The translations under genes were made by a program, and so were the position numbers. From contig JAJDAZ010000002.1 of assembly GCA_029261595.1 (NCBI GenBank), positions 1 through 64,000 on the forward strand: DNA of 64,000 nt, written 5' to 3'. Below, piece by piece: positions 1 through 64,000 of this stretch. The stretch is from Nitrospinaceae bacterium. Its GTDB lineage: Bacteria; Nitrospinota; Nitrospinia; Nitrospinales; VA-1. Under the pieces are notes generated by a model. That model worked only from the letters and a program-made list of their open reading frames with translations, had not been told where the DNA came from and did not search any database. Position 1 is the first letter of the stretch. Every line of letters starts with the position of its first letter.

Positions 1-3000
1 TCGCTGTCAATGTATCTGGCTATGATATATTGGCCTTGACTGGAGTCCAGATTATTATAATCGACCTCAATGTCGACATCCGCCGCACCCACCGGGCCAT
101 AGTTCATTTTATAAGCGAGCCCACTTGATAAGGCCGGAGAACTTGAGTTAAGTCTTATAATATTGCCACTAAATTGATTCATGTCTCTTGCTGAATTATT
201 ATAAACTTCCTCCCAGCTGGTACCGATTTGTGACGGAGAATCGCCATTTATCTTGCCGGACTCTGATGAACTAAAGTCGGATTCAAATACCACGGTTGCT
301 GTCCCGGGACCAGGGGATGAGCTTGGTTCCACGGTAATTGTCTGAGTGGCCGTCCCTGTGTTGCCTTGAGAATCTGTCGCCGAATAGGTCACTGTGGTGG
401 CGCCAACCGGGAATCCCCCAGCTGGGGCATTGTTGGTTGGTGTGATCGCGCCATCCACCAGATCGGTAGCGGTGGCGGTACCTAAAGTAACGGTCGTCAA
501 TGTTCCGGTTGCCGGAACGGTTAAATTTGCTGGAGCGGTCACCGAAGGCGATGTGGTGTCTGTCACTGTCACCGTTTGGTTCGCCGTTCCTGTGTTGCCG
601 TCGGAGTCCGTGGCTGACCAGGTGACAACGGTTGAGTCGACCGGGAAACTCGCCGGAGCATTATTCGTTGGAGTGATCGATCCATCTTCCAGGTCGGTGG
701 CGGTGGCTGTACCTAAAGTGACGGTCGTCAATGCGCCCGTTGCCTCAACCGTTATATTTGGTGGGGTAGTTACCGTCGGTGCGGAAGAATTCCCTGCTGA
801 AAACTCAGTAACTTTAAAACTCGATACCTGTACGTTCCTGAGATCGTAAGAAGAAAACTCATTGTGTATCGCCCCGAATCCCAAGCCTGATTTTCCTGCT
901 ACGGTTAAGTCGGATGCCTCCGTGACAAAGATCTCTAAAACGTCATTGATAAAGACCTTGATGGACGATCCGTGCATCTCAAGTTTAACCGTATCGCCAT
1001 CTGCGGGGGGTGAAGAGCTTGTCCCCAGAAGAGTGGCTGTGCCGGCAACAATCTTATAAAGTTTCGCCTTGTCCGTTGCATTTTTGGTTATCGCAACTGC
1101 AAACATATTGTCAACATCCGTCCATCTTCCAATTATCCAAATCGGCTGGAAGGCGTCTGTGTCCAGACGAGAGGTTGTCGTCTCAATGTCTACATCTGGC
1201 GAACCCACCGGACCGTAATTGGCGTGGTAAGTGTAACCGTCGTCATCGAATGAAGTCGCCCCGGCAGTGTCTTCCGGGTGCCGTAAAAATGCGAAGGCTG
1301 AACCGGTGCTGTTTTCCAATTCAATCCAGTTCGTTCCTGTGGTATCGGGAATCGTGCTATCCAGGGACCCATTGTTAGGACCGCCTGTGAAGTCATCTTG
1401 AAAAACCAGGGTTTCGGTTAAGGGACCAGGGGGTGAGGCCAGTTGAACAGTAATCGTCTGGGTGTCAATTCCTATATTTCCGGCAGCATCCTGGGCGCTC
1501 CAGGTCACTACCGTCGTTCCTACAGGGAATCCTCCTGCTGGTGCGTTATTCGTTGGAACCAGCGGTCCATCTTCCTGGTCGGTGGCTGTGGCGGTACCTA
1601 AAGGAACTAGCGTCAAAGTGCCAGTGGCTTCAACCGTGGCATTTGGCGGAGCTGTCACTGATGGTGGCGTTGTATCAGTTGAGATTATTTCTGCCACGAT
1701 GGTCACTTCATCAAATTCTGTAAACTCGCCGTCATCGGCACTCAAGCGCAGCACGTAAGTACCCACCGAGGAGAAGCTTGCGGTAGTATCTTCCAAATTA
1801 GGATTCGCAAAAGTAACCGTGCCGGGCCCACTCTGCTCACTCCAAGTAATGGTCGGAAACGGTTGCAACTGGCTATCGTCAGTGACCGAACCATTAAGAA
1901 TTGCACCGATTGCCAGGTTGATCGTTTGATCCAAACCGGCGTTTACCGCAGGTGCTGCGTTGGTTCCAGTGGGCGGGGGAGAAGTAAGAAAAGCATTCAC
2001 CCCAAACTGCATCGGTGGTGTGCCTCTTTCCGCCGCTCCCATATCGGGTGCAGCGCCGGTATAGTTGTCATTGAAATTTGGGAGGACTTCTCCAGCATCG
2101 ACGCCGGGGCTATTTGGCGCAAGGAAAAACTCACCGACAAAATCATTACCGGAATCATAGGTAGGTACGCCAAAAATGCCGTTGGCTTCAGCGCCACTAG
2201 GAACCCTGAGCTGACCGTTGTAGAGATCGTAGTCGAAATCATTATTATTTGAGGTACTGGTGGTTGTCCTGATAGAGTATTCAGTATCTGGAAATGCGAT
2301 TTCATAAATGTTATTTCGTGTTTTCGTGTCCTGTACCGAGCTATCGCTAATACCGCGCGAAAAACCCAGCGGGAACTGCAACCCTTGAACAAAGGCTTGC
2401 AACATAGTGTTATGAAAAAAGAACACCCCACCCCCGGTATCACTGCCAGCTTTATGAAAGACCCCTCTGGGATCGTCATCTGAACTTATGTCGGGTTGCT
2501 TACGACTTTCGACACCTACGTTTCTCCAGGCATAGAGAGGTCCCACATTCACTTTGCGAGTCGCAATTCCTACATACGTGTAGTCCAGATAATTTTCCCA
2601 AATCCGTATGTTGATGTTACCCCCCTCGATCTCTATTGCGTCGTCCCAAACTTGCGAGATAGAATTGCCATAGACATCAGAGTCTCTGTGTAAGTTGCCC
2701 ACAGTGCCACCATTAGCTCCACCGCCAATACCATCGTTAAAATAGTGCTCCTCATCTGAATATATTTCATTGTAGCGAATCACGTGGTTTCCACCCGTGT
2801 TTGTAAAATAGATACCGCCTGACCCTTTGGGGTGATAGCCAGAGCTATTAGGCGTCACATCGGGTCTCGCTTCTTCCCAGCTATTCGTATCACCACGGGG
2901 GTGGTGGATTTTATTTCGCTGAATGATTATTTTGTGGATATTATTGGTTGTCGTTGTCGACTTGACACCGCTGTCGTGTTCTAAACTCCAACCCAAACTG

Positions 3001-3719
3001 TCTGTACGACCCCATCCGCTGATATCGTTTTGTTCTATGACGACGTCATGGCTGGCGCCATTAAGTAGGATGGCGCTTCTTGAAGCACCTTTGAGTGTGA
3101 GCCCCCTGATGATAACGTGGTGTGCATTGACCAGGATGTTGTAGGACCTATTGTTTGCAACATCAATGGTGGCGGTTTGTCCTGGCTCTGCAGTATATAA
3201 TATATAGCCACTTGCACTGCCAGATTGATTAAGGGTGAGCGTGTCAGATGAATTTTGGGGAAGTTGAATGGTTTGTGCTATCGGAAAATCCTCACTCCAT
3301 GTCTTGGTAGTCAGTGTTGCGGTCGTTCCGGTATTTTGTAAAGTCAGTTTGATTTCGTATGTGGTGTCCGGGGTGAGGTGTACGACGCTTCCGCGATACT
3401 CTCCATTTCTTATATCAAACCAAAGTGAATGTCCCTCCTTCCAGGTTGAGGAACCAAGAGGTCGGTATTCTACTCTGGCCTCGTTACTGGCACTTCCTTG
3501 AGCAGGACTCCAATAGATGCCTGTGCTATGGAAGGTGGAAACTGCGGATTGCGCACTTGTAATTGCAGGTAGGGAAACTGCGAAAAATAGAAAAAGAAAA
3601 CTGAAAGCTTTAATCTGCCATTTCCCCTTTTGTAGTTGGAGGAGGGCCGAAAATACCAATCCAGGGGAAATGGTTTGGGCAGACTTAGAAACCTTTGAAG
3701 TGACTTTAAGAATGCACAC
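1..3719 (-). CDS. Giant secreted multidomain protein: beta-helix, PKD-like, HYR and LamG-like domains (3' end beyond window)
   Basis: The minus strand is open without a stop for 1239 codons, from a TGA at about 3740 to the left window edge. A hydrophobic stretch at residues 40-58 ending in SLPAITSAQS reads as a signal peptide. It is followed by an FnIII-like domain (63-144) and a right-handed parallel beta-helix (about 177-517, with repeated N/H-x-hydrophobic turns such as HHVIIRGLTL and HKIIIQRNKI). Next come a PKD-like domain (587-677), an HYR domain (684-760), a concanavalin/LamG-like domain (767-977), two more HYR domains (977-1130) and the start of a second LamG-like domain. The HYR domains share the core TATDxxDGxxxPTNNAPA. 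The start is uncertain: GTG at 3719 has a weak AGAGAG upstream, and TTG at 3659 would give a shorter n-region. From the families, it is probably a cell-surface or secreted carbohydrate-binding or adhesive protein. Any enzymatic role for the beta-helix is unproven. Confidence 0.85.
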   Translation of the reverse strand, partial: MCILKVTSKVSKSAQTISPGLVFSALLQLQKGKWQIKAFSFLFLFFAVSLPAITSAQSAVSTFHSTGIYWSPAQGSASNEARVEYRPLGSSTWKEGHSLWFDIRNGEYRGSVVHLTPDTTYEIKLTLQNTGTTATLTTKTWSEDFPIAQTIQLPQNSSDTLTLNQSGSASGYILYTAEPGQTATIDVANNRSYNILVNAHHVIIRGLTLKGASRSAILLNGASHDVVIEQNDISGWGRTDSLGWSLEHDSGVKSTTTTNNIHKIIIQRNKIHHPRGDTNSWEEARPDVTPNSSGYHPKGSGGIYFTNTGGNHVIRYNEIYSDEEHYFNDGIGGGANGGTVGNLHRDSDVYGNSISQVWDDAIEIEGGNINIRIWENYLDYTYVGIATRKVNVGPLYAWRNVGVESRKQPDISSDDDPRGVFHKAGSDTGGGVFFFHNTMLQAFVQGLQFPLGFSRGISDSSVQDTKTRNNIYEIAFPDTEYSIRTTTSTSNNNDFDYDLYNGQLRVPSGAEANGIFGVPTYDSGNDFVGEFFLAPNSPGVDAGEVLPNFNDNYTGAAPDMGAAERGTPPMQFGVNAFLTSPPPTGTNAAPAVNAGLDQTINLAIGAILNGSVTDDSQLQPFPTITWSEQSGPGTVTFANPNLEDTTASFSSVGTYVLRLSADDGEFTEFDEVTIVAEIISTDTTPPSVTAPPNATVEATGTLTLVPLGTATATDQEDGPLVPTNNAPAGGFPVGTTVVTWSAQDAAGNIGIDTQTITVQLASPPGPLTETLVFQDDFTGGPNNGSLDSTIPDTTGTNWIELENSTGSAFAFLRHPEDTAGATSFDDDGYTYHANYGPVGSPDVDIETTTSRLDTDAFQPIWIIGRWTDVDNMFAVAITKNATDKAKLYKIVAGTATLLGTSSSPPADGDTVKLEMHGSSIKVFINDVLEIFVTEASDLTVAGKSGLGFGAIHNEFSSYDLRNVQVSSFKVTEFSAGNSSAPTVTTPPNITVEATGALTTVTLGTATATDLEDGSITPTNNAPASFPVDSTVVTWSATDSDGNTGTANQTVTVTDTTSPSVTAPANLTVPATGTLTTVTLGTATATDLVDGAITPTNNAPAGGFPVGATTVTYSATDSQGNTGTATQTITVEPSSSPGPGTATVVFESDFSSSESGKINGDSPSQIGTSWEEVYNNSARDMNQFSGNIIRLNSSSPALSSGLAYKMNYGPVGAADVDIEVDYNNLDSSQGQYIIARYIDS

Positions 3720-4059
3720 GGACACTTTCTCTCTGTTTCAGTTTAAAGAAACTAGTTTCAGATGAGAGGGAATATAGGCACTTAGAAGTCAAAGTTTTTT
3801 ATAAAGTTTATAATTAGTTGCTATCTAATGAGGATTGCTGTTAATCTATTGATTACGCATATTATATATTAATATTAATAAAAATAATATTGTAATTATT
3901 TTGATTTTCAGTGATTTAAGTCACAATTGAAGTGAAGGTCAGGCTGGAAAATTTAAAAGCCTTTTTGGTTTTCTATTGATTGGGAATTTAGTCAGCATCG
4001 ATCCTAGCCTGCCAGGGCTTTTTGGGTGAAGAACAAAGTTATCCAGATAATGGTTTGCT
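3720..4059. other. AT-rich intergenic region upstream of the giant secreted protein
   Basis: This stretch separates the 5' end of the leftward secreted-protein gene from the next possible gene. Bases 3840-3920 are almost pure A/T, with runs of AATATT and TAATATTA. Such DNA often holds promoters and is intrinsically curved, but no -35/-10 pair with good spacing stands out on the minus strand. No gene or RNA is recognisable. Confidence 0.4.
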
Positions 4060-4434
4060 GTGTGTCTTTTTTCAGGTTTGGTGGCATCGTATCAGGTTTC
4101 ACCCAGGTTATTCCTGCAGCCCCTTGAAAACAAACCCCTCTGCCAAACCAGGAAATTTCGGCCACGGGTTCCTCGACCCATATTGAGTCCACAGATTAAA
4201 GGAATAACCCTGTCTATTGATTTCTCTGGCGGAGGTCCTGCAACATGGGCCAATGTAACCCATATTCAATTTAATGTGGGGAGTCAGCTGATTTCCGGCA
4301 ATTTCAGGGAAACATTTCAGGGGCCAAATTGGAATTCGGTTGTAGGATCTTTATTGAAAGACTACAGCCGGGTCACTGTCTGGAATGAAAAATCGAGGGG
4401 CATCAGGCAGGTCCTGCTCCTGGGGAAAAAATAA
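4060..4434 (+). CDS. Possible small hypothetical protein or gene remnant
   Basis: This open frame of 124 codons is not recognised. The last 70 residues (from about ITLSIDFSGGGPATW to the C-terminal LLLGKK) have the amino-acid balance of a real beta-rich protein. The first 45 residues are Pro/Leu-rich and look non-coding. There is no convincing ribosome binding site ahead of the ATG at 4060. It may be the 3' remnant of a decayed gene or a chance frame. The overlapping minus-strand frame at 4004-4192 is no better supported. Confidence 0.25.
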   Translation: MCLFSGLVASYQVSPRLFLQPLENKPLCQTRKFRPRVPRPILSPQIKGITLSIDFSGGGPATWANVTHIQFNVGSQLISGNFRETFQGPNWNSVVGSLLKDYSRVTVWNEKSRGIRQVLLLGKK

Positions 4435-4585
4435 TTGGGGCCCACAGGAGGAATATGGATCTGCTTTTCTTAATAACCCGCCGGGAGATCAGGAAAACCC
4501 GACAAGGTCCGATCTGTCCTGCATTTGGCCAGGAGGGATTTGAAACGGTTGCTTTTCGAAAAACAAAGAACGCTAAAATAAAAGT

Positions 4586-4604
4586 AAAGTATTCTTAATA
4601 CTTT
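4586..4604 (-). terminator. AT-rich hairpin just after the oxygenase-like gene
   Basis: AAAGTATT and AATACTTT form an 8-bp perfect stem with a 3-nt loop, directly beyond the stop codon at 4606. Read leftward, it is followed by a T-rich stretch (complement of 4570-4585). The stem has little GC, so it is a weak terminator candidate. Confidence 0.4.
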
Positions 4605-4605
4605 G

Positions 4606-5655
4606 CTAGCTTTTTATTCTCGATATAGACCTGATCCCGAAAATACACGATACATTTGATTTTGATTGACCCGGTTCGGTGTCGACTTTCTTTAAGTGCA
4701 GGATGCGGTGCCAGGTGGGAGAGATGCTGTATTTTCCCAATCCTCTTCCTGGGAAAATGGCCAGCGAATCTCCTGTTAAGGGCAAGTCCAGCCACTTTTC
4801 CCCATTGAATATTTCTGTCTTTATAGAGTTTCTGACACTGCTGAGGCAGGTGATGAGTCTTCCGTCGGTGTGAGGGCGGCCAATCATGTTGGCGTTATCA
4901 TCAATGGCTGTCATCACGTTATTGGCCTGAAAGATATGATTTAATTTCGGAAAAACGGCCTTGGCCCCCGGAATCTCGCACAAAAGAGCATACAGGGATT
5001 TGATGAACCGGTATTTAAAGGGGCCGGCGGCCTGGATGATATTATGATCGATTTTTCGACCGAACTGAGCCCATCGATCGCTTGAATTGTTGATGAGCTG
5101 GACAAGTTTATCAAAATCGGCGGGGGTATCGCTGTATTTCAACCTTTCAACAGACATGGCATAAGGAAACAGCTCTGTTTCTGCTGGTAAGGCGCTTTTA
5201 AAAACCTCCTCCCCAACATCCCATAATGTGCTGCGAATATCCTCAGGGACCGAAAACGGTTGGTCTCCGTTGACAAAACTTCCTGGGTCCGTCGCCAGCA
5301 TTTTGGAGCCATTCTCTTTAAAAACATCAAATTTTCGGGCAATATAGGCAAGACGGTCTTTTATCAAAAATATGACATCGCCTATATCATCTCCAGGGCC
5401 ACCTCTGGAATGATAGTTTTTGGCAATATCCATCAGATTTCCCTGCCACGGCAAAGTTTCTCCGCTATCCGGCGGCCCCCCGCCATTTTCGGAACCCATA
5501 AGATCTTTCCAGAGGGTGGGGACGCGGTCATCTTCTTTCAGGACCACCGCGATCGCTCCTTTGTTAAATAATTCAAAAATTTTGCCAGGAACTAATTCCT
5601 CCCTTTTGATATTGGCGATTAAATACTCGGCCGGCCTTTTGGTTGTCAGGTTCAT
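4606..5655 (-). CDS. Candidate 2-oxoglutarate/Fe(II)-dependent oxygenase
   Basis: 349 residues, with the ATG directly before MNLTTKRPAEYLIAN. The C-terminal third carries the facial-triad pattern of the double-stranded beta-helix 2OG oxygenases: His262-Thr-Asp264 (GRPHTDGR), then His316 (PTWHRILH) 54 residues later. Between them is a DSLAIFPG strand like the one that precedes the distal His in the isopenicillin-N-synthase-like group. The N-terminal region is mostly helical, as in that fold. By family, such enzymes hydroxylate, desaturate or cyclise small molecules or side chains. The substrate cannot be read here. There are no operon partners: the neighbours are an AT-rich spacer and a 1.1-kb gene-poor stretch. 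The distal 2OG-binding Arg is not clearly placed, so this is a fold-level assignment. Confidence 0.6.
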   Translation of the reverse strand: MNLTTKRPAEYLIANIKREELVPGKIFELFNKGAIAVVLKEDDRVPTLWKDLMGSENGGGPPDSGETLPWQGNLMDIAKNYHSRGGPGDDIGDVIFLIKDRLAYIARKFDVFKENGSKMLATDPGSFVNGDQPFSVPEDIRSTLWDVGEEVFKSALPAETELFPYAMSVERLKYSDTPADFDKLVQLINNSSDRWAQFGRKIDHNIIQAAGPFKYRFIKSLYALLCEIPGAKAVFPKLNHIFQANNVMTAIDDNANMIGRPHTDGRLITCLSSVRNSIKTEIFNGEKWLDLPLTGDSLAIFPGRGLGKYSISPTWHRILHLKKVDTEPGQSKSNVSCIFGIRSISRIKS

Positions 5656-6793
5656 GGAACACCCTTCAAAGTTAGGTTAGGTAATTTTGTGATTAAATAT
5701 TTTGCGTTGCGCCTGCAATTTGTATGTTTGACTCTAGGGGGTGATGAAAAGACAAGCTTGGAAAAACCAGGCAGGTTTTTAAACGGCACCATCAAAAGGT
5801 GTGAGGATCGAATGGAACACTAGTGGGGAGTTTACTCCTCTATTCCACAGGAACCAAGGTTCCAGATCACACTTGATGTGAGCAGACTTTATACAACCCG
5901 CTATTAAATAAAACCTTAAGTGTATCTGTCAAACATTCATTGGTCGAAGGGGCCTGAATATAAAGGTCAGCTCAGATACTCCCGAACCCTGAAGACCGTT
6001 TGGATATAAACCTTCCAAAAAATTTTTTGATTATGAGATAACAGGTTGAGTCAAGGTTTAACAGCAGTTTCTTTCGATCGGCCTTCCTCAGTCCGTGCCC
6101 AACTTTTTTCACCCTAATCTATTGCTAATCGATTTTTACCACTGGAATGCTTCACTTTTCAAGTTCATTTTTTGATGACAGATGGCCTCGAATTAGAAAC
6201 CCGTTAAAGAGGGTCGGCAAAATGGAAATTGCCCATTGCCGGAGTGGACCAAAATTCAGGGACCTTGAGCAGCCGGTGAGTTCATGGCGACACCTTATTC
6301 TGTAAAGGTCTTCCCCGTAATTTTTAAAATGAAACTTCCGCTGAAAAGCTATTAATTTGTTGAATTTAATGTATTTTATGCGTTATAATTGTGGATCGCG
6401 ATATAAAAAAACCGAGGTCAATCCTACTTACAGTTGATGTAATTTAGTGGCCTCATGGTAAAGGAAGGTTTTTAGTGACCTTGTTGGATAATTGTTTCAA
6501 ACTCCCGAATGTGTATCAAATAATCAATGCGATAATTTTTCTGGCAGTTTGGTTTGGTGAGGGAGTCAATCCTTTTATTGCCCATCTGTATTCAATTTGG
6601 CCGGAAGTTTGAGGCAAAGGTTCCATCCCGGGGAAAAAATATTCATCTGTGCTCCGATTCCTTAAATGACGGTTTTTTTCAGGATCTGGGTTCTCAACAA
6701 GTGACGGCAAATTTAAATGTCCATTTGGGCTGATTCTCATGGGGTCAGCCTGTATGTTTATCGATAAGAACTTTCGAAATATTCCAAAATTGC
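5656..6793. other. 1.1-kb gene-poor region ahead of the polysaccharide locus
   Basis: No convincing coding frame was found on either strand; the minus frame at 6516-6740 lacks a start signal and protein-like composition. The region holds short palindromes, for example GGAACC-aa-GGTTCC at 5850-5863, and a sigma70-like promoter at 6360-6389. The length and position suggest a long 5' leader or regulatory region for the downstream cluster. Confidence 0.4.
6360..6389 (+). promoter_or_regulatory. Sigma70-like promoter upstream of the polysaccharide locus
   Basis: TTGAAT (6360-6365) and a perfect TATAAT (6384-6389) are separated by 18 bp. If used, the transcript would have a leader of about 400 nt before the flippase gene at 6794. 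This is a sequence match only. Confidence 0.4.
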
Positions 6794-8197
6794 ATGGGCA
6801 ATCCTACAAACTCCTTGTCAGTTAACTTTCTAATTCCCCTTTGGAACCGTTTTGCGGGCGGGTCCACCAACCGGCGCATTTTTGGCGCCACGCTCATCGT
6901 CGGGTTTTTCACCCTTCTGGTAAAGTTGGCTTCCTTTTTAAAGGAATTGGTAATTGCATCCACATTTGGCACGGGCGATGCTTTGGAGGCCTTTATAATT
7001 GCCAATCTCATTCCGGCATTTATCGTGAATGTGGTTTCCGGGACCTCCCTGAATTCGGCTATCATGCCGACCTATATTCAGGTGAGGGAGCAGGAAGGGC
7101 CTTTAGAGGCACAGAGGCTTTTATCAGGAATTATTACTTTAACGCTTTTGCTTCAATTCGCGACGATTGCGGTGGTGATCGTTGTCGGACCGTATTTGCT
7201 GAATTTTTTAGGCTCCGGATTCAATGAGGAGAAAATAATCCTTTCCCAGAAGTTGTTATATTTCCTGCTTCCCATAATTGTTCTGAATGGGCTAATAAAA
7301 ACTTTAACCACCATTCTAAACGCAGAAGAACGTTTTGCATTTGCCGCCTATATTCCCGCTGCGGTGCCGGTTGTTTCGGTCCTATCTATTCTCTTCTATG
7401 CGGATGCAATAGGCATCTATGCGCTGGCAATTGGTTTCGTGATTGGGTTTGGATTACAGCTTTTTGTGTTGGCGGTGGTATTGAAAAAAAAGAACATCAT
7501 TATTACACCCCGATGGTATGGAATCACACCTCCTGTCCGCCAGGTGATCCACCAATATTTCCCCATGCTGACCGGCGCCCTCATGGTGGGTAGCACCACA
7601 ATGGTGGACCAGGCCATGGCGGCTATGCTGGAGCCCGGAAGCGTTGCCTCTTTGACCTACGGTGAAAAATTGCCGGCCACTTTGGTCGGAATCAGCGCGA
7701 TGGCCCTGGGCACGGCGGTATTGCCGTATTATTCAAAAATGGTTGCCAATGAAAATTGGCAGGGAATCGAAAATACCTTAAGAACCTATCGATGGAAAAT
7801 CGTCCAGATTGCCGTTCCGTTCACTCTGGTATTTTATTATTTTTCGGAGCCCATCGTCCAAATGATTTTCCAGCGGGGAGCGTTCACGGTAGAAGACACG
7901 GTTTTAGTCGGACAGGTCCAGGCAATGTACGTATTAAAAATACCCCTGTTTTTACTGACGACTTTGATGGTGCGCCTGGTTTCATCGCTCAAATTCAACA
8001 AGCTTCTTATGTACGGAGCCATGATTTCTGTGGTTGTAAATATTATTTTTAATTTCCTTTTAATTAAAATCATGGGTTTGCCGGGAATCGCCCTGTCGAC
8101 AGTTCTTGTTTATGTAGTGTCTTTTGTCTATTTAAGCGTGGGATTGAGAATGAAGCTTGACAGAGTGAAAAAACTTTCTCTACAAAAAGGTAAGTGA
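6794..8197 (+). CDS. MurJ/MVF-family lipid-linked glycan flippase, copy 1
   Basis: 467 residues, nearly all hydrophobic helices (about 12-14). The N-terminal KELVIASTFGTGDALEAF and the later IFQRGAFTVEDT follow the MurJ/MviN pattern (charged helix 1 motif; LFxRGAFxxxD). MurJ moves lipid II across the inner membrane, and in polysaccharide loci relatives are used for undecaprenyl-diphosphate-linked oligosaccharides. It lies first in a glycosyltransferase cluster and is a close paralogue of the gene at 9475. The two begin almost identically (MGN-SxSLS, then WNRFA-GSTNR-IFGATLI), and their resemblance extends a few tens of bases upstream. There is no good Shine-Dalgarno before this ATG. A Wzx-like role in surface glycan export is inferred; it could also be the housekeeping MurJ. 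Confidence 0.8.
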   Translation: MGNPTNSLSVNFLIPLWNRFAGGSTNRRIFGATLIVGFFTLLVKLASFLKELVIASTFGTGDALEAFIIANLIPAFIVNVVSGTSLNSAIMPTYIQVREQEGPLEAQRLLSGIITLTLLLQFATIAVVIVVGPYLLNFLGSGFNEEKIILSQKLLYFLLPIIVLNGLIKTLTTILNAEERFAFAAYIPAAVPVVSVLSILFYADAIGIYALAIGFVIGFGLQLFVLAVVLKKKNIIITPRWYGITPPVRQVIHQYFPMLTGALMVGSTTMVDQAMAAMLEPGSVASLTYGEKLPATLVGISAMALGTAVLPYYSKMVANENWQGIENTLRTYRWKIVQIAVPFTLVFYYFSEPIVQMIFQRGAFTVEDTVLVGQVQAMYVLKIPLFLLTTLMVRLVSSLKFNKLLMYGAMISVVVNIIFNFLLIKIMGLPGIALSTVLVYVVSFVYLSVGLRMKLDRVKKLSLQKGK

Positions 8198-9327
8198 TGC
8201 GATTGACTCTTGTAATTTATTCCCTATCGGCAGGAGGCGCGGAGCGAGTCATGTCAATTATGGCCAATTACTGGGCGGAAAAAGGCTGGTCGATCACATT
8301 GTTGACTTTTGACGATGGAAGCAAAAAACCATTTTATAATCTCCATCCTTCCGTAACGCACCGTCCTCTTGGAGCGGCCCGAAAGTCTTCCAATGTCCTT
8401 TTGGGCTTAATAAATAATATCAATCTCTTCTTCGTGCTCAGGAAGGCGATAAAAAAAAGTGATCCACAAGCGGTGATTGCTTTTACTAGCCGGGTCAATG
8501 TGCAGGTGCTTTTGGCAACGTTCGCCCTTAAAATTCCCATAATCATCTCGGAAAGATCCGTCCCTTCTCATCGTCAAATTGGAAAAATATGGAGTTGGTT
8601 GCGTCGCAGGTTTTACGCCTATTGCTCCTGTCTCGTCGTGCAAAGCCAGGGTGTCCGGGCTTTTTTCTCAGATATAGAAAAATTGAAAATGCAAGTGATT
8701 CCCAACCCGGTGATACCGTTCAATAGCGGGGAATCTGTTTTGGAAAGTGAAAAATCGAAATCGGCAAATAAAATTGTATTGGCGATGGGGCGGTTGACGG
8801 AGCAAAAGGGATTTGATCTTTTACTGAGAGCGTTTGCACAGATCGCGCAAAAAAACTCCGATTGGTTTGTTGAAGTATGGGGGGAGGGGCCCCAACGCGC
8901 TGATCTTGAGAACCTTCGGGATGAATTGGGGTTGCACGATCGAGTGAGATTTCCTGGACTGACTCAATCATCGGCAAAAGAAATGCGAAGAGCCGATTTA
9001 TTTGTGCTCACTTCACGGTGGGAGGGGTTCCCGAATGTTATCTGCGAGGCAATGGTGTGCGGAACGCCTGTGATCAGCTTTAATTGTCCCCATGGCCCGA
9101 GGGAAATTATCGGGCACAATATTGGTGGAATTTTAGTCCCCGAGAACGATGTGGAAGCATTGAGGGCCTCCATGGAATCCTTGATGGGTGATGAGGAAGA
9201 GCGGGATCGTATGTCCGCAGGGGCACCCGAAGTCGTTAAACGGTTTGAATTGACAAAAGTCATGGGGATGTGGGAAGACGTGGTGAAGGCTTCGTTGGAA
9301 GATTCCACAAATGAACAGAAAAATTAA
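8197..9327 (+). CDS. GT4 family glycosyltransferase (PglH/AmsD-like)
   Basis: 376 residues. The ATG overlaps the stop of the flippase gene (TGATG), implying translational coupling; a GTG three bases earlier is an alternative start. The N-terminal SAGGAERVMSIMANYW is the acceptor-side signature of GT4 enzymes. The C-terminal domain has GRLTEQKGFDLLLRAF and the EX7E motif EGFPNVICE, which binds the nucleotide-sugar donor. The pattern is nearest to enzymes adding HexNAc units to undecaprenyl-diphosphate-linked glycans, but the sugar cannot be determined. It is cytosolic or peripheral to the inner membrane. It sits between the two flippase paralogues. Confidence 0.85.
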   Translation: MRLTLVIYSLSAGGAERVMSIMANYWAEKGWSITLLTFDDGSKKPFYNLHPSVTHRPLGAARKSSNVLLGLINNINLFFVLRKAIKKSDPQAVIAFTSRVNVQVLLATFALKIPIIISERSVPSHRQIGKIWSWLRRRFYAYCSCLVVQSQGVRAFFSDIEKLKMQVIPNPVIPFNSGESVLESEKSKSANKIVLAMGRLTEQKGFDLLLRAFAQIAQKNSDWFVEVWGEGPQRADLENLRDELGLHDRVRFPGLTQSSAKEMRRADLFVLTSRWEGFPNVICEAMVCGTPVISFNCPHGPREIIGHNIGGILVPENDVEALRASMESLMGDEEERDRMSAGAPEVVKRFELTKVMGMWEDVVKASLEDSTNEQKN

Positions 9328-9474
9328 TTGTCCCCGACAGGTTGTTCTTACCGTAAAGGATGAGTTGATTCATTCACGGATAACTGCCAAGAGCTTTCAA
9401 TGCCGGTTTGAGCTGATATTTTTTTAGTTGGGCTTTGGATTAGTCATTATGAACTTTCAGCGTTTCAGGATTGC

Positions 9475-10857
9475 ATGGGCAACTCTTCCTATTCCTTGTC
9501 ATTAAATTCGTTGACCCACTTTTGGAACCGTTTTGCGGAGGGGTCCACCAACCGAAAAATATTTGGTGCCACCCTCATCATCGGGTTTTTCACCTTTTCC
9601 GTAAAGTTAGCTTCTCTTTTGAAAGAGTTGGTGGTGGCGTCGGTGTTTGGCACGAATGACGCACTGGATGCTTTTTTAATCGCCTTCCTTCTACCTTCCT
9701 TCGTAGGGGGGATTGTGGCCGGGGCTCTCAGCGCGGCAACGGTCCCGACTTATATTCAAGTCAGGGAAAAGGAAGGTCCGGTGGCAGCTCAAAAACTGAT
9801 TTCAGGAATCGTTGCCCTCGCTTTGGGGATCATGACCCTTACAATAATCCTGCTGGTCGTCTTTGGACCTCAGCTTTTGATCTTCATGGGTTCGGGGTTT
9901 GATGGAGAGAAATTGATCCTCGCCAAGAAATTGCTTTTTGTTCTGCTTCCCATGATTTTTTTAAATGGCCTGGTTACGATCTATTCTGCAGTTCTCAACG
10001 CCGAAGAGCGCTTTGCTTTGGCGGCTTGTATTCCCGCAGTGGTTCCCGTCGTGTCCGCAGTCATGATCCTGACCCTTGCCGAGGAATGGGGCGTCTACTC
10101 GCTGGCCTTTGGTTTTCTGGCAGGGTTTGGACTGCAGTTGTCATTGCTGGCATATTGCCTGAAAAAAAGAAAAATCGGCCTGATGCCAAAATGGGCTGGT
10201 ATCACTCAGCCGGTCCGTCAGGTGATCGGTCAATACATGCCGCTGGTGGCGAGCGGGTTCCTGATGAGTAGCACCGTTCTGGTGGATCAGTCCATGGCGG
10301 CGATGCTGGAAGCGGGAAGCGTTGCCACACTTGGTTACAGCAATAAGATACCCGCCACCCTGCTTGGGGTCGGAGCGTTGGCGCTGGGAACGGCGATACT
10401 GCCGTTCTATTCGAAAATGGTGGCCAATAAGGATTGGAAGGGCATAGAGCATACCCTGAAAACTTATCGGTGGAAAATCATTCAGGTTTCCGTTCCCTTG
10501 ACCCTGGGGTTTTATTTTTATTCAGAACCCCTTGTTCGGGCCCTTTTTGAGCGTGGGGCTTTTACAAGTGCCGATACGATTCTGGTGGGCAAGGTGCAGG
10601 CGGTCTATTTTCTGCAGGTCCCCTTTTTTTTATCAGCCACCCTGATCACACGCTTGATTTCCTCGCTAAGATATAATCAACTTTTGATGTTTGGCTCCAT
10701 GATTACATTGCCTCTGAACATCATAATGAATTATGTGCTGATGCAATATTATGGGCTCCTGGGGATTGCGATGTCGACAGTTATTGCCTATGCAGTTTCA
10801 CTCGTGTTTTTATCGGTCGGATTGCACCGCAAGCTCAGCAGGTTGAGGAAGGATTGA
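9475..10857 (+). CDS. MurJ/MVF-family lipid-linked glycan flippase, copy 2
   Basis: 460 residues and strongly similar along its whole length to the flippase at 6794, including the KELVVASVFGTNDALDAF and LFERGAFTSADT motifs. This copy has an AGGA four bases before the ATG. The pair flanks one GT4 gene, which suggests a tandem duplication followed by divergence, or duplication with insertion of the GT gene. Two different flippases in one cluster may serve two lipid-linked intermediates. The sequence alone does not say which copy, if either, handles lipid II. Confidence 0.8.
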   Translation: MGNSSYSLSLNSLTHFWNRFAEGSTNRKIFGATLIIGFFTFSVKLASLLKELVVASVFGTNDALDAFLIAFLLPSFVGGIVAGALSAATVPTYIQVREKEGPVAAQKLISGIVALALGIMTLTIILLVVFGPQLLIFMGSGFDGEKLILAKKLLFVLLPMIFLNGLVTIYSAVLNAEERFALAACIPAVVPVVSAVMILTLAEEWGVYSLAFGFLAGFGLQLSLLAYCLKKRKIGLMPKWAGITQPVRQVIGQYMPLVASGFLMSSTVLVDQSMAAMLEAGSVATLGYSNKIPATLLGVGALALGTAILPFYSKMVANKDWKGIEHTLKTYRWKIIQVSVPLTLGFYFYSEPLVRALFERGAFTSADTILVGKVQAVYFLQVPFFLSATLITRLISSLRYNQLLMFGSMITLPLNIIMNYVLMQYYGLLGIAMSTVIAYAVSLVFLSVGLHRKLSRLRKD

Positions 10858-10914
10858 CACATGGAGATTTTGAAGAGCTCACTAAATTGACCTCTTATTT
10901 GAAGGGCCAAATTT

Positions 10915-11742
10915 ATGAGTAGCATAAAAAAAAAAGTGGCTTCACTCGCAGTTTATTCGGGGGTCTTTTTGCTCCTGATCAATGCCGCTGGTTTTTTGGT
11001 CAGCCCCGAAATTGAAAGCAACCCGGGGGAAAGAGCACCTGTTGCAAACTACGACAATAGAACACTGGCCTGGCCGGACGCCAAGCGCCAATTTTTGGAG
11101 TTAAGGAGTGACCCTATTTCCCCGGAGGACAAGGCGCGGGGTCTTTTTAAACTGGTTTTTGAATCCTTTCTACATACCGAGTCCTACAACAATATCAAAC
11201 TATGGGAAAACTGGATTTTGTGGCTGGGTGGGACCTTGTTGGACAGGCGTTATTTGAAATCCCAGGATCCCGATTTTATATGGAAGCGCGGGGGCGGTCA
11301 TTGCAGTCAGGCCGTCACGATCTTCGTCGCGAAGGGCCAGCAATTGGGTTTGAAAACCCGGATCGTTGGCCTGAGCGGGCATGTCGTGGCGGAGGTTTTT
11401 TTACCTGATAAAGGATGGCGTGTGGTCGACCCCGATATGGGAATATTCTGGGATCACGATCTGGGATCATTTGGAGTCAACCCGAATGAAGAGCATGTGA
11501 GAAATAAATTTTTAGCCCTTGGATATTCAGAAAAAATTTCCCGGAATTTTTCGCGGGTGTATGTGAGTCAGGAGAATAATTTTCTAAGGGAGTTTCCCAC
11601 TTCGCCCGACCGCTTCTTATTGGAAAAATATTCCCATTGGGCGAAATGGGTGATCCCTTTCGGGCTGGTCGGATTCGGTCTGGTAATCAGGGGGAGATCA
11701 ATTGCAAGAAACCGTTTTGACCTGTCATTAAATTGTAAATAA
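10915..11742 (+). CDS. Membrane-anchored transglutaminase-like (papain-fold) protein
   Basis: 275 residues with an N-terminal membrane segment (about 8-28) and a second near the C-terminus (about 243-260), so the middle domain probably faces the periplasm. The core has the Cys-His-Asp order of the transglutaminase-like fold: Cys130 in GGGHCSQAV, His156 in LSGHVVAEV and Asp172 in WRVVDPDMG. Family members act as peptidases, amidases or cross-linking enzymes. In polysaccharide loci, related proteins are often of unknown role. It follows flippase copy 2 by 57 bp, in the same direction. A function in processing or anchoring the glycan or its carrier protein is inference. Confidence 0.7.
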   Translation: MSSIKKKVASLAVYSGVFLLLINAAGFLVSPEIESNPGERAPVANYDNRTLAWPDAKRQFLELRSDPISPEDKARGLFKLVFESFLHTESYNNIKLWENWILWLGGTLLDRRYLKSQDPDFIWKRGGGHCSQAVTIFVAKGQQLGLKTRIVGLSGHVVAEVFLPDKGWRVVDPDMGIFWDHDLGSFGVNPNEEHVRNKFLALGYSEKISRNFSRVYVSQENNFLREFPTSPDRFLLEKYSHWAKWVIPFGLVGFGLVIRGRSIARNRFDLSLNCK

Positions 11743-11853
11743 ATCGTTACAAACCCTTGTCTGGTTCTTAATGATTCAAGGGCAAAATAGTATTATGCAA
11801 AGGTTTATAAGTACAAAATTGTTCCTTACCAAATTCACCACCTTGGGCTTTTT

Positions 11854-13002
11854 ATGAAAAACATTGTTTTTTTGACTCGTTCATTAAATTATGGGGGCGC
11901 TGAAAGGCAGTTGGTCAACCTTGTCAAGGCAATGGACCGGAACAAATTCAATCCATCGGTTCTTACCTTTTATTCCGGGCCTCTGGAAGGGGAGTTAAAA
12001 TCAGCGAATTCGCAAACCTTTTCGCTGGAGAAAACCGGACGGTGGGAATTTTTCGGTTTTCTTTTTCGTCTATTCAGAAAGCTAAAGGCCTTGAAACCGG
12101 ATATCATTCACGCTTATTTGACCCTTCCAAATATTCTGGTGATTTTGTTGAAGCCGTTGTTCCCAAATACACGCATAGTAATCGGCCTGCGCGGTTCTAA
12201 AAGGAATCCCAAGCACGATGACTGGCTTGCCCGGTGGACGGATTCTCTGCTATGCACATTGTCACGATTCTCGGATCTCATCATCGTGAACTCGAAGAAG
12301 GGCTTTAAGGATTCCGAAAAGCAAGGATTTCCTGGGGAAAAAATGATCGTGATTCCCAATGGAATCGATACCGAGCGATTTCAACCGAACAAAAAAGCCG
12401 GATTGGGTATGCGTAGGGAATGGGGAGTGAAAGATGGGGAAATTGCGATTGGCCTCGTCGGCAGTTTGCATCCTATGAAGGGTCATCCAACCTTTCTCCA
12501 GGCTGCGGCGTTATTGGCCAGGAAGAGGCCGGACGTTCGTTATGTGTGTGTTGGTGGAGACCGATCAGAGGGGTATAAAAATGAGCTTGTTGCTTTGGTC
12601 CATCAACTCGGCATATCCGATCGTATGATCTGGGCGGGCCCTCAAGCCGATATGCCGGCGGTTTTTAATGCGTTTGATATCGTTTGCTCTTCCTCATCTT
12701 TTGGCGAAGGCTTTCCGAATGTCCTTGGAGAAGCTATGGCCTGCAAAATACCCTGCGTGGTGACGGATGTGGGAGATTCGTCCTGGGTAGTGGGGGGAAC
12801 GGGGATCGTGATTCCCCCGAATGATCCGGAAGCCCTGGCTAAGGGATGGGAAAATATTTTGAATGAAGATATGAAAGAAAAGGCCGGGCAGGCGCGTTTA
12901 AGAATTGAAAATAATTTTAGCCTGAATCATCTGGTCCAACGAACACAAGAAGCATTGTCTATAAATGGGCGCGTTGTGATCAATCAACCCGATATTTCGT
13001 AA
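11854..13002 (+). CDS. GT4 family glycosyltransferase
   Basis: 382 residues. SLNYGGAERQLVNLVKAM at the N-terminus and the EX7E motif EGFPNVLGE in the C-terminal GT-B domain identify a retaining GT4 transferase. GSLHPMKGHPTFLQAA marks the start of the donor domain. The closest resemblance within the window is the GT4 at 16946: both have the variant GDSSWVVGGTG/GDSDWMVGDTG after the donor motif, so they are probably paralogues. It is followed by the transferase at 13004 after one base, which implies co-translation. Donor and acceptor are not known. Confidence 0.85.
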   Translation: MKNIVFLTRSLNYGGAERQLVNLVKAMDRNKFNPSVLTFYSGPLEGELKSANSQTFSLEKTGRWEFFGFLFRLFRKLKALKPDIIHAYLTLPNILVILLKPLFPNTRIVIGLRGSKRNPKHDDWLARWTDSLLCTLSRFSDLIIVNSKKGFKDSEKQGFPGEKMIVIPNGIDTERFQPNKKAGLGMRREWGVKDGEIAIGLVGSLHPMKGHPTFLQAAALLARKRPDVRYVCVGGDRSEGYKNELVALVHQLGISDRMIWAGPQADMPAVFNAFDIVCSSSSFGEGFPNVLGEAMACKIPCVVTDVGDSSWVVGGTGIVIPPNDPEALAKGWENILNEDMKEKAGQARLRIENNFSLNHLVQRTQEALSINGRVVINQPDIS

Positions 13003-13003
13003 A

Positions 13004-14680
13004 ATGAGATCTCTCAAAAACATATCCTTCATATACCCCTACTTAGGAGCCTTTATATTCCTATTTTTGGTGGTGACTTTGTTTCAGTCGTTTTTTGATC
13101 CTTTGAATGTCTTCTATGAGATCAAGTTTTTGAGCCAGCCCTATGACTTGAGAGGCTACGCCAAGGCAGGTATTTATTTTGCAACCTATATGAGTTGTCT
13201 GGCGGCAATTTTTATTATGGTGATCATTGAGTCGAACCGCCTTTGGCGCCTGTTTATTGCCGCCGTGGTGGTTTTTTATTCGTTTGATATTTTCATACAG
13301 TTATTAAGCTCCCCCAGAGGGTTTACTAAATTTGAATATCAATTGGCCATGGTGCAACTTCATAATTATGGCAACATGATTGTGTTTATTTTTGCTATCG
13401 CAAAAGCAATCGCTATCTCTATTGCTATCGGGTTTGTACTTTCCAGAGTGCGAAATTTTATCCCCAAAAGGTTGCCCATTCGTTGGTCATTGGTTTTTCC
13501 GCTTTCGATGATCTTTGTGTTTACTTCTTCCACTTCGGTTTTTTCCATTAAAAGCGGTGCTTTCCCTGCGCCCATAAAAGTCCCTGCCATAATTTCCAAT
13601 TACCATTTAACGCATAAAGAGTTTCCTCCAAGGGTTCTGGACGAAAATGTGAAAGTTGAAAAACCGTCCAGCGTAAAAAATATCATCTGGATTGTGGATG
13701 AATCCATAACCGGCAGCTTTTTGTCAATCAATGGATATAAAAAGGATACAACTCCGGATATTGGGAAATATATTTCAAAAGGTACCATTTCAAATTATGG
13801 GGTTGTAAATTCCATAGGAAACTGTTCCTCAAGAAGTAACTTGTTTTTAAGGGTTGGAGTCAATCCAGCGACCATCAAAGATTTTAAGAAAGACATCAGT
13901 ACTCTTCCCACTATATTTCATTATGCAAAAAAGGCGGGGTACAAAACTTATCTTTATGATGCGGTTGTTTCTCACGGAGTTGTTCAACACCGTATGACCA
14001 CAGATGATATGCAGTATGTCGATGAATACGTGACCCTGGACAAGCGCCCGTTGCCTCACGAAAGGGACGGTGTGGTTTTGTCGATGATAGAAAGTGCCTT
14101 GAAAAATGATGACAGTGAAAAAAACTTTATTGTCTTCAATAAATGGGGAGCGCATTGGCCCTACCTGCTGGCATACCCAAAGGATAAGACGATTTACACA
14201 CCCATCAGCGAGACGACCCATGACGCCATGAATTTAGCCAATCGGGAAAAAACGATCAATACTTATTTGAATATTCTAAATTATACGGTCAATGAGTTTT
14301 TATTAAGTTTTATGGGAAAAGTTGACTTGTCCGAAACCATAACCTTTTATACCTCCGATCATGGGCAAAGCATCATTCATAAAGGCATCAATCGGACACA
14401 TTGCAGCAATCAAAATGCACCAAAAATCCAGGCCAACGTCCCCTTGCTGGTAATAAATTCCAAAGCCAGGGAGAAGTTTCCCGTGGATAACAAAAAGATT
14501 TACTCCCAACATCAAATGTTTCCAACCACCTTGTCGCTGATGGGGTTCTCCGAAAAAGTTTTGAGTAAATATGGCCGAACTTTATATGAAGGAAAAAAAC
14601 CTGACGAAAAGAGATGGTTTTATTGGTCCATGGCAGGAGATAAAAAATTATTTACGAATGAAGAAAATATCGCCCAATAA
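13004..14680 (+). CDS. Membrane sulfatase/phosphoethanolamine-transferase-like enzyme (alkaline phosphatase superfamily)
   Basis: 558 residues: five hydrophobic segments in the first 180, then a periplasmic alkaline-phosphatase-fold domain from about residue 225 (NIIWIVDESITGSFLSINGY, the first metal-site strand). The distal metal site YTSDHGQS carries Asp452-His453. EptA-type enzymes transfer phosphoethanolamine to lipid A or surface sugars. Here the segment that would hold the nucleophile Thr reads GNCSSRSN (about 272-279), so a Ser or Cys would have to serve or the alignment is shifted. It sits inside the glycan cluster, so decoration of the polymer with a phospho-substituent is a reasonable inference. 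Confidence 0.75.
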   Translation: MRSLKNISFIYPYLGAFIFLFLVVTLFQSFFDPLNVFYEIKFLSQPYDLRGYAKAGIYFATYMSCLAAIFIMVIIESNRLWRLFIAAVVVFYSFDIFIQLLSSPRGFTKFEYQLAMVQLHNYGNMIVFIFAIAKAIAISIAIGFVLSRVRNFIPKRLPIRWSLVFPLSMIFVFTSSTSVFSIKSGAFPAPIKVPAIISNYHLTHKEFPPRVLDENVKVEKPSSVKNIIWIVDESITGSFLSINGYKKDTTPDIGKYISKGTISNYGVVNSIGNCSSRSNLFLRVGVNPATIKDFKKDISTLPTIFHYAKKAGYKTYLYDAVVSHGVVQHRMTTDDMQYVDEYVTLDKRPLPHERDGVVLSMIESALKNDDSEKNFIVFNKWGAHWPYLLAYPKDKTIYTPISETTHDAMNLANREKTINTYLNILNYTVNEFLLSFMGKVDLSETITFYTSDHGQSIIHKGINRTHCSNQNAPKIQANVPLLVINSKAREKFPVDNKKIYSQHQMFPTTLSLMGFSEKVLSKYGRTLYEGKKPDEKRWFYWSMAGDKKLFTNEENIAQ

Positions 14681-14747
14681 AGCTTTTCAAATGGGTGTGA
14701 ATTAGTGAATTAGTAAATGCTAGATCCTTTATTGAGGTAAGAGAATC

Positions 14748-15407
14748 ATGAAAGGTTTGCTTAAGACGGTTTACAGAATTTACAAAAATTCGGATAATAA
14801 CTGGGTGGGGAGGATCGTATGGAAGTTTAATAGTTCCCCTTTGGCGGCCCGATGGGTATTTGGCCTGAAAATGATTCCGGGTTCGATTCCTAAAAGATTT
14901 TTGTTTGATTTGACAACGGTTTTGTTAAAAATCGAACTAAAAAAATGGTTGCCTCGGGTAAAAAATTCCAGGATTCTCGAAATTGGCGTGGGGAATTATG
15001 CCATCTTGAGCGGATGGATGTCGAAGCATGTCGATCAAACCATTGACGCAACCGATGTGGATGCCGGGTGCGTCGAGTCCGCCCGTAAATACATCGAGGT
15101 AAATGGCGCTAACGTGAATGCCATCCAATCTGATTTGTTTTCGAATGTTCAAGGCAAAAAATATGATCTGATATTTTGGAATTTGCCTTATTACAGAGAT
15201 CCTGTGTTTCTGGATGGCCTTTTCGAACAGGTTCCTGACTTTATGAATGAGGGCGCCAGGTTGATCATCGGTTATAACCCAACGCCTCTGCCGCGCGATA
15301 CGGTTTTACAGTTTTTAAAAAGTCACGACGGGTTGGTATTGGACAAAATAGTCTCCCATTGGTGGAATTTGCATGACATCCTTGTGTTGAAAAAGAGCGA
15401 CCGCTAA
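14748..15407 (+). CDS. SAM-dependent methyltransferase, HemK/RsmC-like fold
   Basis: 219 residues. RILEIGVGNYAILSGWM (about 76-92) is the glycine-rich SAM-binding loop, and FWNLPYY (about 144-150) matches the N-x-P-Y/F motif IV of N-methyltransferases that act on amide or amino groups. The first 70 residues are basic and unusual for the family, possibly a membrane- or partner-binding extension. Being in the glycan cluster suggests a sugar substituent as substrate, but NPPY-type enzymes more often modify protein or nucleic-acid nitrogen, so the target is open. Confidence 0.7.
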   Translation: MKGLLKTVYRIYKNSDNNWVGRIVWKFNSSPLAARWVFGLKMIPGSIPKRFLFDLTTVLLKIELKKWLPRVKNSRILEIGVGNYAILSGWMSKHVDQTIDATDVDAGCVESARKYIEVNGANVNAIQSDLFSNVQGKKYDLIFWNLPYYRDPVFLDGLFEQVPDFMNEGARLIIGYNPTPLPRDTVLQFLKSHDGLVLDKIVSHWWNLHDILVLKKSDR

Positions 15408-15689
15408 CCGGGTTGCGAAAATTAAGGGTGGGGAGCAGGGACCTCTTGGAGTATTTGATGATGCAGTCCACAGGCGATGGAACAACAGAGGCCTGGTTTT
15501 TGGGGCCCGTGGGTAACTGTTACTAATGGGTGGAGAAGGTTAAGGTGTGCTCCAAAAAGGAGTGACTATGTTGAAGTCCCCGGTAAAGGTGTTTAAAGCT
15601 ACTTGTTTTTTTTACTTAAAAATATCATTACCGTGTGAAAGAGGTGATGTTTTTAATTTTCATTTTTATCAAATAAAAAGTTTTATACC

Positions 15690-16943
15690 GTGAGTCGTTC
15701 AAATCAAATTTTTAGTTTGGGGTATGTCACCCTTTTCCTTTTTCCGGTGTTAGCCAAGGCGGATCACTTTGTGGCTACGTCATTTCCAGTAAGACTTCCC
15801 TTGCCACCATTATTGTTTTTGCTGGCAATATTAATCCCAGTCCTTTTCAAATACTCTACAAAAAACGAGGGAGAATCTCTCAGCAGGACTTATCAGAAAA
15901 TGATGTTGATCGCTCTGCCATTTTTATTAATCACCGTCGTTTCTGCGGTCTGGAGTTTACACCCAGGCGCAAATTGGAAAAGGGGCTACCGATTTTTGGT
16001 AATGGATTTATACACCTGGTTTCTTTTCATGGTTTCTATTGGGCTTGCGCATTCGAGGACAATACAAAAATACAATCATTTGATATTTTTATTCATACTG
16101 TCGGGCGCTTGCGGGGCTATCTGGGTGGATTTAGTTTATCCTGGAACATTTTCCGGTCTGGAAACTCGCGCCGCGGGATTTGCAGGAAATTCGAATTGGG
16201 GAGGCAGGATCATTATTTTCCTGGCCATCGCTTCCATCCAGTGGGAGAAAAATAATTTGAGGAATTTGCTGATTTTGGTCATTTCTGGGTTGGCTGTGTT
16301 TGCAACCTTATCGGTGGGATGTCTTGTCCTTTATTTGATGGTTCTTATTGGATATCTGGTTCTAAAGCTCAGACAACAGAAGAGCGAGCATTTTGTGATG
16401 AAATTGGCTTTGATCCCAACAGTCCTGGTCCTGATACTGTTCGTTATTCAGCCAGTGATGCTCAATATGATGGAAGACAGCAAGGCATTTTCCAATAAGA
16501 ATTCCCAAGATAGGATTGATCAAATTTTAAATATGACCCGGGGGGACTTTACTTTTGCAACAGATCATTCCCGGAGCCACCTGGTCGATGAGTATTGGGA
16601 GTTAATTTCGGCGGAGCCGTTAGTTGGTTATGGCACAGGCTCTTCTTTATCGCGGTCGAAAAGGCCCCATAATATTTACATAAAGCATTGGATGGAAAAC
16701 GGTCTTTTGGGCATTGTGATCCTGGTGGTATTTATTATCTGCGCTTTTATCCACTTCAGGATATTAAGAGATACGCGAGGCATGATGCTGGTGTTCATAT
16801 TTTTTATGTCAGGTTTTTTTGATCATAACCTATTGCAATACAAAACATTTGTTGTGCTACTTGGAATATTAGGGGCGCTGGCCTATCTGGAGAGGTCCAA
16901 TGGGCCGGTTCTTGCCAAACCCCGGCAGGGAATAATCGTCTAA
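15690..16943 (+). CDS. O-antigen ligase/polymerase family protein (Wzy_C/WaaL-like)
   Basis: 417 residues with about ten membrane helices and one long periplasmic loop (about 265-330). The loop ends in RPHNIYIKHWMENGLLGIV, matching the conserved PHN-x-YL-x-x-xxE-x-G motif of the Wzy_C/WaaL family. Such proteins polymerise undecaprenyl-linked repeat units or ligate finished chains to an acceptor. Start GTG at 15690; no strong ribosome binding site. It is followed after 2 bp by a GT4 gene. Polymerase versus ligase cannot be separated by sequence. Confidence 0.8.
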   Translation: MSRSNQIFSLGYVTLFLFPVLAKADHFVATSFPVRLPLPPLLFLLAILIPVLFKYSTKNEGESLSRTYQKMMLIALPFLLITVVSAVWSLHPGANWKRGYRFLVMDLYTWFLFMVSIGLAHSRTIQKYNHLIFLFILSGACGAIWVDLVYPGTFSGLETRAAGFAGNSNWGGRIIIFLAIASIQWEKNNLRNLLILVISGLAVFATLSVGCLVLYLMVLIGYLVLKLRQQKSEHFVMKLALIPTVLVLILFVIQPVMLNMMEDSKAFSNKNSQDRIDQILNMTRGDFTFATDHSRSHLVDEYWELISAEPLVGYGTGSSLSRSKRPHNIYIKHWMENGLLGIVILVVFIICAFIHFRILRDTRGMMLVFIFFMSGFFDHNLLQYKTFVVLLGILGALAYLERSNGPVLAKPRQGIIV

Positions 16944-16945
16944 TT

Positions 16946-18091
16946 ATGAAGACCAATCATAAGGTAAAAATTCTTCACATTATCACAGGTCTCAATACCG
17001 GTGGAGCCGAAACGATGCTTTTGAAGGTCCTGACCAATATGGACCGGGAAAGTTTTTTGCCCGAGGTTGTTTCCCTGACTGATATCGGCTCGGTGGGTCC
17101 AAAAATTCAGGAACTGGGCATTCCTGTGCATGCCATCGGGATGCGCCCTGAATTTCCTGGTCCCCTTTCGATCTGGCGGTTCATTCGACGGGTCAGAGGT
17201 TTACAGCCCGACTTACTCCAGGGCTGGATGTATCATGGCAACCTGGCGGCCCAATTCACCAATGCCTTTTTGCCAAACCCTGTCCCTGTTTTATGGAATG
17301 TTCGCCATTCGATCTATGACCTGAAGAATGAAAAAAAAATGACTGCCTGGATGATCCGCCTTGGCGCAAAATTTTCAAATAAGCCTTCAAGGATTCTTTA
17401 TAATTCCAAAATTAGCGCATCACAACACGAAGCTTTGGGCTATGTTTCCGAAAAGCGGGTGACGATTCCCAATGGCTTTGATACAGATATTTTTTCCTCA
17501 TCGGAGGAAGCCAGACTGAAAATTCGTCAAGAACTGGGTTTGTCTGCATCCTCATCCCTGATAGGTTTGATCGGTCGTTACCATCCCATGAAAGATCATG
17601 GTAATTTTGTTCGTGCGGCATCCTATATCTCAAAGACCCATCCAGACATCCATTTTGTTCTCGCGGGGACAGATGTTGATTGCAAGAATACCGAATTGAC
17701 GGATTTAGTAAAAAGCCAGGGTCTCACCAGTAAATTTCATCTCTTGGGCGAGCGCAATGACATCAACCGATTGACTGCAAGTCTGGACATCGCTTCATCG
17801 TCTTCATTTACAGAAGCATTTTCCAATACCATAGGGGAAGCCATGGCCTGCGAAGTCCCTTGTGTCGCGACCAATGTGGGTGATAGCGACTGGATGGTTG
17901 GAGATACGGGTCGGTTGGTCCCACCCCGAGACCCCGCGGCCCTGGCGTCTGCCTGTGAAGACTTGCTGGATATCGGTTTGGATGGACGCAAGGCTCTGGG
18001 AGCCAAAGCCAGAGAGCGGATTATAAACAATTTTTCAATAAATAAGATTGTTTCCAATTACGAAGCTCTTTATTCAAGTTTGATTAATTAG
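16946..18091 (+). CDS. GT4 family glycosyltransferase
   Basis: 381 residues. GLNTGGAETMLLKVLTNM is the GT4 N-terminal signature and GRYHPMKDHGNFVRAA the donor-domain entry. The EX7E motif reads EAFSNTIGE. It resembles the GT4 at 11854 in the donor domain and in the segment after EX7E. It begins 2 bp after the ligase/polymerase stop, so the two are very likely co-translated. Substrates are unknown. Confidence 0.85.
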   Translation: MKTNHKVKILHIITGLNTGGAETMLLKVLTNMDRESFLPEVVSLTDIGSVGPKIQELGIPVHAIGMRPEFPGPLSIWRFIRRVRGLQPDLLQGWMYHGNLAAQFTNAFLPNPVPVLWNVRHSIYDLKNEKKMTAWMIRLGAKFSNKPSRILYNSKISASQHEALGYVSEKRVTIPNGFDTDIFSSSEEARLKIRQELGLSASSSLIGLIGRYHPMKDHGNFVRAASYISKTHPDIHFVLAGTDVDCKNTELTDLVKSQGLTSKFHLLGERNDINRLTASLDIASSSSFTEAFSNTIGEAMACEVPCVATNVGDSDWMVGDTGRLVPPRDPAALASACEDLLDIGLDGRKALGAKARERIINNFSINKIVSNYEALYSSLIN

Positions 18092-18411
18092 GTCACCTTG
18101 GTTTGAAGCTTTCTCTAAATTTTCTAGGTTTGGATTATTTCTTTTCAGTTTTATTTCTTACTCTTTGACTTCCCCGGGCCCTTAGTTTGTTGCATGAAGG
18201 TAAACGGTTATTCACTATGGAGCTGGGGAAGGCCGGACCCTGCATTGGTGGGAAAATTCCCAAGATAATACGGCTATGAGCCATTCATTTTTTAGTCATC
18301 TGTGATGGATAAAATCGAAAAAAATACGGAAGTTGTGAAAATGATTGTTTCCCGGCCAATGGCTTTAGACTGCGCGGCCTTTTTTTTAAGGACAAGGAGA
18401 AAATTCGTCTG
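18092..18411. other. 320-bp spacer before the asparagine-synthase-like gene
   Basis: No gene seen. The 3' part holds a run of eight T (about 18379-18386) after GC-rich sequence. AAGGAG follows about ten bases before the ATG at 18412 and is a good ribosome binding site. The T run may belong to a terminator or attenuator, but no long stem precedes it. Confidence 0.3.
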
Positions 18412-20394
18412 ATGTGCGGTCTCACGGGAATATTAAATTTAGGTCCGGGACAAGATTCCCTTGAACCGGTGTTGAAAAGGATGGCAGACGCTATTCGCCA
18501 TCGCGGACCGGATGATCAGGGCATTTGGGAGGATTCCCATGCGGGAATGGGGCTGGCCCACCGTCGGCTTTCCATTCTGGATTTGTCCCCCCAGGGGCAC
18601 CAACCCATGATTTCGGCCAGTGAACGCTACGTGATAGCGTTTAATGGAGAGGTCTATAACTTTAACGACCTGCGCAGGGAATTGGATGCCTTGTGGGAAA
18701 ACACCGAATCCGGAATGCGCGCAAGATGGCGCGGCCATTCAGACACCGAGGTGATGCTCGCCGCTATCGAACAATGGGGGATAGCGAATGCGGTCAAAAA
18801 ATTTATCGGGATGTTTGCTTTTGCCTTGTGGGACAGAAAGGAACAGGAGCTTTCACTGGTTCGTGACCGTTTGGGCATCAAGCCGATGTATTACGGATGG
18901 CAGGGCGATTCATTTTTATTCGGGTCTGAGTTGAAAGCCCTCAAGAAACATCCTGAGTTCAGGAGAGAAATCAATCCTGACTCGGTGGCGTTGTTAATGC
19001 GCTATAAGTATATCCCTGCGCCTCATGCCATTTATAAAGGAATTAACAAACTTCTTCCCGGCCATATTTTAACCCTTAAAAAAAGCAACCCGCATGCGAC
19101 GCCGCAATCCGTGCCTTACTGGTCCATGCTGGAAGTCGCTGAGGCGGGGGTCACCCATCCCTTGGTGGAATCCGAGGAAGATGTAATCGCCCAACTAGAC
19201 TCTATTTTGCGAGATGCGGTCAAACTAAGGATGATATCCGACGTTCCTTTGGGGGCTTTTCTGTCCGGGGGCATCGACTCCACCATGATCGTCGCGATGA
19301 TGCAGGCTCAAAGCAATGAGCCTGTAAAGACATTTTCTATCGGCTTCAACGAAGAAGGGTTCGATGAGGCCCCGTATGCAAAAAAAATCGCCGAATACCT
19401 AGGAACCGACCACACGGAACTCTATGTGACAGCCGAACAGGGCATGGGGGTGATTCCTCGTCTACCGACTTTATACGATGAGCCATTTTCCGATCCTTCC
19501 CAGATTCCCACCTTTATGGTTTCAGAATTGGCACGAAAAAAGGTGACAGTCAGTCTTTCCGGAGATGGGGGAGACGAGTTGTTTGGGGGCTACAACCGTT
19601 ACATTAAAGGCCGTGATCTTTGGAAAAAGATCAGCTGGATGCCGAAGCCGGGTCGCCAATTACTGGCGACATCTATATCCGCCATTCCAAGCCGCGTCTA
19701 TGACCGGGGGTTGTCGTGGATGAAGCCCATTTTGGCAAGGTTCGGCAGGGCAGGAGACATGGGCCATAAAATGCATTTATTATCTGATGTCTTGTCGGCC
19801 AAATCCCCGGAGGCTCTTTACCTGCACCTGATTTCCCATTGGACCGACCCTGTATCTCTCGTGAAGGGTGCCGTTGAGCCTTCCACGCCATTCTCCAATG
19901 GTTGCCACTGGGGGAAACTCACGGATTTTACCCAGAGGATGATATTTCTGGATACGATCGGTTATTTGCCGGGCGACATTCTCACCAAGGTCGACCGCGC
20001 GAGCATGGGGGTCAGTCTGGAGGCCCGCATTCCCATGCTGGACCACCGGGTGGTGGAGTATGCGTGGCGCATTCCGCAAGAGATGAAGCTGATTGAAGGA
20101 GAGAGTAAGGCTTTGTTGAAAAAAGTACTGTACAAATATGTCCCAAAGGAAATGATGGAACGTCCTAAAAAAGGGTTCAGCGTTCCTATCGCCGACTGGC
20201 TGATCGGCCCTCTCCGAGGGTGGGCAGAGGATTTGTTGGATGAACGAAAACTGGAAGAAGAGGGCCATTTCAACCCGGAGCCCATTCGTCGAATTTGGGG
20301 CGAACACCTTTCAAAAAAATTAAATTGGGAATTCCGGCTGTGGGATGTGTTGATGTTTCAGGCCTGGTTTAGAAATGAGAGCGCAGAAAAATGA
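18412..20394 (+). CDS. asnB: Asparagine synthase (glutamine-hydrolysing) family amidotransferase
   Basis: 660 residues starting MCGLTGIL, which exposes Cys2, the nucleophile of class II glutamine amidotransferases. The glutaminase domain covers about 2-210, followed by the ATP-pyrophosphatase synthase domain with the PP-loop SGGIDST (about 286). Housekeeping AsnB makes asparagine from aspartate. Paralogues in O-antigen loci (WbpS/WbmE type) amidate uronic-acid sugars. Because this one lies in a glycan cluster with a UDP-sugar dehydrogenase, amidation of a uronate is plausible; asparagine synthesis cannot be excluded. Its stop overlaps the start of the next GT gene by 4 bp. Confidence 0.88.
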   Translation: MCGLTGILNLGPGQDSLEPVLKRMADAIRHRGPDDQGIWEDSHAGMGLAHRRLSILDLSPQGHQPMISASERYVIAFNGEVYNFNDLRRELDALWENTESGMRARWRGHSDTEVMLAAIEQWGIANAVKKFIGMFAFALWDRKEQELSLVRDRLGIKPMYYGWQGDSFLFGSELKALKKHPEFRREINPDSVALLMRYKYIPAPHAIYKGINKLLPGHILTLKKSNPHATPQSVPYWSMLEVAEAGVTHPLVESEEDVIAQLDSILRDAVKLRMISDVPLGAFLSGGIDSTMIVAMMQAQSNEPVKTFSIGFNEEGFDEAPYAKKIAEYLGTDHTELYVTAEQGMGVIPRLPTLYDEPFSDPSQIPTFMVSELARKKVTVSLSGDGGDELFGGYNRYIKGRDLWKKISWMPKPGRQLLATSISAIPSRVYDRGLSWMKPILARFGRAGDMGHKMHLLSDVLSAKSPEALYLHLISHWTDPVSLVKGAVEPSTPFSNGCHWGKLTDFTQRMIFLDTIGYLPGDILTKVDRASMGVSLEARIPMLDHRVVEYAWRIPQEMKLIEGESKALLKKVLYKYVPKEMMERPKKGFSVPIADWLIGPLRGWAEDLLDERKLEEEGHFNPEPIRRIWGEHLSKKLNWEFRLWDVLMFQAWFRNESAEK

Positions 20395-21545
20395 AAATTG
20401 TCGTCGTTTCGCACCATACAAAATCCCTGATGAATTTTCGCGGCCAAATGCTAACTGAGTTTGTCAAAGCTGGGTGCGAGGTGATCGTCTGCGCCCCGGA
20501 AAACGATCGAGTGTTTCTCGATAAATTTTCCGAAATGGGTATTTCTTTCATCACCTTTCCCTTAGCGCGCAATGGCATGAACCCGATAAAGGATTTATAT
20601 GCCTTTGGGTTCCTTGTCAAAACGTTGGTAAAGATCAAACCCGACTACGTTTTTTCCGCTTCCATGAAACCTGCGATTTACGGGTCGCTGGCTGCCCGCC
20701 TGGCAGGAGTTCCCAGGGTATTTTCCCTGATTTCGGGGTCGGGTTATGCTTTTATGAAGATCTCTTTAAAAACCCGGTTGATAACCATCGTGGTGACTTC
20801 GCTGTACCGTTTGAGCCTTCCGAAAAATCAAACCGTCTTCTTTCAAAATCCAGATGATCTTTCCCAGTTTGTGGATTTAAAATTGGCGCGAAAAGAACAG
20901 GCCGTTCTGGTCAATGGATCAGGGGTGGACCTGGATTATTACCGGCCCGCTCCCAGTGTAAAACAGGGACCCGTGTTTTTGCTGATCTGCCGGTTGATCA
21001 AAGACAAGGGCGTTGTCGATTATGTGGATGCCGCGCGGATTTTAAAATGCCGGTATCCCGAAGCGACCTTTATGCTATTGGGCCCATTTGACAGCAACAA
21101 CACGTCTGCGCTCTCGCGACCTCAAATAGAAAAATGGCATCGTGAGAACCTCATCAATTATTGCGGGGAAACCGATGACGTACGAACGTTTATTGCTGAT
21201 TCCAGCGTTTATGTTCTTCCTTCTTATTATCGGGAGGGGACGCCGCGTTCGGCTTTGGAGGCGATGGCCATGGGACGGCCGATTATTACCACGGATGCGC
21301 CGGGGTGCCGGGAAACGGTGATTGAGGGGAAAAACGGATTCCTGGTTCCCATAAAAGATCCGCAGGCCTTGGCCGAGGCGATGGAGCGGTTCATTGTTGA
21401 CCCGGATTTAATTTCCAGTATGGGAGAAGCCAGTCGAAATTATGCCATTGAAAAATTCGATGCGGATAAGGTCAATGCTAAAATAGTGAGCACCATGGGA
21501 CTGATTAACAACACGAAACAAGCTCATGAATATGCCCCCCGGTAA
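20391..21545 (+). CDS. GT4 family glycosyltransferase (PglA/WbaZ-like)
   Basis: 384 residues. The ATG overlaps the stop of the amidotransferase gene (ATGA). The N-terminal half has the LMNFRGQM and PDYVFSASMKPAIYG segments typical of the PglA-like GT4 branch that acts on undecaprenyl-diphosphate-linked first sugars. The C-terminal half has LLICRLIKDKGVVDYVDAA and the EX7E motif EGTPRSALE. It is probably an early transferase, adding the second sugar to the lipid-linked acceptor made by the initiating enzyme encoded at 24526. This role is inferred from subfamily resemblance. Confidence 0.85.
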   Translation: MKIVVVSHHTKSLMNFRGQMLTEFVKAGCEVIVCAPENDRVFLDKFSEMGISFITFPLARNGMNPIKDLYAFGFLVKTLVKIKPDYVFSASMKPAIYGSLAARLAGVPRVFSLISGSGYAFMKISLKTRLITIVVTSLYRLSLPKNQTVFFQNPDDLSQFVDLKLARKEQAVLVNGSGVDLDYYRPAPSVKQGPVFLLICRLIKDKGVVDYVDAARILKCRYPEATFMLLGPFDSNNTSALSRPQIEKWHRENLINYCGETDDVRTFIADSSVYVLPSYYREGTPRSALEAMAMGRPIITTDAPGCRETVIEGKNGFLVPIKDPQALAEAMERFIVDPDLISSMGEASRNYAIEKFDADKVNAKIVSTMGLINNTKQAHEYAPR

Positions 21546-21625
21546 TTCTCTCCAGGTTTTCAATATTTAATGCAAGGCTTAGACGCCCAAAACGGCAAAC
21601 TAAAGATCCTTCCGCTTTCTTTCAA

Positions 21626-22648
21626 TCATGAAACCCGAGTTTTCTTTTTATAATAGCCGGTGTACCATTCCACAAAGTTCTTGACTCCGATCTGAACATT
21701 GAATTTCGGTTTGTAGCCAATGTCTTCAACCAGGCTGGATACATCGGCGTGGGATTTATGAAAATCGCCCTTTTGAAAAGGCATCATATTCATATCGGCC
21801 TTTTTGCCCAGATTTTTTTCGATCTCCTTAATGAAATCCATTAATTTGACCGGTGCATTCGATCCGATATTATAAATTCGGTAGGGTGCCTGTGACGAGG
21901 CAGGCTCGGGTTGGGCTCCATCCCAACTGGAATTTGGTTCAGTAACTTTCATCACAACACGAACCACTCCTTCGACAATGTCATCGATGTAAGTAAAATC
22001 CCGGACCATGTCCCCGTGGTTGAACACATCGATGGGTTTATCTTCCAGAATATTCTTGGTAAAAAGGAACAGTGCCATGTCCGGTCTTCCCCAAGGGCCA
22101 TACACCGTAAAAAATCTCAAACCCGTCACCGGCAGTTTGTAAAGATGGGCGTAGGAATGCGCCATCAGTTCATTGTCTTTTTTTGTGGCCCCGTAAAGAG
22201 ATACGGGGTGATTGACCGAATCATTTACGGAAAAAGGATACTTTCTGTTCAACCCGTATACTGAACTGGTGGAGGCAAACACCAAATGTTCCACTTTATT
22301 ATGGCGGCATCCTTCCAGAATGTTCAGGGTCCCCACGACATTGCTCTTAATATAAGCATGGGGATGGTCTATGGAATACCGGACGCCCGCCTGGGCTCCT
22401 AGATGGATGACACGCTCTGGCTGTTCCTTTTTAAAAAGATTGGCAACAGCTTCATTGTCTGCCAAATCATCTTTATACAGTTTAAACTTTTCAAATTTAT
22501 CCAATATGTCCAAACGGGAGTTTTTTAATTCGACGGAGTAGTAATCATTGACATTGTCCAGCCCGATAATTTCATGCCCCTCTTCCAGAAGCCGTTTCGA
22601 GGTGTGGAATCCGATGAAACCCGCAGCACCTGTGACAAGAATTTTCAT
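21626..22648 (-). CDS. NAD-dependent sugar-nucleotide epimerase (UDP-glucuronate 4-epimerase/CapI-like)
   Basis: 340 residues of the extended SDR family. GAAGFIGFHTSKRLL is the N-terminal NAD-binding loop, SSVYG and YGATKK (Tyr-x3-Lys) form the catalytic set, and GLRFFTVYGPWGRPDM is the substrate-loop motif typical of CapI/UDP-glucuronate 4-epimerases. It probably interconverts UDP-glucuronate and UDP-galacturonate, or the matching HexNAcA pair. It is convergent with the GT cluster (80 bp gap) and is co-oriented with the UDP-sugar dehydrogenase whose product it may use. RBS-like GAGAG sits before the ATG. Confidence 0.85.
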   Translation of the reverse strand: MKILVTGAAGFIGFHTSKRLLEEGHEIIGLDNVNDYYSVELKNSRLDILDKFEKFKLYKDDLADNEAVANLFKKEQPERVIHLGAQAGVRYSIDHPHAYIKSNVVGTLNILEGCRHNKVEHLVFASTSSVYGLNRKYPFSVNDSVNHPVSLYGATKKDNELMAHSYAHLYKLPVTGLRFFTVYGPWGRPDMALFLFTKNILEDKPIDVFNHGDMVRDFTYIDDIVEGVVRVVMKVTEPNSSWDGAQPEPASSQAPYRIYNIGSNAPVKLMDFIKEIEKNLGKKADMNMMPFQKGDFHKSHADVSSLVEDIGYKPKFNVQIGVKNFVEWYTGYYKKKTRVS

Positions 22649-23037
22649 AGGGGAATTACTCTCTTGAAATTAAAATAAAGTTTGTTATCGAAAATCTCAA
22701 AAACTAATTGCCGGGCCCATCATATTTGCTGGAAACCGTGGCGAATATTTTTGTAATAATCCAGCGCCTGATTTGCCAGGCATTTTCCGGTTGCCTGAGT
22801 AATAAACCCAAAAAAATAACGCAAAATTACTCTTTGCCAAAATCCCATATCGGGATATTTTCCTTTGCACAAGCGCCTAAAACTATCAGGGGGAGTAAAT
22901 AACCAGTGCCCGGGAAATAGTCAGCTATAAACGCATTTCACGCCAATGCCTGGCCCGGCGATACGCATGCTGGCGGCGGGTTCGATGACGGACAATAAGT
23001 TCTGAGGATGAGCCAAAAAAATGAGCGGGGTGATGGA
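22649..23037. other. 389-bp spacer between epimerase and dehydrogenase genes
   Basis: No gene seen. A 64-codon plus-strand frame (22708-22902) has no ribosome binding site or protein-like composition. The length shows that the two minus-strand sugar-nucleotide genes need not share one transcript, but no promoter stands out. Confidence 0.3.
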
Positions 23038-24345
23038 TCAGGCTTTGATGATTTTATCCGATTCAATTTTTCCGCAGGCATTCCGCGTATCTAAAACGAT
23101 CTTGGATCCTTTGACGATCTCTTTGTAAGGGTAACACGAATGATCGGTCAAAATAATGGTCATGTCATACTGATTCAACTGATCCAAAGACACACTCTTT
23201 TTTCCGACGAATTGATTGTATTCCCGTTTGGGGCCAAGGACAACAGGAACGTAAGGGTCGTTAAAATCCACTTCCGCATCGTACTCTTCCAGAAGTTCCA
23301 TGATTTTAAAGCTGGGGGATTCACGATCGTCATCCACGTTCTTTTTATAGGCCATGCCAAGAATAATAAGTTTGCTGCCCTTAAGGCTTTTCCCGACATT
23401 GTTCAGGGCCAACAGAATCTTTTGTAATACAAATTCCGGCATGGACACGTTGATTTCCCCGGCAAGCTCGATAAACTTTGTGGGCACGCCAAATTCTCTG
23501 GCCTTCCAGGTCAGATAAAACGGATCGATGGGAATGCAGTGGCCGCCGAGACCAGGGCCGGGATAAAACGGCATGAAGCCAAAAGGTTTGGTGCTGGAGG
23601 CTTCAATCACCTCCCAGACATCAATGCCCATTTTATCAAATATGACCTTCAACTCGTTGACCAGGGCAATATTGACCGACCGGAAAATATTTTCCATTAA
23701 TTTTGACGCTTCTGCCGCTTTCGTTCCGGAAACGGGAACCGTCTTGTCAATAACGGATAAGTATAGAATATTGGTGGCTTCCAACCCTTTTGGGTCATCC
23801 GCCCCGATTACTTTTGGAATGGTGGCGGTTGAAAACTGTTTGTTGTTGGGATCTTCCCGCTCGGGAGAATAGGCCACGTAAAAGTCCTGATTGGCTTTGA
23901 GACCACTTCCGGACTCCAGTTCCGGCACTAACACGTCTTGTGTTGTGCCGGGATAAGTCGTGGATTCCAGGACGACCAGTTGATCTTTTCTCAAATGCGG
24001 GGCCATCAATTGAGCGGTTTTGACGATGTAGCTCATATCGGGTTCCCGGTTGTCATTGAGTGGCGTGGGAACGCAAATGAGCAGGCAATCGCACCGGGAA
24101 ACCGCTGAAAAATCGGTGGTCGCTTCAAACCTTCCGGTTTCCACCATTTTTGCAATACCTTCGCTGGGAATATGGCGGATATAGCTTTCTCCTTTGGTAA
24201 GCCGCTCCACTTTTTTGGAGTCCACATCCAGGCCGACCACCTGGAATCCTGCTTTGCCAAATTCCTGTACCAGAGGCAACCCGACATATCCCAGGCCGAT
24301 GACTCCAACACACGCTGCTCTTTCTTTAATTTTTTGAATAAGCAA
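23038..24345 (-). CDS. wbpA: UDP-N-acetylglucosamine 6-dehydrogenase-like (WbpA/TviB family)
   Basis: 435 residues. VIGLGYVGLPLV is the N-terminal NAD-binding motif. VPTPLNDNREPDM and ESTTYPGTT are family hallmarks. The catalytic cysteine is Cys270 in PGPGLGGHCIPIDP. AYKKNVDDDRESP begins the C-terminal domain. The enzyme oxidises C6 of a UDP-sugar twice to give the uronic acid with NAD. The GGHCIPxDP form and overall pattern point to the UDP-GlcNAc/ManNAc branch rather than UDP-glucose dehydrogenase, but specificity is inferred. It supplies uronic acid for the cluster's glycan. Confidence 0.88.
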   Translation of the reverse strand: MLIQKIKERAACVGVIGLGYVGLPLVQEFGKAGFQVVGLDVDSKKVERLTKGESYIRHIPSEGIAKMVETGRFEATTDFSAVSRCDCLLICVPTPLNDNREPDMSYIVKTAQLMAPHLRKDQLVVLESTTYPGTTQDVLVPELESGSGLKANQDFYVAYSPEREDPNNKQFSTATIPKVIGADDPKGLEATNILYLSVIDKTVPVSGTKAAEASKLMENIFRSVNIALVNELKVIFDKMGIDVWEVIEASSTKPFGFMPFYPGPGLGGHCIPIDPFYLTWKAREFGVPTKFIELAGEINVSMPEFVLQKILLALNNVGKSLKGSKLIILGMAYKKNVDDDRESPSFKIMELLEEYDAEVDFNDPYVPVVLGPKREYNQFVGKKSVSLDQLNQYDMTIILTDHSCYPYKEIVKGSKIVLDTRNACGKIESDKIIKA

Positions 24346-24525
24346 AATGAAACTCCCGGTTTTTCAGCATCTAGTGGCCATTAATTATTTGAACTGCGAT
24401 TTTTTTCGGTGACGTTAAATTTCCATAATCAATTGATTTTTTTTGGGTTAAGTGACCATACTATTATTATATTTTAAGGCACTAACTTTATATGGTCAAC
24501 ATGAACCCTTCATTTATAATGAAAA

Positions 24526-25899
24526 TTATCTTCCTGCTCCCATGAACATTTTTGTGAGGGTTTTCAAAACAATGTTGGCATCCAGCTTAAAAGAAAAATG
24601 TCGAATATAATATAAGTCATATTCAAACTTTTTAATGGCGTCGTTCAGATCTTCTCCGTATTTGTAGTTGACCTGGGCCCACCCGGTGATGCCTGGCCTC
24701 ACCAGATGACGAAAACGATAACAGAAATACTGTTTCTCATAGACATCCACCAGTTTTGCCTGTTCCGGGCGGGGACCGATCATACTCATGTCCCCTTTTA
24801 AAACGTTCCACAACTGGGGCAACTCATCCAGGTGCAGGTATCTGAGCCATTTGCCGACCTTGGTGATCCGTGAATCATATTTAGTCGTACACGCGGGACT
24901 GTTAATTTGAGTCGTGACCATCGTTCTGAATTTGTAACAATTGAAAGGGACGTTATCTTTCCCGGTGCGTTCCTGTTTAAAGATAATAGGGTCCTTGTCT
25001 TCCCAACGAATCAAAATAGGAATCAGCAGGAAAAACGGAGACGTTAAAATCAACCCGGTGAAAGACAGCAGGATGTCTGAGATCCTTTTGATTCTTTCAA
25101 ATACCGGATTTCTGGGAAAGTGAAAACCCTCTCTCAGTAACAGCTGTGGATGCACCAGAGAACTTGGAATCCTTTGAAGATAGTTTTCATAGAACTTTTC
25201 AACGGAAATGATGGGGACTCCGTTGAAATGGCATTTGATTAATTTTTCAACGAACTCCTTTTTCATACTGCGCCTGTCATCGGCAACGATCACGGCATCA
25301 TGCGAACCGTTCAACGTTTCAAAATGCCTTGCAGGCGCCGCTTCAATAACCGGGGAATTGCTTCCGCATAATTTTTGTCCGACCTTGCTTTGGGTTAAAT
25401 CCAAAACACGAAAGTTTTGGCTGATTCCCGACTTCAAGCAATCCAGATAAAAATCCTTGGCCAACCCTCCGGTACCGAGGATGACAAAATAGCGTTGCTT
25501 CTGATGCTTATGGAACAAGGAATATATATAACCGCGATAAAATAAAGAAATCGCGATAAAGGTCAGGAAACTCAACGGCAGGACACTTCGGCTGAAATAA
25601 TACCCCGGCTGGAAGGTAAATATGTATATACCCAAAATCGTGAACCCAAGCGCCGCAAGCCCCGCGACGATGTGTTCCGTCGCGTAATTTAAGCTCCGCA
25701 TATTGTTCTTTAGGGAAAACCCGTCAATGAGGGATATCATCATTGGGGTGATCGCCAGCGGGACCAGTAAAGACGGCCAAACGCCCACGGGGAGGGATCC
25801 ACCATTGAAACGAATGAGGATGAAAATATAAAACATGACCCCAAGGGTGATTGTGTCCAGTATTAAAAGAGATAATGGCATCAAAACTTTGTGTCGCAT
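24526..25899 (-). CDS. Undecaprenyl-phosphate sugar phosphotransferase (polyprenyl phosphate glycosyl-1-phosphate transferase)
   Basis: 457 residues: about four to five membrane helices in the first 150, a nucleotide-binding-like middle (FVILGTGGLAKDFY), then the bacterial sugar transferase domain from about 268. The domain begins with a re-entrant helix, then FKQERTGKDNVPFNCYKFRTM, LDELPQLWNVLKGDMSMIGPRP and RPGITGWAQVNY, all diagnostic. It starts glycan synthesis by moving sugar-1-phosphate from a UDP-sugar to undecaprenyl phosphate at the inner membrane. It lies last in the minus group, 180 bp upstream of the dehydrogenase gene. The architecture matches WcaJ/EpsL-type initiating enzymes. 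Confidence 0.9.
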   Translation of the reverse strand: MRHKVLMPLSLLILDTITLGVMFYIFILIRFNGGSLPVGVWPSLLVPLAITPMMISLIDGFSLKNNMRSLNYATEHIVAGLAALGFTILGIYIFTFQPGYYFSRSVLPLSFLTFIAISLFYRGYIYSLFHKHQKQRYFVILGTGGLAKDFYLDCLKSGISQNFRVLDLTQSKVGQKLCGSNSPVIEAAPARHFETLNGSHDAVIVADDRRSMKKEFVEKLIKCHFNGVPIISVEKFYENYLQRIPSSLVHPQLLLREGFHFPRNPVFERIKRISDILLSFTGLILTSPFFLLIPILIRWEDKDPIIFKQERTGKDNVPFNCYKFRTMVTTQINSPACTTKYDSRITKVGKWLRYLHLDELPQLWNVLKGDMSMIGPRPEQAKLVDVYEKQYFCYRFRHLVRPGITGWAQVNYKYGEDLNDAIKKFEYDLYYIRHFSFKLDANIVLKTLTKMFMGAGR

Positions 25900-26477
25900 T
25901 TAAAGCCTTTAGTTTTGGAATATATTGCAATATCGATATATTTTGAAAACCCGGTTTCCCTTTTGTGAGGAAAAAATATATCGAACAGTAAGCCTGAAGG
26001 GATGTTTCTCTCCTGAAGACTCAGAGTGAATCAACTTCCATGCAGATAAGGATGCCACCATAAGGTTAAGAATTGATGAACTGTCCGACACAGTTTGGCA
26101 ACAATATCGAGAAAAAGTCTGGATATGAATTAGGGACTTTAAGGATAGACAGAATAATCAGGTTGCAAGTTAACAAACCTTGAACGCAAGATAATTTACA
26201 CTTACAGTAAAATACTTTTTATAGCTTTACATTTATAGCAATATTACCCAATTTTATGAAAGTTTGTCAAGAAAACAATTGATTTTATGGGGTAAAAACA
26301 ACAATAAAACAAATAGTTGCTTTTTTGTCCTCAAAAACCGGAGCCTGTCCGTTAGATTGAAAGTAAATAGGTTATTTCGAAGAAATTTTAGGGATAATCG
26401 AAAGAAAGAGTTCCATCTATCTACACAGCCCTGAGGCAGGCCTGATAAATTTTTGCGGGGGTCGATCGACTTCGTAT
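25900..26477. other. Divergent spacer between the initiating transferase and mod operon
   Basis: No gene seen. This AT-rich spacer separates a leftward and a rightward unit, so it should hold promoters for both. The minus frame at 26254-26505 overlaps the ModE-like boxes and is Phe/Leu/Lys-rich, so it is not believed. Confidence 0.35.
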
Positions 26478-26505
26478 TTCGTTGTATTTTCTTGTATATA
26501 GCCAA
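26478..26505 (+). promoter_or_regulatory. Degenerate ModE-like box (distal)
   Basis: TTCGTTGTATT, 6 bp, then TATATAGCCAA. Compared with the ModE pattern ATCGnTATATA-N6-TATATnnCGAT, most defined positions match on each side and the 6-bp spacer is the same as in the second box. Its start is 32 bp before that of the stronger box, three helical turns. It is weaker by sequence and only suggestive on its own. Confidence 0.45.
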
Positions 26506-26509
26506 AAAA

Positions 26510-26537
26510 TTCGTTATATATAACAGTATATTTCGAT
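26510..26537 (+). promoter_or_regulatory. ModE-type molybdate operator upstream of modA
   Basis: TTCGTTATATA, spacer TAACAG, TATATTTCGAT. The left half matches ten of eleven and the right half all defined positions of the ModE box ATCGnTATATA-N6-TATATnnCGAT. It ends 49 bp before the modA start. In known systems, molybdate-bound ModE represses the mod operon here when molybdate is plentiful. No modE gene is in the window, so the regulator must be encoded elsewhere. Confidence 0.75.
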
Positions 26538-26586
26538 TTTTCGATTCGGGACCGATCTGATCTAAAATTCCTGATAGGGGATTATT

Positions 26587-27342
26587 GTGCTCCGGTTTAT
26601 TTGCATAACGATGCTTCTCATGGCCGATATTTTTTCTTCCGCTCAGGCGGGCGAAGTGCAGGTGGCGGTGGCGTCCAACTTCATCAGCCCCCTAAAAGAG
26701 ATCCAAACCCGGTTTGAAAAAGAAACCGGTCACCGGATGGTCCTTATTTCAGGTTCGACCGGAAAACTGTTCGCCCAGATCAAACACGGCGCTCCCTTTG
26801 ACCTTTTGCTGGCCGCGGATGCCCTGCGTCCCCGGCTCCTTGAAGAAGAAGGGTTTGCTGTCAGAGGGTCTCGCTTCACCTATGCCGTGGGCCGGCTCAC
26901 TTTATGGAGCGCGAGCCCTGACCGGGTTAAGGGAGAGGGCGCGAAAATTTTTCAGCAATCAACCTTCAATTACCTGGCGATGGCCAACCCGAAAACCGCT
27001 CCTTATGGACGGGCCGCAATGCAGGCGCTGAAAAAACTGGGCGTCTGGGGCAAGGTTCAGGGCAAGCTCGTTAAGGGAGAAAATATCGGACAGACGTTTC
27101 AGTTTGTGGCGACCGGGAACGCGGAGTTGGGGTTGGTCGCACTTTCTCAAATCAGGGACCCGAAGAACCGCAAAAAAGGCAGCCGCTGGGAGGTGCCGCC
27201 CGAATTACACGACCCCATCCATCAAGATGTGGTTTTGTTGAAACGAGCCAGAGACAATCCCGCTGCTCTGGCAATGATGGGTTTCATCCGGGGACCGGCG
27301 GCCCGGAAAATAATTTCAGGCTACGGCTACCGATTGAAGTGA
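26587..27342 (+). CDS. modA: Molybdate ABC transporter, substrate-binding protein ModA
   Basis: 251 residues starting at GTG, with an N-terminal signal peptide ending near SSAQA/GEVQVAVASNF. The motifs VAVASNF, SGSTGKLFAQIKHGAPFDLLLAAD and GENIGQTFQFVATGNAELG are characteristic of ModA and line the oxyanion-binding cleft. It captures molybdate (and tungstate) in the periplasm and hands it to ModB. First gene of modABC; the ModE-like boxes lie directly upstream. Length is normal for the family. Confidence 0.95.
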   Translation: MLRFICITMLLMADIFSSAQAGEVQVAVASNFISPLKEIQTRFEKETGHRMVLISGSTGKLFAQIKHGAPFDLLLAADALRPRLLEEEGFAVRGSRFTYAVGRLTLWSASPDRVKGEGAKIFQQSTFNYLAMANPKTAPYGRAAMQALKKLGVWGKVQGKLVKGENIGQTFQFVATGNAELGLVALSQIRDPKNRKKGSRWEVPPELHDPIHQDVVLLKRARDNPAALAMMGFIRGPAARKIISGYGYRLK

Positions 27343-27373
27343 TTTTTTCCCCAAACTTTCAGAAAGAACCGAG

Positions 27374-28057
27374 ATGGATTTTTCAAGTTTTGATTTCACG
27401 CCAGTCTGGTTGACCCTGAAACTTGCCGGCGTCACCGTATTGTTGTTACTCGTTGTGGGAACACCCGTCGCGTGGTGGCTGGCTCACACCCGGTCGCGTT
27501 TCAGGGGGATTGTGGAAGCAGTGGTGGCGCTTCCTCTGGTGCTTCCGCCCACGGTGCTGGGGTTTTATTTGTTGATCGCTCTTGGCCCCAATGGCTGGCT
27601 GGGCGGCCCGGTGAAAGCCGCGACCGGTTCGGCCCTTTCCTTTACTTTTACCGGGCTGGTCATCGCCTCCACTTTGTATTCCCTGCCGTTTGTCGTGCAA
27701 CCGCTGCATTCCACCTTTGAAGCGGTGGGGAAAGTTCCTCTGGAAACCGCCTGGTCCCTGCGCGCCTCCCGGCTGGATGCGTTTTTAACCATCGCGTCCC
27801 CGCTCGGTCTCAGGGGATACATCACGGCGATTGTATTAGGATTCGCCCACACCCTGGGCGAATTTGGAGTCGTGTTGATGGTCGGTGGAAACATCCCCGG
27901 AAAGACCAAGGTGATCTCCATCGATATTTACGATCGCGTGGAAGTCATGGAATACGCAGAGGCCCATATTCTGTCCGGTGGATTGCTGCTGTTCTCCTTT
28001 GTGGTGTTATTGACCGTATATACCATCAACCGGCGACTGCCGATTCATATTTCATGA
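27374..28057 (+). CDS. modB: Molybdate ABC transporter, permease ModB
   Basis: 227 residues with about five to six membrane helices. It has the permease EAA-type loop ETAWSLRASRLDAFLTIASPLG, which contacts the ATPase, and the ModB-typical ALPLVLPPTVLGFYLL and GFAHTLGEFGVVLMVGGNIPGKT. It forms the inner-membrane channel as a homodimer. It starts 31 bp after modA, and its stop overlaps the modC start by 4 bp (ATGA). Confidence 0.95.
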   Translation: MDFSSFDFTPVWLTLKLAGVTVLLLLVVGTPVAWWLAHTRSRFRGIVEAVVALPLVLPPTVLGFYLLIALGPNGWLGGPVKAATGSALSFTFTGLVIASTLYSLPFVVQPLHSTFEAVGKVPLETAWSLRASRLDAFLTIASPLGLRGYITAIVLGFAHTLGEFGVVLMVGGNIPGKTKVISIDIYDRVEVMEYAEAHILSGGLLLFSFVVLLTVYTINRRLPIHIS

Positions 28058-29142
28058 ACAATCTGTCCGCAAATTTTGACGTGAGCTTTCCGGGCTTTCA
28101 TTTAGAGGCCCGGCTCAACATTCCTGAAAGCGGCGTGACCGTTCTCTTCGGACCCTCCGGGTCGGGCAAAACCACCCTGCTGCGTTGTCTGGCGGGTTTG
28201 GAGCGTTCATCCGCCGGATTCATGCAAGTTGGGGAAACCATCTGGCAGGACGAATCACGCGACCTGTTCGTTCCTGTGCATGAGCGTTCGATCGGAGTGG
28301 TCTTTCAGGAGCCACGGTTGTTTCCTCACCTGAGTGTGCGTTCCAACCTGTTGTATGGATTCAAACGCATCCCGGTTCAGGAACGCAGGATCGTTCTCGA
28401 CGACGTGGTCGAAGTTTTGAACATTGGCCATCTGCTGGACCGAAGGCCCCGGTTCCTGTCCGGTGGAGAAGGTCAAAGGGTGGCGATCGGCCGGGCGTTG
28501 CTCACCAGCCCGCGCCTGTTGCTGATGGATGAACCGCTGGCGTCGCTCGACAGTGAGCGAAAGCGCGAAATAGTGCCTTATATCCGCAGACTGCAAACCA
28601 CCTGGGGCATTCCCATCATTTATGTCAGCCATTCCCTGGAAGAAATTTTGCAGTTGGTGGACACCATGGTTCTTTTAAAAGAAGGGAAGATCGTCGCCCA
28701 AGGCCCGGCGAAAAAAGTTTTTTCCGATCTCGATCTGCGGGGACTGATAACCAGCGAAATCCTGGGCGCGATCTTTGATGCCAGGGTCATCGCTCACGAA
28801 CCGGAGTTTGGGCTCACCCGCGTTCAGTTTATGGAATACCAGTTGCACGTTCCCAGGCAAGCCGCTGAGGTGGGGCAGTCCATCAGGCTTCATATTCATT
28901 CCAACGACGTGAGTGTCGTGGCCTCGCCCTCGGATATTCGGACCAGTGTCCTCAATGTTCTGGAAGCCACGGTGATGGAGATAGGGCTGATCGATCCCAC
29001 CGGATATTCGGTCGATGTCAAACTGGATGTGGGGCAGGCACTCCTGGCCACGATCACCCGGAAATCCCTGGCGAACCTGGGCCTCGAACCGGGGCAGAAA
29101 GTCTATGCCCATATCAAAGCGATAAAGATGGTGCATGAATGA
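28054..29142 (+). CDS. modC: Molybdate ABC transporter, ATPase ModC
   Basis: 362 residues. Walker A GPSGSGKTTLL (about 32-42), ABC signature LSGGEGQRVAIGRAL, Walker B LLLMDEPLASLD and the switch His in YVSHSLEE are all present. The C-terminal 70 residues form a TOBE/MOP-type domain, as in ModC, where oxyanion binding can trans-inhibit transport. It powers molybdate import with ModB. The ATGA overlap with modB implies coupled translation. The length is typical. Confidence 0.95.
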   Translation: MNNLSANFDVSFPGFHLEARLNIPESGVTVLFGPSGSGKTTLLRCLAGLERSSAGFMQVGETIWQDESRDLFVPVHERSIGVVFQEPRLFPHLSVRSNLLYGFKRIPVQERRIVLDDVVEVLNIGHLLDRRPRFLSGGEGQRVAIGRALLTSPRLLLMDEPLASLDSERKREIVPYIRRLQTTWGIPIIYVSHSLEEILQLVDTMVLLKEGKIVAQGPAKKVFSDLDLRGLITSEILGAIFDARVIAHEPEFGLTRVQFMEYQLHVPRQAAEVGQSIRLHIHSNDVSVVASPSDIRTSVLNVLEATVMEIGLIDPTGYSVDVKLDVGQALLATITRKSLANLGLEPGQKVYAHIKAIKMVHE

Positions 29143-29210
29143 CGAGAATGGTTTATTTTTAAAAAGGATCCGGGTCAATTCACTTATTCATTCCAAGGGG
29201 GACCGACACG

Positions 29211-29600
29211 ATGAAAGTCAACGGATGGTTTAAAGTTTTAAGCTTTGCGATGGTGGTCATTTTGACGGGGGTCCTGGCGATGTCTCAGCCTGCCTGGGCG
29301 GCAGGATTGCAGTCGGGGCAGGAAACGTCGGAATTTTCTAAAACCCGGCACATCCAGTCCACCTTAGCCGAACTCGCTGATGCCGGTAAAAAAACAGGAG
29401 CGTGTTTCGAAGCCGGTTCTGTCGGAAAGTGCGCCACCTGTTGCGGAGGCTTCATGAAAAAATGCATGGATCTGGTGGTTGCCCTGTGTCATCGGGGCGA
29501 CCCCAACCGGTCCGAGTTCAGGCATTGTGTCAAAGACAAAGAGGCGCGTTGCAAAAGCGATTTCGGCAACTGTGCCTGGTTGTGTCGCCGCGCCAAATAG
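29211..29600 (+). CDS. Small secreted cysteine-rich protein, unknown function
   Basis: 129 residues. GGGGG-rich spacing gives a ribosome binding site (AGGGGG) before the ATG. The signal peptide has a hydrophobic core at about 9-24 and an AWA-A cleavage site near residue 30. The mature part of about 98 residues has ten cysteines, including CATCCGGFMKKC and a C-terminal GNCAWLCRR, and is basic. Such proteins are usually disulfide-stabilised in the periplasm or outside, or bind a metal or cofactor. It follows modC by 68 bp in the same direction, so it could share the molybdate transcript, but there is no known link. Not recognised as a family. Confidence 0.7.
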   Translation: MKVNGWFKVLSFAMVVILTGVLAMSQPAWAAGLQSGQETSEFSKTRHIQSTLAELADAGKKTGACFEAGSVGKCATCCGGFMKKCMDLVVALCHRGDPNRSEFRHCVKDKEARCKSDFGNCAWLCRRAK

Positions 29601-29631
29601 GCGGTTAAAATAAATCAACCGGCGGGAATTT

Positions 29632-30243
29632 TTATGGTTCGTTGCGCACCCCGCGCACCCCGCCCTTATTACACAGGGTGATCGGGTTTGAATGGCCCAT
29701 GCCGGTGACAAAGTAAAACGTGCGGGCGCAACAATCGGCCAGATCGGTTTTAAAATAATCTGAAGACCAGTACCAGTAGGCGGCGCCATCGGCGAATTTT
29801 TCATCCAGAGCCAGGGGATGGTCCGGATCATGATCCATGCTGTTGACGTTTTCCTTGGTGTTATCGTAGATTCCCGCCATTTCACCCATGCCGGGCATTC
29901 TCCAGTCGTCGTGCCCTCCCGTCTGCAAATTTTCGACATACTCCTTTGATTGATGCCAGTTCTGGCATTTTCCCAAATCAGCGTGGCTGTCCTTTTGTGT
30001 CCACATCAAGCCCGAATCGGGGTCGCTGATGGTGCCGTCGCCGTTGTCCTTTAAGTGCAACCGGGAAACAGGAGGCGGGGGAGGAACGTACTGAGGGGCA
30101 ACATAAGCTCCCCTGGGGCCGATATCGCCGACCCCGGCGCCACTGGCTGAGGGCCACCAAAAAATCAGCGAAAAAACCATCCATGCGTTTCCAGTCCGCC
30201 GAAACATAACCAACCTCCGATTACAAAAGCTCATGTCATCCAT
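29632..30243 (-). CDS. DUF1566 (Lcl C-terminal-like) secreted protein
   Basis: 203 residues with an N-terminal hydrophobic signal (about 17-35), a Pro-rich linker (QYVPPPPPVSR), then a DUF1566 domain. Diagnostic segments are DNGDGTISDPDSGLMWTQKD, WRMPGMGEM (the WRLPTxxEL signature) and YWYWSSDYF. DUF1566 domains have a C-type-lectin/FGE-like fold and occur in secreted or surface proteins; function is generally unknown. It is convergent with the Cys-rich gene at 29211 and its 5' end overlaps the 3' end of the YbbP-like gene by 8 bp, so it may be part of that transcript. Confidence 0.8.
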   Translation of the reverse strand: MDDMSFCNRRLVMFRRTGNAWMVFSLIFWWPSASGAGVGDIGPRGAYVAPQYVPPPPPVSRLHLKDNGDGTISDPDSGLMWTQKDSHADLGKCQNWHQSKEYVENLQTGGHDDWRMPGMGEMAGIYDNTKENVNSMDHDPDHPLALDEKFADGAAYWYWSSDYFKTDLADCCARTFYFVTGMGHSNPITLCNKGGVRGVRNEP

Positions 30244-32833
30244 CCGCCTGACGCAGGGTGATGACCGGTTTGTTTTTCAACACATCGAGACTGCTCAGGA
30301 TGCCCGTCATAGCCGTGAGCAGGACACTCAAGACCACCGTCCAAAACATGACCGCAGGGTAAAGAGTCCAGTCGGATTTGACCAGGTATTTCATGACTCC
30401 CCAGGACAAAAGGCAGGACAGCCCCACTCCCATGACTCCTGAAACAATACCTAAAATCGCGTATTCGATTCCCAGAATTCCCATCACGATGTTTCTTCTG
30501 GCGCCAAGAATTTTCAGGATGGCGGATTCCTTCAGCCTGCGATATTTGGTGGAAGCGATCGACCCGGACAGGATGATCAACCCTGCCAGAATGCTGAACC
30601 CGGACATGAAATCGACCAGGGTTTTCAGTTTCCCGACCACGGTTTCGACCGTATTGACGATGTCGCGGGTGCTCAAGGCGGTGACGTTGGGAAGGGCGTC
30701 GACCACGGCTTGTTGCAGGGCCTGCTCTTTTTCCTCAGGCACATGGACCGTGGCGACATAGGTGATGGGTGCGCCTACCATGGCTCCCGGCGAAAATATC
30801 ATGTAGAAATTGGTCCGCATATTGCGCCAGTTGACTTTACGAATATTGGTGATGGGAGCGGTGATTTTCACCCCTTGAATCTCGATGGTAATCTCTGAGC
30901 CGATGGTGACGCCAAGACGCCGGGCCGCATCTTCTTCCAGAGAAACCTGGGGAATGGATGCTTCCTCCGGATTCCACCATTTGCCTTTTACGATCACATT
31001 GTCTTTGGGCAAATCCACACTGTGGGTCAGCACAAAACTCCGGGTGATGAACCATTCTTCCTCGCGCCGGTTTTTGTATTGCCACTCGGACATTTTTTTC
31101 CCATCGGCGCTGTACAAACGGGAGCGAATCAAAGGCAACAACTCGTGCTCGGCCTTGGGGGCGGCCTTGTCCAGAACTTCGGTGAAACGCTCTGTTTGAT
31201 CGCTCTGGATGTCGATGAAGAAAAAATTGGGCGGCGTGCCGGCGGTGTTGGATTTCAGCATCGACAGCATGTCCATCTGGACCAAACGTATGGTGAGCAC
31301 CAGCATGATCCCCAGTCCAAGACAGGTGATGATGGAGGCCGCCTGATTGTTGGGCCGGTAAAGGTTGGCCATCCCATACCGCCGGGTCATCGATTTTGGC
31401 GGTGGAATTTTTCGTAATGATTTCAGCAGCGCGACAGAGACCAGCCTGAGAATCAGGGCCGAGACCCCGAGCGCCAGAAGAAACACGACGCCGCGTTTGA
31501 ACGACTCCGCCTGCCAGATGACCATCAGCGTTAGCCCGCCCGCCATCAAGAAACCCGCTGTCCAACGCTGGATTTTACTGCCCGGTGCGATTTCTTCTTC
31601 ATCGAAGTTTCTACGAAACAAACGAAGCGGGCGCGTTTTTACGGCGCGGATCAATGGCCAGGCGCAGAAAATCAAGGTGGTCAGCATTCCCAGGCACAGG
31701 GATTGAACGGCGGGCATCCAGAAAAATTCGGGCTGAACTTCCACATTCAGCAAACCCGCGAGTTTGGCTGGCAGTAGATACAGCAATGCGTAACCGATGC
31801 TGACTCCCAGGAGACTCCCGACCAATCCCAACAGGAGCGATTGCAAAAGATAGACTTTTAATATGGTTCCAGACGACGCTCCCATGCAGTTGAGGATGGC
31901 AATGGTGTCCAGTTTTTGCGCCAGAAACGTGCGGATGATCATGGCCACGCCGATGCCTCCCAGGATCAGGGCGATGACCCCTAAGGCGCCCAGGTACTGG
32001 CCCATGCGTTCGATGGAATCGGTGAGGGACGACTGCATGTCCTTATAAGAACGCAGGCGGAGAGATTTGTCCTCTAACCCATCTCGCAAAATTTCAAGAG
32101 CGGTTTCCGGTTTCATGGATGCCGGAAGCCCGATCAACGTCCTGTGTTTGACCCGGCTCCCCGGCTGAACCAGCTGGCTTTCATCCAGCGTGGACCGCGA
32201 TACAAACACCCGGGGGCCGATGCTGAAAGCCCGGGAAATCCGGTCCGGCTCAGAAACCACGGTCCCCACAACGCGCACCTCGGTTTTTCCCAGATCAAAC
32301 GTATCGCCCACTTTCAGGTGGGTCCGCATCAAAAACGACGGTTCGACGATCGCGCCATTATGAGCTAATCCTTCTGTCGGAGGCATCGGCGGGTCGATGG
32401 TCAATTCTCCGTACAGGGGATAATGCGGAGGATCAAGAGGAACGGATTTTAACTCGACGATGAGCGAGCCGGAATTATTGGGCCCGCCGGATGTTTTTGA
32501 AACTTTATAGCGCGCCATGGCGTGCAATTCTTTGATGAAAACAAAATCCGTTTCCGGCGGTAGAGCGGTTTTCTGAAATTCAAGATCCGTTTCGGTCTGC
32601 TCCCAACTGCCCCGGATGGAAATATCTGCCGCGAGCAGGCTTTTGGATTCTTTGCTGATGGCGTTATTGAGGATGTTCGCCAGGCTTTTGATCGTCATCA
32701 CTGCACCGACTCCGATGGCAATGCAAATGATGAAAAAAATAAACCGCTTCCAGGCACCCTTGAATTCGGCCAGGGCGAGCCTTGAAATTTGAGCACCAGT
32801 GAGTTGATTCGATTTTATTTCCGAAGTGTTCAT
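30236..32833 (-). CDS. ybbP: YbbP-like FtsX-family ABC permease
   Basis: 865 residues. One membrane helix at about 32-50, a large periplasmic domain (about 60-255), then three helices with an FtsX domain (QYLGALGVIALILGGIGVAMI onward). A second such unit follows and ends near residue 855, giving the two-FtsX architecture of YbbP. It pairs with the ATPase gene at 32830 (4-bp overlap). The family is annotated as a permease linked to lysophospholipase L1. In E. coli, ybbA-ybbP lie divergently next to tesA, exactly as here. Type VII (MacB-like) ABC systems work by mechanotransmission in the envelope. The substrate is unknown. Confidence 0.88.
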   Translation of the reverse strand: MNTSEIKSNQLTGAQISRLALAEFKGAWKRFIFFIICIAIGVGAVMTIKSLANILNNAISKESKSLLAADISIRGSWEQTETDLEFQKTALPPETDFVFIKELHAMARYKVSKTSGGPNNSGSLIVELKSVPLDPPHYPLYGELTIDPPMPPTEGLAHNGAIVEPSFLMRTHLKVGDTFDLGKTEVRVVGTVVSEPDRISRAFSIGPRVFVSRSTLDESQLVQPGSRVKHRTLIGLPASMKPETALEILRDGLEDKSLRLRSYKDMQSSLTDSIERMGQYLGALGVIALILGGIGVAMIIRTFLAQKLDTIAILNCMGASSGTILKVYLLQSLLLGLVGSLLGVSIGYALLYLLPAKLAGLLNVEVQPEFFWMPAVQSLCLGMLTTLIFCAWPLIRAVKTRPLRLFRRNFDEEEIAPGSKIQRWTAGFLMAGGLTLMVIWQAESFKRGVVFLLALGVSALILRLVSVALLKSLRKIPPPKSMTRRYGMANLYRPNNQAASIITCLGLGIMLVLTIRLVQMDMLSMLKSNTAGTPPNFFFIDIQSDQTERFTEVLDKAAPKAEHELLPLIRSRLYSADGKKMSEWQYKNRREEEWFITRSFVLTHSVDLPKDNVIVKGKWWNPEEASIPQVSLEEDAARRLGVTIGSEITIEIQGVKITAPITNIRKVNWRNMRTNFYMIFSPGAMVGAPITYVATVHVPEEKEQALQQAVVDALPNVTALSTRDIVNTVETVVGKLKTLVDFMSGFSILAGLIILSGSIASTKYRRLKESAILKILGARRNIVMGILGIEYAILGIVSGVMGVGLSCLLSWGVMKYLVKSDWTLYPAVMFWTVVLSVLLTAMTGILSSLDVLKNKPVITLRQADG

Positions 32834-33507
32834 GGTTGGGGTTTTGTGTCCGCAATGATGGCGCCGTCGGCCAAAGTCAAAATGCGCTGGGTTTTTGCGG
32901 CGATGTCCGGTTCATGGGTGACCAGGACGATGGTCGCCTGTTTCACGCGGTGCATTTCCAGAAGCAATCCCAGAATGTGTTCGCTGTTTTTGGAATCCAG
33001 GTTGCCGGTGGGCTCATCCGCCAGGACGATTTCCGGTTCGTTGACAAATGCTCTGGCAAGGCACAGCCGTTGTTGTTCGCCACCGGACATCTGGGCGGGG
33101 TAGTGGTGCATTCTGTCCGCCAGGCCAACCACCCCCAACAAGTCCTCAGACTTTTTCTGCACTCCTTGAGTCTGGTTCAGCTCGCCCGCTAAGACCACGT
33201 TTTCCAAAGCGGTCAGGGTGGGGATGAGATGAAAATTCTGAAATATAAACCCGAAACGCCGGGCGCGCAGCGCGGCCAGTTCATCCTCCGCCAGTTTTGT
33301 GATATCCTTTTCATCGACCGCGATAGTTCCGCTGGTGGGCGTGTCAAGACCCGCCATCAGACTGAGCAGGGTGGTTTTGCCGCTCCCTGAAGCGCCAATA
33401 ATGGCGATGAATTGTCCGCTTGGAATGGTCAGATCGATGCCGTTTAAAATGTCGACCCTGTGGCCGCCGCCAAAAAGGCTCTTTCTAAGTTGGCTGATTT
33501 GTATCAC
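32830..33507 (-). CDS. ybbA: YbbA/LolD-like ABC ATPase
   Basis: 225 residues. Walker A GASGSGKTTLLSLM, Q-loop FIFQNFHLIPTLTALENV, signature MSGGEQQRLCLARAF, Walker B IVLADEPTGNLD and switch His in LVTHEPDIA are all present. The PTLTALENV and PTGNLDSKNS segments are typical of the LolD/MacB/YbbA group. It drives the YbbP-like permease encoded immediately downstream. It is divergent from the TesA-like gene, with only 54 bp between them, so promoters for both directions must be packed in that gap. Confidence 0.92.
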   Translation of the reverse strand: MIQISQLRKSLFGGGHRVDILNGIDLTIPSGQFIAIIGASGSGKTTLLSLMAGLDTPTSGTIAVDEKDITKLAEDELAALRARRFGFIFQNFHLIPTLTALENVVLAGELNQTQGVQKKSEDLLGVVGLADRMHHYPAQMSGGEQQRLCLARAFVNEPEIVLADEPTGNLDSKNSEHILGLLLEMHRVKQATIVLVTHEPDIAAKTQRILTLADGAIIADTKPQP

Positions 33508-33561
33508 TGGAAAAATTCCATTTGAGTTGGAGTGGGATTTTTTTTATTTTAATATAAAGTC

Positions 33562-34239
33562 ATGAAGAACCCTAATACCTGTTTTAATATTTCGGTGCTT
33601 ACAAAGTTGTGCGCGGTTTTTGTTAGCGGCGCCCTTTTTCTCTCTCTGGCAATTATCCCTGATCTGAAAGGAGAACCCGCTCCCGTGATACTGGCATTTG
33701 GCGACAGTTTGACTGCAGGCTTTGGAGTCCCGGAGCCGGAAAATTACCCCTCCCGTCTGCAGATTTTATTGCGGGAAAAGGGGTATCCCCATCGAGTGAT
33801 CAATGCCGGGGTGAGTGGCGACACCACAGCCGGCGGAGTGCGGCGCGTCACCTGGTTGTTGAAGCAGAAACCGAAGATAGTCGTCCTCGCTTTAGGGGCC
33901 AACGACGGTCTGCGCGGACTCTCCATTGGGGAAATGCATTCTAATTTGAAACGGATCATCGAAACTTGCCGGGAGCGCGGAGCGGACGTTCTTTTGGCGG
34001 GAATGAAAATCCCCCCCAATTACGGGGAGGAATATTCACAGGAATTTGAGGGCGTATTCGTTAAATTATCCAAGGAGTATGAACTGCGTTTACTGCCTTT
34101 TCTATTGAAAGGAGTGGCCGCCAAACGCGAATACACCCAGGCCGACGGAATCCATCCCCTGGGGTCCGGATACGAAATCGTGGCACGGACGGTTTGGGAG
34201 CACCTCGAGCCCATGCTGGCCCAAGGCAAGTCCAAATAG
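33562..34239 (+). CDS. tesA: TesA-like SGNH hydrolase (arylesterase/lysophospholipase L1/thioesterase)
   Basis: 225 residues with an N-terminal signal/anchor (about 13-33), so it acts in the periplasm. All SGNH blocks are present: GDSLTAGFG (catalytic Ser), VINAGVSGDTTAGG (Gly), LGANDGLRG (Asn) and DGIHPLGSG (Asp-x-x-His). Enzymes of this type cleave acyl-CoA thioesters, lysophospholipids and aryl esters. The adjacency to YbbA-YbbP repeats the arrangement known from Proteobacteria and supports the TesA name. Confidence 0.9.
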   Translation: MKNPNTCFNISVLTKLCAVFVSGALFLSLAIIPDLKGEPAPVILAFGDSLTAGFGVPEPENYPSRLQILLREKGYPHRVINAGVSGDTTAGGVRRVTWLLKQKPKIVVLALGANDGLRGLSIGEMHSNLKRIIETCRERGADVLLAGMKIPPNYGEEYSQEFEGVFVKLSKEYELRLLPFLLKGVAAKREYTQADGIHPLGSGYEIVARTVWEHLEPMLAQGKSK

Positions 34240-34259
34240 CGGTTCACCAGAAACGGGGG

Positions 34260-34586
34260 CTACCCCCAGAGTTCGTCCGGGACTTCCAACCGTTCGACTT
34301 TTTGGCCCTGGCCGATATGTTTGTCCAGGATTTCACTCACGTCTTCAGGTTTGACTTTGTTGTACCAGACGCCATCGGGATAGACCACCACGACCGGTCC
34401 GATGGAACAGGGGCCGATACACGAGGAACTGGAAATGATGGCTTTTCCGAACAGCATTTTTTCTTCGATGCCCATCGAAAATTTTTCCAGTAAGGCTTCA
34501 GACCCGTTTTCGCCACAGGAACCCCGGGGATGTCCCGGCGGTCTCTTGTTGGTGCAGACTAGGATGTGGTAACTTGGTTTAGGCAT
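34260..34586 (-). CDS. Thioredoxin-like [2Fe-2S] ferredoxin
   Basis: 108 residues. HILVCTNKRPPGHPRGSCGENG contains the first cysteine pair (Cys11, Cys24) and SSCIGPCSIGPVVVVYPDGVWY the second pair. The spacing fits the Shethna/FeSII-type thioredoxin-fold ferredoxins (NuoE-like, CT-NKR-x-GxxSC). It is cytosolic and carries one electron; the partner is unknown. The gene is single, with its own upstream region shared with the AmgK-like gene. A short, well-conserved housekeeping-type protein. Confidence 0.88.
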   Translation of the reverse strand: MPKPSYHILVCTNKRPPGHPRGSCGENGSEALLEKFSMGIEEKMLFGKAIISSSSCIGPCSIGPVVVVYPDGVWYNKVKPEDVSEILDKHIGQGQKVERLEVPDELWG

Positions 34587-34736
34587 TATTTTTCTCCAAA
34601 AGGATACATTAGGGAATCCCCAATATTAATATTTTCTAATCGTTACAACCGCTGACCGCTCGATTAAAGAAGGCGCAAATTTTACTTTAAGATGGCAATA
34701 TAGTGAAATAGATTTTTTTTGGATAAAATTGTGAGC

Positions 34737-35846
34737 ATGAAGATTCGACCTTCTTTTGAAAGCCCCACATCCTCCACCCCCATCGATCACGACTGGCTGT
34801 GTCAATCCCTGGAATCGATCGTGGGTTCTTCCGTGCACGATGTCACCAGCCGCCCCCTTCAGGGAGACGCTTCGGATAGAAAATATTTTCGGGTTTCCTA
34901 TCAGACGGAAATCACCGGTAAATCATCCCAATCCATGATCCTGATGCAGTTAAAAGAACCCCTGCCCGGCGAAGAGAATGATTTCACCCGGATTTTGAAA
35001 TTTTTGAGGACGCTGGAGTTACCGGTCCCTCAATTATTTGATTATCATTCCCGGAAAGGACTCCTGCTTCTTGAGGACTGCGGGTCCCACACTCTGGAGG
35101 ACTGGATTCGGGACCATCCTGGGGATAAAGAAACGTATTACCGTCGGGCCGTGGATCTACTCTCAAACCTTCACCACCGGGCCACCAAAAACCGTTCAGC
35201 CGACTGTCCGGCGTTTGGACTTTTTTTCGATGTCGAAAAACTGATGTGGGAACTGGACTTCATGCTAGAGCATTATGTTAAAGGATTGCATGGATTGAAT
35301 CTTAAGGATGAGGAGATTTCTGATATCCGCAATCATTTCCTTGAGCTTTCGAAGACCCTGGCGGAGCAGGAAACCGTTTTCACCCATAGAGATTTTCACT
35401 CAAGAAATTTAATGGCCCAAAACGGTGAACTGGTAATTATTGACTTTCAGGACGCACGCATGGGCCCTTGTCAGTATGACCTTGTGTCTTTGCTGAAAGA
35501 TTCCTATGTCCGTCTGCAGGATGGTTTCAGGAACGAGATGATCGAACGTTACATTCAGTTACAGGAAAAGGCGGAGAACCGGATGGTGGATCGTAAAAAG
35601 TTCCATCGGATTTTTGAAGCCATGTCTCTCCAGCGAAACTTGAAAGCGGTGGGGACCTTTGCCTATCAAGCCACGGTCAAGGGAAACAGCCGGTATCTCG
35701 ATTATATTCCTGAAACTCTGGCGTATGTTCGGAAAACCCTGGACGCGGGACCGGACCTAATAGATATGAAAAAAACCCTGGTCAGATACCTTCCCGGATT
35801 GACCCTTAAAACCCCCCAGGAAAATCAGGACGCGCATGGTTCTTAA
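34737..35846 (+). CDS. amgK: AmgK-like sugar kinase (aminoglycoside-phosphotransferase fold)
   Basis: About 369 residues from ATG 34737; GTG 34731 with GGA at good spacing, or TTG 34719, are alternatives. The catalytic loop FTHRDFHSRNLM and metal motif VIIDFQDARMGPCQYDLVSLL are near-diagnostic of AmgK, the anomeric kinase of N-acetylmuramate and N-acetylglucosamine in cell-wall recycling. The nucleotide-binding part has GDASDRKYFRV. AmgK normally works with the uridylyltransferase MurU, which is absent here; instead the next gene is an LptG-like permease (11-bp overlap). Cytosolic. Wall recycling is the best guess. Confidence 0.85.
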   Translation: MKIRPSFESPTSSTPIDHDWLCQSLESIVGSSVHDVTSRPLQGDASDRKYFRVSYQTEITGKSSQSMILMQLKEPLPGEENDFTRILKFLRTLELPVPQLFDYHSRKGLLLLEDCGSHTLEDWIRDHPGDKETYYRRAVDLLSNLHHRATKNRSADCPAFGLFFDVEKLMWELDFMLEHYVKGLHGLNLKDEEISDIRNHFLELSKTLAEQETVFTHRDFHSRNLMAQNGELVIIDFQDARMGPCQYDLVSLLKDSYVRLQDGFRNEMIERYIQLQEKAENRMVDRKKFHRIFEAMSLQRNLKAVGTFAYQATVKGNSRYLDYIPETLAYVRKTLDAGPDLIDMKKTLVRYLPGLTLKTPQENQDAHGS

Positions 35847-36939
35847 ACGGTATTTATTAAAAACATTTTTCTCGTTTTACCTGATTTCCGTCAGTTGTTT
35901 TGTGGGAATTTTTTTGATCGCGGATTTTTTTGAGCGGGCCGATGAATTTATCAGCAGAAACGCTGCCCTTGCGGACGTCGTGATTTACTACTTAAATAAA
36001 ATTCCCTTTGTCTTGTTTTACGTGGCTCCGCAAGCCATATTGCTGGCCACCGTTCTCGCCATTTCTTCATTATCGAAAACCAATGAGATCATCGCCATGA
36101 AAGCCTGCGGGGTCAGCATCACCCGCATCACCCTTCCCCTCATTGGCATGTCCATGGTCCTTGCCCTCCTGGTGATTGCCAACAGTGAATTCATTTCACC
36201 CAATACCAGTAAACGGATGAACCATATTTATTATGTCGAACTCCGGGGAGGGTCCGGCTTCAAAAATATCAGAAGAACCGATGTCTGGTACAAATCCCAA
36301 ACCGGGGCCATTTGGAGCGTTGAAAATTACGATCCCGATAATTTGACGTTGAATACCGTCAATATATATTTAACCAACAACAATCGACTGTTTGAAAAAA
36401 GAATCGACGCCAAAAAAGCGGTCTGGATCGATCAACAGTGGCAATTCATGGATGGAACGGTTCGGACGTTTGGTCCTGCGGGTCTGGAAAAAACGGAATT
36501 TTTTGAGACCCGGTCCTTTGTGGTCCCTGAAATTCCTTCCGACTTCATCACCTATACCAGACGCCCGGAAGAAATGAGCCTGAAAAATATGTATGAAGAA
36601 ATCGTGGAGGAGCGCGCGGAAGGAAAAGATGTTACCAAACGGTGGCTTAATTTTAATAACCGGTTATCTTATCCCTTCATCGGCGTTGTGCTGACTTTGA
36701 TAGGCATTCCCCTTTCCTTGAGATCCAGTCGGCAAGGGGGGTTGTTGTTTTCCGTTGCCGTCAACCTGGCAATTGGGGTGGCGTTTTCTTTTTTCTATGC
36801 CATGTGCGTTTCCATGGGACGCGGGGGAACCTTCGACCCTGTTTTCGCCACCTGGGGTCCCATCGCGCTGTTCACCGCCATCGGTTTTTATTTCCTCCTC
36901 ACCATGGACAGCGAAAAGCCCCTACCTTTTTCTGAATGA
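35836..36939 (+). CDS. lptG: LPS export permease, LptG/LptF (YjgQ/YjgP) family
   Basis: 367 residues: three N-terminal helices (about 10-115), a periplasmic beta-jellyroll domain (about 130-270) and three C-terminal helices (about 280-360). LSSLSKTNEIIAMKACGVSITRI is the family's coupling-helix signature. LptF and LptG form the inner-membrane part of the LptB2FG complex that extracts LPS and feeds it to LptC-LptA-LptD. Only one copy is here; the partner would be elsewhere. It overlaps the AmgK-like gene by 11 bp and the Ppx gene by 4 bp, forming a compact operon. Confidence 0.9.
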   Translation: MVLKRYLLKTFFSFYLISVSCFVGIFLIADFFERADEFISRNAALADVVIYYLNKIPFVLFYVAPQAILLATVLAISSLSKTNEIIAMKACGVSITRITLPLIGMSMVLALLVIANSEFISPNTSKRMNHIYYVELRGGSGFKNIRRTDVWYKSQTGAIWSVENYDPDNLTLNTVNIYLTNNNRLFEKRIDAKKAVWIDQQWQFMDGTVRTFGPAGLEKTEFFETRSFVVPEIPSDFITYTRRPEEMSLKNMYEEIVEERAEGKDVTKRWLNFNNRLSYPFIGVVLTLIGIPLSLRSSRQGGLLFSVAVNLAIGVAFSFFYAMCVSMGRGGTFDPVFATWGPIALFTAIGFYFLLTMDSEKPLPFSE

Positions 36940-37862
36940 AAAAATTCGCCTCGATCGACATAGGGTCCAACACCGTTCGGCTGTTGATCCTGGAATCCGG
37001 GGAGCCGGGGGAATTCCGTGAAATCGACTCTATCCGCCGAATCACCCGGTTAGGGCAGGGCATGGACACTCAAAAACGCCTCGCATCCGGACCGATGGGA
37101 AACACCCTTGCGGTTTTAAAAGAATTCAGACAGGCTTGCTCAAAGTATGGGGTGATTCCCATTCGCGCTGTGGCGACGAGCGCCGTTCGAGAAGCGAAAA
37201 ATAAGGACGAGTTTATCCGGGAGGCCAGGGAACAATCGGGAATCCATATCGAAGTGATCCCCTGGGAGGAAGAAGCCCGGCTCACGCTGAAAGGGGTGTT
37301 CTGGAAAATTCCCCACCAGAACCGCAGGATTTTGACCTTCGATATCGGCGGCGGCAGCACCGAGTTCATTCTTTCCGAGGGCGACCAGGTGGTGGGGGCG
37401 ACTGGCACGTCCCTGGGAACTGTGCGGCTGACAGAAAAATACATCACCCGGCATCCGGTTCCAGAGAGGGAATATGAAAACCTGACCGCGCATATCCAGG
37501 AGGAACTGGCCGGGGCCAAGGACAGTCTCCCAGCGGTTAACCCGGAAATTGTCATCGGGACCGCTGGAACCGTGACCACCCTGGCGGCGCTGGACAAGAA
37601 TATTTATCCTTATGATCCTCTAAAAGTGCACGCCGTGTCCCTGCCATTGGCTAATATCGAGAAGATTCAAGACGACCTGAAAGCCCAATCCATCGAGCAA
37701 AGGCTCCAGCTGAAACCCCTGGAACCCGGACGGGAGGACTTGATCATCGCCGGGAGCGCCATTGTCCTGGAAACCCTTCGGACATTTGACTGTCCCGCTC
37801 TTTTGGTCAGCGAGTACAGCCTGCGCGAGGGAATCATTTTAAAAGCGCTTAGCGGTTCCTGA
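36936..37862 (+). CDS. Ppx/GppA exopolyphosphatase family protein
   Basis: 308 residues. FASIDIGSNTVRLLI (phosphate 1), RAVATSAVREAKN, ILTFDIGGGSTEFIL (phosphate 2) and VIGTAGTVTTLAAL are the ASKHA-fold signatures of Ppx/GppA. The protein ends after the two core domains and lacks the C-terminal HD-like domain of long E. coli Ppx (about 510 residues), which is the common short form. It hydrolyses polyphosphate or pppGpp; the sequence does not separate the two. The ATGA overlap with lptG implies coupled translation. Confidence 0.88.
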   Translation: MKKFASIDIGSNTVRLLILESGEPGEFREIDSIRRITRLGQGMDTQKRLASGPMGNTLAVLKEFRQACSKYGVIPIRAVATSAVREAKNKDEFIREAREQSGIHIEVIPWEEEARLTLKGVFWKIPHQNRRILTFDIGGGSTEFILSEGDQVVGATGTSLGTVRLTEKYITRHPVPEREYENLTAHIQEELAGAKDSLPAVNPEIVIGTAGTVTTLAALDKNIYPYDPLKVHAVSLPLANIEKIQDDLKAQSIEQRLQLKPLEPGREDLIIAGSAIVLETLRTFDCPALLVSEYSLREGIILKALSGS

Positions 37863-37930
37863 TAAATTTCATATTTCTATCGGGGATTGAATTTGACTTC
37901 CCCCCCCAATTCAGTTAGTTTTTACCGGAT

Positions 37931-39733
37931 ATGAAGACCAAACAAGCCAAAACAAAAAAACCAAAATCCACTGGAAAATCAAAGTCCTCCGCCGAAAACC
38001 GCATCATGAAAGGGCGGGATATCATTGTTCGGGCGCTGGAGCTTGCAGGCGTCGAAGTTATTTTCGGCTACCCCGGCGGGACCTCCATGGAGATCCACCA
38101 GGGATTGACGTTGAGCAAACAGATCCGCATGGTGTTGCCCCGGCACGAGCAGGGAGGTGCGTTTGCCGCCGGTGGATATGCCCGAAGCACCGGAAAAGTG
38201 GGCGTGTGCATGGCCACTTCCGGGCCGGGAGCGGTGAACCTGTTGACGGGAATCATCGACGCTAAAATGGACTCCATTCCCCTCGTGGCGATCACCGGGC
38301 AGGTCCCGTCCACGGTATTGGGGAGCGACGCTTTTCAGGAGACGGACATCGTCGGAGCGACCTTCCCGTTGGTGAAGCACAGCTATCTGGTGCACAATAT
38401 TAACGATATCCCAAGAGTGATTCAAGAAGCCTTCATCATCGCAAGTTCCGGGCGACCGGGTCCGGTGTTGGTTGATATTCCAAAAAATATCCAGCAACAG
38501 GAAGCCATTCCCGACTTTGACATTAAGTTTGATTTGCCCAGCTACAAGCCCAATCTGCAACCCTCGACCATGCAGATTAAAAAAGCCATGCATGCGATCA
38601 AGGAAGCCAAGCGACCGCTCATATACGCAGGCGGCGGGATCATTGTCTCGGGCGCTTCCAAAGAGTTGCGCACCTTTGTCAAAAAAACCGGAATTCCGGT
38701 CACTACCACTGTCATGGGCCTTGGGGCTTACCCCTCCGACGATCCCATGTCTCTTCGAATGCTGGGTATGCACGGCGCGGTCTATGCCAATATAGCCATC
38801 AACCATGCGGATCTGGTGATCGCCTTAGGCGTGCGCTTTGATGACCGCGTGACCGGGAAATTGGCCGAATTTTGCAAAGACGCCAAATTCATTCAGGTGG
38901 ATATCGATCCTTCGGAAATCAATAAAAACCGGATCGTGGATATTCCCATTCAAGGAGACGTCAAACGCGCCTTGACCAAGATGAACGAGCTTGCGGAACT
39001 GAAAAAAGATATCAAGCCGTGGACGAAGCAGGTCCAGGGCTGGAAAAAAGAATTCCCGTTGCAATATGAGATGCACAAAAAAAATATCGTTCCGCAACAC
39101 GTGATCGTTGAATTAAATAGACTGGCAGAGAAAAACGCCATCGTCTCCGTAGGCGTGGGCCAGCACCAGATGTGGGCGGCGCAATACTGGAATTTTGAGG
39201 AGCCCTTGAACTGGCTGTGCTCGTCCGGCCTTGGAGCCATGGGGTTTGGTCTGCCCGCCGCGATGGGCGCCCAGGTGGCCCACCCGAACCGGCAGGTCAT
39301 CAATATTGAAGGGGACGGCAGTTTTCTCATGAACATTCAGGAGTTGCAAACGCTGAAAATAGAAAATATTCCGGTAAAAAATGTCGTTCTCAATAACGCT
39401 CATCTGGGCATGGTCGCGCAGTGGGAGGACCGTTTTTATAAATCCCTGCGCGGTCACACCTTTTTGGGAGACGCTCATTTTGCAGATGTGGCGAAGGCCT
39501 TTGGCATCAAATCGGAAAGCATCAGCAAACCCGAGGAAATCGTTCCCGCATTAAAACGAATGCTCAAGCACAAGGGCCCTTACGTCCTGGACGTAAAATA
39601 TCCCTATAATGACAAGAGTATGGGACACGTCATGCCCATGATTCCCTCCAATCACAGTTATCTGGATACCTTCCTTGATGAGAAGCACACCCTGAAGGAA
39701 TATTGGGAAAAGAAGGGTGTTCTCCCGGAATAA
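37931..39733 (+). CDS. ilvB: Acetolactate synthase large subunit (acetohydroxyacid synthase)
   Basis: 600 residues of a ThDP enzyme that condenses pyruvate to acetolactate (or with 2-oxobutyrate), the first step of valine/leucine/isoleucine synthesis. Visible motifs: VIFGYPGGTSMEI, LPRHEQGGAFAAGGYAR (catalytic Glu), VGATFPLVKHSYLV and the ThDP-Mg site GDGSFLMNIQELQT...NNAHLGMVAQWE. A Lys-rich N-terminal extension (about 25 residues) precedes the normal family start at Met26 (38006), so that may be the true start. There is no ilvN regulatory subunit or ilvC downstream, which is unusual. Confidence 0.93.
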   Translation: MKTKQAKTKKPKSTGKSKSSAENRIMKGRDIIVRALELAGVEVIFGYPGGTSMEIHQGLTLSKQIRMVLPRHEQGGAFAAGGYARSTGKVGVCMATSGPGAVNLLTGIIDAKMDSIPLVAITGQVPSTVLGSDAFQETDIVGATFPLVKHSYLVHNINDIPRVIQEAFIIASSGRPGPVLVDIPKNIQQQEAIPDFDIKFDLPSYKPNLQPSTMQIKKAMHAIKEAKRPLIYAGGGIIVSGASKELRTFVKKTGIPVTTTVMGLGAYPSDDPMSLRMLGMHGAVYANIAINHADLVIALGVRFDDRVTGKLAEFCKDAKFIQVDIDPSEINKNRIVDIPIQGDVKRALTKMNELAELKKDIKPWTKQVQGWKKEFPLQYEMHKKNIVPQHVIVELNRLAEKNAIVSVGVGQHQMWAAQYWNFEEPLNWLCSSGLGAMGFGLPAAMGAQVAHPNRQVINIEGDGSFLMNIQELQTLKIENIPVKNVVLNNAHLGMVAQWEDRFYKSLRGHTFLGDAHFADVAKAFGIKSESISKPEEIVPALKRMLKHKGPYVLDVKYPYNDKSMGHVMPMIPSNHSYLDTFLDEKHTLKEYWEKKGVLPE

Positions 39734-39862
39734 AAATTCCAGGTCAAAGTGACGCACACGGAGGTTTCCCGATCAGCCATTCCCATTCCAACCCCCACCC
39801 GCTAAACGCCGGATACCCAAACGATAGATTGGTTTGGGAAAATGCAAAAAATTTGAGGTGAG

Positions 39863-40792
39863 ATGAAGTTCGCAGATTTTTGGCTGAAGTTTGCCGGAAA
39901 AATTTTAAGAGGAGCCGCAGGCCTGTCAGTCGTTTTTATAATACTGGTGCTGGGCGATTTAACGGGAACGTTTGAAAACGGGCTTCTCCTCTGGTTTATA
40001 GAAACCGTGTCTCCCGATTTCCCGGTCAACGACCTGACATCTTATCATTATCAGGCATTGATATTGGCTGTCTGGGGTTTACTGTTTTTAATCATCAACC
40101 TGAAATATTTTTCCGGCGCTGAAGGGATTCAAAGCATCCGGTTCAACAAACTTTCCTGGCTGGCGGTTATTATGTTTATCCTGTTCTATTTCATATCGCC
40201 CCGCCCCTATGTCATCAACATTGAATGGCTGACCCAGTTTGAAACCCTGTTTTACAAGGAAGATGGAATTTTTGAAGTGTTGACGGCGGTTTTTCTTTTT
40301 CTAGCCGCTTTGGCATTTTTCGCTTCTGCAATAATTTCCATCCAAAATAAACTGGATTGGAAGATACCGTTTTTGCAAAGTTCTCTCGGTTTGTTTTGTC
40401 TTTTTTTCTGCATGGAAGAAATTAGCTGGGGACAACGAATCATCGATTACGGCTCTGTGGAATGGGCCGCGAAAGTCAACTCACAAAATGAAACCAACGT
40501 TCATAATATTTGCAATAAGGTTTTTCACACCAAGTATTGCCTACAGTTCATGCAAATAATTTTTAATATTTGTTTTTCATTGGCGCTGTTATTTTTTGCG
40601 GGTTGGGGAAGACACATTCAACGCCCCTCGTTTGAGGGTTTATTGAATCTCCAGAAATATTATTTTCTGGCCATCGCCATGGCTCTTGGGACCCTGCTCC
40701 CCAACGAACTCAACGAGGAGTTACTGGCGCTGTTTTTTCTGGTTTACAGTTTTGATGTGTTGAAATTTTATCGAAATTATCAGCCTCATTAA
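39863..40792 (+). CDS. Multi-pass membrane protein with EEISWGQR motif, unknown function
   Basis: 309 residues with about eight hydrophobic segments. A cluster of conserved-looking polar residues follows the central helices: CMEEISWGQRIIDYGS (about 183-198) and then NSQNETNVHNICNKVFH (about 205-221). This acidic/His pair in a membrane protein looks like a metal-dependent or proton-linked active site. I recall similar motifs in uncharacterised membrane proteins, but no function. It lies between ilvB and an ArnT-like gene in the same direction, which may hint at an envelope-lipid role. Confidence 0.75.
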   Translation: MKFADFWLKFAGKILRGAAGLSVVFIILVLGDLTGTFENGLLLWFIETVSPDFPVNDLTSYHYQALILAVWGLLFLIINLKYFSGAEGIQSIRFNKLSWLAVIMFILFYFISPRPYVINIEWLTQFETLFYKEDGIFEVLTAVFLFLAALAFFASAIISIQNKLDWKIPFLQSSLGLFCLFFCMEEISWGQRIIDYGSVEWAAKVNSQNETNVHNICNKVFHTKYCLQFMQIIFNICFSLALLFFAGWGRHIQRPSFEGLLNLQKYYFLAIAMALGTLLPNELNEELLALFFLVYSFDVLKFYRNYQPH

Positions 40793-40898
40793 AAAGCGTA
40801 ACTCGGTTATTGCGATGGAGACAAGAGGAGCCATCCATCTGTGTCGCGTTTGGTTTCATTGAAAAATACACCCACTCTTCCGGCTATAGGACGGTTAC

Positions 40899-42572
40899 GT
40901 GACCAACGTCAAAACCCGTTATTTACTCTTTGGGCCTGCACTGGTCGCCCTGATGTTTTATCTGTGGAGCACTTTCCAGTTTGACCTCTCGCGCCGCGAA
41001 GCCCGGGAAGGCGTTCCCGTCGTCAACATGTTTCAGGGAGAAAGCATCTGGCTTCCTAAAATCAATGACGACCGGTACCGCACCAAGCCGCCGATGTTCT
41101 ATTGGGCCGGTCTTGTGGCATCGAAAGCGCTGGGCAAGGGAAATGAGATCGCCATCCGACTGCCATCCGTTCTGGCCGGGGCGGGAGCGGTTTTTCTGAC
41201 CACCATGCTCGGGTTCTGGCTTTATTCCCCAACCACAGGAGCGCTCGCGGGTTTGATCGTTGCTACTTCTTTGCAATTTTCCTACTTGAGTTCCCATGCC
41301 CGTATTGACATGTTATTTGCATTCTTCATTCTCCTGGCATTGACGGCCTTTTGGAGGATGATGCATGACGATAATGCAAAAACCCGATCCCGTTTTTCCT
41401 GGCTGGCGGCCACGGCATTAGGTTTCGCCTTTCTGACCAAAGGCCCTCTGGGCCTCATCTTTCCGCTACTGGCTTTATTTATTTATTCCCGAATAACCAG
41501 AGTAGAAATTTCCTGGGGGAGGCTCCTGCTTATTCCCTTTGCCATGACGGCGCTATGGGTCATCGAAGGAAGCATTGAAGGGGGAGAGGAATTCATGGCG
41601 ATGATTTATCAGGAATCCATCGGACGCATCACCGACGACCCCGAGATCGCCTTTCACAACCAGCCGTTTTATTATTATTTTATCAGGATCGCGTCCGGGC
41701 TCCTGCCCTGGAGTGTCTTTTTGCCCGTGGTGCTATGGCAAGGGTTGCGACTGCACCGAAAAAACGCGCGCTGGATTTTCCCCGCTGTGGCGTTTTTTAC
41801 CCTGTTTGTTTTTCTGTCGTTCATCCCCGGAAAACGCGAAGCCTACCTGGCCCCCATCTTTCCCATGGCCGCGTTGATGATCGCCCACGGCCTATCCGTG
41901 GCCCGCGAGGAAGACAACCGCCTGACAAAAGTCTGGACCATCACCCTGTGGGCGTCGGTGGTATTTCTAATTGGATTCGCGATCTTACTTCCCTTCACCA
42001 CGATCTATCCTGAAACCCTTTCATTCATTTATAATCTGGAAATCGTGCATCGCAATGACCGCTGGATGGCCCAACGTCTCATCGAAGATTATTATCCCTC
42101 TGGAATCACACTGACCCTCCTGTCGGCAATCGTGCTGGCTTTTGCGGTGGCCCTCATCCGGGCGTTGAAAAAAAATTCTCCGATCAAGGCGGGCTATCAA
42201 ATTCTCGGCTTGACGTTTCTTGTCCTGTTGATTATCCGGGGACCCGTGGCCAACGCCGTGAACCATTATTACTCGCTGAAACCCTTCGGCCAAAAGGCAG
42301 GGCAACTGGTAGGGGACCACCCCGTGATCCACACATGGAAAATCAGGGAAGACCTGCTTTATTATATAAACTGGCCGGTGCGCGAAGTTGCTATTCCCGA
42401 AGCAGGCCCGATCCTGCGCAAAAACCCAGAAACTTTTTTGGTCCTCGAGTTAGGCCATAGCGAGTTGGTGAGAGGCGCCGATCCCCATTTTAAAATCCTT
42501 CTGCAAACCGACAAGCGGGTGCGGCGACAATTCCAACTGATCCAATATGTTCCAGACGCCGCGCCAAAATAA
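40899..42572 (+). CDS. ArnT/PMT-like membrane glycosyltransferase (GT-C fold)
   Basis: 557 residues with about 11-12 membrane helices. The first periplasmic loop has SRREAREGVPVVNMFQGES and DRYRTKPPMFYW, the ArnT/PMT pattern (acidic residues plus Y-x-KPP-x-YW). LTKGPLGLIFPLLALFIY and SFIPGKREAYLAPIFPMAA are also family-typical. Such enzymes move a sugar from a polyprenyl-phosphate donor to lipid A, protein or another acceptor in the periplasm. The GTG start has AGGAC upstream. The acceptor is unknown; lipid A modification is one possibility given the nearby LptG. Confidence 0.82.
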   Translation: MTNVKTRYLLFGPALVALMFYLWSTFQFDLSRREAREGVPVVNMFQGESIWLPKINDDRYRTKPPMFYWAGLVASKALGKGNEIAIRLPSVLAGAGAVFLTTMLGFWLYSPTTGALAGLIVATSLQFSYLSSHARIDMLFAFFILLALTAFWRMMHDDNAKTRSRFSWLAATALGFAFLTKGPLGLIFPLLALFIYSRITRVEISWGRLLLIPFAMTALWVIEGSIEGGEEFMAMIYQESIGRITDDPEIAFHNQPFYYYFIRIASGLLPWSVFLPVVLWQGLRLHRKNARWIFPAVAFFTLFVFLSFIPGKREAYLAPIFPMAALMIAHGLSVAREEDNRLTKVWTITLWASVVFLIGFAILLPFTTIYPETLSFIYNLEIVHRNDRWMAQRLIEDYYPSGITLTLLSAIVLAFAVALIRALKKNSPIKAGYQILGLTFLVLLIIRGPVANAVNHYYSLKPFGQKAGQLVGDHPVIHTWKIREDLLYYINWPVREVAIPEAGPILRKNPETFLVLELGHSELVRGADPHFKILLQTDKRVRRQFQLIQYVPDAAPK

Positions 42573-42879
42573 CCCCCTCATGTAGCCAGTCAACTTTTTG
42601 GAGGCTCCGCAATGAAGAGAATTATTTCTAAAGAACTTGTCTTGGTCTTAATGAAGCGGGAAGAGAAAAACAAAAACGGATGGTCACCGCAAAGACGCAG
42701 AGATCGCAAAGAAACCTATACCCCATAAAATTTTTAGGTTTTCTCTGCGTCCTTCGCGTTCTCTGCGGTGAAAAAGGGGTTTGTTTTTTTATACTTCGAC
42801 AACCCCCTCCTACCTCTGTGTATATCTGTGACCCCTTCGACTAGGCTCAGGACAGGCATCTATGGTTTCAAAAAAATCT
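42573..42879. other. Repeat-bearing intergenic region
   Basis: No gene. It contains a long imperfect inverted repeat (42684-42771), then TACCTCTGTGTATATCTGTG (about 42810-42829) and CCTTCGACTAGGCTCAGGAC (about 42834-42853). All three resemble short words that recur in the intergenic DNA of many environmental bacteria. The region separates the convergent ArnT-like and MBL-fold genes. Confidence 0.5.
42684..42771. repeat. Imperfect inverted repeat with TCTCTGCG words (REP/MITE-like)
   Basis: The left arm (42684-42717, starting TCACCGCAAAGACGCAGAGA) and right arm (42736-42771, ending TTCTCTGCGGTGA) are mostly complementary over about 34 bp with an 18-bp loop. An outer CCCC/GGGG pair lies nearby. 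Within each arm the word CTCTGCG is itself repeated. Such elements usually occur in many copies per genome; only one is in this window. It could act as a bidirectional terminator between the convergent genes. Confidence 0.6.
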
Positions 42880-43800
42880 TTAAGAATTTTTCTTGAAGCT
42901 GAGCTCCATATAGGTGCGTTCGATATTGCCGTCGATTCTTTCCGGTTTGCCCCAGTTTTTATATTTTTCCTTGAGGATAGGATTTAGAGCTTCTTTGGCC
43001 TGCTTGAGACTCGCGCCATTTTCGATCTGTTCTTTGACCAGGGTTTTCAGATTCAGCAGGTAATGTTTCATGGCGATGATGATCGGCTTGCCCCCCACAG
43101 CGCCGTGACCGGGGATCACGATTTCAAGGTCTTCGTTTTCTATGAAATCCAGAGCGTCGATCCATTCATCGACGTAGCCGTCGCCCATATAGGGAAACTG
43201 GCCGTTGAATATGAGGTCGCCTGCGATCACGGCTTTCAATGTCGGTAGATGGATGAATAAGTCGCCGTCGGTATGGCCTCGACCAAAGTGGATCAACTTT
43301 AGGTAATATTCCCCGGCGTACACTTCCATGTTTTTCTCAAATACCATATTGGGTGGGGTCACCGTGACTTCGTCCAGCCCCTCAAGTTTGAAGGTTTTGA
43401 AAAATTCCAGATGGTCGTGGCCGGCCTCACCTGTCAGGGAGCGGCGCACGTTTTTATGGGCGATGATGGTTTTGCTTCCACTGAACACCTGGTTGCCGAA
43501 GGTATGGTCGCCGTGGTAATGGGTGTTGATGGTGTACAGGAGGGGCAAATCGGTGCGTTTGCGAATTTCCGCCATGACTTTTTTGGCTTCCGCCGGGCTC
43601 ACCCGGGTATCGACCACGATCACTCCATCCTTGGTGATGATGAAGGTGGTGTTGGAATCGATCCCCTCTCCATGCACGATGGTGAACACATTGGGGAACA
43701 CTTCCACCGTTTTGGCGACGGCCTGGGTCCACGGAAATACACTCAACAAGCCTGCCAAAACCCACACGGAAACGACGATCTGCATTTTTTTTCTGACCAT
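42880..43800 (-). CDS. Secreted metallo-beta-lactamase-fold hydrolase
   Basis: About 306 residues from ATG 43800, which has AGAGAG upstream; TTG 43818 is an alternative start. A signal peptide runs to about TQAVA-KTVE. The zinc ligands are the HxHxDH motif in NTHYHGDHTFG, His in FGRGHTDGDLFIH, Asp in AVIAGDLIF and His in IVIPGHGAVGG. The group with IVVDTRVSPAEAKKVMAEI and a periplasmic signal is often near quinoprotein or sulfur-oxidation loci (SoxH-like), but neither is seen here. Substrate unknown. It is divergent from the SspB-like gene. Confidence 0.88.
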   Translation of the reverse strand: MVRKKMQIVVSVWVLAGLLSVFPWTQAVAKTVEVFPNVFTIVHGEGIDSNTTFIITKDGVIVVDTRVSPAEAKKVMAEIRKRTDLPLLYTINTHYHGDHTFGNQVFSGSKTIIAHKNVRRSLTGEAGHDHLEFFKTFKLEGLDEVTVTPPNMVFEKNMEVYAGEYYLKLIHFGRGHTDGDLFIHLPTLKAVIAGDLIFNGQFPYMGDGYVDEWIDALDFIENEDLEIVIPGHGAVGGKPIIIAMKHYLLNLKTLVKEQIENGASLKQAKEALNPILKEKYKNWGKPERIDGNIERTYMELSFKKNS

Positions 43801-43920
43801 TATCAACTCTCTCGACAAAAATTGTTGCCCCGGAAAAACAAAAACTTCAGGGATGAATAACCGCCAGACTACGAAGGAAGACGGCTTTTTTCAAGTATGA
43901 TTTTATGATATCTTAAGCGC

Positions 43921-44376
43921 ATGGAAGATGAAAACAAGAACAAATACGACTTTCTGCTGAGTTTACTCAGTGAAGGGGACGCCATGATTTGCCTGGATGC
44001 GCGTCTTTCCGAAGTCGATGTTCCCAGGGATCACAAGGACAATCCTTCGCTCAACCTGATTCTCAACCTGAATTTTCGTCGGCCCCTGGATATCGAGAAA
44101 GAGGGCGTTTATGTCACGCTGGCTTTCCAGGGCAGGCCGCACCCGTGCGTGGTGCCTTTCAATGCGGTGTGGGCCATTTATGACCCCACTTTGAAAAAGG
44201 GCCAGGTGTGGGAGGAAAGTATTCCGACGGATATCGATCTTTCGGAGCATCTGGCCCAGCAGGCACCGAAATCTGTGAAAACACAGCCCCAGGTCAAGGC
44301 GGGAGGCAAAAAAAATATTCCCGAGCAAACGCCCCGGCCCAAAAAGGACCGAAGTCATTTACGGGTCATCAAATAG
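43921..44376 (+). CDS. sspB: SspB-like ClpXP adaptor
   Basis: 151 residues. KYDFLLSLLSEGDAMICLDAR, VDVP, LNLNFRRPLDIEKEGVYVTLAFQGRPHPCVVPFNAVWAI follows the SspB fold pattern, with the hydrophobic groove that binds ssrA tags. The tail (about 100-151) is Lys/Gln/Pro-rich and low complexity. It ends in SHLRVIK, a basic/hydrophobic tip like the XB motif with which SspB binds the ClpX zinc domain. It delivers ssrA-tagged proteins to ClpXP. Single gene, divergent from the MBL-fold gene. Confidence 0.82.
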   Translation: MEDENKNKYDFLLSLLSEGDAMICLDARLSEVDVPRDHKDNPSLNLILNLNFRRPLDIEKEGVYVTLAFQGRPHPCVVPFNAVWAIYDPTLKKGQVWEESIPTDIDLSEHLAQQAPKSVKTQPQVKAGGKKNIPEQTPRPKKDRSHLRVIK

Positions 44377-45236
44377 CGGTGCCACCGATAATCTGGGCCT
44401 GAGTTACTATTGCCTGCCTCTCACCACGTTTTTTGAGATAGTTCAATTGTTCTGCAGAATTCAGGATTCCCAACTGTTTTTGCCCACCCATCTGATGCGG
44501 GACACGTGTTTCTCCGAGCTGCCCTCACCATTGGTTCAAATATTTCAGATTGGCCCGGTGGCTATTTAACGATACTAAACTCAATCGCTTACGTTCTGAT
44601 TCGAAGTTTGGTTGGCAGGCGCTTCACCTATTCAGAATTTTGAAATAAACTCCCTGAATGTTTAGTCTGGTTTTAACTTGCAGGGGGATCGTGGAGTCCG
44701 GGTATCGGATTTAACTGCTATAATATCAATGGCTCTTGAAAAAGCACATGGTTTTTTTGTTGTGGGAGGATTTATGCACAGGACGGAATGGGTTTGGATG
44801 ACGGATTTTTCTATGAAAAAATATTAAATATGCTACTATAAAGCTTTATCTATAATAAAATACATATAAATTTATTCCCTTCCAAAAACGTTAGATAAAT
44901 TTCCGAAAATAGCTCAGAACTGATAAGGCTTTTATGGGCAACTGACATTTTTCAGGGATGATGTTTTTTCCAGATCGTGACCAAATAGTGACTGTTTCGT
45001 TGTACCAGTAACCTATATTACTGGTACATCACCTGCCATGATAAATGCGTTGCATGGTGAAAACAAAATAAATTGATTAATTTTAAGGGTTCAGGGTTTT
45101 TTGCCTTTAAAATATCTGGTTACGGTCATCAATTTAGTGGGGCTAGAAGTTTTGGGCTCTGTCCGAAAAAATGTGGATTCTACGGGTTCGGTTGAGTTAT
45201 TACCAGTAACTAAAATACTATTGACTTGAGGGTTGA
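44377..45236. other. 860-bp regulatory spacer before the BY-kinase gene
   Basis: No gene seen on either strand. The 3' half is AT-rich (44820-44880) and contains a perfect inverted repeat at 45001-45028 and a half-copy at 45200-45209. GAGG lies a few bases ahead of the ATG at 45237. The length and the palindrome suggest a regulated promoter for the kinase gene. Confidence 0.45.
45001..45028 (+). promoter_or_regulatory. Perfect 11-bp inverted repeat, candidate operator of the Wzc-like gene
   Basis: TGTACCAGTAA and TTACTGGTACA are perfectly complementary arms around the spacer CCTATA (45012-45017). A TATATT that could be a -10 element overlaps the spacer (45014-45019). A second copy of the half-site, TTACCAGTAA, lies at 45200-45209, 28 bp before the gene. 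There is no T run, so it is not a terminator. The symmetry fits a dimeric repressor or activator; the regulator is unknown. Confidence 0.5.
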
Positions 45237-47621
45237 ATGAACAAGAATGGTCAAGGGGATGATCTGCAGGTTCCCGATTTATCTAATTCCTTTAATATAA
45301 TAAAAAGACGGAAGTATTCCTTTTTAGGCATTATATTCCTTTTTTTGTTTGCGGGGTTGGCGTATGTCAATATGGTCAAGCCGGTTTTCCGGGCAGACTC
45401 CGTTATCCTGATCGGGACCCAGACCTCGGACCGCTTTCAAGGTAAGAAAGATCAGGGATTAGAAGAGGTGGACCCCACGGATTCGGAATTTTACAAAACC
45501 CAGTACGCCTTGTTGAAAAGTACTTCTTTAATCAAAAAACTGATTATAGATCTAAATTTGGTGGAAAATCCTGAATTTATATCAGACCCTCCGCTCATTG
45601 ATTTATCAATAGTCCGGGGCTGGGTGAAATCAATTATTAAATATTTGGATATCGGCGAACAGGTTAAAAGTAAAGAAGCGGTAAAAGTTGATCCTGAGGC
45701 TCGTTTGGTGAAAACATTTTTGAAACGGTTGAGTATTTCCCCGGTATCAAAAAGTCATGTCGTTGGCATTGGGTTTGAGGGGTACGACCCTGTCACGATA
45801 TCGAATATAAATAACAGCTTTTTGGACGCGCTGATTCAGAGAAATATTAAAAGACGAAGCAAGGTTCTGGATGGTTCTGAGAAGTGGATGTCCGAAAAGC
45901 TTTTGGACTTGAAGGTAAAAATGAATTCTGCGGAACGAAAACTGGCAAATTTCCGCAAACAAAATGACATCATCGATTTTAAAAAGAACCGGGAAATTTC
46001 CGCATACAACTTGAGTAAGTATCAGGATGATATCCGGCAAGTAGAATCGACAAAACTTAAATTTTCTGATCTAAGGAATTTAATGATTCAATTGAAAGAG
46101 AATCCTGTCGATTTAATTCATAATTTGCCCGATGATTTGAAAACAAAAACCATAAATAATTTGATCGGATCTTATGCGAATTTGACCAAGGAATATTCCA
46201 GCCTGAGCAAAGAGTACAGCTCCCTACATCCAAAAGTTCAGATTGTTTATCAAAAATTGAAAACAGTTGAATCCCAGATCCCAGGGGAAATTGACCGTTT
46301 GATCGCGTCAATCAATCTCGATTTCCGGGGAACAACCCTGCATGAGCAATCGTTGAAGAACGCCATGGAACTGGAAAAAGCCAAGATAATGAAAATGGAC
46401 AATCAGGAGTTCAGTTTCAATTCTCTGAAGGATGAGTATGAATCCAATAAAATTTTGCACAACGATCTTTTAAAACGGTTTAAAGAGATCGATATCGCCA
46501 GCTACAGTAATGAAAGTTCCATCAAGATCGTTGACACCGCGGAAATCCCTTTTGTCCCTGTGCGACCGAAGAAGGGTTTTATTTTGATTATTTCCCTATT
46601 TTTAGGGGGTATTGTTTCCTTGTCGTGGGTCATAGGTATGGAGGCAATGAATAAAACCGTGATCACGGTTCAGGATGTTGTCAGGCAGGTCCCGTTTCCC
46701 TTTTTGGGAGCGACTGGAATTGTCGGAAAAAACGAACTCCCCCTGCCTGTGATCAATAACTCTAATGCATTTATCGCGGAAGAGTTTAGAACGGTAAAAA
46801 CCAATTTAATGCTGAACGGGTTTGTCGGGGAATCGAAAATCCTGATGATAGGAAGTTCCACGCCTAAAGAAGGAAAAACCACGGTAGCTACCAATCTGGC
46901 CGCAACGTTTGCGCAAGAGGGCAAACGCGTCCTGGTCATTGAGGGGGATTTTGTTCGACCAAAGGTTGCGGAAGTTATGGGTACAATTAATAAACCAGGT
47001 GTTCTTGATATTTTGGACAGCCCCAGATTATTTAAAAGTATTATGGAAAGTCATAACCAGGACAGGAAAAAACTTGACAGAATTTTTATCAAGTCTTCGG
47101 TGGATGGCGTTTATGTTCTACCGCGGGGCAACATGAAAATGGAATATCCGGATATGATAAATTTTGGCGTCATGGAAAAACTGCTTGCCTTAACCAAAAA
47201 GCTTTTCGATGTTATTATCATCGATACTCCCCCGGCTCTGGCGTTTTCCTATATTTCCATTATGGCTCAACTTTCCGACGGGGTGTTGTTCGTTATCGGT
47301 TCGGGAATGAAGGATAAAAAGTTAATCACCCGGTCCATTAACAGATTGAACGCCGCCACGTCAGATGGGAGTTTTAAATCAAGTACCAATGGCAATGGAC
47401 ACCACCGGGAGGCGAATGGACAGCATGCCGGGCTAAATGGGAGTAACGGGAAAATCGAATCCAACCCGGCCCAGCATCATTCCAAAATTTTTGGGGTTGT
47501 GTTGAATAAAGTGAAATATCACCGGGATGAGTACTATGAGTATCACAGAAAATATTTCACCGAATATTATTCCTCTATGAATAAAAAATCTAAAAAAGAT
47601 ATTTTGGCGGAGAAATTCTGA
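45237..47621 (+). CDS. Wzc-like polysaccharide co-polymerase with BY-kinase domain
   Basis: 794 residues. A membrane helix at about 28-46, a periplasmic Wzz/GNVR region rich in coiled coil (about 50-435), a second helix (about 445-465), then a cytosolic tyrosine kinase. Walker A is SSTPKEGKTTVA (about 541), Walker A' VLVIEGDFVRP (about 571) and Walker B VIIIDTPPA (about 659). The C-terminus has the Tyr cluster DEYYEYHRKYFTEYY for autophosphorylation. It controls chain length and export of capsule or EPS. It stands alone, 19 kb from the nearest glycan gene here, without Wza or a phosphatase. A Gly/Asn/His-rich insert (about 705-742) interrupts the kinase domain. Confidence 0.9.
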   Translation: MNKNGQGDDLQVPDLSNSFNIIKRRKYSFLGIIFLFLFAGLAYVNMVKPVFRADSVILIGTQTSDRFQGKKDQGLEEVDPTDSEFYKTQYALLKSTSLIKKLIIDLNLVENPEFISDPPLIDLSIVRGWVKSIIKYLDIGEQVKSKEAVKVDPEARLVKTFLKRLSISPVSKSHVVGIGFEGYDPVTISNINNSFLDALIQRNIKRRSKVLDGSEKWMSEKLLDLKVKMNSAERKLANFRKQNDIIDFKKNREISAYNLSKYQDDIRQVESTKLKFSDLRNLMIQLKENPVDLIHNLPDDLKTKTINNLIGSYANLTKEYSSLSKEYSSLHPKVQIVYQKLKTVESQIPGEIDRLIASINLDFRGTTLHEQSLKNAMELEKAKIMKMDNQEFSFNSLKDEYESNKILHNDLLKRFKEIDIASYSNESSIKIVDTAEIPFVPVRPKKGFILIISLFLGGIVSLSWVIGMEAMNKTVITVQDVVRQVPFPFLGATGIVGKNELPLPVINNSNAFIAEEFRTVKTNLMLNGFVGESKILMIGSSTPKEGKTTVATNLAATFAQEGKRVLVIEGDFVRPKVAEVMGTINKPGVLDILDSPRLFKSIMESHNQDRKKLDRIFIKSSVDGVYVLPRGNMKMEYPDMINFGVMEKLLALTKKLFDVIIIDTPPALAFSYISIMAQLSDGVLFVIGSGMKDKKLITRSINRLNAATSDGSFKSSTNGNGHHREANGQHAGLNGSNGKIESNPAQHHSKIFGVVLNKVKYHRDEYYEYHRKYFTEYYSSMNKKSKKDILAEKF

Positions 47622-47773
47622 GGACTATTTCGCTTCACCAATAAATCATTTCGCAACCACTCTCATGGGTAATAAGAAAATGAATCCTGGAAATTGGCGC
47701 TAAGCCGGGCCTCGGGTTCCGAGGTTCCGAGACTCTCCATCAGGCATATTTAAACTATATTTTTTGATCTGAT

Positions 47774-47800
47774 CCCCGTTGCTTTTGGCGGGGTTTTTTT
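47774..47800 (+). terminator. Rho-independent terminator after the Wzc-like gene
   Basis: CCCCG (47774-47778) and CGGGG (47789-47793) form a short stem, followed directly by a run of seven T. A smaller hairpin, CTCGG-gtt-CCGAG, lies at 47711-47723. Both lie 90-180 bp after the kinase stop and point the same way. They separate it from the convergent gene at 47824. Confidence 0.6.
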
Positions 47801-47823
47801 ATTGGTCGCATATTAAATCTTCC

Positions 47824-48768
47824 TTACCGGTGCGGTCCTCCGGATTTATTGCCCCTTTCATTGCGGTTATCATGTCTCCCGTGTCGGCCCGGCTCATGGC
47901 GCCCATGATCGTCTTGCGGTTTATGATGTTTCGGGCGGTAATGGTGCTTTCGGCGTTTCTCCATTGGAAGATCGCGGTAGTCCACCGTGATCCGCTGCAC
48001 CACGGCCTCATCCTGATGGGTGGCTTCAAAGGTGATGTATCTCCCAAATCCCCGATTAAGATCAAGGATATGCACGGAGCCCCGGCTTTTTATATTGAGA
48101 AGATGAGCCACTCTTTCATCGTCTACATAAACGCTGATTTTCGCGTTATGCGATGAACCGATATTATCGTGAGAATAAAACTGAATTCTTTTGATGTTTC
48201 TCACATCCTCCAAATCGATGGTAAAACTTTTCAGTTGTGTCCTGCGGTATCCAGGGCATCGTCTACCACCAATGCATTGGCCATAAAAATAGCCTGTCCG
48301 GATCGTTTCTAAAGGGGGGCGATGGGTATTTTTTTTCAGGATAATGCGGAAACCGTCTCTTGCGCGGCTTCCACTCCAACCCGAAGTGATCACTTTGATA
48401 CTGATGATTCGCCTGGGTTCAGGCAATTTAAAACGAACCTGTCCCCCTCTACGAATTCGCTCGTAGGGATAAAAATTTTTTCTAACGGGATGGTCGTGAT
48501 TCGGGTCCAAATACTTCACGGTGATTTGATCGACTTTCAAGTCCCAATGCTCACCCGCCTTCACAATGACCCACTCCGCTAAAACGCCATCATGACCCAA
48601 TCGAATCCGGTTCACATTTCCAAACCAGAAGGTGAACAGACGGTCCGATTCCCAGACCGTTTCGGTATCATTATGGCGGGCTTTCTTTTCGTGGGCATCT
48701 ACCGCTGGAGTGATTTGAAATACACTCATTACCAGCCAACCGACGATCCAAAGTTTTGAGAAATTCAT
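47824..48768 (-). CDS. Secreted protein with basic His-rich tail, unknown function
   Basis: 314 residues. The signal peptide ends near PAVDA-HEKK. The mature core (about 40-265) alternates short beta strands: VNRIRLGHDGVLAEWVIVKAG, then KRIQFYSHDNIGSSHNAKISVYVDD, which reads like a discoidin/F5-F8-type or carbohydrate-binding beta sandwich. It has one CIGGRRC cysteine pair. The last 45 residues are strongly His/Arg/Lys/Gly-rich (KHHYRPKHHKPQDDHGRH onward), likely disordered and metal- or polyanion-binding. It is convergent with the Wzc-like gene. Not recognised as a named family; a surface or matrix role is inference. Confidence 0.7.
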   Translation of the reverse strand: MNFSKLWIVGWLVMSVFQITPAVDAHEKKARHNDTETVWESDRLFTFWFGNVNRIRLGHDGVLAEWVIVKAGEHWDLKVDQITVKYLDPNHDHPVRKNFYPYERIRRGGQVRFKLPEPRRIISIKVITSGWSGSRARDGFRIILKKNTHRPPLETIRTGYFYGQCIGGRRCPGYRRTQLKSFTIDLEDVRNIKRIQFYSHDNIGSSHNAKISVYVDDERVAHLLNIKSRGSVHILDLNRGFGRYITFEATHQDEAVVQRITVDYRDLPMEKRRKHHYRPKHHKPQDDHGRHEPGRHGRHDNRNERGNKSGGPHR

Positions 48769-49227
48769 AGTCAGGCGTCCTATTGATAAAAAATTCTAAA
48801 AAATGCCGCTGTTTCCCGTCAAAAAAGAGTAAAGGTTTCCTGTCCTAAAGTCGGCCACAGTAAGAAAAATGAGGAAATAGTTTTTTTGTGCTCTTCTCTT
48901 TTCCAAAATGTTTTTCTTAACAAATGCTAACAGATAATAGACCACCTCTCATCGATTAACTCCACAAAAAACTCGGAATATACAATTTCATTTCTTAAAA
49001 TACGAACAGGCGGGTATCATGCAACGTCTTATTTGTATCTGTAAAGAAAATCCAAAAATCGTAGCGGCAGGCGTTTCTATTTTTTAACAAAAATATACAT
49101 TGGGCAGGTTTCCGCAACCCTGAAAACCATTAAATACATTTAATCAGCCTTTTGAGTCCTCTTAGTTTCTGGGCGGGCGATCGTAATGGCTTTAACCTAT
49201 TGAAATATAATTGGTTTTCTTAATCAT
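48769..49227. other. 459-bp intergenic region
   Basis: No gene seen. The region is divergent (secreted protein leftward, membrane protein rightward), so it should hold two promoters, but none can be assigned with confidence. It is AT-rich, especially near 48900-48990. Confidence 0.3.
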
Positions 49228-51453
49228 ATGACCTCAAATAAATCATTTTCCCTGGTTTGCCTTTGGGTCCTCCTGATAACCGTTTTGTCCTACCTGTACG
49301 CCTATCCATTCGACATTTTCAGCCGTGGCGCGCATCTGGGTAAAGCGGATCCCAGTCTGGCGCTTTGGATTTTTGACTGGCAATTGAGCCATTTGTCTTC
49401 GGGGAACTTAACGGAATTGTTTACGGGCAATATGTTTTACCCTTTGGACCATTCGGTGGTGTTCTCTATCAATATGCTGTCAACGGTGATCCTGAACATT
49501 CCTCTTTTTTGGCTCACGGGCAACCCAGAACTTTCCTTCACCGCGTCCATCCACTTTTCTTTCATCTTATGCGCGTTGGGGATGTTTGTTTTGGCTCGTC
49601 GATTAAAGCTGGATATTCCAAGTGCCATCGCCGCATCATTCATTTTTTCTTTCAGCGAATTCAGACTGTATTTCACCAGCCATCTCAGCTTGTTGACCAT
49701 GCAGTGGATGCCTTTCACACTTTTGTTTATCCATAAATATATTGATGAAGGAAGGAAGACCCATCTGTACTGGGCCGCCTTATTCTTTTGTATGCAGATC
49801 ACGGCGAGCGCGCATTATGCGATTTTTTTCTCCATCATCGTATTGGCCTTTGCCGGGGTTTTATGTTTGCAACAGCAAATAACGAGCTGGAAAAAATTGT
49901 TTGGTGATGCCGTGGGCCCTGCGATCCTGACCCTGGCCGTGGGGGCGGCCTGCTATTATCCTTATTTGAAAGTGTCTCATAATTTTGGATTTTCAAGGCC
50001 CTTCGGGGAACAGATCCGGTATGGAGCGGATGTGGAAGTCTATCTGTCTGCAGCGCATTCCTATTTTTTAGGCCCCCTTACCGCAGATTTCGGACACATC
50101 GAAGGATACGCATCCCCCCGGTTTACCGCTTTATTTCTTACCGCCGCCGCCATGATTTTGTATCGAATCCCGGTTGCGCGTTTAACTTTTATCAGCAAAT
50201 TCGACTTGGTACTCGTTGCCCTGGCGGTTTTATCCTTTTTCACATGGAAATCCCAAACGACATGGATCCCCGTATGTGTGAGCAAGTTTCCTTTCACGGA
50301 AAACTGGGATTCTCTGGTTTGGCAATTAATTATTCTCACCCCCATTTCCTGGCTGGCCCTGATTAGGCTCGGTCTGACAGACATGGTCAGAAGCATTGTT
50401 TCGGGCCTCAGAGGACAAAAAGTATTTTTTCTTTATTTTGTCATCGGGTTTCTAGCTTTCCTGATTTCATTGGGGCCGGCCATGAAAGTGAACGGGTTTG
50501 CGTTCGCATTGAATCCGGTCATCACATTGTTGTTTTTTGTGTTTCCCGGATTTGACTCCATTCGGGCTATTTCACGAATATCCGGTTTGGTTCCGCTGGG
50601 GCTTTCTATCACCTCGGGGTTGGCTCTGATGCTGATCGCCCAACGACTCAAAAAAGCCTATTTAAAAAATCTGTTTTACATAATTTTTATAGGTCTTCTT
50701 CTATTTGAAATTTTTCCTGGCAAAGGAGTCAACCCACCCTATAAAAAGGACGAGCCCTCCAATCCTGAATATGCATGGCTTAAAGGTCAGGCAGGGGCGG
50801 GCCCTGTTCTGGAATGGCCGATTCATTCGCCTTTTGATGGGGAAGCCCTGTATGTGGAAAGGTCCCTGATTCACAAAAAACCTATGGTGAACGGGTTTGG
50901 AAGTTATCAGTGGCGTGGGCATAAAAAATTGAGCAAAATGAAAAACTTATCGCAACCGGAAACCCTGTTGTCCTTATATGCGTTTGGGGTGCGGTATTTG
51001 CTGGTTCACAAAGTCGGGGGAGAATTTCCGAAATGGGCCACCGGTAAAATCGGGCAATTTGAGATGTCGAGAAAATTTGAAAATACACTGGTTTATGAAA
51101 ATAATAATGCCGGAACCCAATTCCTTCCGGACAATTATTGGAAAAAATTCAACCTCTTGATCGCGCGCAAGGGTAAGGACCGTTGTAAACTTGTGCTTGG
51201 ATTTGAATCTCCGGACAACTACTATGTCAGTAAAATTAGAAACGCGATGAAGGTTCGCTTTGAGGGGGAGGAGAGCCGACTTATTAAAGAAAAAGAGCTG
51301 ATTCTGTACCCTGATCTTTGGCGGGACGGGGATAAAATAAAGATGCGGTTGGACGAAGAATCCTGTTCAGCAAAACAAATCTTTTTTTTGATTGATGGCA
51401 ACAAACATGAAGTGCAATTCACCACAATTGACCTGGAAAACCCACCCGTTTAA
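49228..51453 (+). CDS. Large GT-C-like membrane protein
   Basis: 741 residues: about 12 hydrophobic helices in the first 500, then a soluble periplasmic domain (about 510-741). The first loop has GAHLGKADPSLALWIFDWQL, an acidic pattern where GT-C enzymes keep a catalytic Asp/Glu. FYPLDHSVVFSINML and the following helices resemble the uncharacterised mannosyltransferase-like group in bacterial genomes. The C-terminal domain (VLEWPIHSPFDGEALYVERSL onward) is typical of that group too. Role: probably transfer of sugar from a lipid-phosphate donor in the periplasm; this is inferred from fold only. Confidence 0.65.
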   Translation: MTSNKSFSLVCLWVLLITVLSYLYAYPFDIFSRGAHLGKADPSLALWIFDWQLSHLSSGNLTELFTGNMFYPLDHSVVFSINMLSTVILNIPLFWLTGNPELSFTASIHFSFILCALGMFVLARRLKLDIPSAIAASFIFSFSEFRLYFTSHLSLLTMQWMPFTLLFIHKYIDEGRKTHLYWAALFFCMQITASAHYAIFFSIIVLAFAGVLCLQQQITSWKKLFGDAVGPAILTLAVGAACYYPYLKVSHNFGFSRPFGEQIRYGADVEVYLSAAHSYFLGPLTADFGHIEGYASPRFTALFLTAAAMILYRIPVARLTFISKFDLVLVALAVLSFFTWKSQTTWIPVCVSKFPFTENWDSLVWQLIILTPISWLALIRLGLTDMVRSIVSGLRGQKVFFLYFVIGFLAFLISLGPAMKVNGFAFALNPVITLLFFVFPGFDSIRAISRISGLVPLGLSITSGLALMLIAQRLKKAYLKNLFYIIFIGLLLFEIFPGKGVNPPYKKDEPSNPEYAWLKGQAGAGPVLEWPIHSPFDGEALYVERSLIHKKPMVNGFGSYQWRGHKKLSKMKNLSQPETLLSLYAFGVRYLLVHKVGGEFPKWATGKIGQFEMSRKFENTLVYENNNAGTQFLPDNYWKKFNLLIARKGKDRCKLVLGFESPDNYYVSKIRNAMKVRFEGEESRLIKEKELILYPDLWRDGDKIKMRLDEESCSAKQIFFLIDGNKHEVQFTTIDLENPPV

Positions 51454-51631
51454 AGGATGGCCGCAGGATTGTCAGGAAAGATAAACCTGACCTTAAATGG
51501 CACGTTGACAAAACCGTTCAAATTTTATTCTGAACCCCCAGTTGATTCCGTTCAAATTTCGTAATAAATTTCCATGCTCTGTCCATCAATCAGGTTTGTC
51601 CCAAGTAATTTCAATCAATCGCTTCAATGGA

Positions 51632-53164
51632 ACGATGACTCACTTCCTGAATATCCTTTTTAAAGACAAAATTCATTATTCCGGGTTGCTGCTGGTTTTA
51701 TTGCTGTCCGGTTTTCTGAATACATATAATATAAATTTTTCAGAATTTCATCATCCGGACGAATATAAAAAAGTTCAATTTGTCCTTTCGGGCCATCAGG
51801 ATTTCCGTCACCCTATCCTGATGCTTCAATCGGCGAGACTGCTCAACCAGGTGTTTGGATTGACGGAGCCTGATAAACTCATTATTTTATGCCGAATGGT
51901 TTCCGCATCCTGCGGCGTCCTGCTGGTGCTGCTGATCTATTTGCTGAGCAGACAGGGGTTGAGTAAAACCCTTAGCCTGCTGGTGGCATTGGGGTTGGCG
52001 GTATCTCCCATATTTGTAATTCACGCCCACTATTTCAAGGAAGACCTTATTTTCACCGCCTGCAGTATTTTTTCCCTGCTTTGTTTTCTTAAAATGTTAA
52101 AAGACCGCTCCGGTTCGGCAACTATTTTGTGGGGTCTGGCAACAGGTCTTGCGGTCGCGGCGCAATACAAAGGGGCTTTTCTGATTTTACTTTATTTTAT
52201 ATTTCCCAGAATTCTTCCCGAAACAGACCGGAGCTGGGTTTATAAAAATTTCCGCCGCGGTCTTGGAGTCATGGCGGGGGTGTTCCTTTTGGTGAACTAC
52301 CCGCTCTTTCTCAACATGGGAAATTTCTTTTCAGGGTTGGGGGACGAAGTGGGCCATGCGATAGGCGGGCACACCCTGAACGTCTATCCCTTTCACCACT
52401 GGTTCGCGTTTCACCTGATAAACAGCCTCGTTCCCGGATTAACGCTTGGGGTGACCCTTCTGGCTCTGGGGGGCCTCGCTATCACACTTGGAAGGTGGAA
52501 TGACGCCTCCACAGCCGACAGGCTTTTATTGGCCTATACGATGGTTTTCTACTTTGTTCACGAAATTAGCCCGATGAAAACCTTCCCCGATTTCATGCGC
52601 TATATGATCCCCATTGTGCCTGCGATGATGTACTTTGCCTGTAAAGCCATCGAACAAATGTGCCAACGAATCAGGGAAACTCCAACCATGAAATTTTTTA
52701 CTCCGGGACTTGCTTTGGTGCTGACGGGGGTGGTCCTGTTCATACCGGGACACGACACCTGGATGCTCGAATCCAATCTGGTCAACGATACCCGGTCGAA
52801 AGCGCAGGAATGGGTCGCTGGAACGAAAGACAAGGTCTGGTCGGAACGATACACCCTCGAGCGTGGAAATTTTACTAAAACCTTCATCACCAAGGTGGAT
52901 ATTGAGGAAGCAAGAAAAGCGGGGGTCTCCTATCTGTTGGCAAGCAGTTTCAATTATGAACGGTTCTTCATTGGCGCCGGGTGGTCGGGTCAGGACGATA
53001 AGGTCTACAAAACTCACAAAAAATATGCGTGGCTTTTCAGCTATCCCTACCAGGAGATAAAACCAACGTATAAAACCTTTGCGTTCTCCAATCCAGTGGT
53101 CCGCATTGTGGATATTCGTGATCCTGAAAACCGGGAAAAACCGGCAGAAAAGAAAGTCAATTAA
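51632..53164 (+). CDS. PMT/GT39-like membrane glycosyltransferase
   Basis: 510 residues from ATG 51632, chosen because the 30 upstream codons (TTG 51542) look non-coding and lack a ribosome binding site. About ten to eleven helices. The first periplasmic loop has NFSEFHHPDEYKKVQFVLSG, with the acidic PDE at the GT-C catalytic position. HAHYFKEDLIFTACSIFSLL is the second conserved loop (H-x-x-KED), as in dolichyl/polyprenyl-phosphate-mannose-dependent PMTs. It follows the other GT-C-like gene in the same direction. The acceptor is unknown. Confidence 0.7.
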   Translation, partial: TMTHFLNILFKDKIHYSGLLLVLLLSGFLNTYNINFSEFHHPDEYKKVQFVLSGHQDFRHPILMLQSARLLNQVFGLTEPDKLIILCRMVSASCGVLLVLLIYLLSRQGLSKTLSLLVALGLAVSPIFVIHAHYFKEDLIFTACSIFSLLCFLKMLKDRSGSATILWGLATGLAVAAQYKGAFLILLYFIFPRILPETDRSWVYKNFRRGLGVMAGVFLLVNYPLFLNMGNFFSGLGDEVGHAIGGHTLNVYPFHHWFAFHLINSLVPGLTLGVTLLALGGLAITLGRWNDASTADRLLLAYTMVFYFVHEISPMKTFPDFMRYMIPIVPAMMYFACKAIEQMCQRIRETPTMKFFTPGLALVLTGVVLFIPGHDTWMLESNLVNDTRSKAQEWVAGTKDKVWSERYTLERGNFTKTFITKVDIEEARKAGVSYLLASSFNYERFFIGAGWSGQDDKVYKTHKKYAWLFSYPYQEIKPTYKTFAFSNPVVRIVDIRDPENREKPAEKKVN

Positions 53165-53543
53165 AAGACCTAACCGAGCAAAAACTCTCTGAATTGGAAG
53201 CCGGCCTTTAAATCAATGGTCTTGCAATTCAAGGGCATCTAACCCCCCCCGGTTTCGTGTTTAAAAAAATTTGACAACCTGAAAGTTCCATGAAACCATT
53301 ACCTCTAAAGTTGGTGGGTCGTTGCATCGCTGGGGGTTCGGGGAATAGACATGGTGACTACGGGCAAAACAAAAATCTAAATTGGCAAAGCCATCCCTAT
53401 GGGTTGGCTTTTTTTTTGCCTGCCATCTGATTTTTCCCCAACCAAGTCCTGAAACATCACGGCCTTATTTTAGAAATGGGAGGACTTTTTAAATTCATGA
53501 AGTTTTTAGAGTCGTTACCTCGTTTAGAAGGAGTGTTTCAAGC
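53165..53543. other. Long leader/intergenic region before the cold-shock gene
   Basis: 379 bp. A strong hairpin-plus-T-run at 53387-53417 sits about 130 bp before the cold-shock start; the rest is a candidate 5' UTR. Cold-shock mRNAs often carry long structured leaders. TTGACA near 53269-53274 could be a -35 element, but a matching -10 is not clear. A small RNA ending at the terminator is possible. Confidence 0.4.
53387..53417 (+). terminator. Strong rho-independent terminator
   Basis: AAAGCCA (53387-53393) pairs with TGGCTTT (53405-53411), extended inward by CCC/GGG across one mismatch, and runs into nine T (53409-53417). It is 220 bp beyond the GT39-like stop, so it either ends that transcript late or belongs to a small RNA in 53270-53417. 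Confidence 0.7.
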
Positions 53544-53744
53544 ATGGCTAGCGGAACAGTAAAATGGTTTAACGAAAGTAAAGGGTTTGGATTCATTGAA
53601 TCGGAAGAAGGAAGCGATTGTTTCGTTCATTTTTCCGAAATACAGGGGGAAGGCTTTAAAACTTTAAGGGAAGGGCAGGCAGTCGAGTTCGAGATGGTTC
53701 AGGGGCAAAAAGGCCCTCAGGCCACCAAAGTGGTTCCCAAATAG
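53544..53744 (+). CDS. cspA: Cold-shock domain protein, CspA family
   Basis: 66 residues, a single cold-shock domain. [20 protein letters not shown] carries RNP1 (KGFGFIE) and DCFVHFS carries RNP2, the aromatic nucleic-acid-binding surface. It binds single-stranded RNA or DNA and melts secondary structure. AAGGAG lies at good spacing before the ATG, after a long leader. Length is standard for the family. Confidence 0.96.
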
Positions 53745-53750
53745 TTTTTC

Positions 53751-53785
53751 TAAAAAACTCCCGGCAGAGGATATCCTCTGCCGGG
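53751..53785 (-). terminator. 26-bp perfect palindrome with T run on the minus strand
   Basis: Bases 53760-53785 form a perfect palindrome (half-site CCCGGCAGAGGAT). Read leftward, it is followed by a T-rich run (complement of TAAAAAACT at 53751-53759), giving a leftward terminator. On the plus strand it lies right after the cspA stop and has no T run, but may still protect the 3' end of the mRNA. Confidence 0.6.
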
Positions 53786-53924
53786 ACGGTTCCCTATAGT
53801 CCGTATTGTCCGGTCAGGAAAACCATCCATTCATTAACCCACCTTGGGAGCGTCCGCTCCCTCCAGACACGGATCACTTCTGGTTCCTGTTTTTGCACTG
53901 TCATAAAATTATGAGTATGGGTAG

Positions 53925-53965
53925 AAATAAAAAACCGGGCCGTTCCAAAGTTCTGGAAGGCCCGG
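53925..53965 (-). terminator. Rho-independent terminator of the glycine-zipper lipoprotein gene
   Basis: CCGGGCC (53935-53941) pairs with GGCCCGG (53959-53965), with inner TTCC/GGAA pairing. On the minus strand it is followed by TTTTTTATTT. It lies about 100 bp beyond the stop of the leftward gene at 54067. Confidence 0.7.
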
Positions 53966-54066
53966 CCCGATTGCGAAAAATTATGTAAGGTATGAGGCTT
54001 CGAGATATCATCTGAAATCAGGAGCTATTCCCTTCTTCCAAAGTCACCTTGCCGCCAACCGATCAA

Positions 54067-54312
54067 CTATTGCAATAAAGAATCCCTTTTGATTTGATCT
54101 ATTCGTATATCGTGCTCTCTTTGATCGATTGCGCCACTTTTTAAATCGTCCTCTACCTTTTCCTTTTGGCGTTTCAGGTGAAATTCATACCCGCCGGCGC
54201 CGGCCACCGCACCCACTCCAGCGCCCAGGCCCACATTCCCAGCTGTGCTGGAACAACCGGAACTGACCGCAAAAAACAGCAACAAAGAACCTATCAATAC
54301 CGCTCTTTTCAT
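54067..54312 (-). CDS. Glycine-zipper lipoprotein
   Basis: 81 residues. The signal peptide ends in a lipobox (AVSSGC), so Cys20 is lipidated. GNVGLGAGVGAVAGAGG is a glycine-zipper segment like that of SlyB/Lpp-associated lipoproteins. The C-terminal half is a charged helix (KEKVEDDLKSGAIDQREHDIRIDQIKRDSL). Probably an outer-membrane-attached envelope protein; the exact role is unknown. It has its own terminator. Confidence 0.8.
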   Translation of the reverse strand: MKRAVLIGSLLLFFAVSSGCSSTAGNVGLGAGVGAVAGAGGYEFHLKRQKEKVEDDLKSGAIDQREHDIRIDQIKRDSLLQ

Positions 54313-54796
54313 AAATTACCTGCCTTTCAGAGAATTTCCCAATCATAAAGTGAAGGGAAAAGTGGATGGATATACCAGCGTTTGACCGATGAACCTCCCA
54401 TCACAGGAATTTCGCTGATTCCCATAATTCCAAAACCGAAAAAAATAATCCGATAGGGTCATCATATAACATGCCCTCAAAAAATCAAAAACCCAAATTA
54501 AAAAAATTCCAAATGGGCTTTTTGCGGTATGCATTGGCGGGCTGATGGAAAAGACTCGAAGGTTTTTCCAACGGCTTAAATCGCGCTTCCCTTTTTTCCC
54601 TATTCCCTTTTGAGAGTTTAAAAAAAGGGGTAGGAGGGAGGTGATGCGCTAGATACTATTTCGCGTCCAAATAAGAAAGTATTGGGCCTTGTAGACGGAC
54701 TTAGCTTTTGGGAAGAATTGTGGGTTCAGACCAAAAATGGAAAAACAAGCCGGGAAGGATTGCCCGTCGTGAGCAAATTCCCCCTCCAAAGAGGAG
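54313..54796. other. Intergenic region between lipoprotein gene and tRNA-Leu
   Basis: 484 bp, no gene seen. It has a loose inverted repeat of C/T-rich and G/A-rich blocks (54590-54640: CCTATTCCC and GGGGTAGG). The plus-strand frame starting at 54682 runs through the tRNA and is rejected. Confidence 0.3.
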
Positions 54797-54880
54797 TGCC
54801 GGAGGACGGACTCGAACCGTCACACCCTTGCGGATACAGGATTTTGAATCCTGCGCGTCTACCAATTTCACCACTCCGGC
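54797..54880 (-). tRNA. tRNA-Leu (anticodon CAA)
   Basis: Read on the minus strand, the acceptor arms GCCGGAG and CTCCGGC pair over 7 bp with discriminator A. The D-arm sequence is GTGGTGAAATTGGTAGACGC. The anticodon stem CAGGA/TCCTG encloses the loop TTCAAAA, so the anticodon is CAA. A long variable arm (class II) and the T-arm GGTTCGAGTCC follow. The 3' CCA is not encoded and must be added. Length 84 including the discriminator. Confidence 0.97.
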
Positions 54881-55193
54881 ATAAAAAAAGATGGGTCACG
54901 TTAGCATATGCGGTTATCCATTTCAACCGGTTGGGCTGGACAATTCCTTTTTTACCTTTTTTACCTTGCCCTCTTATTGAGGGTGGATATAAAGGATCTG
55001 CAGGCAAAACACTCTCCTCCTGCTCTGGCTGGATAATTGGGAAGTTTCCAGCCTTCTGACTGCTCCAGACCATCCGGGCTGTTTTGCCCTGGGTAATCGT
55101 GCCTGAAAAATGACTTTTTAAGGGGTGACTTTTTGTTTGGCTCCAGCACTCACAGTCAGAGAGGCCCCAGAACCTTCATTGGCCTGGACCTTG
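54881..55193. other. Intergenic region upstream of tRNA-Leu
   Basis: Holds the tRNA promoter at 54898-54926. The remainder (54930-55193) shows a repeated TTTTTACC word (54949-54964) and no gene or clear terminator for the leftward gene ending at 55194. Confidence 0.3.
54898..54926 (-). promoter_or_regulatory. Promoter of tRNA-Leu
   Basis: On the minus strand, TTGAAA (54926-54921) and TAACGT (54903-54898) are 17 bp apart. The -10 hexamer ends 17 bp before the tRNA 5' end. The -10 is weak, but position and spacing are right. Confidence 0.5.
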
Positions 55194-56990
55194 CTAAAAG
55201 GTAAAACCGATATGGCCGCCTACTTCAACCGCTGTTTCTGTGGTTGGTCGAATTTTGGTGCCTCCGGAAGAGGGGTACTTGATATTCGGTTCCGCGCTGT
55301 CGAGCGTGCAATGCGCCCCCAGGATGAAACTGAATAAATTAGCAATGGGAACGGAAACTCCTGCATTCACCCCGCCCTTAACTGCAAATTGATTCACCTC
55401 ATCTTTAACGGTGGCAAACGGCAACGCCGTGCCTCTTTGATCCGCATCAAATTTATAGTGAAGATATCCGGGAGCGAACCAGAGGTGACCGAAAAGAATA
55501 ACGCCATTATAGACGGAGCTGGTTCCCAGGCCGAATTTCGGTCCAAAAAAGAGGGTGCGCATCTTCAGATCGAGGATATGGCTGAAAAAGGGACCGCCGC
55601 CGGAAACCTGCTCGGTGAGCAGGTAATTATAATAGCCGTAAGCAAAAAGAAGCCCTGTGGTGATATCAACCCCGTTATAACGTCCTTCAAGCCCGGCCAA
55701 TCCACCCAGTCTAAAAAAATCCAGGGAAAGTTTTCGGGCCAGGGCAACTGTTATCGGTGTCAGGGAAGAATTATTTCCAGATATATCGGCAAGAAACCCT
55801 GGGCGGGAACTGTCACCTTTTCTATCCGTCAGGTCCGAAAATCCGCCTCCAAAAATGCTAAACAAAGGAGTGAGGCCATTATACGTTCCGGGTCGGAATT
55901 CCAAAGAAGCATCAGGGGTTGTCCGGTTGTTTCCAAAAGGTTCAAAATTGTCCTGTCCAACCTTAATTTCCGAGCCTAAGTGGTGATTAGCGCCTGTCTT
56001 AAACGTCCAACGTGGGGATCTTATGATAGGACCGCCAGGCCCTTCCTCAAACGGAAACGGGTCTTCTCTGGCAGGGTAAATAATCTTTTCATTTGCCAGA
56101 ATGAAGTCGTTGCCCTGGTAAGGGGGCTGGAAACTTTTCAGCCATTCGCGAGTCAACCTCTTTTGCCCTAACGGGTCTTTGACAACCACATAGCGATAGG
56201 GACCCTTTATTAATTTACCCTGGGTTTTTGTTTTCTTGCCGGGGCCCCGCTCTCCGCCATACGTGGTGACCGGTTTGCGTTTGGGTTTTTCGGGTGGGCA
56301 ATCGGGCAACTCCATTTTCTTGCTTAAGTGTTCTGCATAGCCATCCAATCTTTTTTTGATGACCTTATAAAAGAAAATATCGTCAATTTTTCCCGAAACT
56401 TCGGTATTGAAATTCACCAAGGCCCGGCAGGTTTCTTTGGGAAAAGGACAGGGATCTGTTGAGGCCGAAACGCTCTTGGCTAATTCGGAGAACCAGGTCC
56501 CCGTCTCATCTATATACTTACCGAATTCATCGATGGTTGCGGATTTACCCGGAACGGCCGGTGGCGGCCCAAGGTTTTTTGGCATGGGCCAGTCCGATTT
56601 TTCCAACTCAATGAGGAGGTCCACCCATTTATAAAGAGTCCACGATCCCTTACATACCCGGGCTCGTAAATGCTCGTCTGTGATGTGTAAATTGTGCCAG
56701 ATTTCATAAAATCCCTCGATTGAACATTCATTGAACTTTATGCCGGTAAGCTTAGGAGGATCTGGAAGATCTAATTCGTCTAATTGTTTAATAGCGACCA
56801 GGACATCGCTATTTTCGATGTCACAATTCTCATCAAGCCACCACCCACCTTTTCCAAATAACCCCTTCATTCGGTCTTTCAAATGGATACCGATTTCTTC
56901 CTCAGGAGATTTTGCAAGGGCAGTTGTCGAAGTGGAGAAAACTACCAAAAGAGTGAAACAAACAATTACTAATACACGGTGTTTACCCAT
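55194..56990 (-). CDS. Exported protein with N-terminal helical domain and C-terminal outer-membrane barrel, unknown function
   Basis: 598 residues. The signal peptide ends near STTALA-KSPEEE. Residues 27-235 are mostly helical with conserved-looking Trp and Cys pairs (GGWWLDENCDIENSD, FNECSIEGFYEIW, CPFPKETC), then a basic Pro/Lys-rich linker (about 230-265). From about 325 the chain alternates amphipathic beta strands (KIRTLFFGPKFG-type segments) and ends in GGHIGFTF, with a terminal Phe as in outer-membrane barrels. So a periplasmic domain is fused to a barrel of about 12 strands. Not recognised as a named family. Single gene with its own promoter region. Confidence 0.75.
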   Translation of the reverse strand: MGKHRVLVIVCFTLLVVFSTSTTALAKSPEEEIGIHLKDRMKGLFGKGGWWLDENCDIENSDVLVAIKQLDELDLPDPPKLTGIKFNECSIEGFYEIWHNLHITDEHLRARVCKGSWTLYKWVDLLIELEKSDWPMPKNLGPPPAVPGKSATIDEFGKYIDETGTWFSELAKSVSASTDPCPFPKETCRALVNFNTEVSGKIDDIFFYKVIKKRLDGYAEHLSKKMELPDCPPEKPKRKPVTTYGGERGPGKKTKTQGKLIKGPYRYVVVKDPLGQKRLTREWLKSFQPPYQGNDFILANEKIIYPAREDPFPFEEGPGGPIIRSPRWTFKTGANHHLGSEIKVGQDNFEPFGNNRTTPDASLEFRPGTYNGLTPLFSIFGGGFSDLTDRKGDSSRPGFLADISGNNSSLTPITVALARKLSLDFFRLGGLAGLEGRYNGVDITTGLLFAYGYYNYLLTEQVSGGGPFFSHILDLKMRTLFFGPKFGLGTSSVYNGVILFGHLWFAPGYLHYKFDADQRGTALPFATVKDEVNQFAVKGGVNAGVSVPIANLFSFILGAHCTLDSAEPNIKYPSSGGTKIRPTTETAVEVGGHIGFTF

Positions 56991-57177
56991 TATGCGTTTC
57001 TCCTTCTATACGCTATACGAACGATTTTACTTTTCAGGAGGCAAATATATTTCGATTTAACCTATTAGTTTGTATAGTAATTTATTATAAGTTATACGTT
57101 AATAGGAGGAAAATAGGCAATTTTAGAGTTGAGTATACAATTATTTTAGCCAAAATAGCCGGGCGGAGGTTCTTGAT

Positions 57178-57849
57178 ATGGCTAGCCGATTGTTTTTTAA
57201 TTCCACAGGACAAAGGGCCGGTCAGATGGATGCGTTTCAAAGAAGGGGTTTCCTCCCAATTATTTTGGCGGTATTATTGATTGCCATTGGTTTTTTACCA
57301 GCAGGTTGTACCGGTGGCCTCAATGTGGAGCGGTACACCAATCTTCAATCCACCGCTAAGCGCTTTACGGTCTGCCACGGTTATGGATGCGTTTTTCTTT
57401 CTTCTGCTTCCCTCACAAGACATCAATGGCAAGAGTTGATTGTTCTGTTTCAACCACCTGCCACCAATGCGCAATGGGAGCGTCGTAAAATAGCGGAAGC
57501 TATCGGCCTGATGGAACAGTTTGTAGGCGACGCCACAGGGACCTCCAGTGATGAGGGCAGAACTTCTTTCATTTTTCCGACCCCCGGACAGATGGATTGC
57601 ATTGACGAGACGGTCAACACGTCTCTCTACCTGCATTTTCTGGAGGATGCCGGGTTTTTGGTCTGGCATGAAGTTGCGGACCCCGTTCGGCGGGGTTATT
57701 TGCTGGACGGGAATTGGCCGCATAACAGCGCTGTGGTCAAGGAAAAAGAATCCGGGCGAGGTTTTGCCGTGGATTCCTGGTTTTTTGATAACGGTAGGGA
57801 ACCTTCGATCGTTCCCGTTGAAGAATGGCTGGCCGGTTGGCGGCCTTGA
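57178..57849 (+). CDS. Lipoprotein of unknown function
   Basis: 223 residues with GGAGG eight bases before the ATG. A hydrophobic segment at about 26-43 ends in LPAGC, so Cys44 is probably lipidated; the long n-region is unusual, and Met17 is an alternative start. The rest is globular, with conserved-looking segments FTVCHGYGCVFLS and GQMDCIDETVNTSLYLHFL plus a C-terminal DSWFFDNG. These three (Cys, Asp/Glu, Asp) could form an active site, but no family is known to me. It is divergent from the barrel protein and convergent with the TPR gene. Confidence 0.7.
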   Translation: MASRLFFNSTGQRAGQMDAFQRRGFLPIILAVLLIAIGFLPAGCTGGLNVERYTNLQSTAKRFTVCHGYGCVFLSSASLTRHQWQELIVLFQPPATNAQWERRKIAEAIGLMEQFVGDATGTSSDEGRTSFIFPTPGQMDCIDETVNTSLYLHFLEDAGFLVWHEVADPVRRGYLLDGNWPHNSAVVKEKESGRGFAVDSWFFDNGREPSIVPVEEWLAGWRP

Positions 57850-57994
57850 CCGTTAATTGTGAGAGAAAAATGATTTCCGTCCTATTGTCATGCAAACCCC
57901 TGGCAAATAATTTTAACCTTGAAAATGATAGCTCCTTGGCAGAGATTCCTTATATTTTTCCTCCGCAACCTTTCGACTCATCGGGATCACTCTT

Positions 57995-59797
57995 TTATCT
58001 ATCCTGGGATAGGCCGTGGGAACTGACAATGAGCTCACGGATTTTTTCTGCCTGAGGTTGGTCCGGGTCCAGGGTCAGGGACCGCGAAAAATAAGCGATT
58101 CCCTGCCCAGGCCGACTCAAATGATAAAAATTCAGGATGCCCAGGTTCCGGAAGGCTGAAGAATATTTCGGGTTCAGCTCGACGGCCTTTTTAAAATGCT
58201 CCTCGGCAAGCCCGAAACTTTTCTCATCCAGATAAATTTCCCCCAGTTTTGCGTGCACCTCCGGGACGCCGGGATCCCGTTTTTCCGCTTGGTGAAACAG
58301 TTTTAAGGCTTTCTCAATATGGCCCCTGGCCAGATACAAATCGCCCAGGTTGTAATTGGGAGCAAAAGCCCAGGGGGCTAGTTTGAGTGACTTTTCGTAA
58401 TAAAAAATCGCTTTTTCCGTATCACCTGCCTGGCCGTGAGCTCTTCCCAGGTTGATCAACGGGCGCACGATCCGTGGGGATTTTTTGCGCGCATCCTCCC
58501 ATAAAGTCACCTCGCTCCGCCAGACAAGATTTCTTTGGACCGTCACCGCTCCGAGGAAACTCGTCAGAACGACCAGCAGAAAAAATACGGTGGCCTTTTT
58601 ATTGTGTTGCTTCATTCGCCGGTCGGTCTCAATCCATCGAAACATTGTAATTGCGAACAACAGATAAAACCCGTAGGCGGCGAGATAGGTCCTATGTTCT
58701 GCCGCCAGATCATGCAGAGTCACGATGGATGAGGAGGGCGACAGAAGAAGGAAATACCAGGCGATGCAAAAAAAATAAAGCCGCGAACCCTGGGTTCGGG
58801 CCGTCAAAATAAACAGCGCTCCGATCCCAGCTACCGGAACGAGGAAGCGCAAGGAGAGTAATTTAGTCACGACCGGGATATCCGGATCGATGTTGAGATT
58901 GAAGGGAAACAGCAGGAGTTTCAGATAATAAAATATCAGCACGAAGGGCTGGGTCAGCAGGTAGTTTTTTCTGCCGACCATTTCTTCCGGATTGGACGGG
59001 CCGATCAAAAAAGTTTCGTCCGCCAGAAGCTTTCTAAAAAGCAGAATCCCGGCGAAAAAAAGCATGCCTCCTAGCCACCATCGCCAACGTTTCAAAAACC
59101 GAATCAGGGAGGACTCGTTGTCCGACCGGCAAATCGAATAAAGAAGTAAAACCGCGGGCAGGGTGATGAGGGTCTGCTTCACGCTGAACCCCAAAAGAAA
59201 TACCGCCATTAGAAGCGGGAGACCCCATCCAAATTTGATGGATGCCGAAGGGGTGCCCCTGCTTTCGAACCAGGATATAAATAGAAAGACTCCGCCCAGA
59301 TAAAACGTCGCCGCCATGACCTCGGACCGGCTCATGATGTAAATCACCGATTCGGTTTGCAGGGGATGACAAAGGAACAAAACGGCGGTGAACAGGGAAA
59401 GGACCCAAAGGCACTCTCGGCTACCAATTGTAGAGTGCTGCAACAAACTCCGGCAGATTTTTTCGGTGATAAAAAAAAGCAACAGGGCGTTGAAAATATG
59501 AAACGCGAGATTGAAAAGATGATAGCCGAACGGCCGGGTTTCTCCCAAAGAAGCGTTGACAGCAAGAGACATCTGCAGGAGGCCTCGGGAAAAAAATGCC
59601 GTTTTCCAATATTGAAAGGTCAAAATTTCCCCAGGATTTTGCAGGTCCTGGCTATTGACGACATAAGCTACGCTGTCGAACTGAAAGGAATTGTTCAGGT
59701 GATTGCCGTAAATAATTATTCCGAGCAGAACAATCAGGAGACAACACCGCGCCTGGAACCAAAAAAGCGGCGGGTGAACTTTTTCGTCTATGGTCAT
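57995..59797 (-). CDS. TMTC-like membrane protein with C-terminal TPR repeats, copy 2
   Basis: 600 residues. About ten membrane helices (17-420) with NSFQFDSVAYVVNS in the first loop, where TMTC/PMT-type enzymes keep their acidic catalytic residues, then four TPR repeats (about 437-590). Its stop codon is followed by no clear terminator, and its start overlaps the stop of the longer paralogue at 59794 by 4 bp (ATGA). Eukaryotic TMTC1-4 are O-mannosyltransferases. Bacterial relatives are mostly uncharacterised and may glycosylate exported proteins using a polyprenyl-phosphate sugar. Confidence 0.8.
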   Translation of the reverse strand: MTIDEKVHPPLFWFQARCCLLIVLLGIIIYGNHLNNSFQFDSVAYVVNSQDLQNPGEILTFQYWKTAFFSRGLLQMSLAVNASLGETRPFGYHLFNLAFHIFNALLLFFITEKICRSLLQHSTIGSRECLWVLSLFTAVLFLCHPLQTESVIYIMSRSEVMAATFYLGGVFLFISWFESRGTPSASIKFGWGLPLLMAVFLLGFSVKQTLITLPAVLLLYSICRSDNESSLIRFLKRWRWWLGGMLFFAGILLFRKLLADETFLIGPSNPEEMVGRKNYLLTQPFVLIFYYLKLLLFPFNLNIDPDIPVVTKLLSLRFLVPVAGIGALFILTARTQGSRLYFFCIAWYFLLLSPSSSIVTLHDLAAEHRTYLAAYGFYLLFAITMFRWIETDRRMKQHNKKATVFFLLVVLTSFLGAVTVQRNLVWRSEVTLWEDARKKSPRIVRPLINLGRAHGQAGDTEKAIFYYEKSLKLAPWAFAPNYNLGDLYLARGHIEKALKLFHQAEKRDPGVPEVHAKLGEIYLDEKSFGLAEEHFKKAVELNPKYSSAFRNLGILNFYHLSRPGQGIAYFSRSLTLDPDQPQAEKIRELIVSSHGLSQDR

Positions 59798-61710
59798 GGG
59801 TTGTTTGCTTTTTCCAGAGTCAGGGCGATCTCAAGCAACTGATGGGCTCTGGCGTTTTCGGGTCGCAGGAGGATCAGCCGCTGTAGATGAGGGATCGCCT
59901 GTGTGGGCCTTTTTTGAATCATGTAAATATTGGCCAGATTGTTGTGGATCTCAAAGTTGTCTGCGCCCAGGACGAGAGTTTTTCGGAACGCTTCTTCGGC
60001 AAGGCCGTATTGTTTGAGGGTCCAGAAAATGACTCCGATATTATTATGCGCTTCCCGATGATCCGGGTCGGACTTTAGAGTGAGACGGTATTGCGCCAAG
60101 GCATCGTCCATCCTGGTCAATGCCCGGTAAGCGTTGCCCAGTTCAAAATGATACGTGGCCCTGTGCGGTTTCATTTCCACCGCTTTGACAAAAAACGGGA
60201 GAGCTTCTTCGGTCCGGTTCAAATGAGTTCTCACCCGTCCCGCATTGAAAAAGGCGGCGGCTTTCTGGGAACCGAGCAGGATCGCCCGGTCAAATGCCAT
60301 TCCGGCTTCCTGCCATTTTTTCTGCCGGGAATGGATGAAACCCAGGTTTATATGAGCGTCCGTGTATTCCGGGTCGATGTTCAAAACCGCTTCCAGTTCC
60401 AGCATCGCGTCATCCAGTTTTTCCTGGGCCAGATAGGCGGCGGCAAGGTTGTTGCGGACGAGCGCTTTTTTAGGGGACTTCGTCGCTGTGTCCCGCCACA
60501 AACGAATTTCCGTGCTGAAGTCAAAACCGCGATCAAGCGTCAGAAGCGCAAAAATAGATAAAAGGGTGAAGACCATCGGCAGTCGGAATAGGGGCGCGCG
60601 GACCGCAGTCAATAGTCCGATTCCCAGAACCAGGCAAATGCCGATGCTCGGCAGATAGATTCTATGCTCGGAGACAATCTGCTTGAGCGGAATAAAACTG
60701 GAGGTGGGAAATATTGTGACCAATGCCCAAAGACCCGCGAACATCGCAAGGCGAGATTTCTGAAGGGACAAACTCACGCCCAAAAGGACTATAGCCGCCC
60801 CTCCAGCCATCCACTCAGGATCGAGAAACCCCGACACCAGGCGGATATCCGGCTCAAAATTGAGATTGAACGGCAAGAAAAGTTTCACCAAGTAATATGA
60901 AACAAGGACCTTCATCTGGGTTAAGAAATACAATCCGCGATCCATCGATAGAGATCCTGGATCATTCGGCAAAGTGAATATACCGCCCGTCTGGGCATAG
61001 CGGAACCCCAGGTAAACCAGCATGGGGGAAAGGACGAGCAGGGTCATCCAAGCCAGTTTTTTCGTCGCCATTTTTGGAGTCTGGAACCACAGAAAGATCA
61101 TCCCCATCGCCGGGAGGGTGACGATGATGCCCTTGCTTCCCGACCCCAGAAAGAAAAACAGTATTACCAGAAGCGTGAACAGCAGTTTTTGCGGTTTCTG
61201 CCGGGGCTCTTTGGCCTCAACCGTTCGAATGAAATAATAAAATCCGAGTAGATAAACCAGGGTGACCAAAAGGGAGGACCGGCTGGCGAGATAGGCGACC
61301 GGTTCCACCGCCAGAGGATGCATGAGGTGGATGGCCGCGGCCAACAGGGGAAGAGAGGCCAGCCGACGGCGGATATCCCGGGATTCCAGAGTGAGTAGCC
61401 GCTGGGACAAAAAATACAGCGTGATCCCCGCGCAAATATGAAGCAGGATATTGACGAGGTGGAATCCGAAAACATCCAACTGCCCCACTTCTCGATTCAC
61501 CGCGTAGGTCAATAAAACCACCGAACGGTTGAAAATATTTTCGATTCCGACCAGGGCTTGGAAATCCCGCAAGTTTTTGATATGGGGGTTGTCGACAATG
61601 GCGTGGAGGTCGTCATACATAAACGGGGACCGGAGCGTTCCGAAACAGACCGCCATGCCCAGCAAGCTCAAAATGGAAATTGCCTGAATCTGTGTGTAAA
61701 CTTTTCTCAT
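59794..61710 (-). CDS. TMTC-like membrane protein with C-terminal TPR repeats, copy 1
   Basis: 638 residues with the same plan as its neighbour: first-loop motif SPFMYDDLHAIVDNPHIKNL (acidic DD), about ten helices to residue 410, then about six TPR repeats (NNLAAAYLAQEKLDDAMLEL onward). The YDD in loop 1 keeps the catalytic acidic pair; the neighbour has FDS. The two genes are adjacent, in the same order and coupled by ATGA, consistent with duplication. Probably works at the periplasmic face. Substrates unknown. Confidence 0.82.
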   Translation of the reverse strand: MRKVYTQIQAISILSLLGMAVCFGTLRSPFMYDDLHAIVDNPHIKNLRDFQALVGIENIFNRSVVLLTYAVNREVGQLDVFGFHLVNILLHICAGITLYFLSQRLLTLESRDIRRRLASLPLLAAAIHLMHPLAVEPVAYLASRSSLLVTLVYLLGFYYFIRTVEAKEPRQKPQKLLFTLLVILFFFLGSGSKGIIVTLPAMGMIFLWFQTPKMATKKLAWMTLLVLSPMLVYLGFRYAQTGGIFTLPNDPGSLSMDRGLYFLTQMKVLVSYYLVKLFLPFNLNFEPDIRLVSGFLDPEWMAGGAAIVLLGVSLSLQKSRLAMFAGLWALVTIFPTSSFIPLKQIVSEHRIYLPSIGICLVLGIGLLTAVRAPLFRLPMVFTLLSIFALLTLDRGFDFSTEIRLWRDTATKSPKKALVRNNLAAAYLAQEKLDDAMLELEAVLNIDPEYTDAHINLGFIHSRQKKWQEAGMAFDRAILLGSQKAAAFFNAGRVRTHLNRTEEALPFFVKAVEMKPHRATYHFELGNAYRALTRMDDALAQYRLTLKSDPDHREAHNNIGVIFWTLKQYGLAEEAFRKTLVLGADNFEIHNNLANIYMIQKRPTQAIPHLQRLILLRPENARAHQLLEIALTLEKANNP

Positions 61711-61990
61711 TTCAGTTTCCTGGCCTGCCCAAAGGAAGTTGGGATAAAATAGCGAAGAATCAAAATTCCTCAGCGGTTTTTTTTATTGAAAGATAATCGT
61801 TGGCGCGGCTTCTGTGGATAGGATAACTCGAACGTCATTCATCCTACGGAAAAGAATTCTAACAAAATCAGGGGTTTTTCAGCAACCTGCGAGTCATGAA
61901 CATTTCATTTAATCTCGCGGATGATAAGCTGAGGGTCCCTGAAAAGTTAAAACGGCTTTCGCAAACAGCATTAAAAGAAGGAGAGAAATC

Positions 61991-63646
61991 ATGGGTTGGC
62001 GTCAAGAATTGGCTCACGCACTTTTCATTATCACATTGACGGTTACTTTATCGCCATTGGGCTTTGCCAAGGGCGTACCAACAACGGTTCCGCTGTTTGC
62101 GGGAATGGGCGATTCGCATTTTCCAGTCAGCACGCAAAACCAGCGGACCCAACGTTATTTTGACCAAGGGCTGGTTCTCGCTTACGCCTTCAACCATGCC
62201 GAGGCGGCGCGTTCGTTTCGGGAGGCGGCCAGGCTCGATCCTCAATGCGCCCTGTGTTACTGGGGGCTGGCTCTGGTCCTCGGACCCAACCTCAACGCCT
62301 CCATGAAAGACAGCGACGTCCCGGAGGCGTACCGCTCGATTCAAAAAGCCATGAAACTTGCGGGGGGAGCCACGGAAAAGGAAAAAGACCTCATTCAAGC
62401 CTTATCCAAACGCTATGCCGCCAAACCGGTAAAAGACCGAAAACTCCTGGACCAGGCCTATGCGGACGCAATGCGTCAGGTAGCGAAAAACTTCCCCGAT
62501 GATGTGACGATTCTGGCATTGACCGGGGAGGCGCTGATGGACCTGCATCCGTGGGACTTTTGGACGAAAAATAAAGAACCCAAACCCTGGACCCAGGAAA
62601 TCCTGACAATATTGGAATCTGCTTTAGAGATCAAACCCGATCACCCGCTCACCAATCATCTTTATATTCACGCGGTGGAAGCTGCTCATCCTGAGCGGGC
62701 GGAACCGGCGGCGGACAGGCTCCGGGGGCTCGTGCCTGGAGCGGGTCATCTGGTGCATATGTCCTCTCATATTTACATCAAAGTTGGCCGTTACAGGGAC
62801 GCTTCCATCGCCAATCAGAAAGCCATCGAAGCGGACCAGGCGTATCTCAAGCAGGTGAAGGCTAAGGGCCTCTATCCTTTGGGCTATGTGCCGCACAATT
62901 ACCATTTCCTCTGGGAAGCGGCGATGATGGAGGGCAAAAGCGCCATCGCCCTTGAAGCGGCCAGGGGAACGGCAGAAAGTGTGGACCAGACCAAAATGTT
63001 GGAACCGGGGTTCGGCGGCACCCTGCAGCATTTTTACACGATGCCATTATACGCTCTGGCGAGGTTCGGCAAATGGGACGTTATTTTAAAGGAACCTACT
63101 CCAAAAGCGGAGCTAAAATATCATAACGCGATCTGGCATTACTGCCGCGGATTGGCATTTAACGCCAAGGGTCAACTCAAAGAAGCCGCCGCTGAATTCG
63201 GAAAACTCAAAGCCATTGCCAGTAATCCGGAGATCGCGAAATATTCTATTTTTGGTCTAAATAAATTTAACCGACTGCTTCAAATCGGTATGGAAGTGTT
63301 GCAGGGAGAAATGGCTGCCAAACGAAAAGACTTTGACAAAGCCATTCAGCACCTTGAGCAGGCAATCGAGGTTGAGGACGGGTTGATTTACACCGAACCC
63401 TCGGACTGGTATTTCCCTCCCCGGCAAGCCCTGGGAGCCGTGCTGCTGGAGGCCGGTCAGGCGGCCAAATCCGAACAGATTTATCTGGAAGATTTACAGG
63501 AAAACCCGGAAAACGGATGGTCGTTACTGGGTCTTGAGTTAAGTTTGCGGGCCCAGGGTAAAACAGAGGCGGCGGATGGAGTGAAAATGCAGTTTAAAAA
63601 AGCCTGGGCTGGGGCAGACATCAAAATTTCGAGCTCACGTTTTTAA
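61991..63646 (+). CDS. Secreted TPR-repeat protein
   Basis: 551 residues with GGAGAG before the ATG and a signal peptide ending near LGFA-KGVPT. The first TPR-like unit is RYFDQGLVLAYAFNHAEAARSFREAARLDPQCALCYWGLALVLG (about 54-97). More degenerate TPR/Sel1-like helices follow to the C-terminus, including LGAVLLEAGQAAKSEQIYLEDLQENPENG. The family is exported; members often hold or count substrates in the envelope, but no enzyme domain is visible. It is divergent from the TMTC-like pair. Confidence 0.8.
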   Translation: MGWRQELAHALFIITLTVTLSPLGFAKGVPTTVPLFAGMGDSHFPVSTQNQRTQRYFDQGLVLAYAFNHAEAARSFREAARLDPQCALCYWGLALVLGPNLNASMKDSDVPEAYRSIQKAMKLAGGATEKEKDLIQALSKRYAAKPVKDRKLLDQAYADAMRQVAKNFPDDVTILALTGEALMDLHPWDFWTKNKEPKPWTQEILTILESALEIKPDHPLTNHLYIHAVEAAHPERAEPAADRLRGLVPGAGHLVHMSSHIYIKVGRYRDASIANQKAIEADQAYLKQVKAKGLYPLGYVPHNYHFLWEAAMMEGKSAIALEAARGTAESVDQTKMLEPGFGGTLQHFYTMPLYALARFGKWDVILKEPTPKAELKYHNAIWHYCRGLAFNAKGQLKEAAAEFGKLKAIASNPEIAKYSIFGLNKFNRLLQIGMEVLQGEMAAKRKDFDKAIQHLEQAIEVEDGLIYTEPSDWYFPPRQALGAVLLEAGQAAKSEQIYLEDLQENPENGWSLLGLELSLRAQGKTEAADGVKMQFKKAWAGADIKISSSRF

Positions 63647-63667
63647 AGAAAGTTTCCACCAAAAAAC

Positions 63668-64000
63668 TTATCTCTTTTCTGCGCAGGGGACGCACAGGAC
63701 ATTTTCCGGCATGGCCATGATGCGGCCTTCTGGGATGGGTTTTCCGCACCGGATGCAGATGCCAAAATCGGGCTGATCCACTTTTTTCAAAGCCGTTTCC
63801 AACCTGGCGAGTTTGGCCCTGGCGGAGTTCATCGACGCTTCGCTAACGGCCCGACTGCCAATCGCTTCCATGCGGGTGAGACGGCCTATGGCGTTGTCCG
63901 GGGCTACGGGTTTGACGGAGTCGGCCAGACCTTCAATCAGGTGTTTTTCCGCCGCGATTTCCCGGACAATCGCATGTTTCAGTTTCTGTCTTTCTTCGGC
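63668..64000 (-). CDS. DksA/TraR zinc-finger family protein (5' end beyond window)
   Basis: At least 110 residues are visible and the frame is open to the right edge, so the start lies outside. The coiled-coil part has RLTRMEAIGSRAVSEASMNS. The C-terminal zinc finger CIRCGKPIPEGRIMAMPENVLCVPC has the four cysteines in the DksA/TraR pattern (C-x2-C...C-x2-C). DksA binds the RNA polymerase secondary channel and works with ppGpp; TraR-like shorter proteins act alone. Which applies cannot be told without the N-terminus. Confidence 0.85.
   Translation of the reverse strand, partial: AEERQKLKHAIVREIAAEKHLIEGLADSVKPVAPDNAIGRLTRMEAIGSRAVSEASMNSARAKLARLETALKKVDQPDFGICIRCGKPIPEGRIMAMPENVLCVPCAEKR

Follow-up and report, generated by a model that had tools for sequence, protein, structure and literature searches.

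Do the two ModE-like boxes that stand one after the other ahead of modA in this Nitrospinaceae genome form an operator, and if so, for which regulator and which signal? The window, the whole 64,000-nucleotide stretch of DNA analysed here, carries a modABC operon preceded by two 32-bp units (26478–26509 and 26510–26541) that are identical at 18 of 32 positions. The units start exactly 32 bp apart and each contains a ModE-like core with a 6-bp spacer, just where an earlier note on this DNA had placed them. The features of the locus are as follows.

26471–26476, forward strand: predicted −35 position, TTCGTA, a weak match to TTGACA (3 of 6 positions); TTGAC is found nearby in most related loci and not in the window
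26480–26503, forward strand: core of the distal ModE box, CGTTGTATT-TTCTTG-TATATAGCC, overlapping the predicted promoter
26495–26500, forward strand: predicted −10, TATATA inside the distal box, with an 18-bp spacer, placed from the layout in relatives
26512–26535, forward strand: core of the proximal ModE box, CGTTATATA-TAACAG-TATATTTCG, the sole zero-mismatch match in the genome to CGNTATATAN6TATATNNCG
26587–27342, forward strand: modA, molybdate-binding protein (TIGR01256, 215.3 bits; cut-off 62.5)
27374–28057, forward strand: modB, permease (TIGR02141, 240.3 bits; cut-off 182.6)
28054–29142, forward strand: modC, ATPase (TIGR02142, 413.4 bits), with a C-terminal TOBE domain (PF03459) at 28942–29124

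The proximal core lies 51 bp from the start of modA. After modC, positions 29211–29600 encode a 129-aa protein with many cysteines and an N terminus that reads like a signal peptide; searches of Pfam and NCBIfam returned nothing for it. In Nitrospina, nitrite oxidation is carried out by a molybdenum enzyme, according to excerpts of the published account (PMC3578206), and molybdate uptake would therefore be central to the bacterium of the window if it shares that lifestyle.

We compared both cores with the pattern CGNTATATAN6TATATNNCG, which was composed after the box had been seen and is therefore partly fitted to the proximal box. The proximal core matched without mismatch and was unique at that level in 3,781,069 bases, which bears out the description in the earlier note of a near-perfect box at 26510. 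The distal core had 3 mismatches on each strand, and only 5 of its 9 arm positions are symmetric. The E. coli ModE operator consensus is given as atCGnTATATA-N6-TATATAnCGat (PMC545781); by reading, the proximal box departs from its stricter core, CGnTATATA-N6-TATATAnCG, at 1 position and the distal box at 3. Both boxes have the half-sites and the 6-bp spacer of an E. coli-type ModE operator, the genome encodes a ModE-family regulator, and the boxes lie at the promoter of a molybdate gene, where the overlap with the promoter is taken from relatives and not from the window itself.

Allowing up to 3 mismatches, we counted 24 + 21 matches to the pattern in the genome and 39 + 39 to a reversed control, so a count of 3 mismatches is uninformative on its own. 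The distal box is one of many such places in the genome, and it is conservation that lifts it above chance. The window contained 4 matches (the two boxes on both strands), compared with a mean of 0.65 (s.d. 1.00) in shuffled versions of it, of which 3 of 100 reached 4. For a model that uses sequence alone we took 32 boxes of relatives and left out all four loci belonging to the window's genus; it ranked the proximal box first (E = 0.061) and the distal box second (E = 0.19) in the whole genome, followed by the proximal box on the other strand (E = 1.4) and a new place (E = 1.6). With the window's own boxes included, the model scored the distal box at E = 0.017 and the proximal box at E = 0.021. 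A genome search for further boxes, as the earlier note had proposed, returned only those at modA at E ≤ 0.5. Two places with 2 mismatches, one intergenic and ahead of a 148-aa open frame (C12:45212) and the other inside an open frame (C34:25159), were absent from the model searches (E ≤ 0.5 and E ≤ 5) and were taken as chance.

The boxes are widely conserved. A modA match was found in 40 of the 46 genomes of the family, and a box precedes modA in all 40; 30 of these loci were used to train the scoring matrix and 10 lay outside the training. In the rest of the order, a model from the family only detected a box before modA in 14 of the 14 genomes having modA. Without any matrix, and with no more than 3 mismatches allowed, a box was present in 29 of 30 upstream regions, compared with an average of 0.38 and a maximum of 3 in shuffles. 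When the matrices came solely from other genera, a further box scored above 8 bits in 23 of the 30 modA regions, the window's included, against a background of 1 in 5,069 other positions. The spacing in these 23 was always 30 bp (6), 31 bp (12) or 32 bp (5). Pairs 30–32 bp apart with up to 4 mismatches occurred in 20 of the 30 regions; the 50 shuffled sets and the 408 control windows contained none. Two boxes above 10 bits were found at 25 of the 40 family loci (24 of the 30 on which the matrix was trained and 1 of the further 10). The two-box observation holds and is more than chance, and the comparison with relatives upholds the view that these are tandem sites of the ModE type.

The spacing varies among lineages. 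It is 32 bp in L024 and at all four loci from the window's own genus, 31 bp in genus g5, 30 bp in genus g9 (31 bp in L036) and in L044, and 29 bp in two order-level loci and one porin pair. A spread of 29–32 bp corresponds to about 100 degrees of the helix, which is weak for strict phasing. The earlier note had proposed boxes three helical turns apart on the same face; a distance near three turns is upheld in relatives, whereas the phase is not fixed and the shared face is only approximate. One box alone was found in 7 of the 30 loci by strict score and in 9 of the 10 further modA loci, and the second box is therefore not essential.

We also observed a consistent placement of the boxes relative to a promoter element. 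In 26 of 30 loci the 20 nt preceding the promoter box contain TTGAC, compared with 17 of 667 control 20-mers, and in 19 of those 26 the hexamer and the box are 2 bases apart. By reading, TTGAC stands beside the box in all 10 further family loci as well. In two-box loci it is the distal box that adjoins TTGAC, and the position of this element together with a spacer of 17–18 bp places the TATATA of the right half-site at −10. The four loci without TTGAC include the window, L023 and L024, the last two being among the four loci nearest to the window. Since a sigma-70 promoter scan of 26300–26640 found no promoter and the −35 position reads TTCGTA, the promoter of the window is predicted from its relatives. 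Because the distal box follows TTGAC in most relatives, the two boxes together have the appearance of a double operator that blocks the promoter. The earlier note had called the distal box the weaker one; this stands for the match to the pattern in the window, but in most relatives it is the box that follows the −35 element. Upstream of modA in L045 and L047, a single ModE box centres a longer palindrome in which each strand reads TTGACC, as would suit a pair of divergent promoters.

The genome encodes one ModE-family regulator, a 125-aa protein on contig C39 (C39:94432–94692; TIGR00637, 104.9 bits; cut-off 98.5). This is its only TIGR00637 match, in agreement with the earlier note, which had seen no modE in the window. 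The note had named the lack of such a regulator in the genome as grounds for refuting its reading, and the presence of the C39 protein removes that objection. Another LysR-type regulator (C15) was nearest to OxyR and was set aside. The C39 protein has the DNA-binding domain of a classical ModE and matches E. coli ModE and PDB 2ijl over that domain; its stretches SYKRAWDMVDTMN and STGGKGGGGAQLT, which we take to be the recognition helix and wing, closely match E. coli ModE (1b9m) and somewhat less closely 2ijl. No TOBE domain was found on it, so that it lacks the C-terminal molybdate-binding domains of a classical ModE and consists, as a single-domain ModE does, of the DNA-binding domain alone. 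Its best solved relative is 2ijl, itself a single-domain ModE (135 aa; from Agrobacterium), with a match over residues 7–116. ModE is present in 44 of the 46 family genomes, and 30 aligned family proteins, the C39 protein included, are 118–129 aa long with starts chosen by script. All 30 (L050–L079) contain a cysteine in the motif MNxCF that is absent from both E. coli ModE and 2ijl. None of 30 family modE loci had a box scoring above 8 before modE, and there is therefore no sign of autoregulation at these loci.

Because the C39 protein lacks a TOBE domain, it cannot sense molybdate in the way that E. coli ModE does. PF03459 was counted across the 46 family genomes: it occurs once in 42, twice in G013, where the second match is weak, and not at all in three. 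In 38 of the 40 genomes with both a TOBE match and modA, the two lie within about 4 kb on the same contig, as expected for ModC; in the other 2, TOBE is on another contig. The only TOBE found in the window's genome is that of ModC, and no stand-alone Mop protein was found there. A TOBE protein may have been missed, since the 3.78-Mb draft is 90.68% complete; the other 19 genomes that are at least 90% complete each have exactly one TOBE.

Box and regulator tend to occur together within the phylum. Of 77 genomes, 54 have both box and ModE, 3 the box only, 7 ModE only and 13 neither (Fisher P = 1.7 × 10^−7, ancestry uncorrected); as ModE and the box share ancestry, the count is not independent. 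Six of the seven genomes with ModE only also lack a modA match in the assembly. When the box was counted only at modA, the 59 genomes with modA comprised 52 with both, 2 with the box only, 2 with ModE only and 3 with neither (P = 0.003), an association that rests on the 3 lacking both. We also examined the best 80 of 107 named ModA relatives, some of which are the same genomes as in the phylum set. A box above 10 bits preceded modA in 9 of the 10 titled Nitrospinota, Nitrospinaceae or Nitrospina and in 7 of the 70 others, a few of which have little upstream DNA; among these 7, L242 (Chromatiales) shows two boxes in tandem, 29 bp apart. A ModE-like gene lies near modA in 10 of the 70, and only 2 of those 10 have such a box, so the link between ModE and the box does not hold outside the phylum.

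Computation establishes the existence of the boxes, how they are conserved and spaced, that most relatives have them next to TTGAC, and that the genome has a ModE without a TOBE. As to their function, we consider it probable, at roughly 0.8, that both boxes form a double operator for the genome's single-domain ModE, which would switch modABC off when molybdate is plentiful. A ModE dimer on the distal box would cover the spacer and the −10 of the modABC promoter, and another on the proximal box would lie close to where transcription begins. With their centres 29–32 bp apart, the two dimers would be adjacent and on much the same side of the helix, which may make repression stronger and sharper. 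Binding by ModE, its dimers and their cooperativity, molybdate-dependent repression and the window's own promoter are all points that we infer from sequence comparison.

Could the boxes be AT-rich chance sequence, or −10-like repeats that only resemble ModE sites? The excess of reversed-pattern matches at up to 3 mismatches points that way, but a box is kept at modA in 54 of the 54 genomes of the order that have modA, and the difference between titled Nitrospinota and other named relatives is likewise at odds with chance; this explanation is very improbable and already contradicted. That a Moco riboswitch or some other RNA element of a known kind controls modABC, with the boxes incidental, is hardly credible. 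Such RNAs do precede molybdate transporter genes elsewhere, as described in part of one report (PMC2408646), but an Rfam search of 25900–27400 at E ≤ 1 matched no such family. Its sole match was to an unrelated family, at 18 bits against a gathering score of 50, and for known RNA families the idea is already contradicted.

Two further explanations accept the boxes as ModE sites. One box alone might be the working operator in the window's genome, the other being a remnant or a duplicate without a role, in keeping with the many single-box loci and the imperfect distal box of the window. However, the window's genus and genus g4 (L020–L024) keep both boxes at exactly 32 bp in 5 of 5 loci, and both score above 14 with matrices from other genera, whereas a remnant should drift; we regard a single working operator as quite unlikely. 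It is rather unlikely that the short ModE binds the boxes without responding to molybdate, either constitutively or under redox control through the cysteine of MNxCF. The lack of a TOBE on the protein and the absence of this cysteine from E. coli ModE and 2ijl are consistent with such control. Against it, the conserved target is a molybdate transporter, no other place in the window's own genome reached E 0.5, and the cysteine could be structural.

The E. coli mod promoter has one ModE site, and the ModE-like regulators of Rhodobacter capsulatus are full-length proteins with Mop domains. The locus described here shares with the E. coli operator its half-sites, its 6-bp spacer and its position ahead of modABC, and differs from it in having two sites, 32 bp apart, and a regulator without the di-Mop sensor domain. 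It differs from 2ijl in that the latter lacks the conserved cysteine of the family's proteins. In R. capsulatus, MopA and MopB mediate molybdate-dependent repression of mopA-modABC via Mo-boxes, as set out in sections of one article (PMC6925177); Mo-boxes ahead of molybdate transport genes are common to both systems, and the two ModE-like regulators are particular to the former. Single-domain ModE was reported in 2004 in Desulfovibrio and D. psychrophila, and excerpts of that paper call the molybdenum-sensing mechanism of the Desulfovibrio protein 'not clear' (PMC545781). The same excerpts state that E. coli-type sites were not found in the organisms with single-domain ModE studied there, and describe for Desulfovibrio a repeat of another type together with a fusion protein that carries MOP domains (PMC545781). 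To judge from these excerpts, the reduction of ModE to its DNA-binding domain is common to those bacteria and the present family, whereas the genome studied here retains the E. coli-type site and yielded no TOBE protein besides ModC.

Neither E. coli-type ModE sites nor a single-domain ModE is a novelty in itself, as that study documents (PMC545781). What is new is the combination of E. coli-type sites with a single-domain ModE, in a conserved tandem layout, with a single TOBE per genome on ModC and no separate Mop protein found; new also is that some relatives have outer-membrane porins with ModE boxes or linked to the mod operon. A search of titles and abstracts found no publication dealing with ModE boxes in Nitrospina-type bacteria or with such boxes in tandem, which is weak evidence of absence as subscription papers lay outside its scope. 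A sensorless ModE together with E. coli-type sites and just one TOBE narrows the molybdenum-sensing question of 2004 to few candidates, and the conserved double operator offers a ready system for studying cooperativity.

If the double operator does respond to molybdate, the most economical source of the signal would be the TOBE of ModC, the sole TOBE that the genome yielded. We tentatively suggest, as an idea more apt to fail than to stand, that the transporter has taken over molybdate sensing from the repressor: the TOBE of ModC would signal to the bare ModE by contact or release, and ModE with its tandem operators would thereby control the import route, including dedicated outer-membrane porins in some relatives. 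ModC as the molybdate sensor is a hypothesis.

Porins are linked to modABC in several relatives. A Porin_O_P gene follows modC in G003 (C3), G004 (C252), G005 (C6, where two stops interrupt it) and G007 (C117); in G026 it lies between modA and the TOBE match, and in G014 a fragment follows the TOBE match. The family name comes from a family match for two of the proteins and from similarity to one of them for the rest. Separate porin genes have their own box pairs in G001 and G044 (L137, L138) and a single box in G035. Two of the 30 porin loci share the G035 box, and in the remaining 26 no box above 14 bits was found within the stretch examined. The window's genome yielded no porin like that of G044. 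We regard the Porin_O_P genes that are linked to modABC or have their own ModE box pairs as candidate molybdate porins, by which molybdate may cross the outer membrane.

Outside the family, a box precedes modBC in G055 and G057 and an alginate-export-type barrel gene in G053 and G061. The strong boxes ahead of a barrel gene of this type in two order-level relatives are those of L180 (box at 2085, gene at 2172–3608) and L183 (box at 2074, gene at 584–2038). A box also lies before a histidine kinase gene in G024 and just past the end of one in G050 and G044; loci with a box beside such a gene include L136 (box near 2141), L187 and L188. Finally, in a class-level relative (L191, G047:C235:22500–26000), boxes before modE and before a porin-like gene occur in one cluster with a second modA-like gene (71.9 bits).
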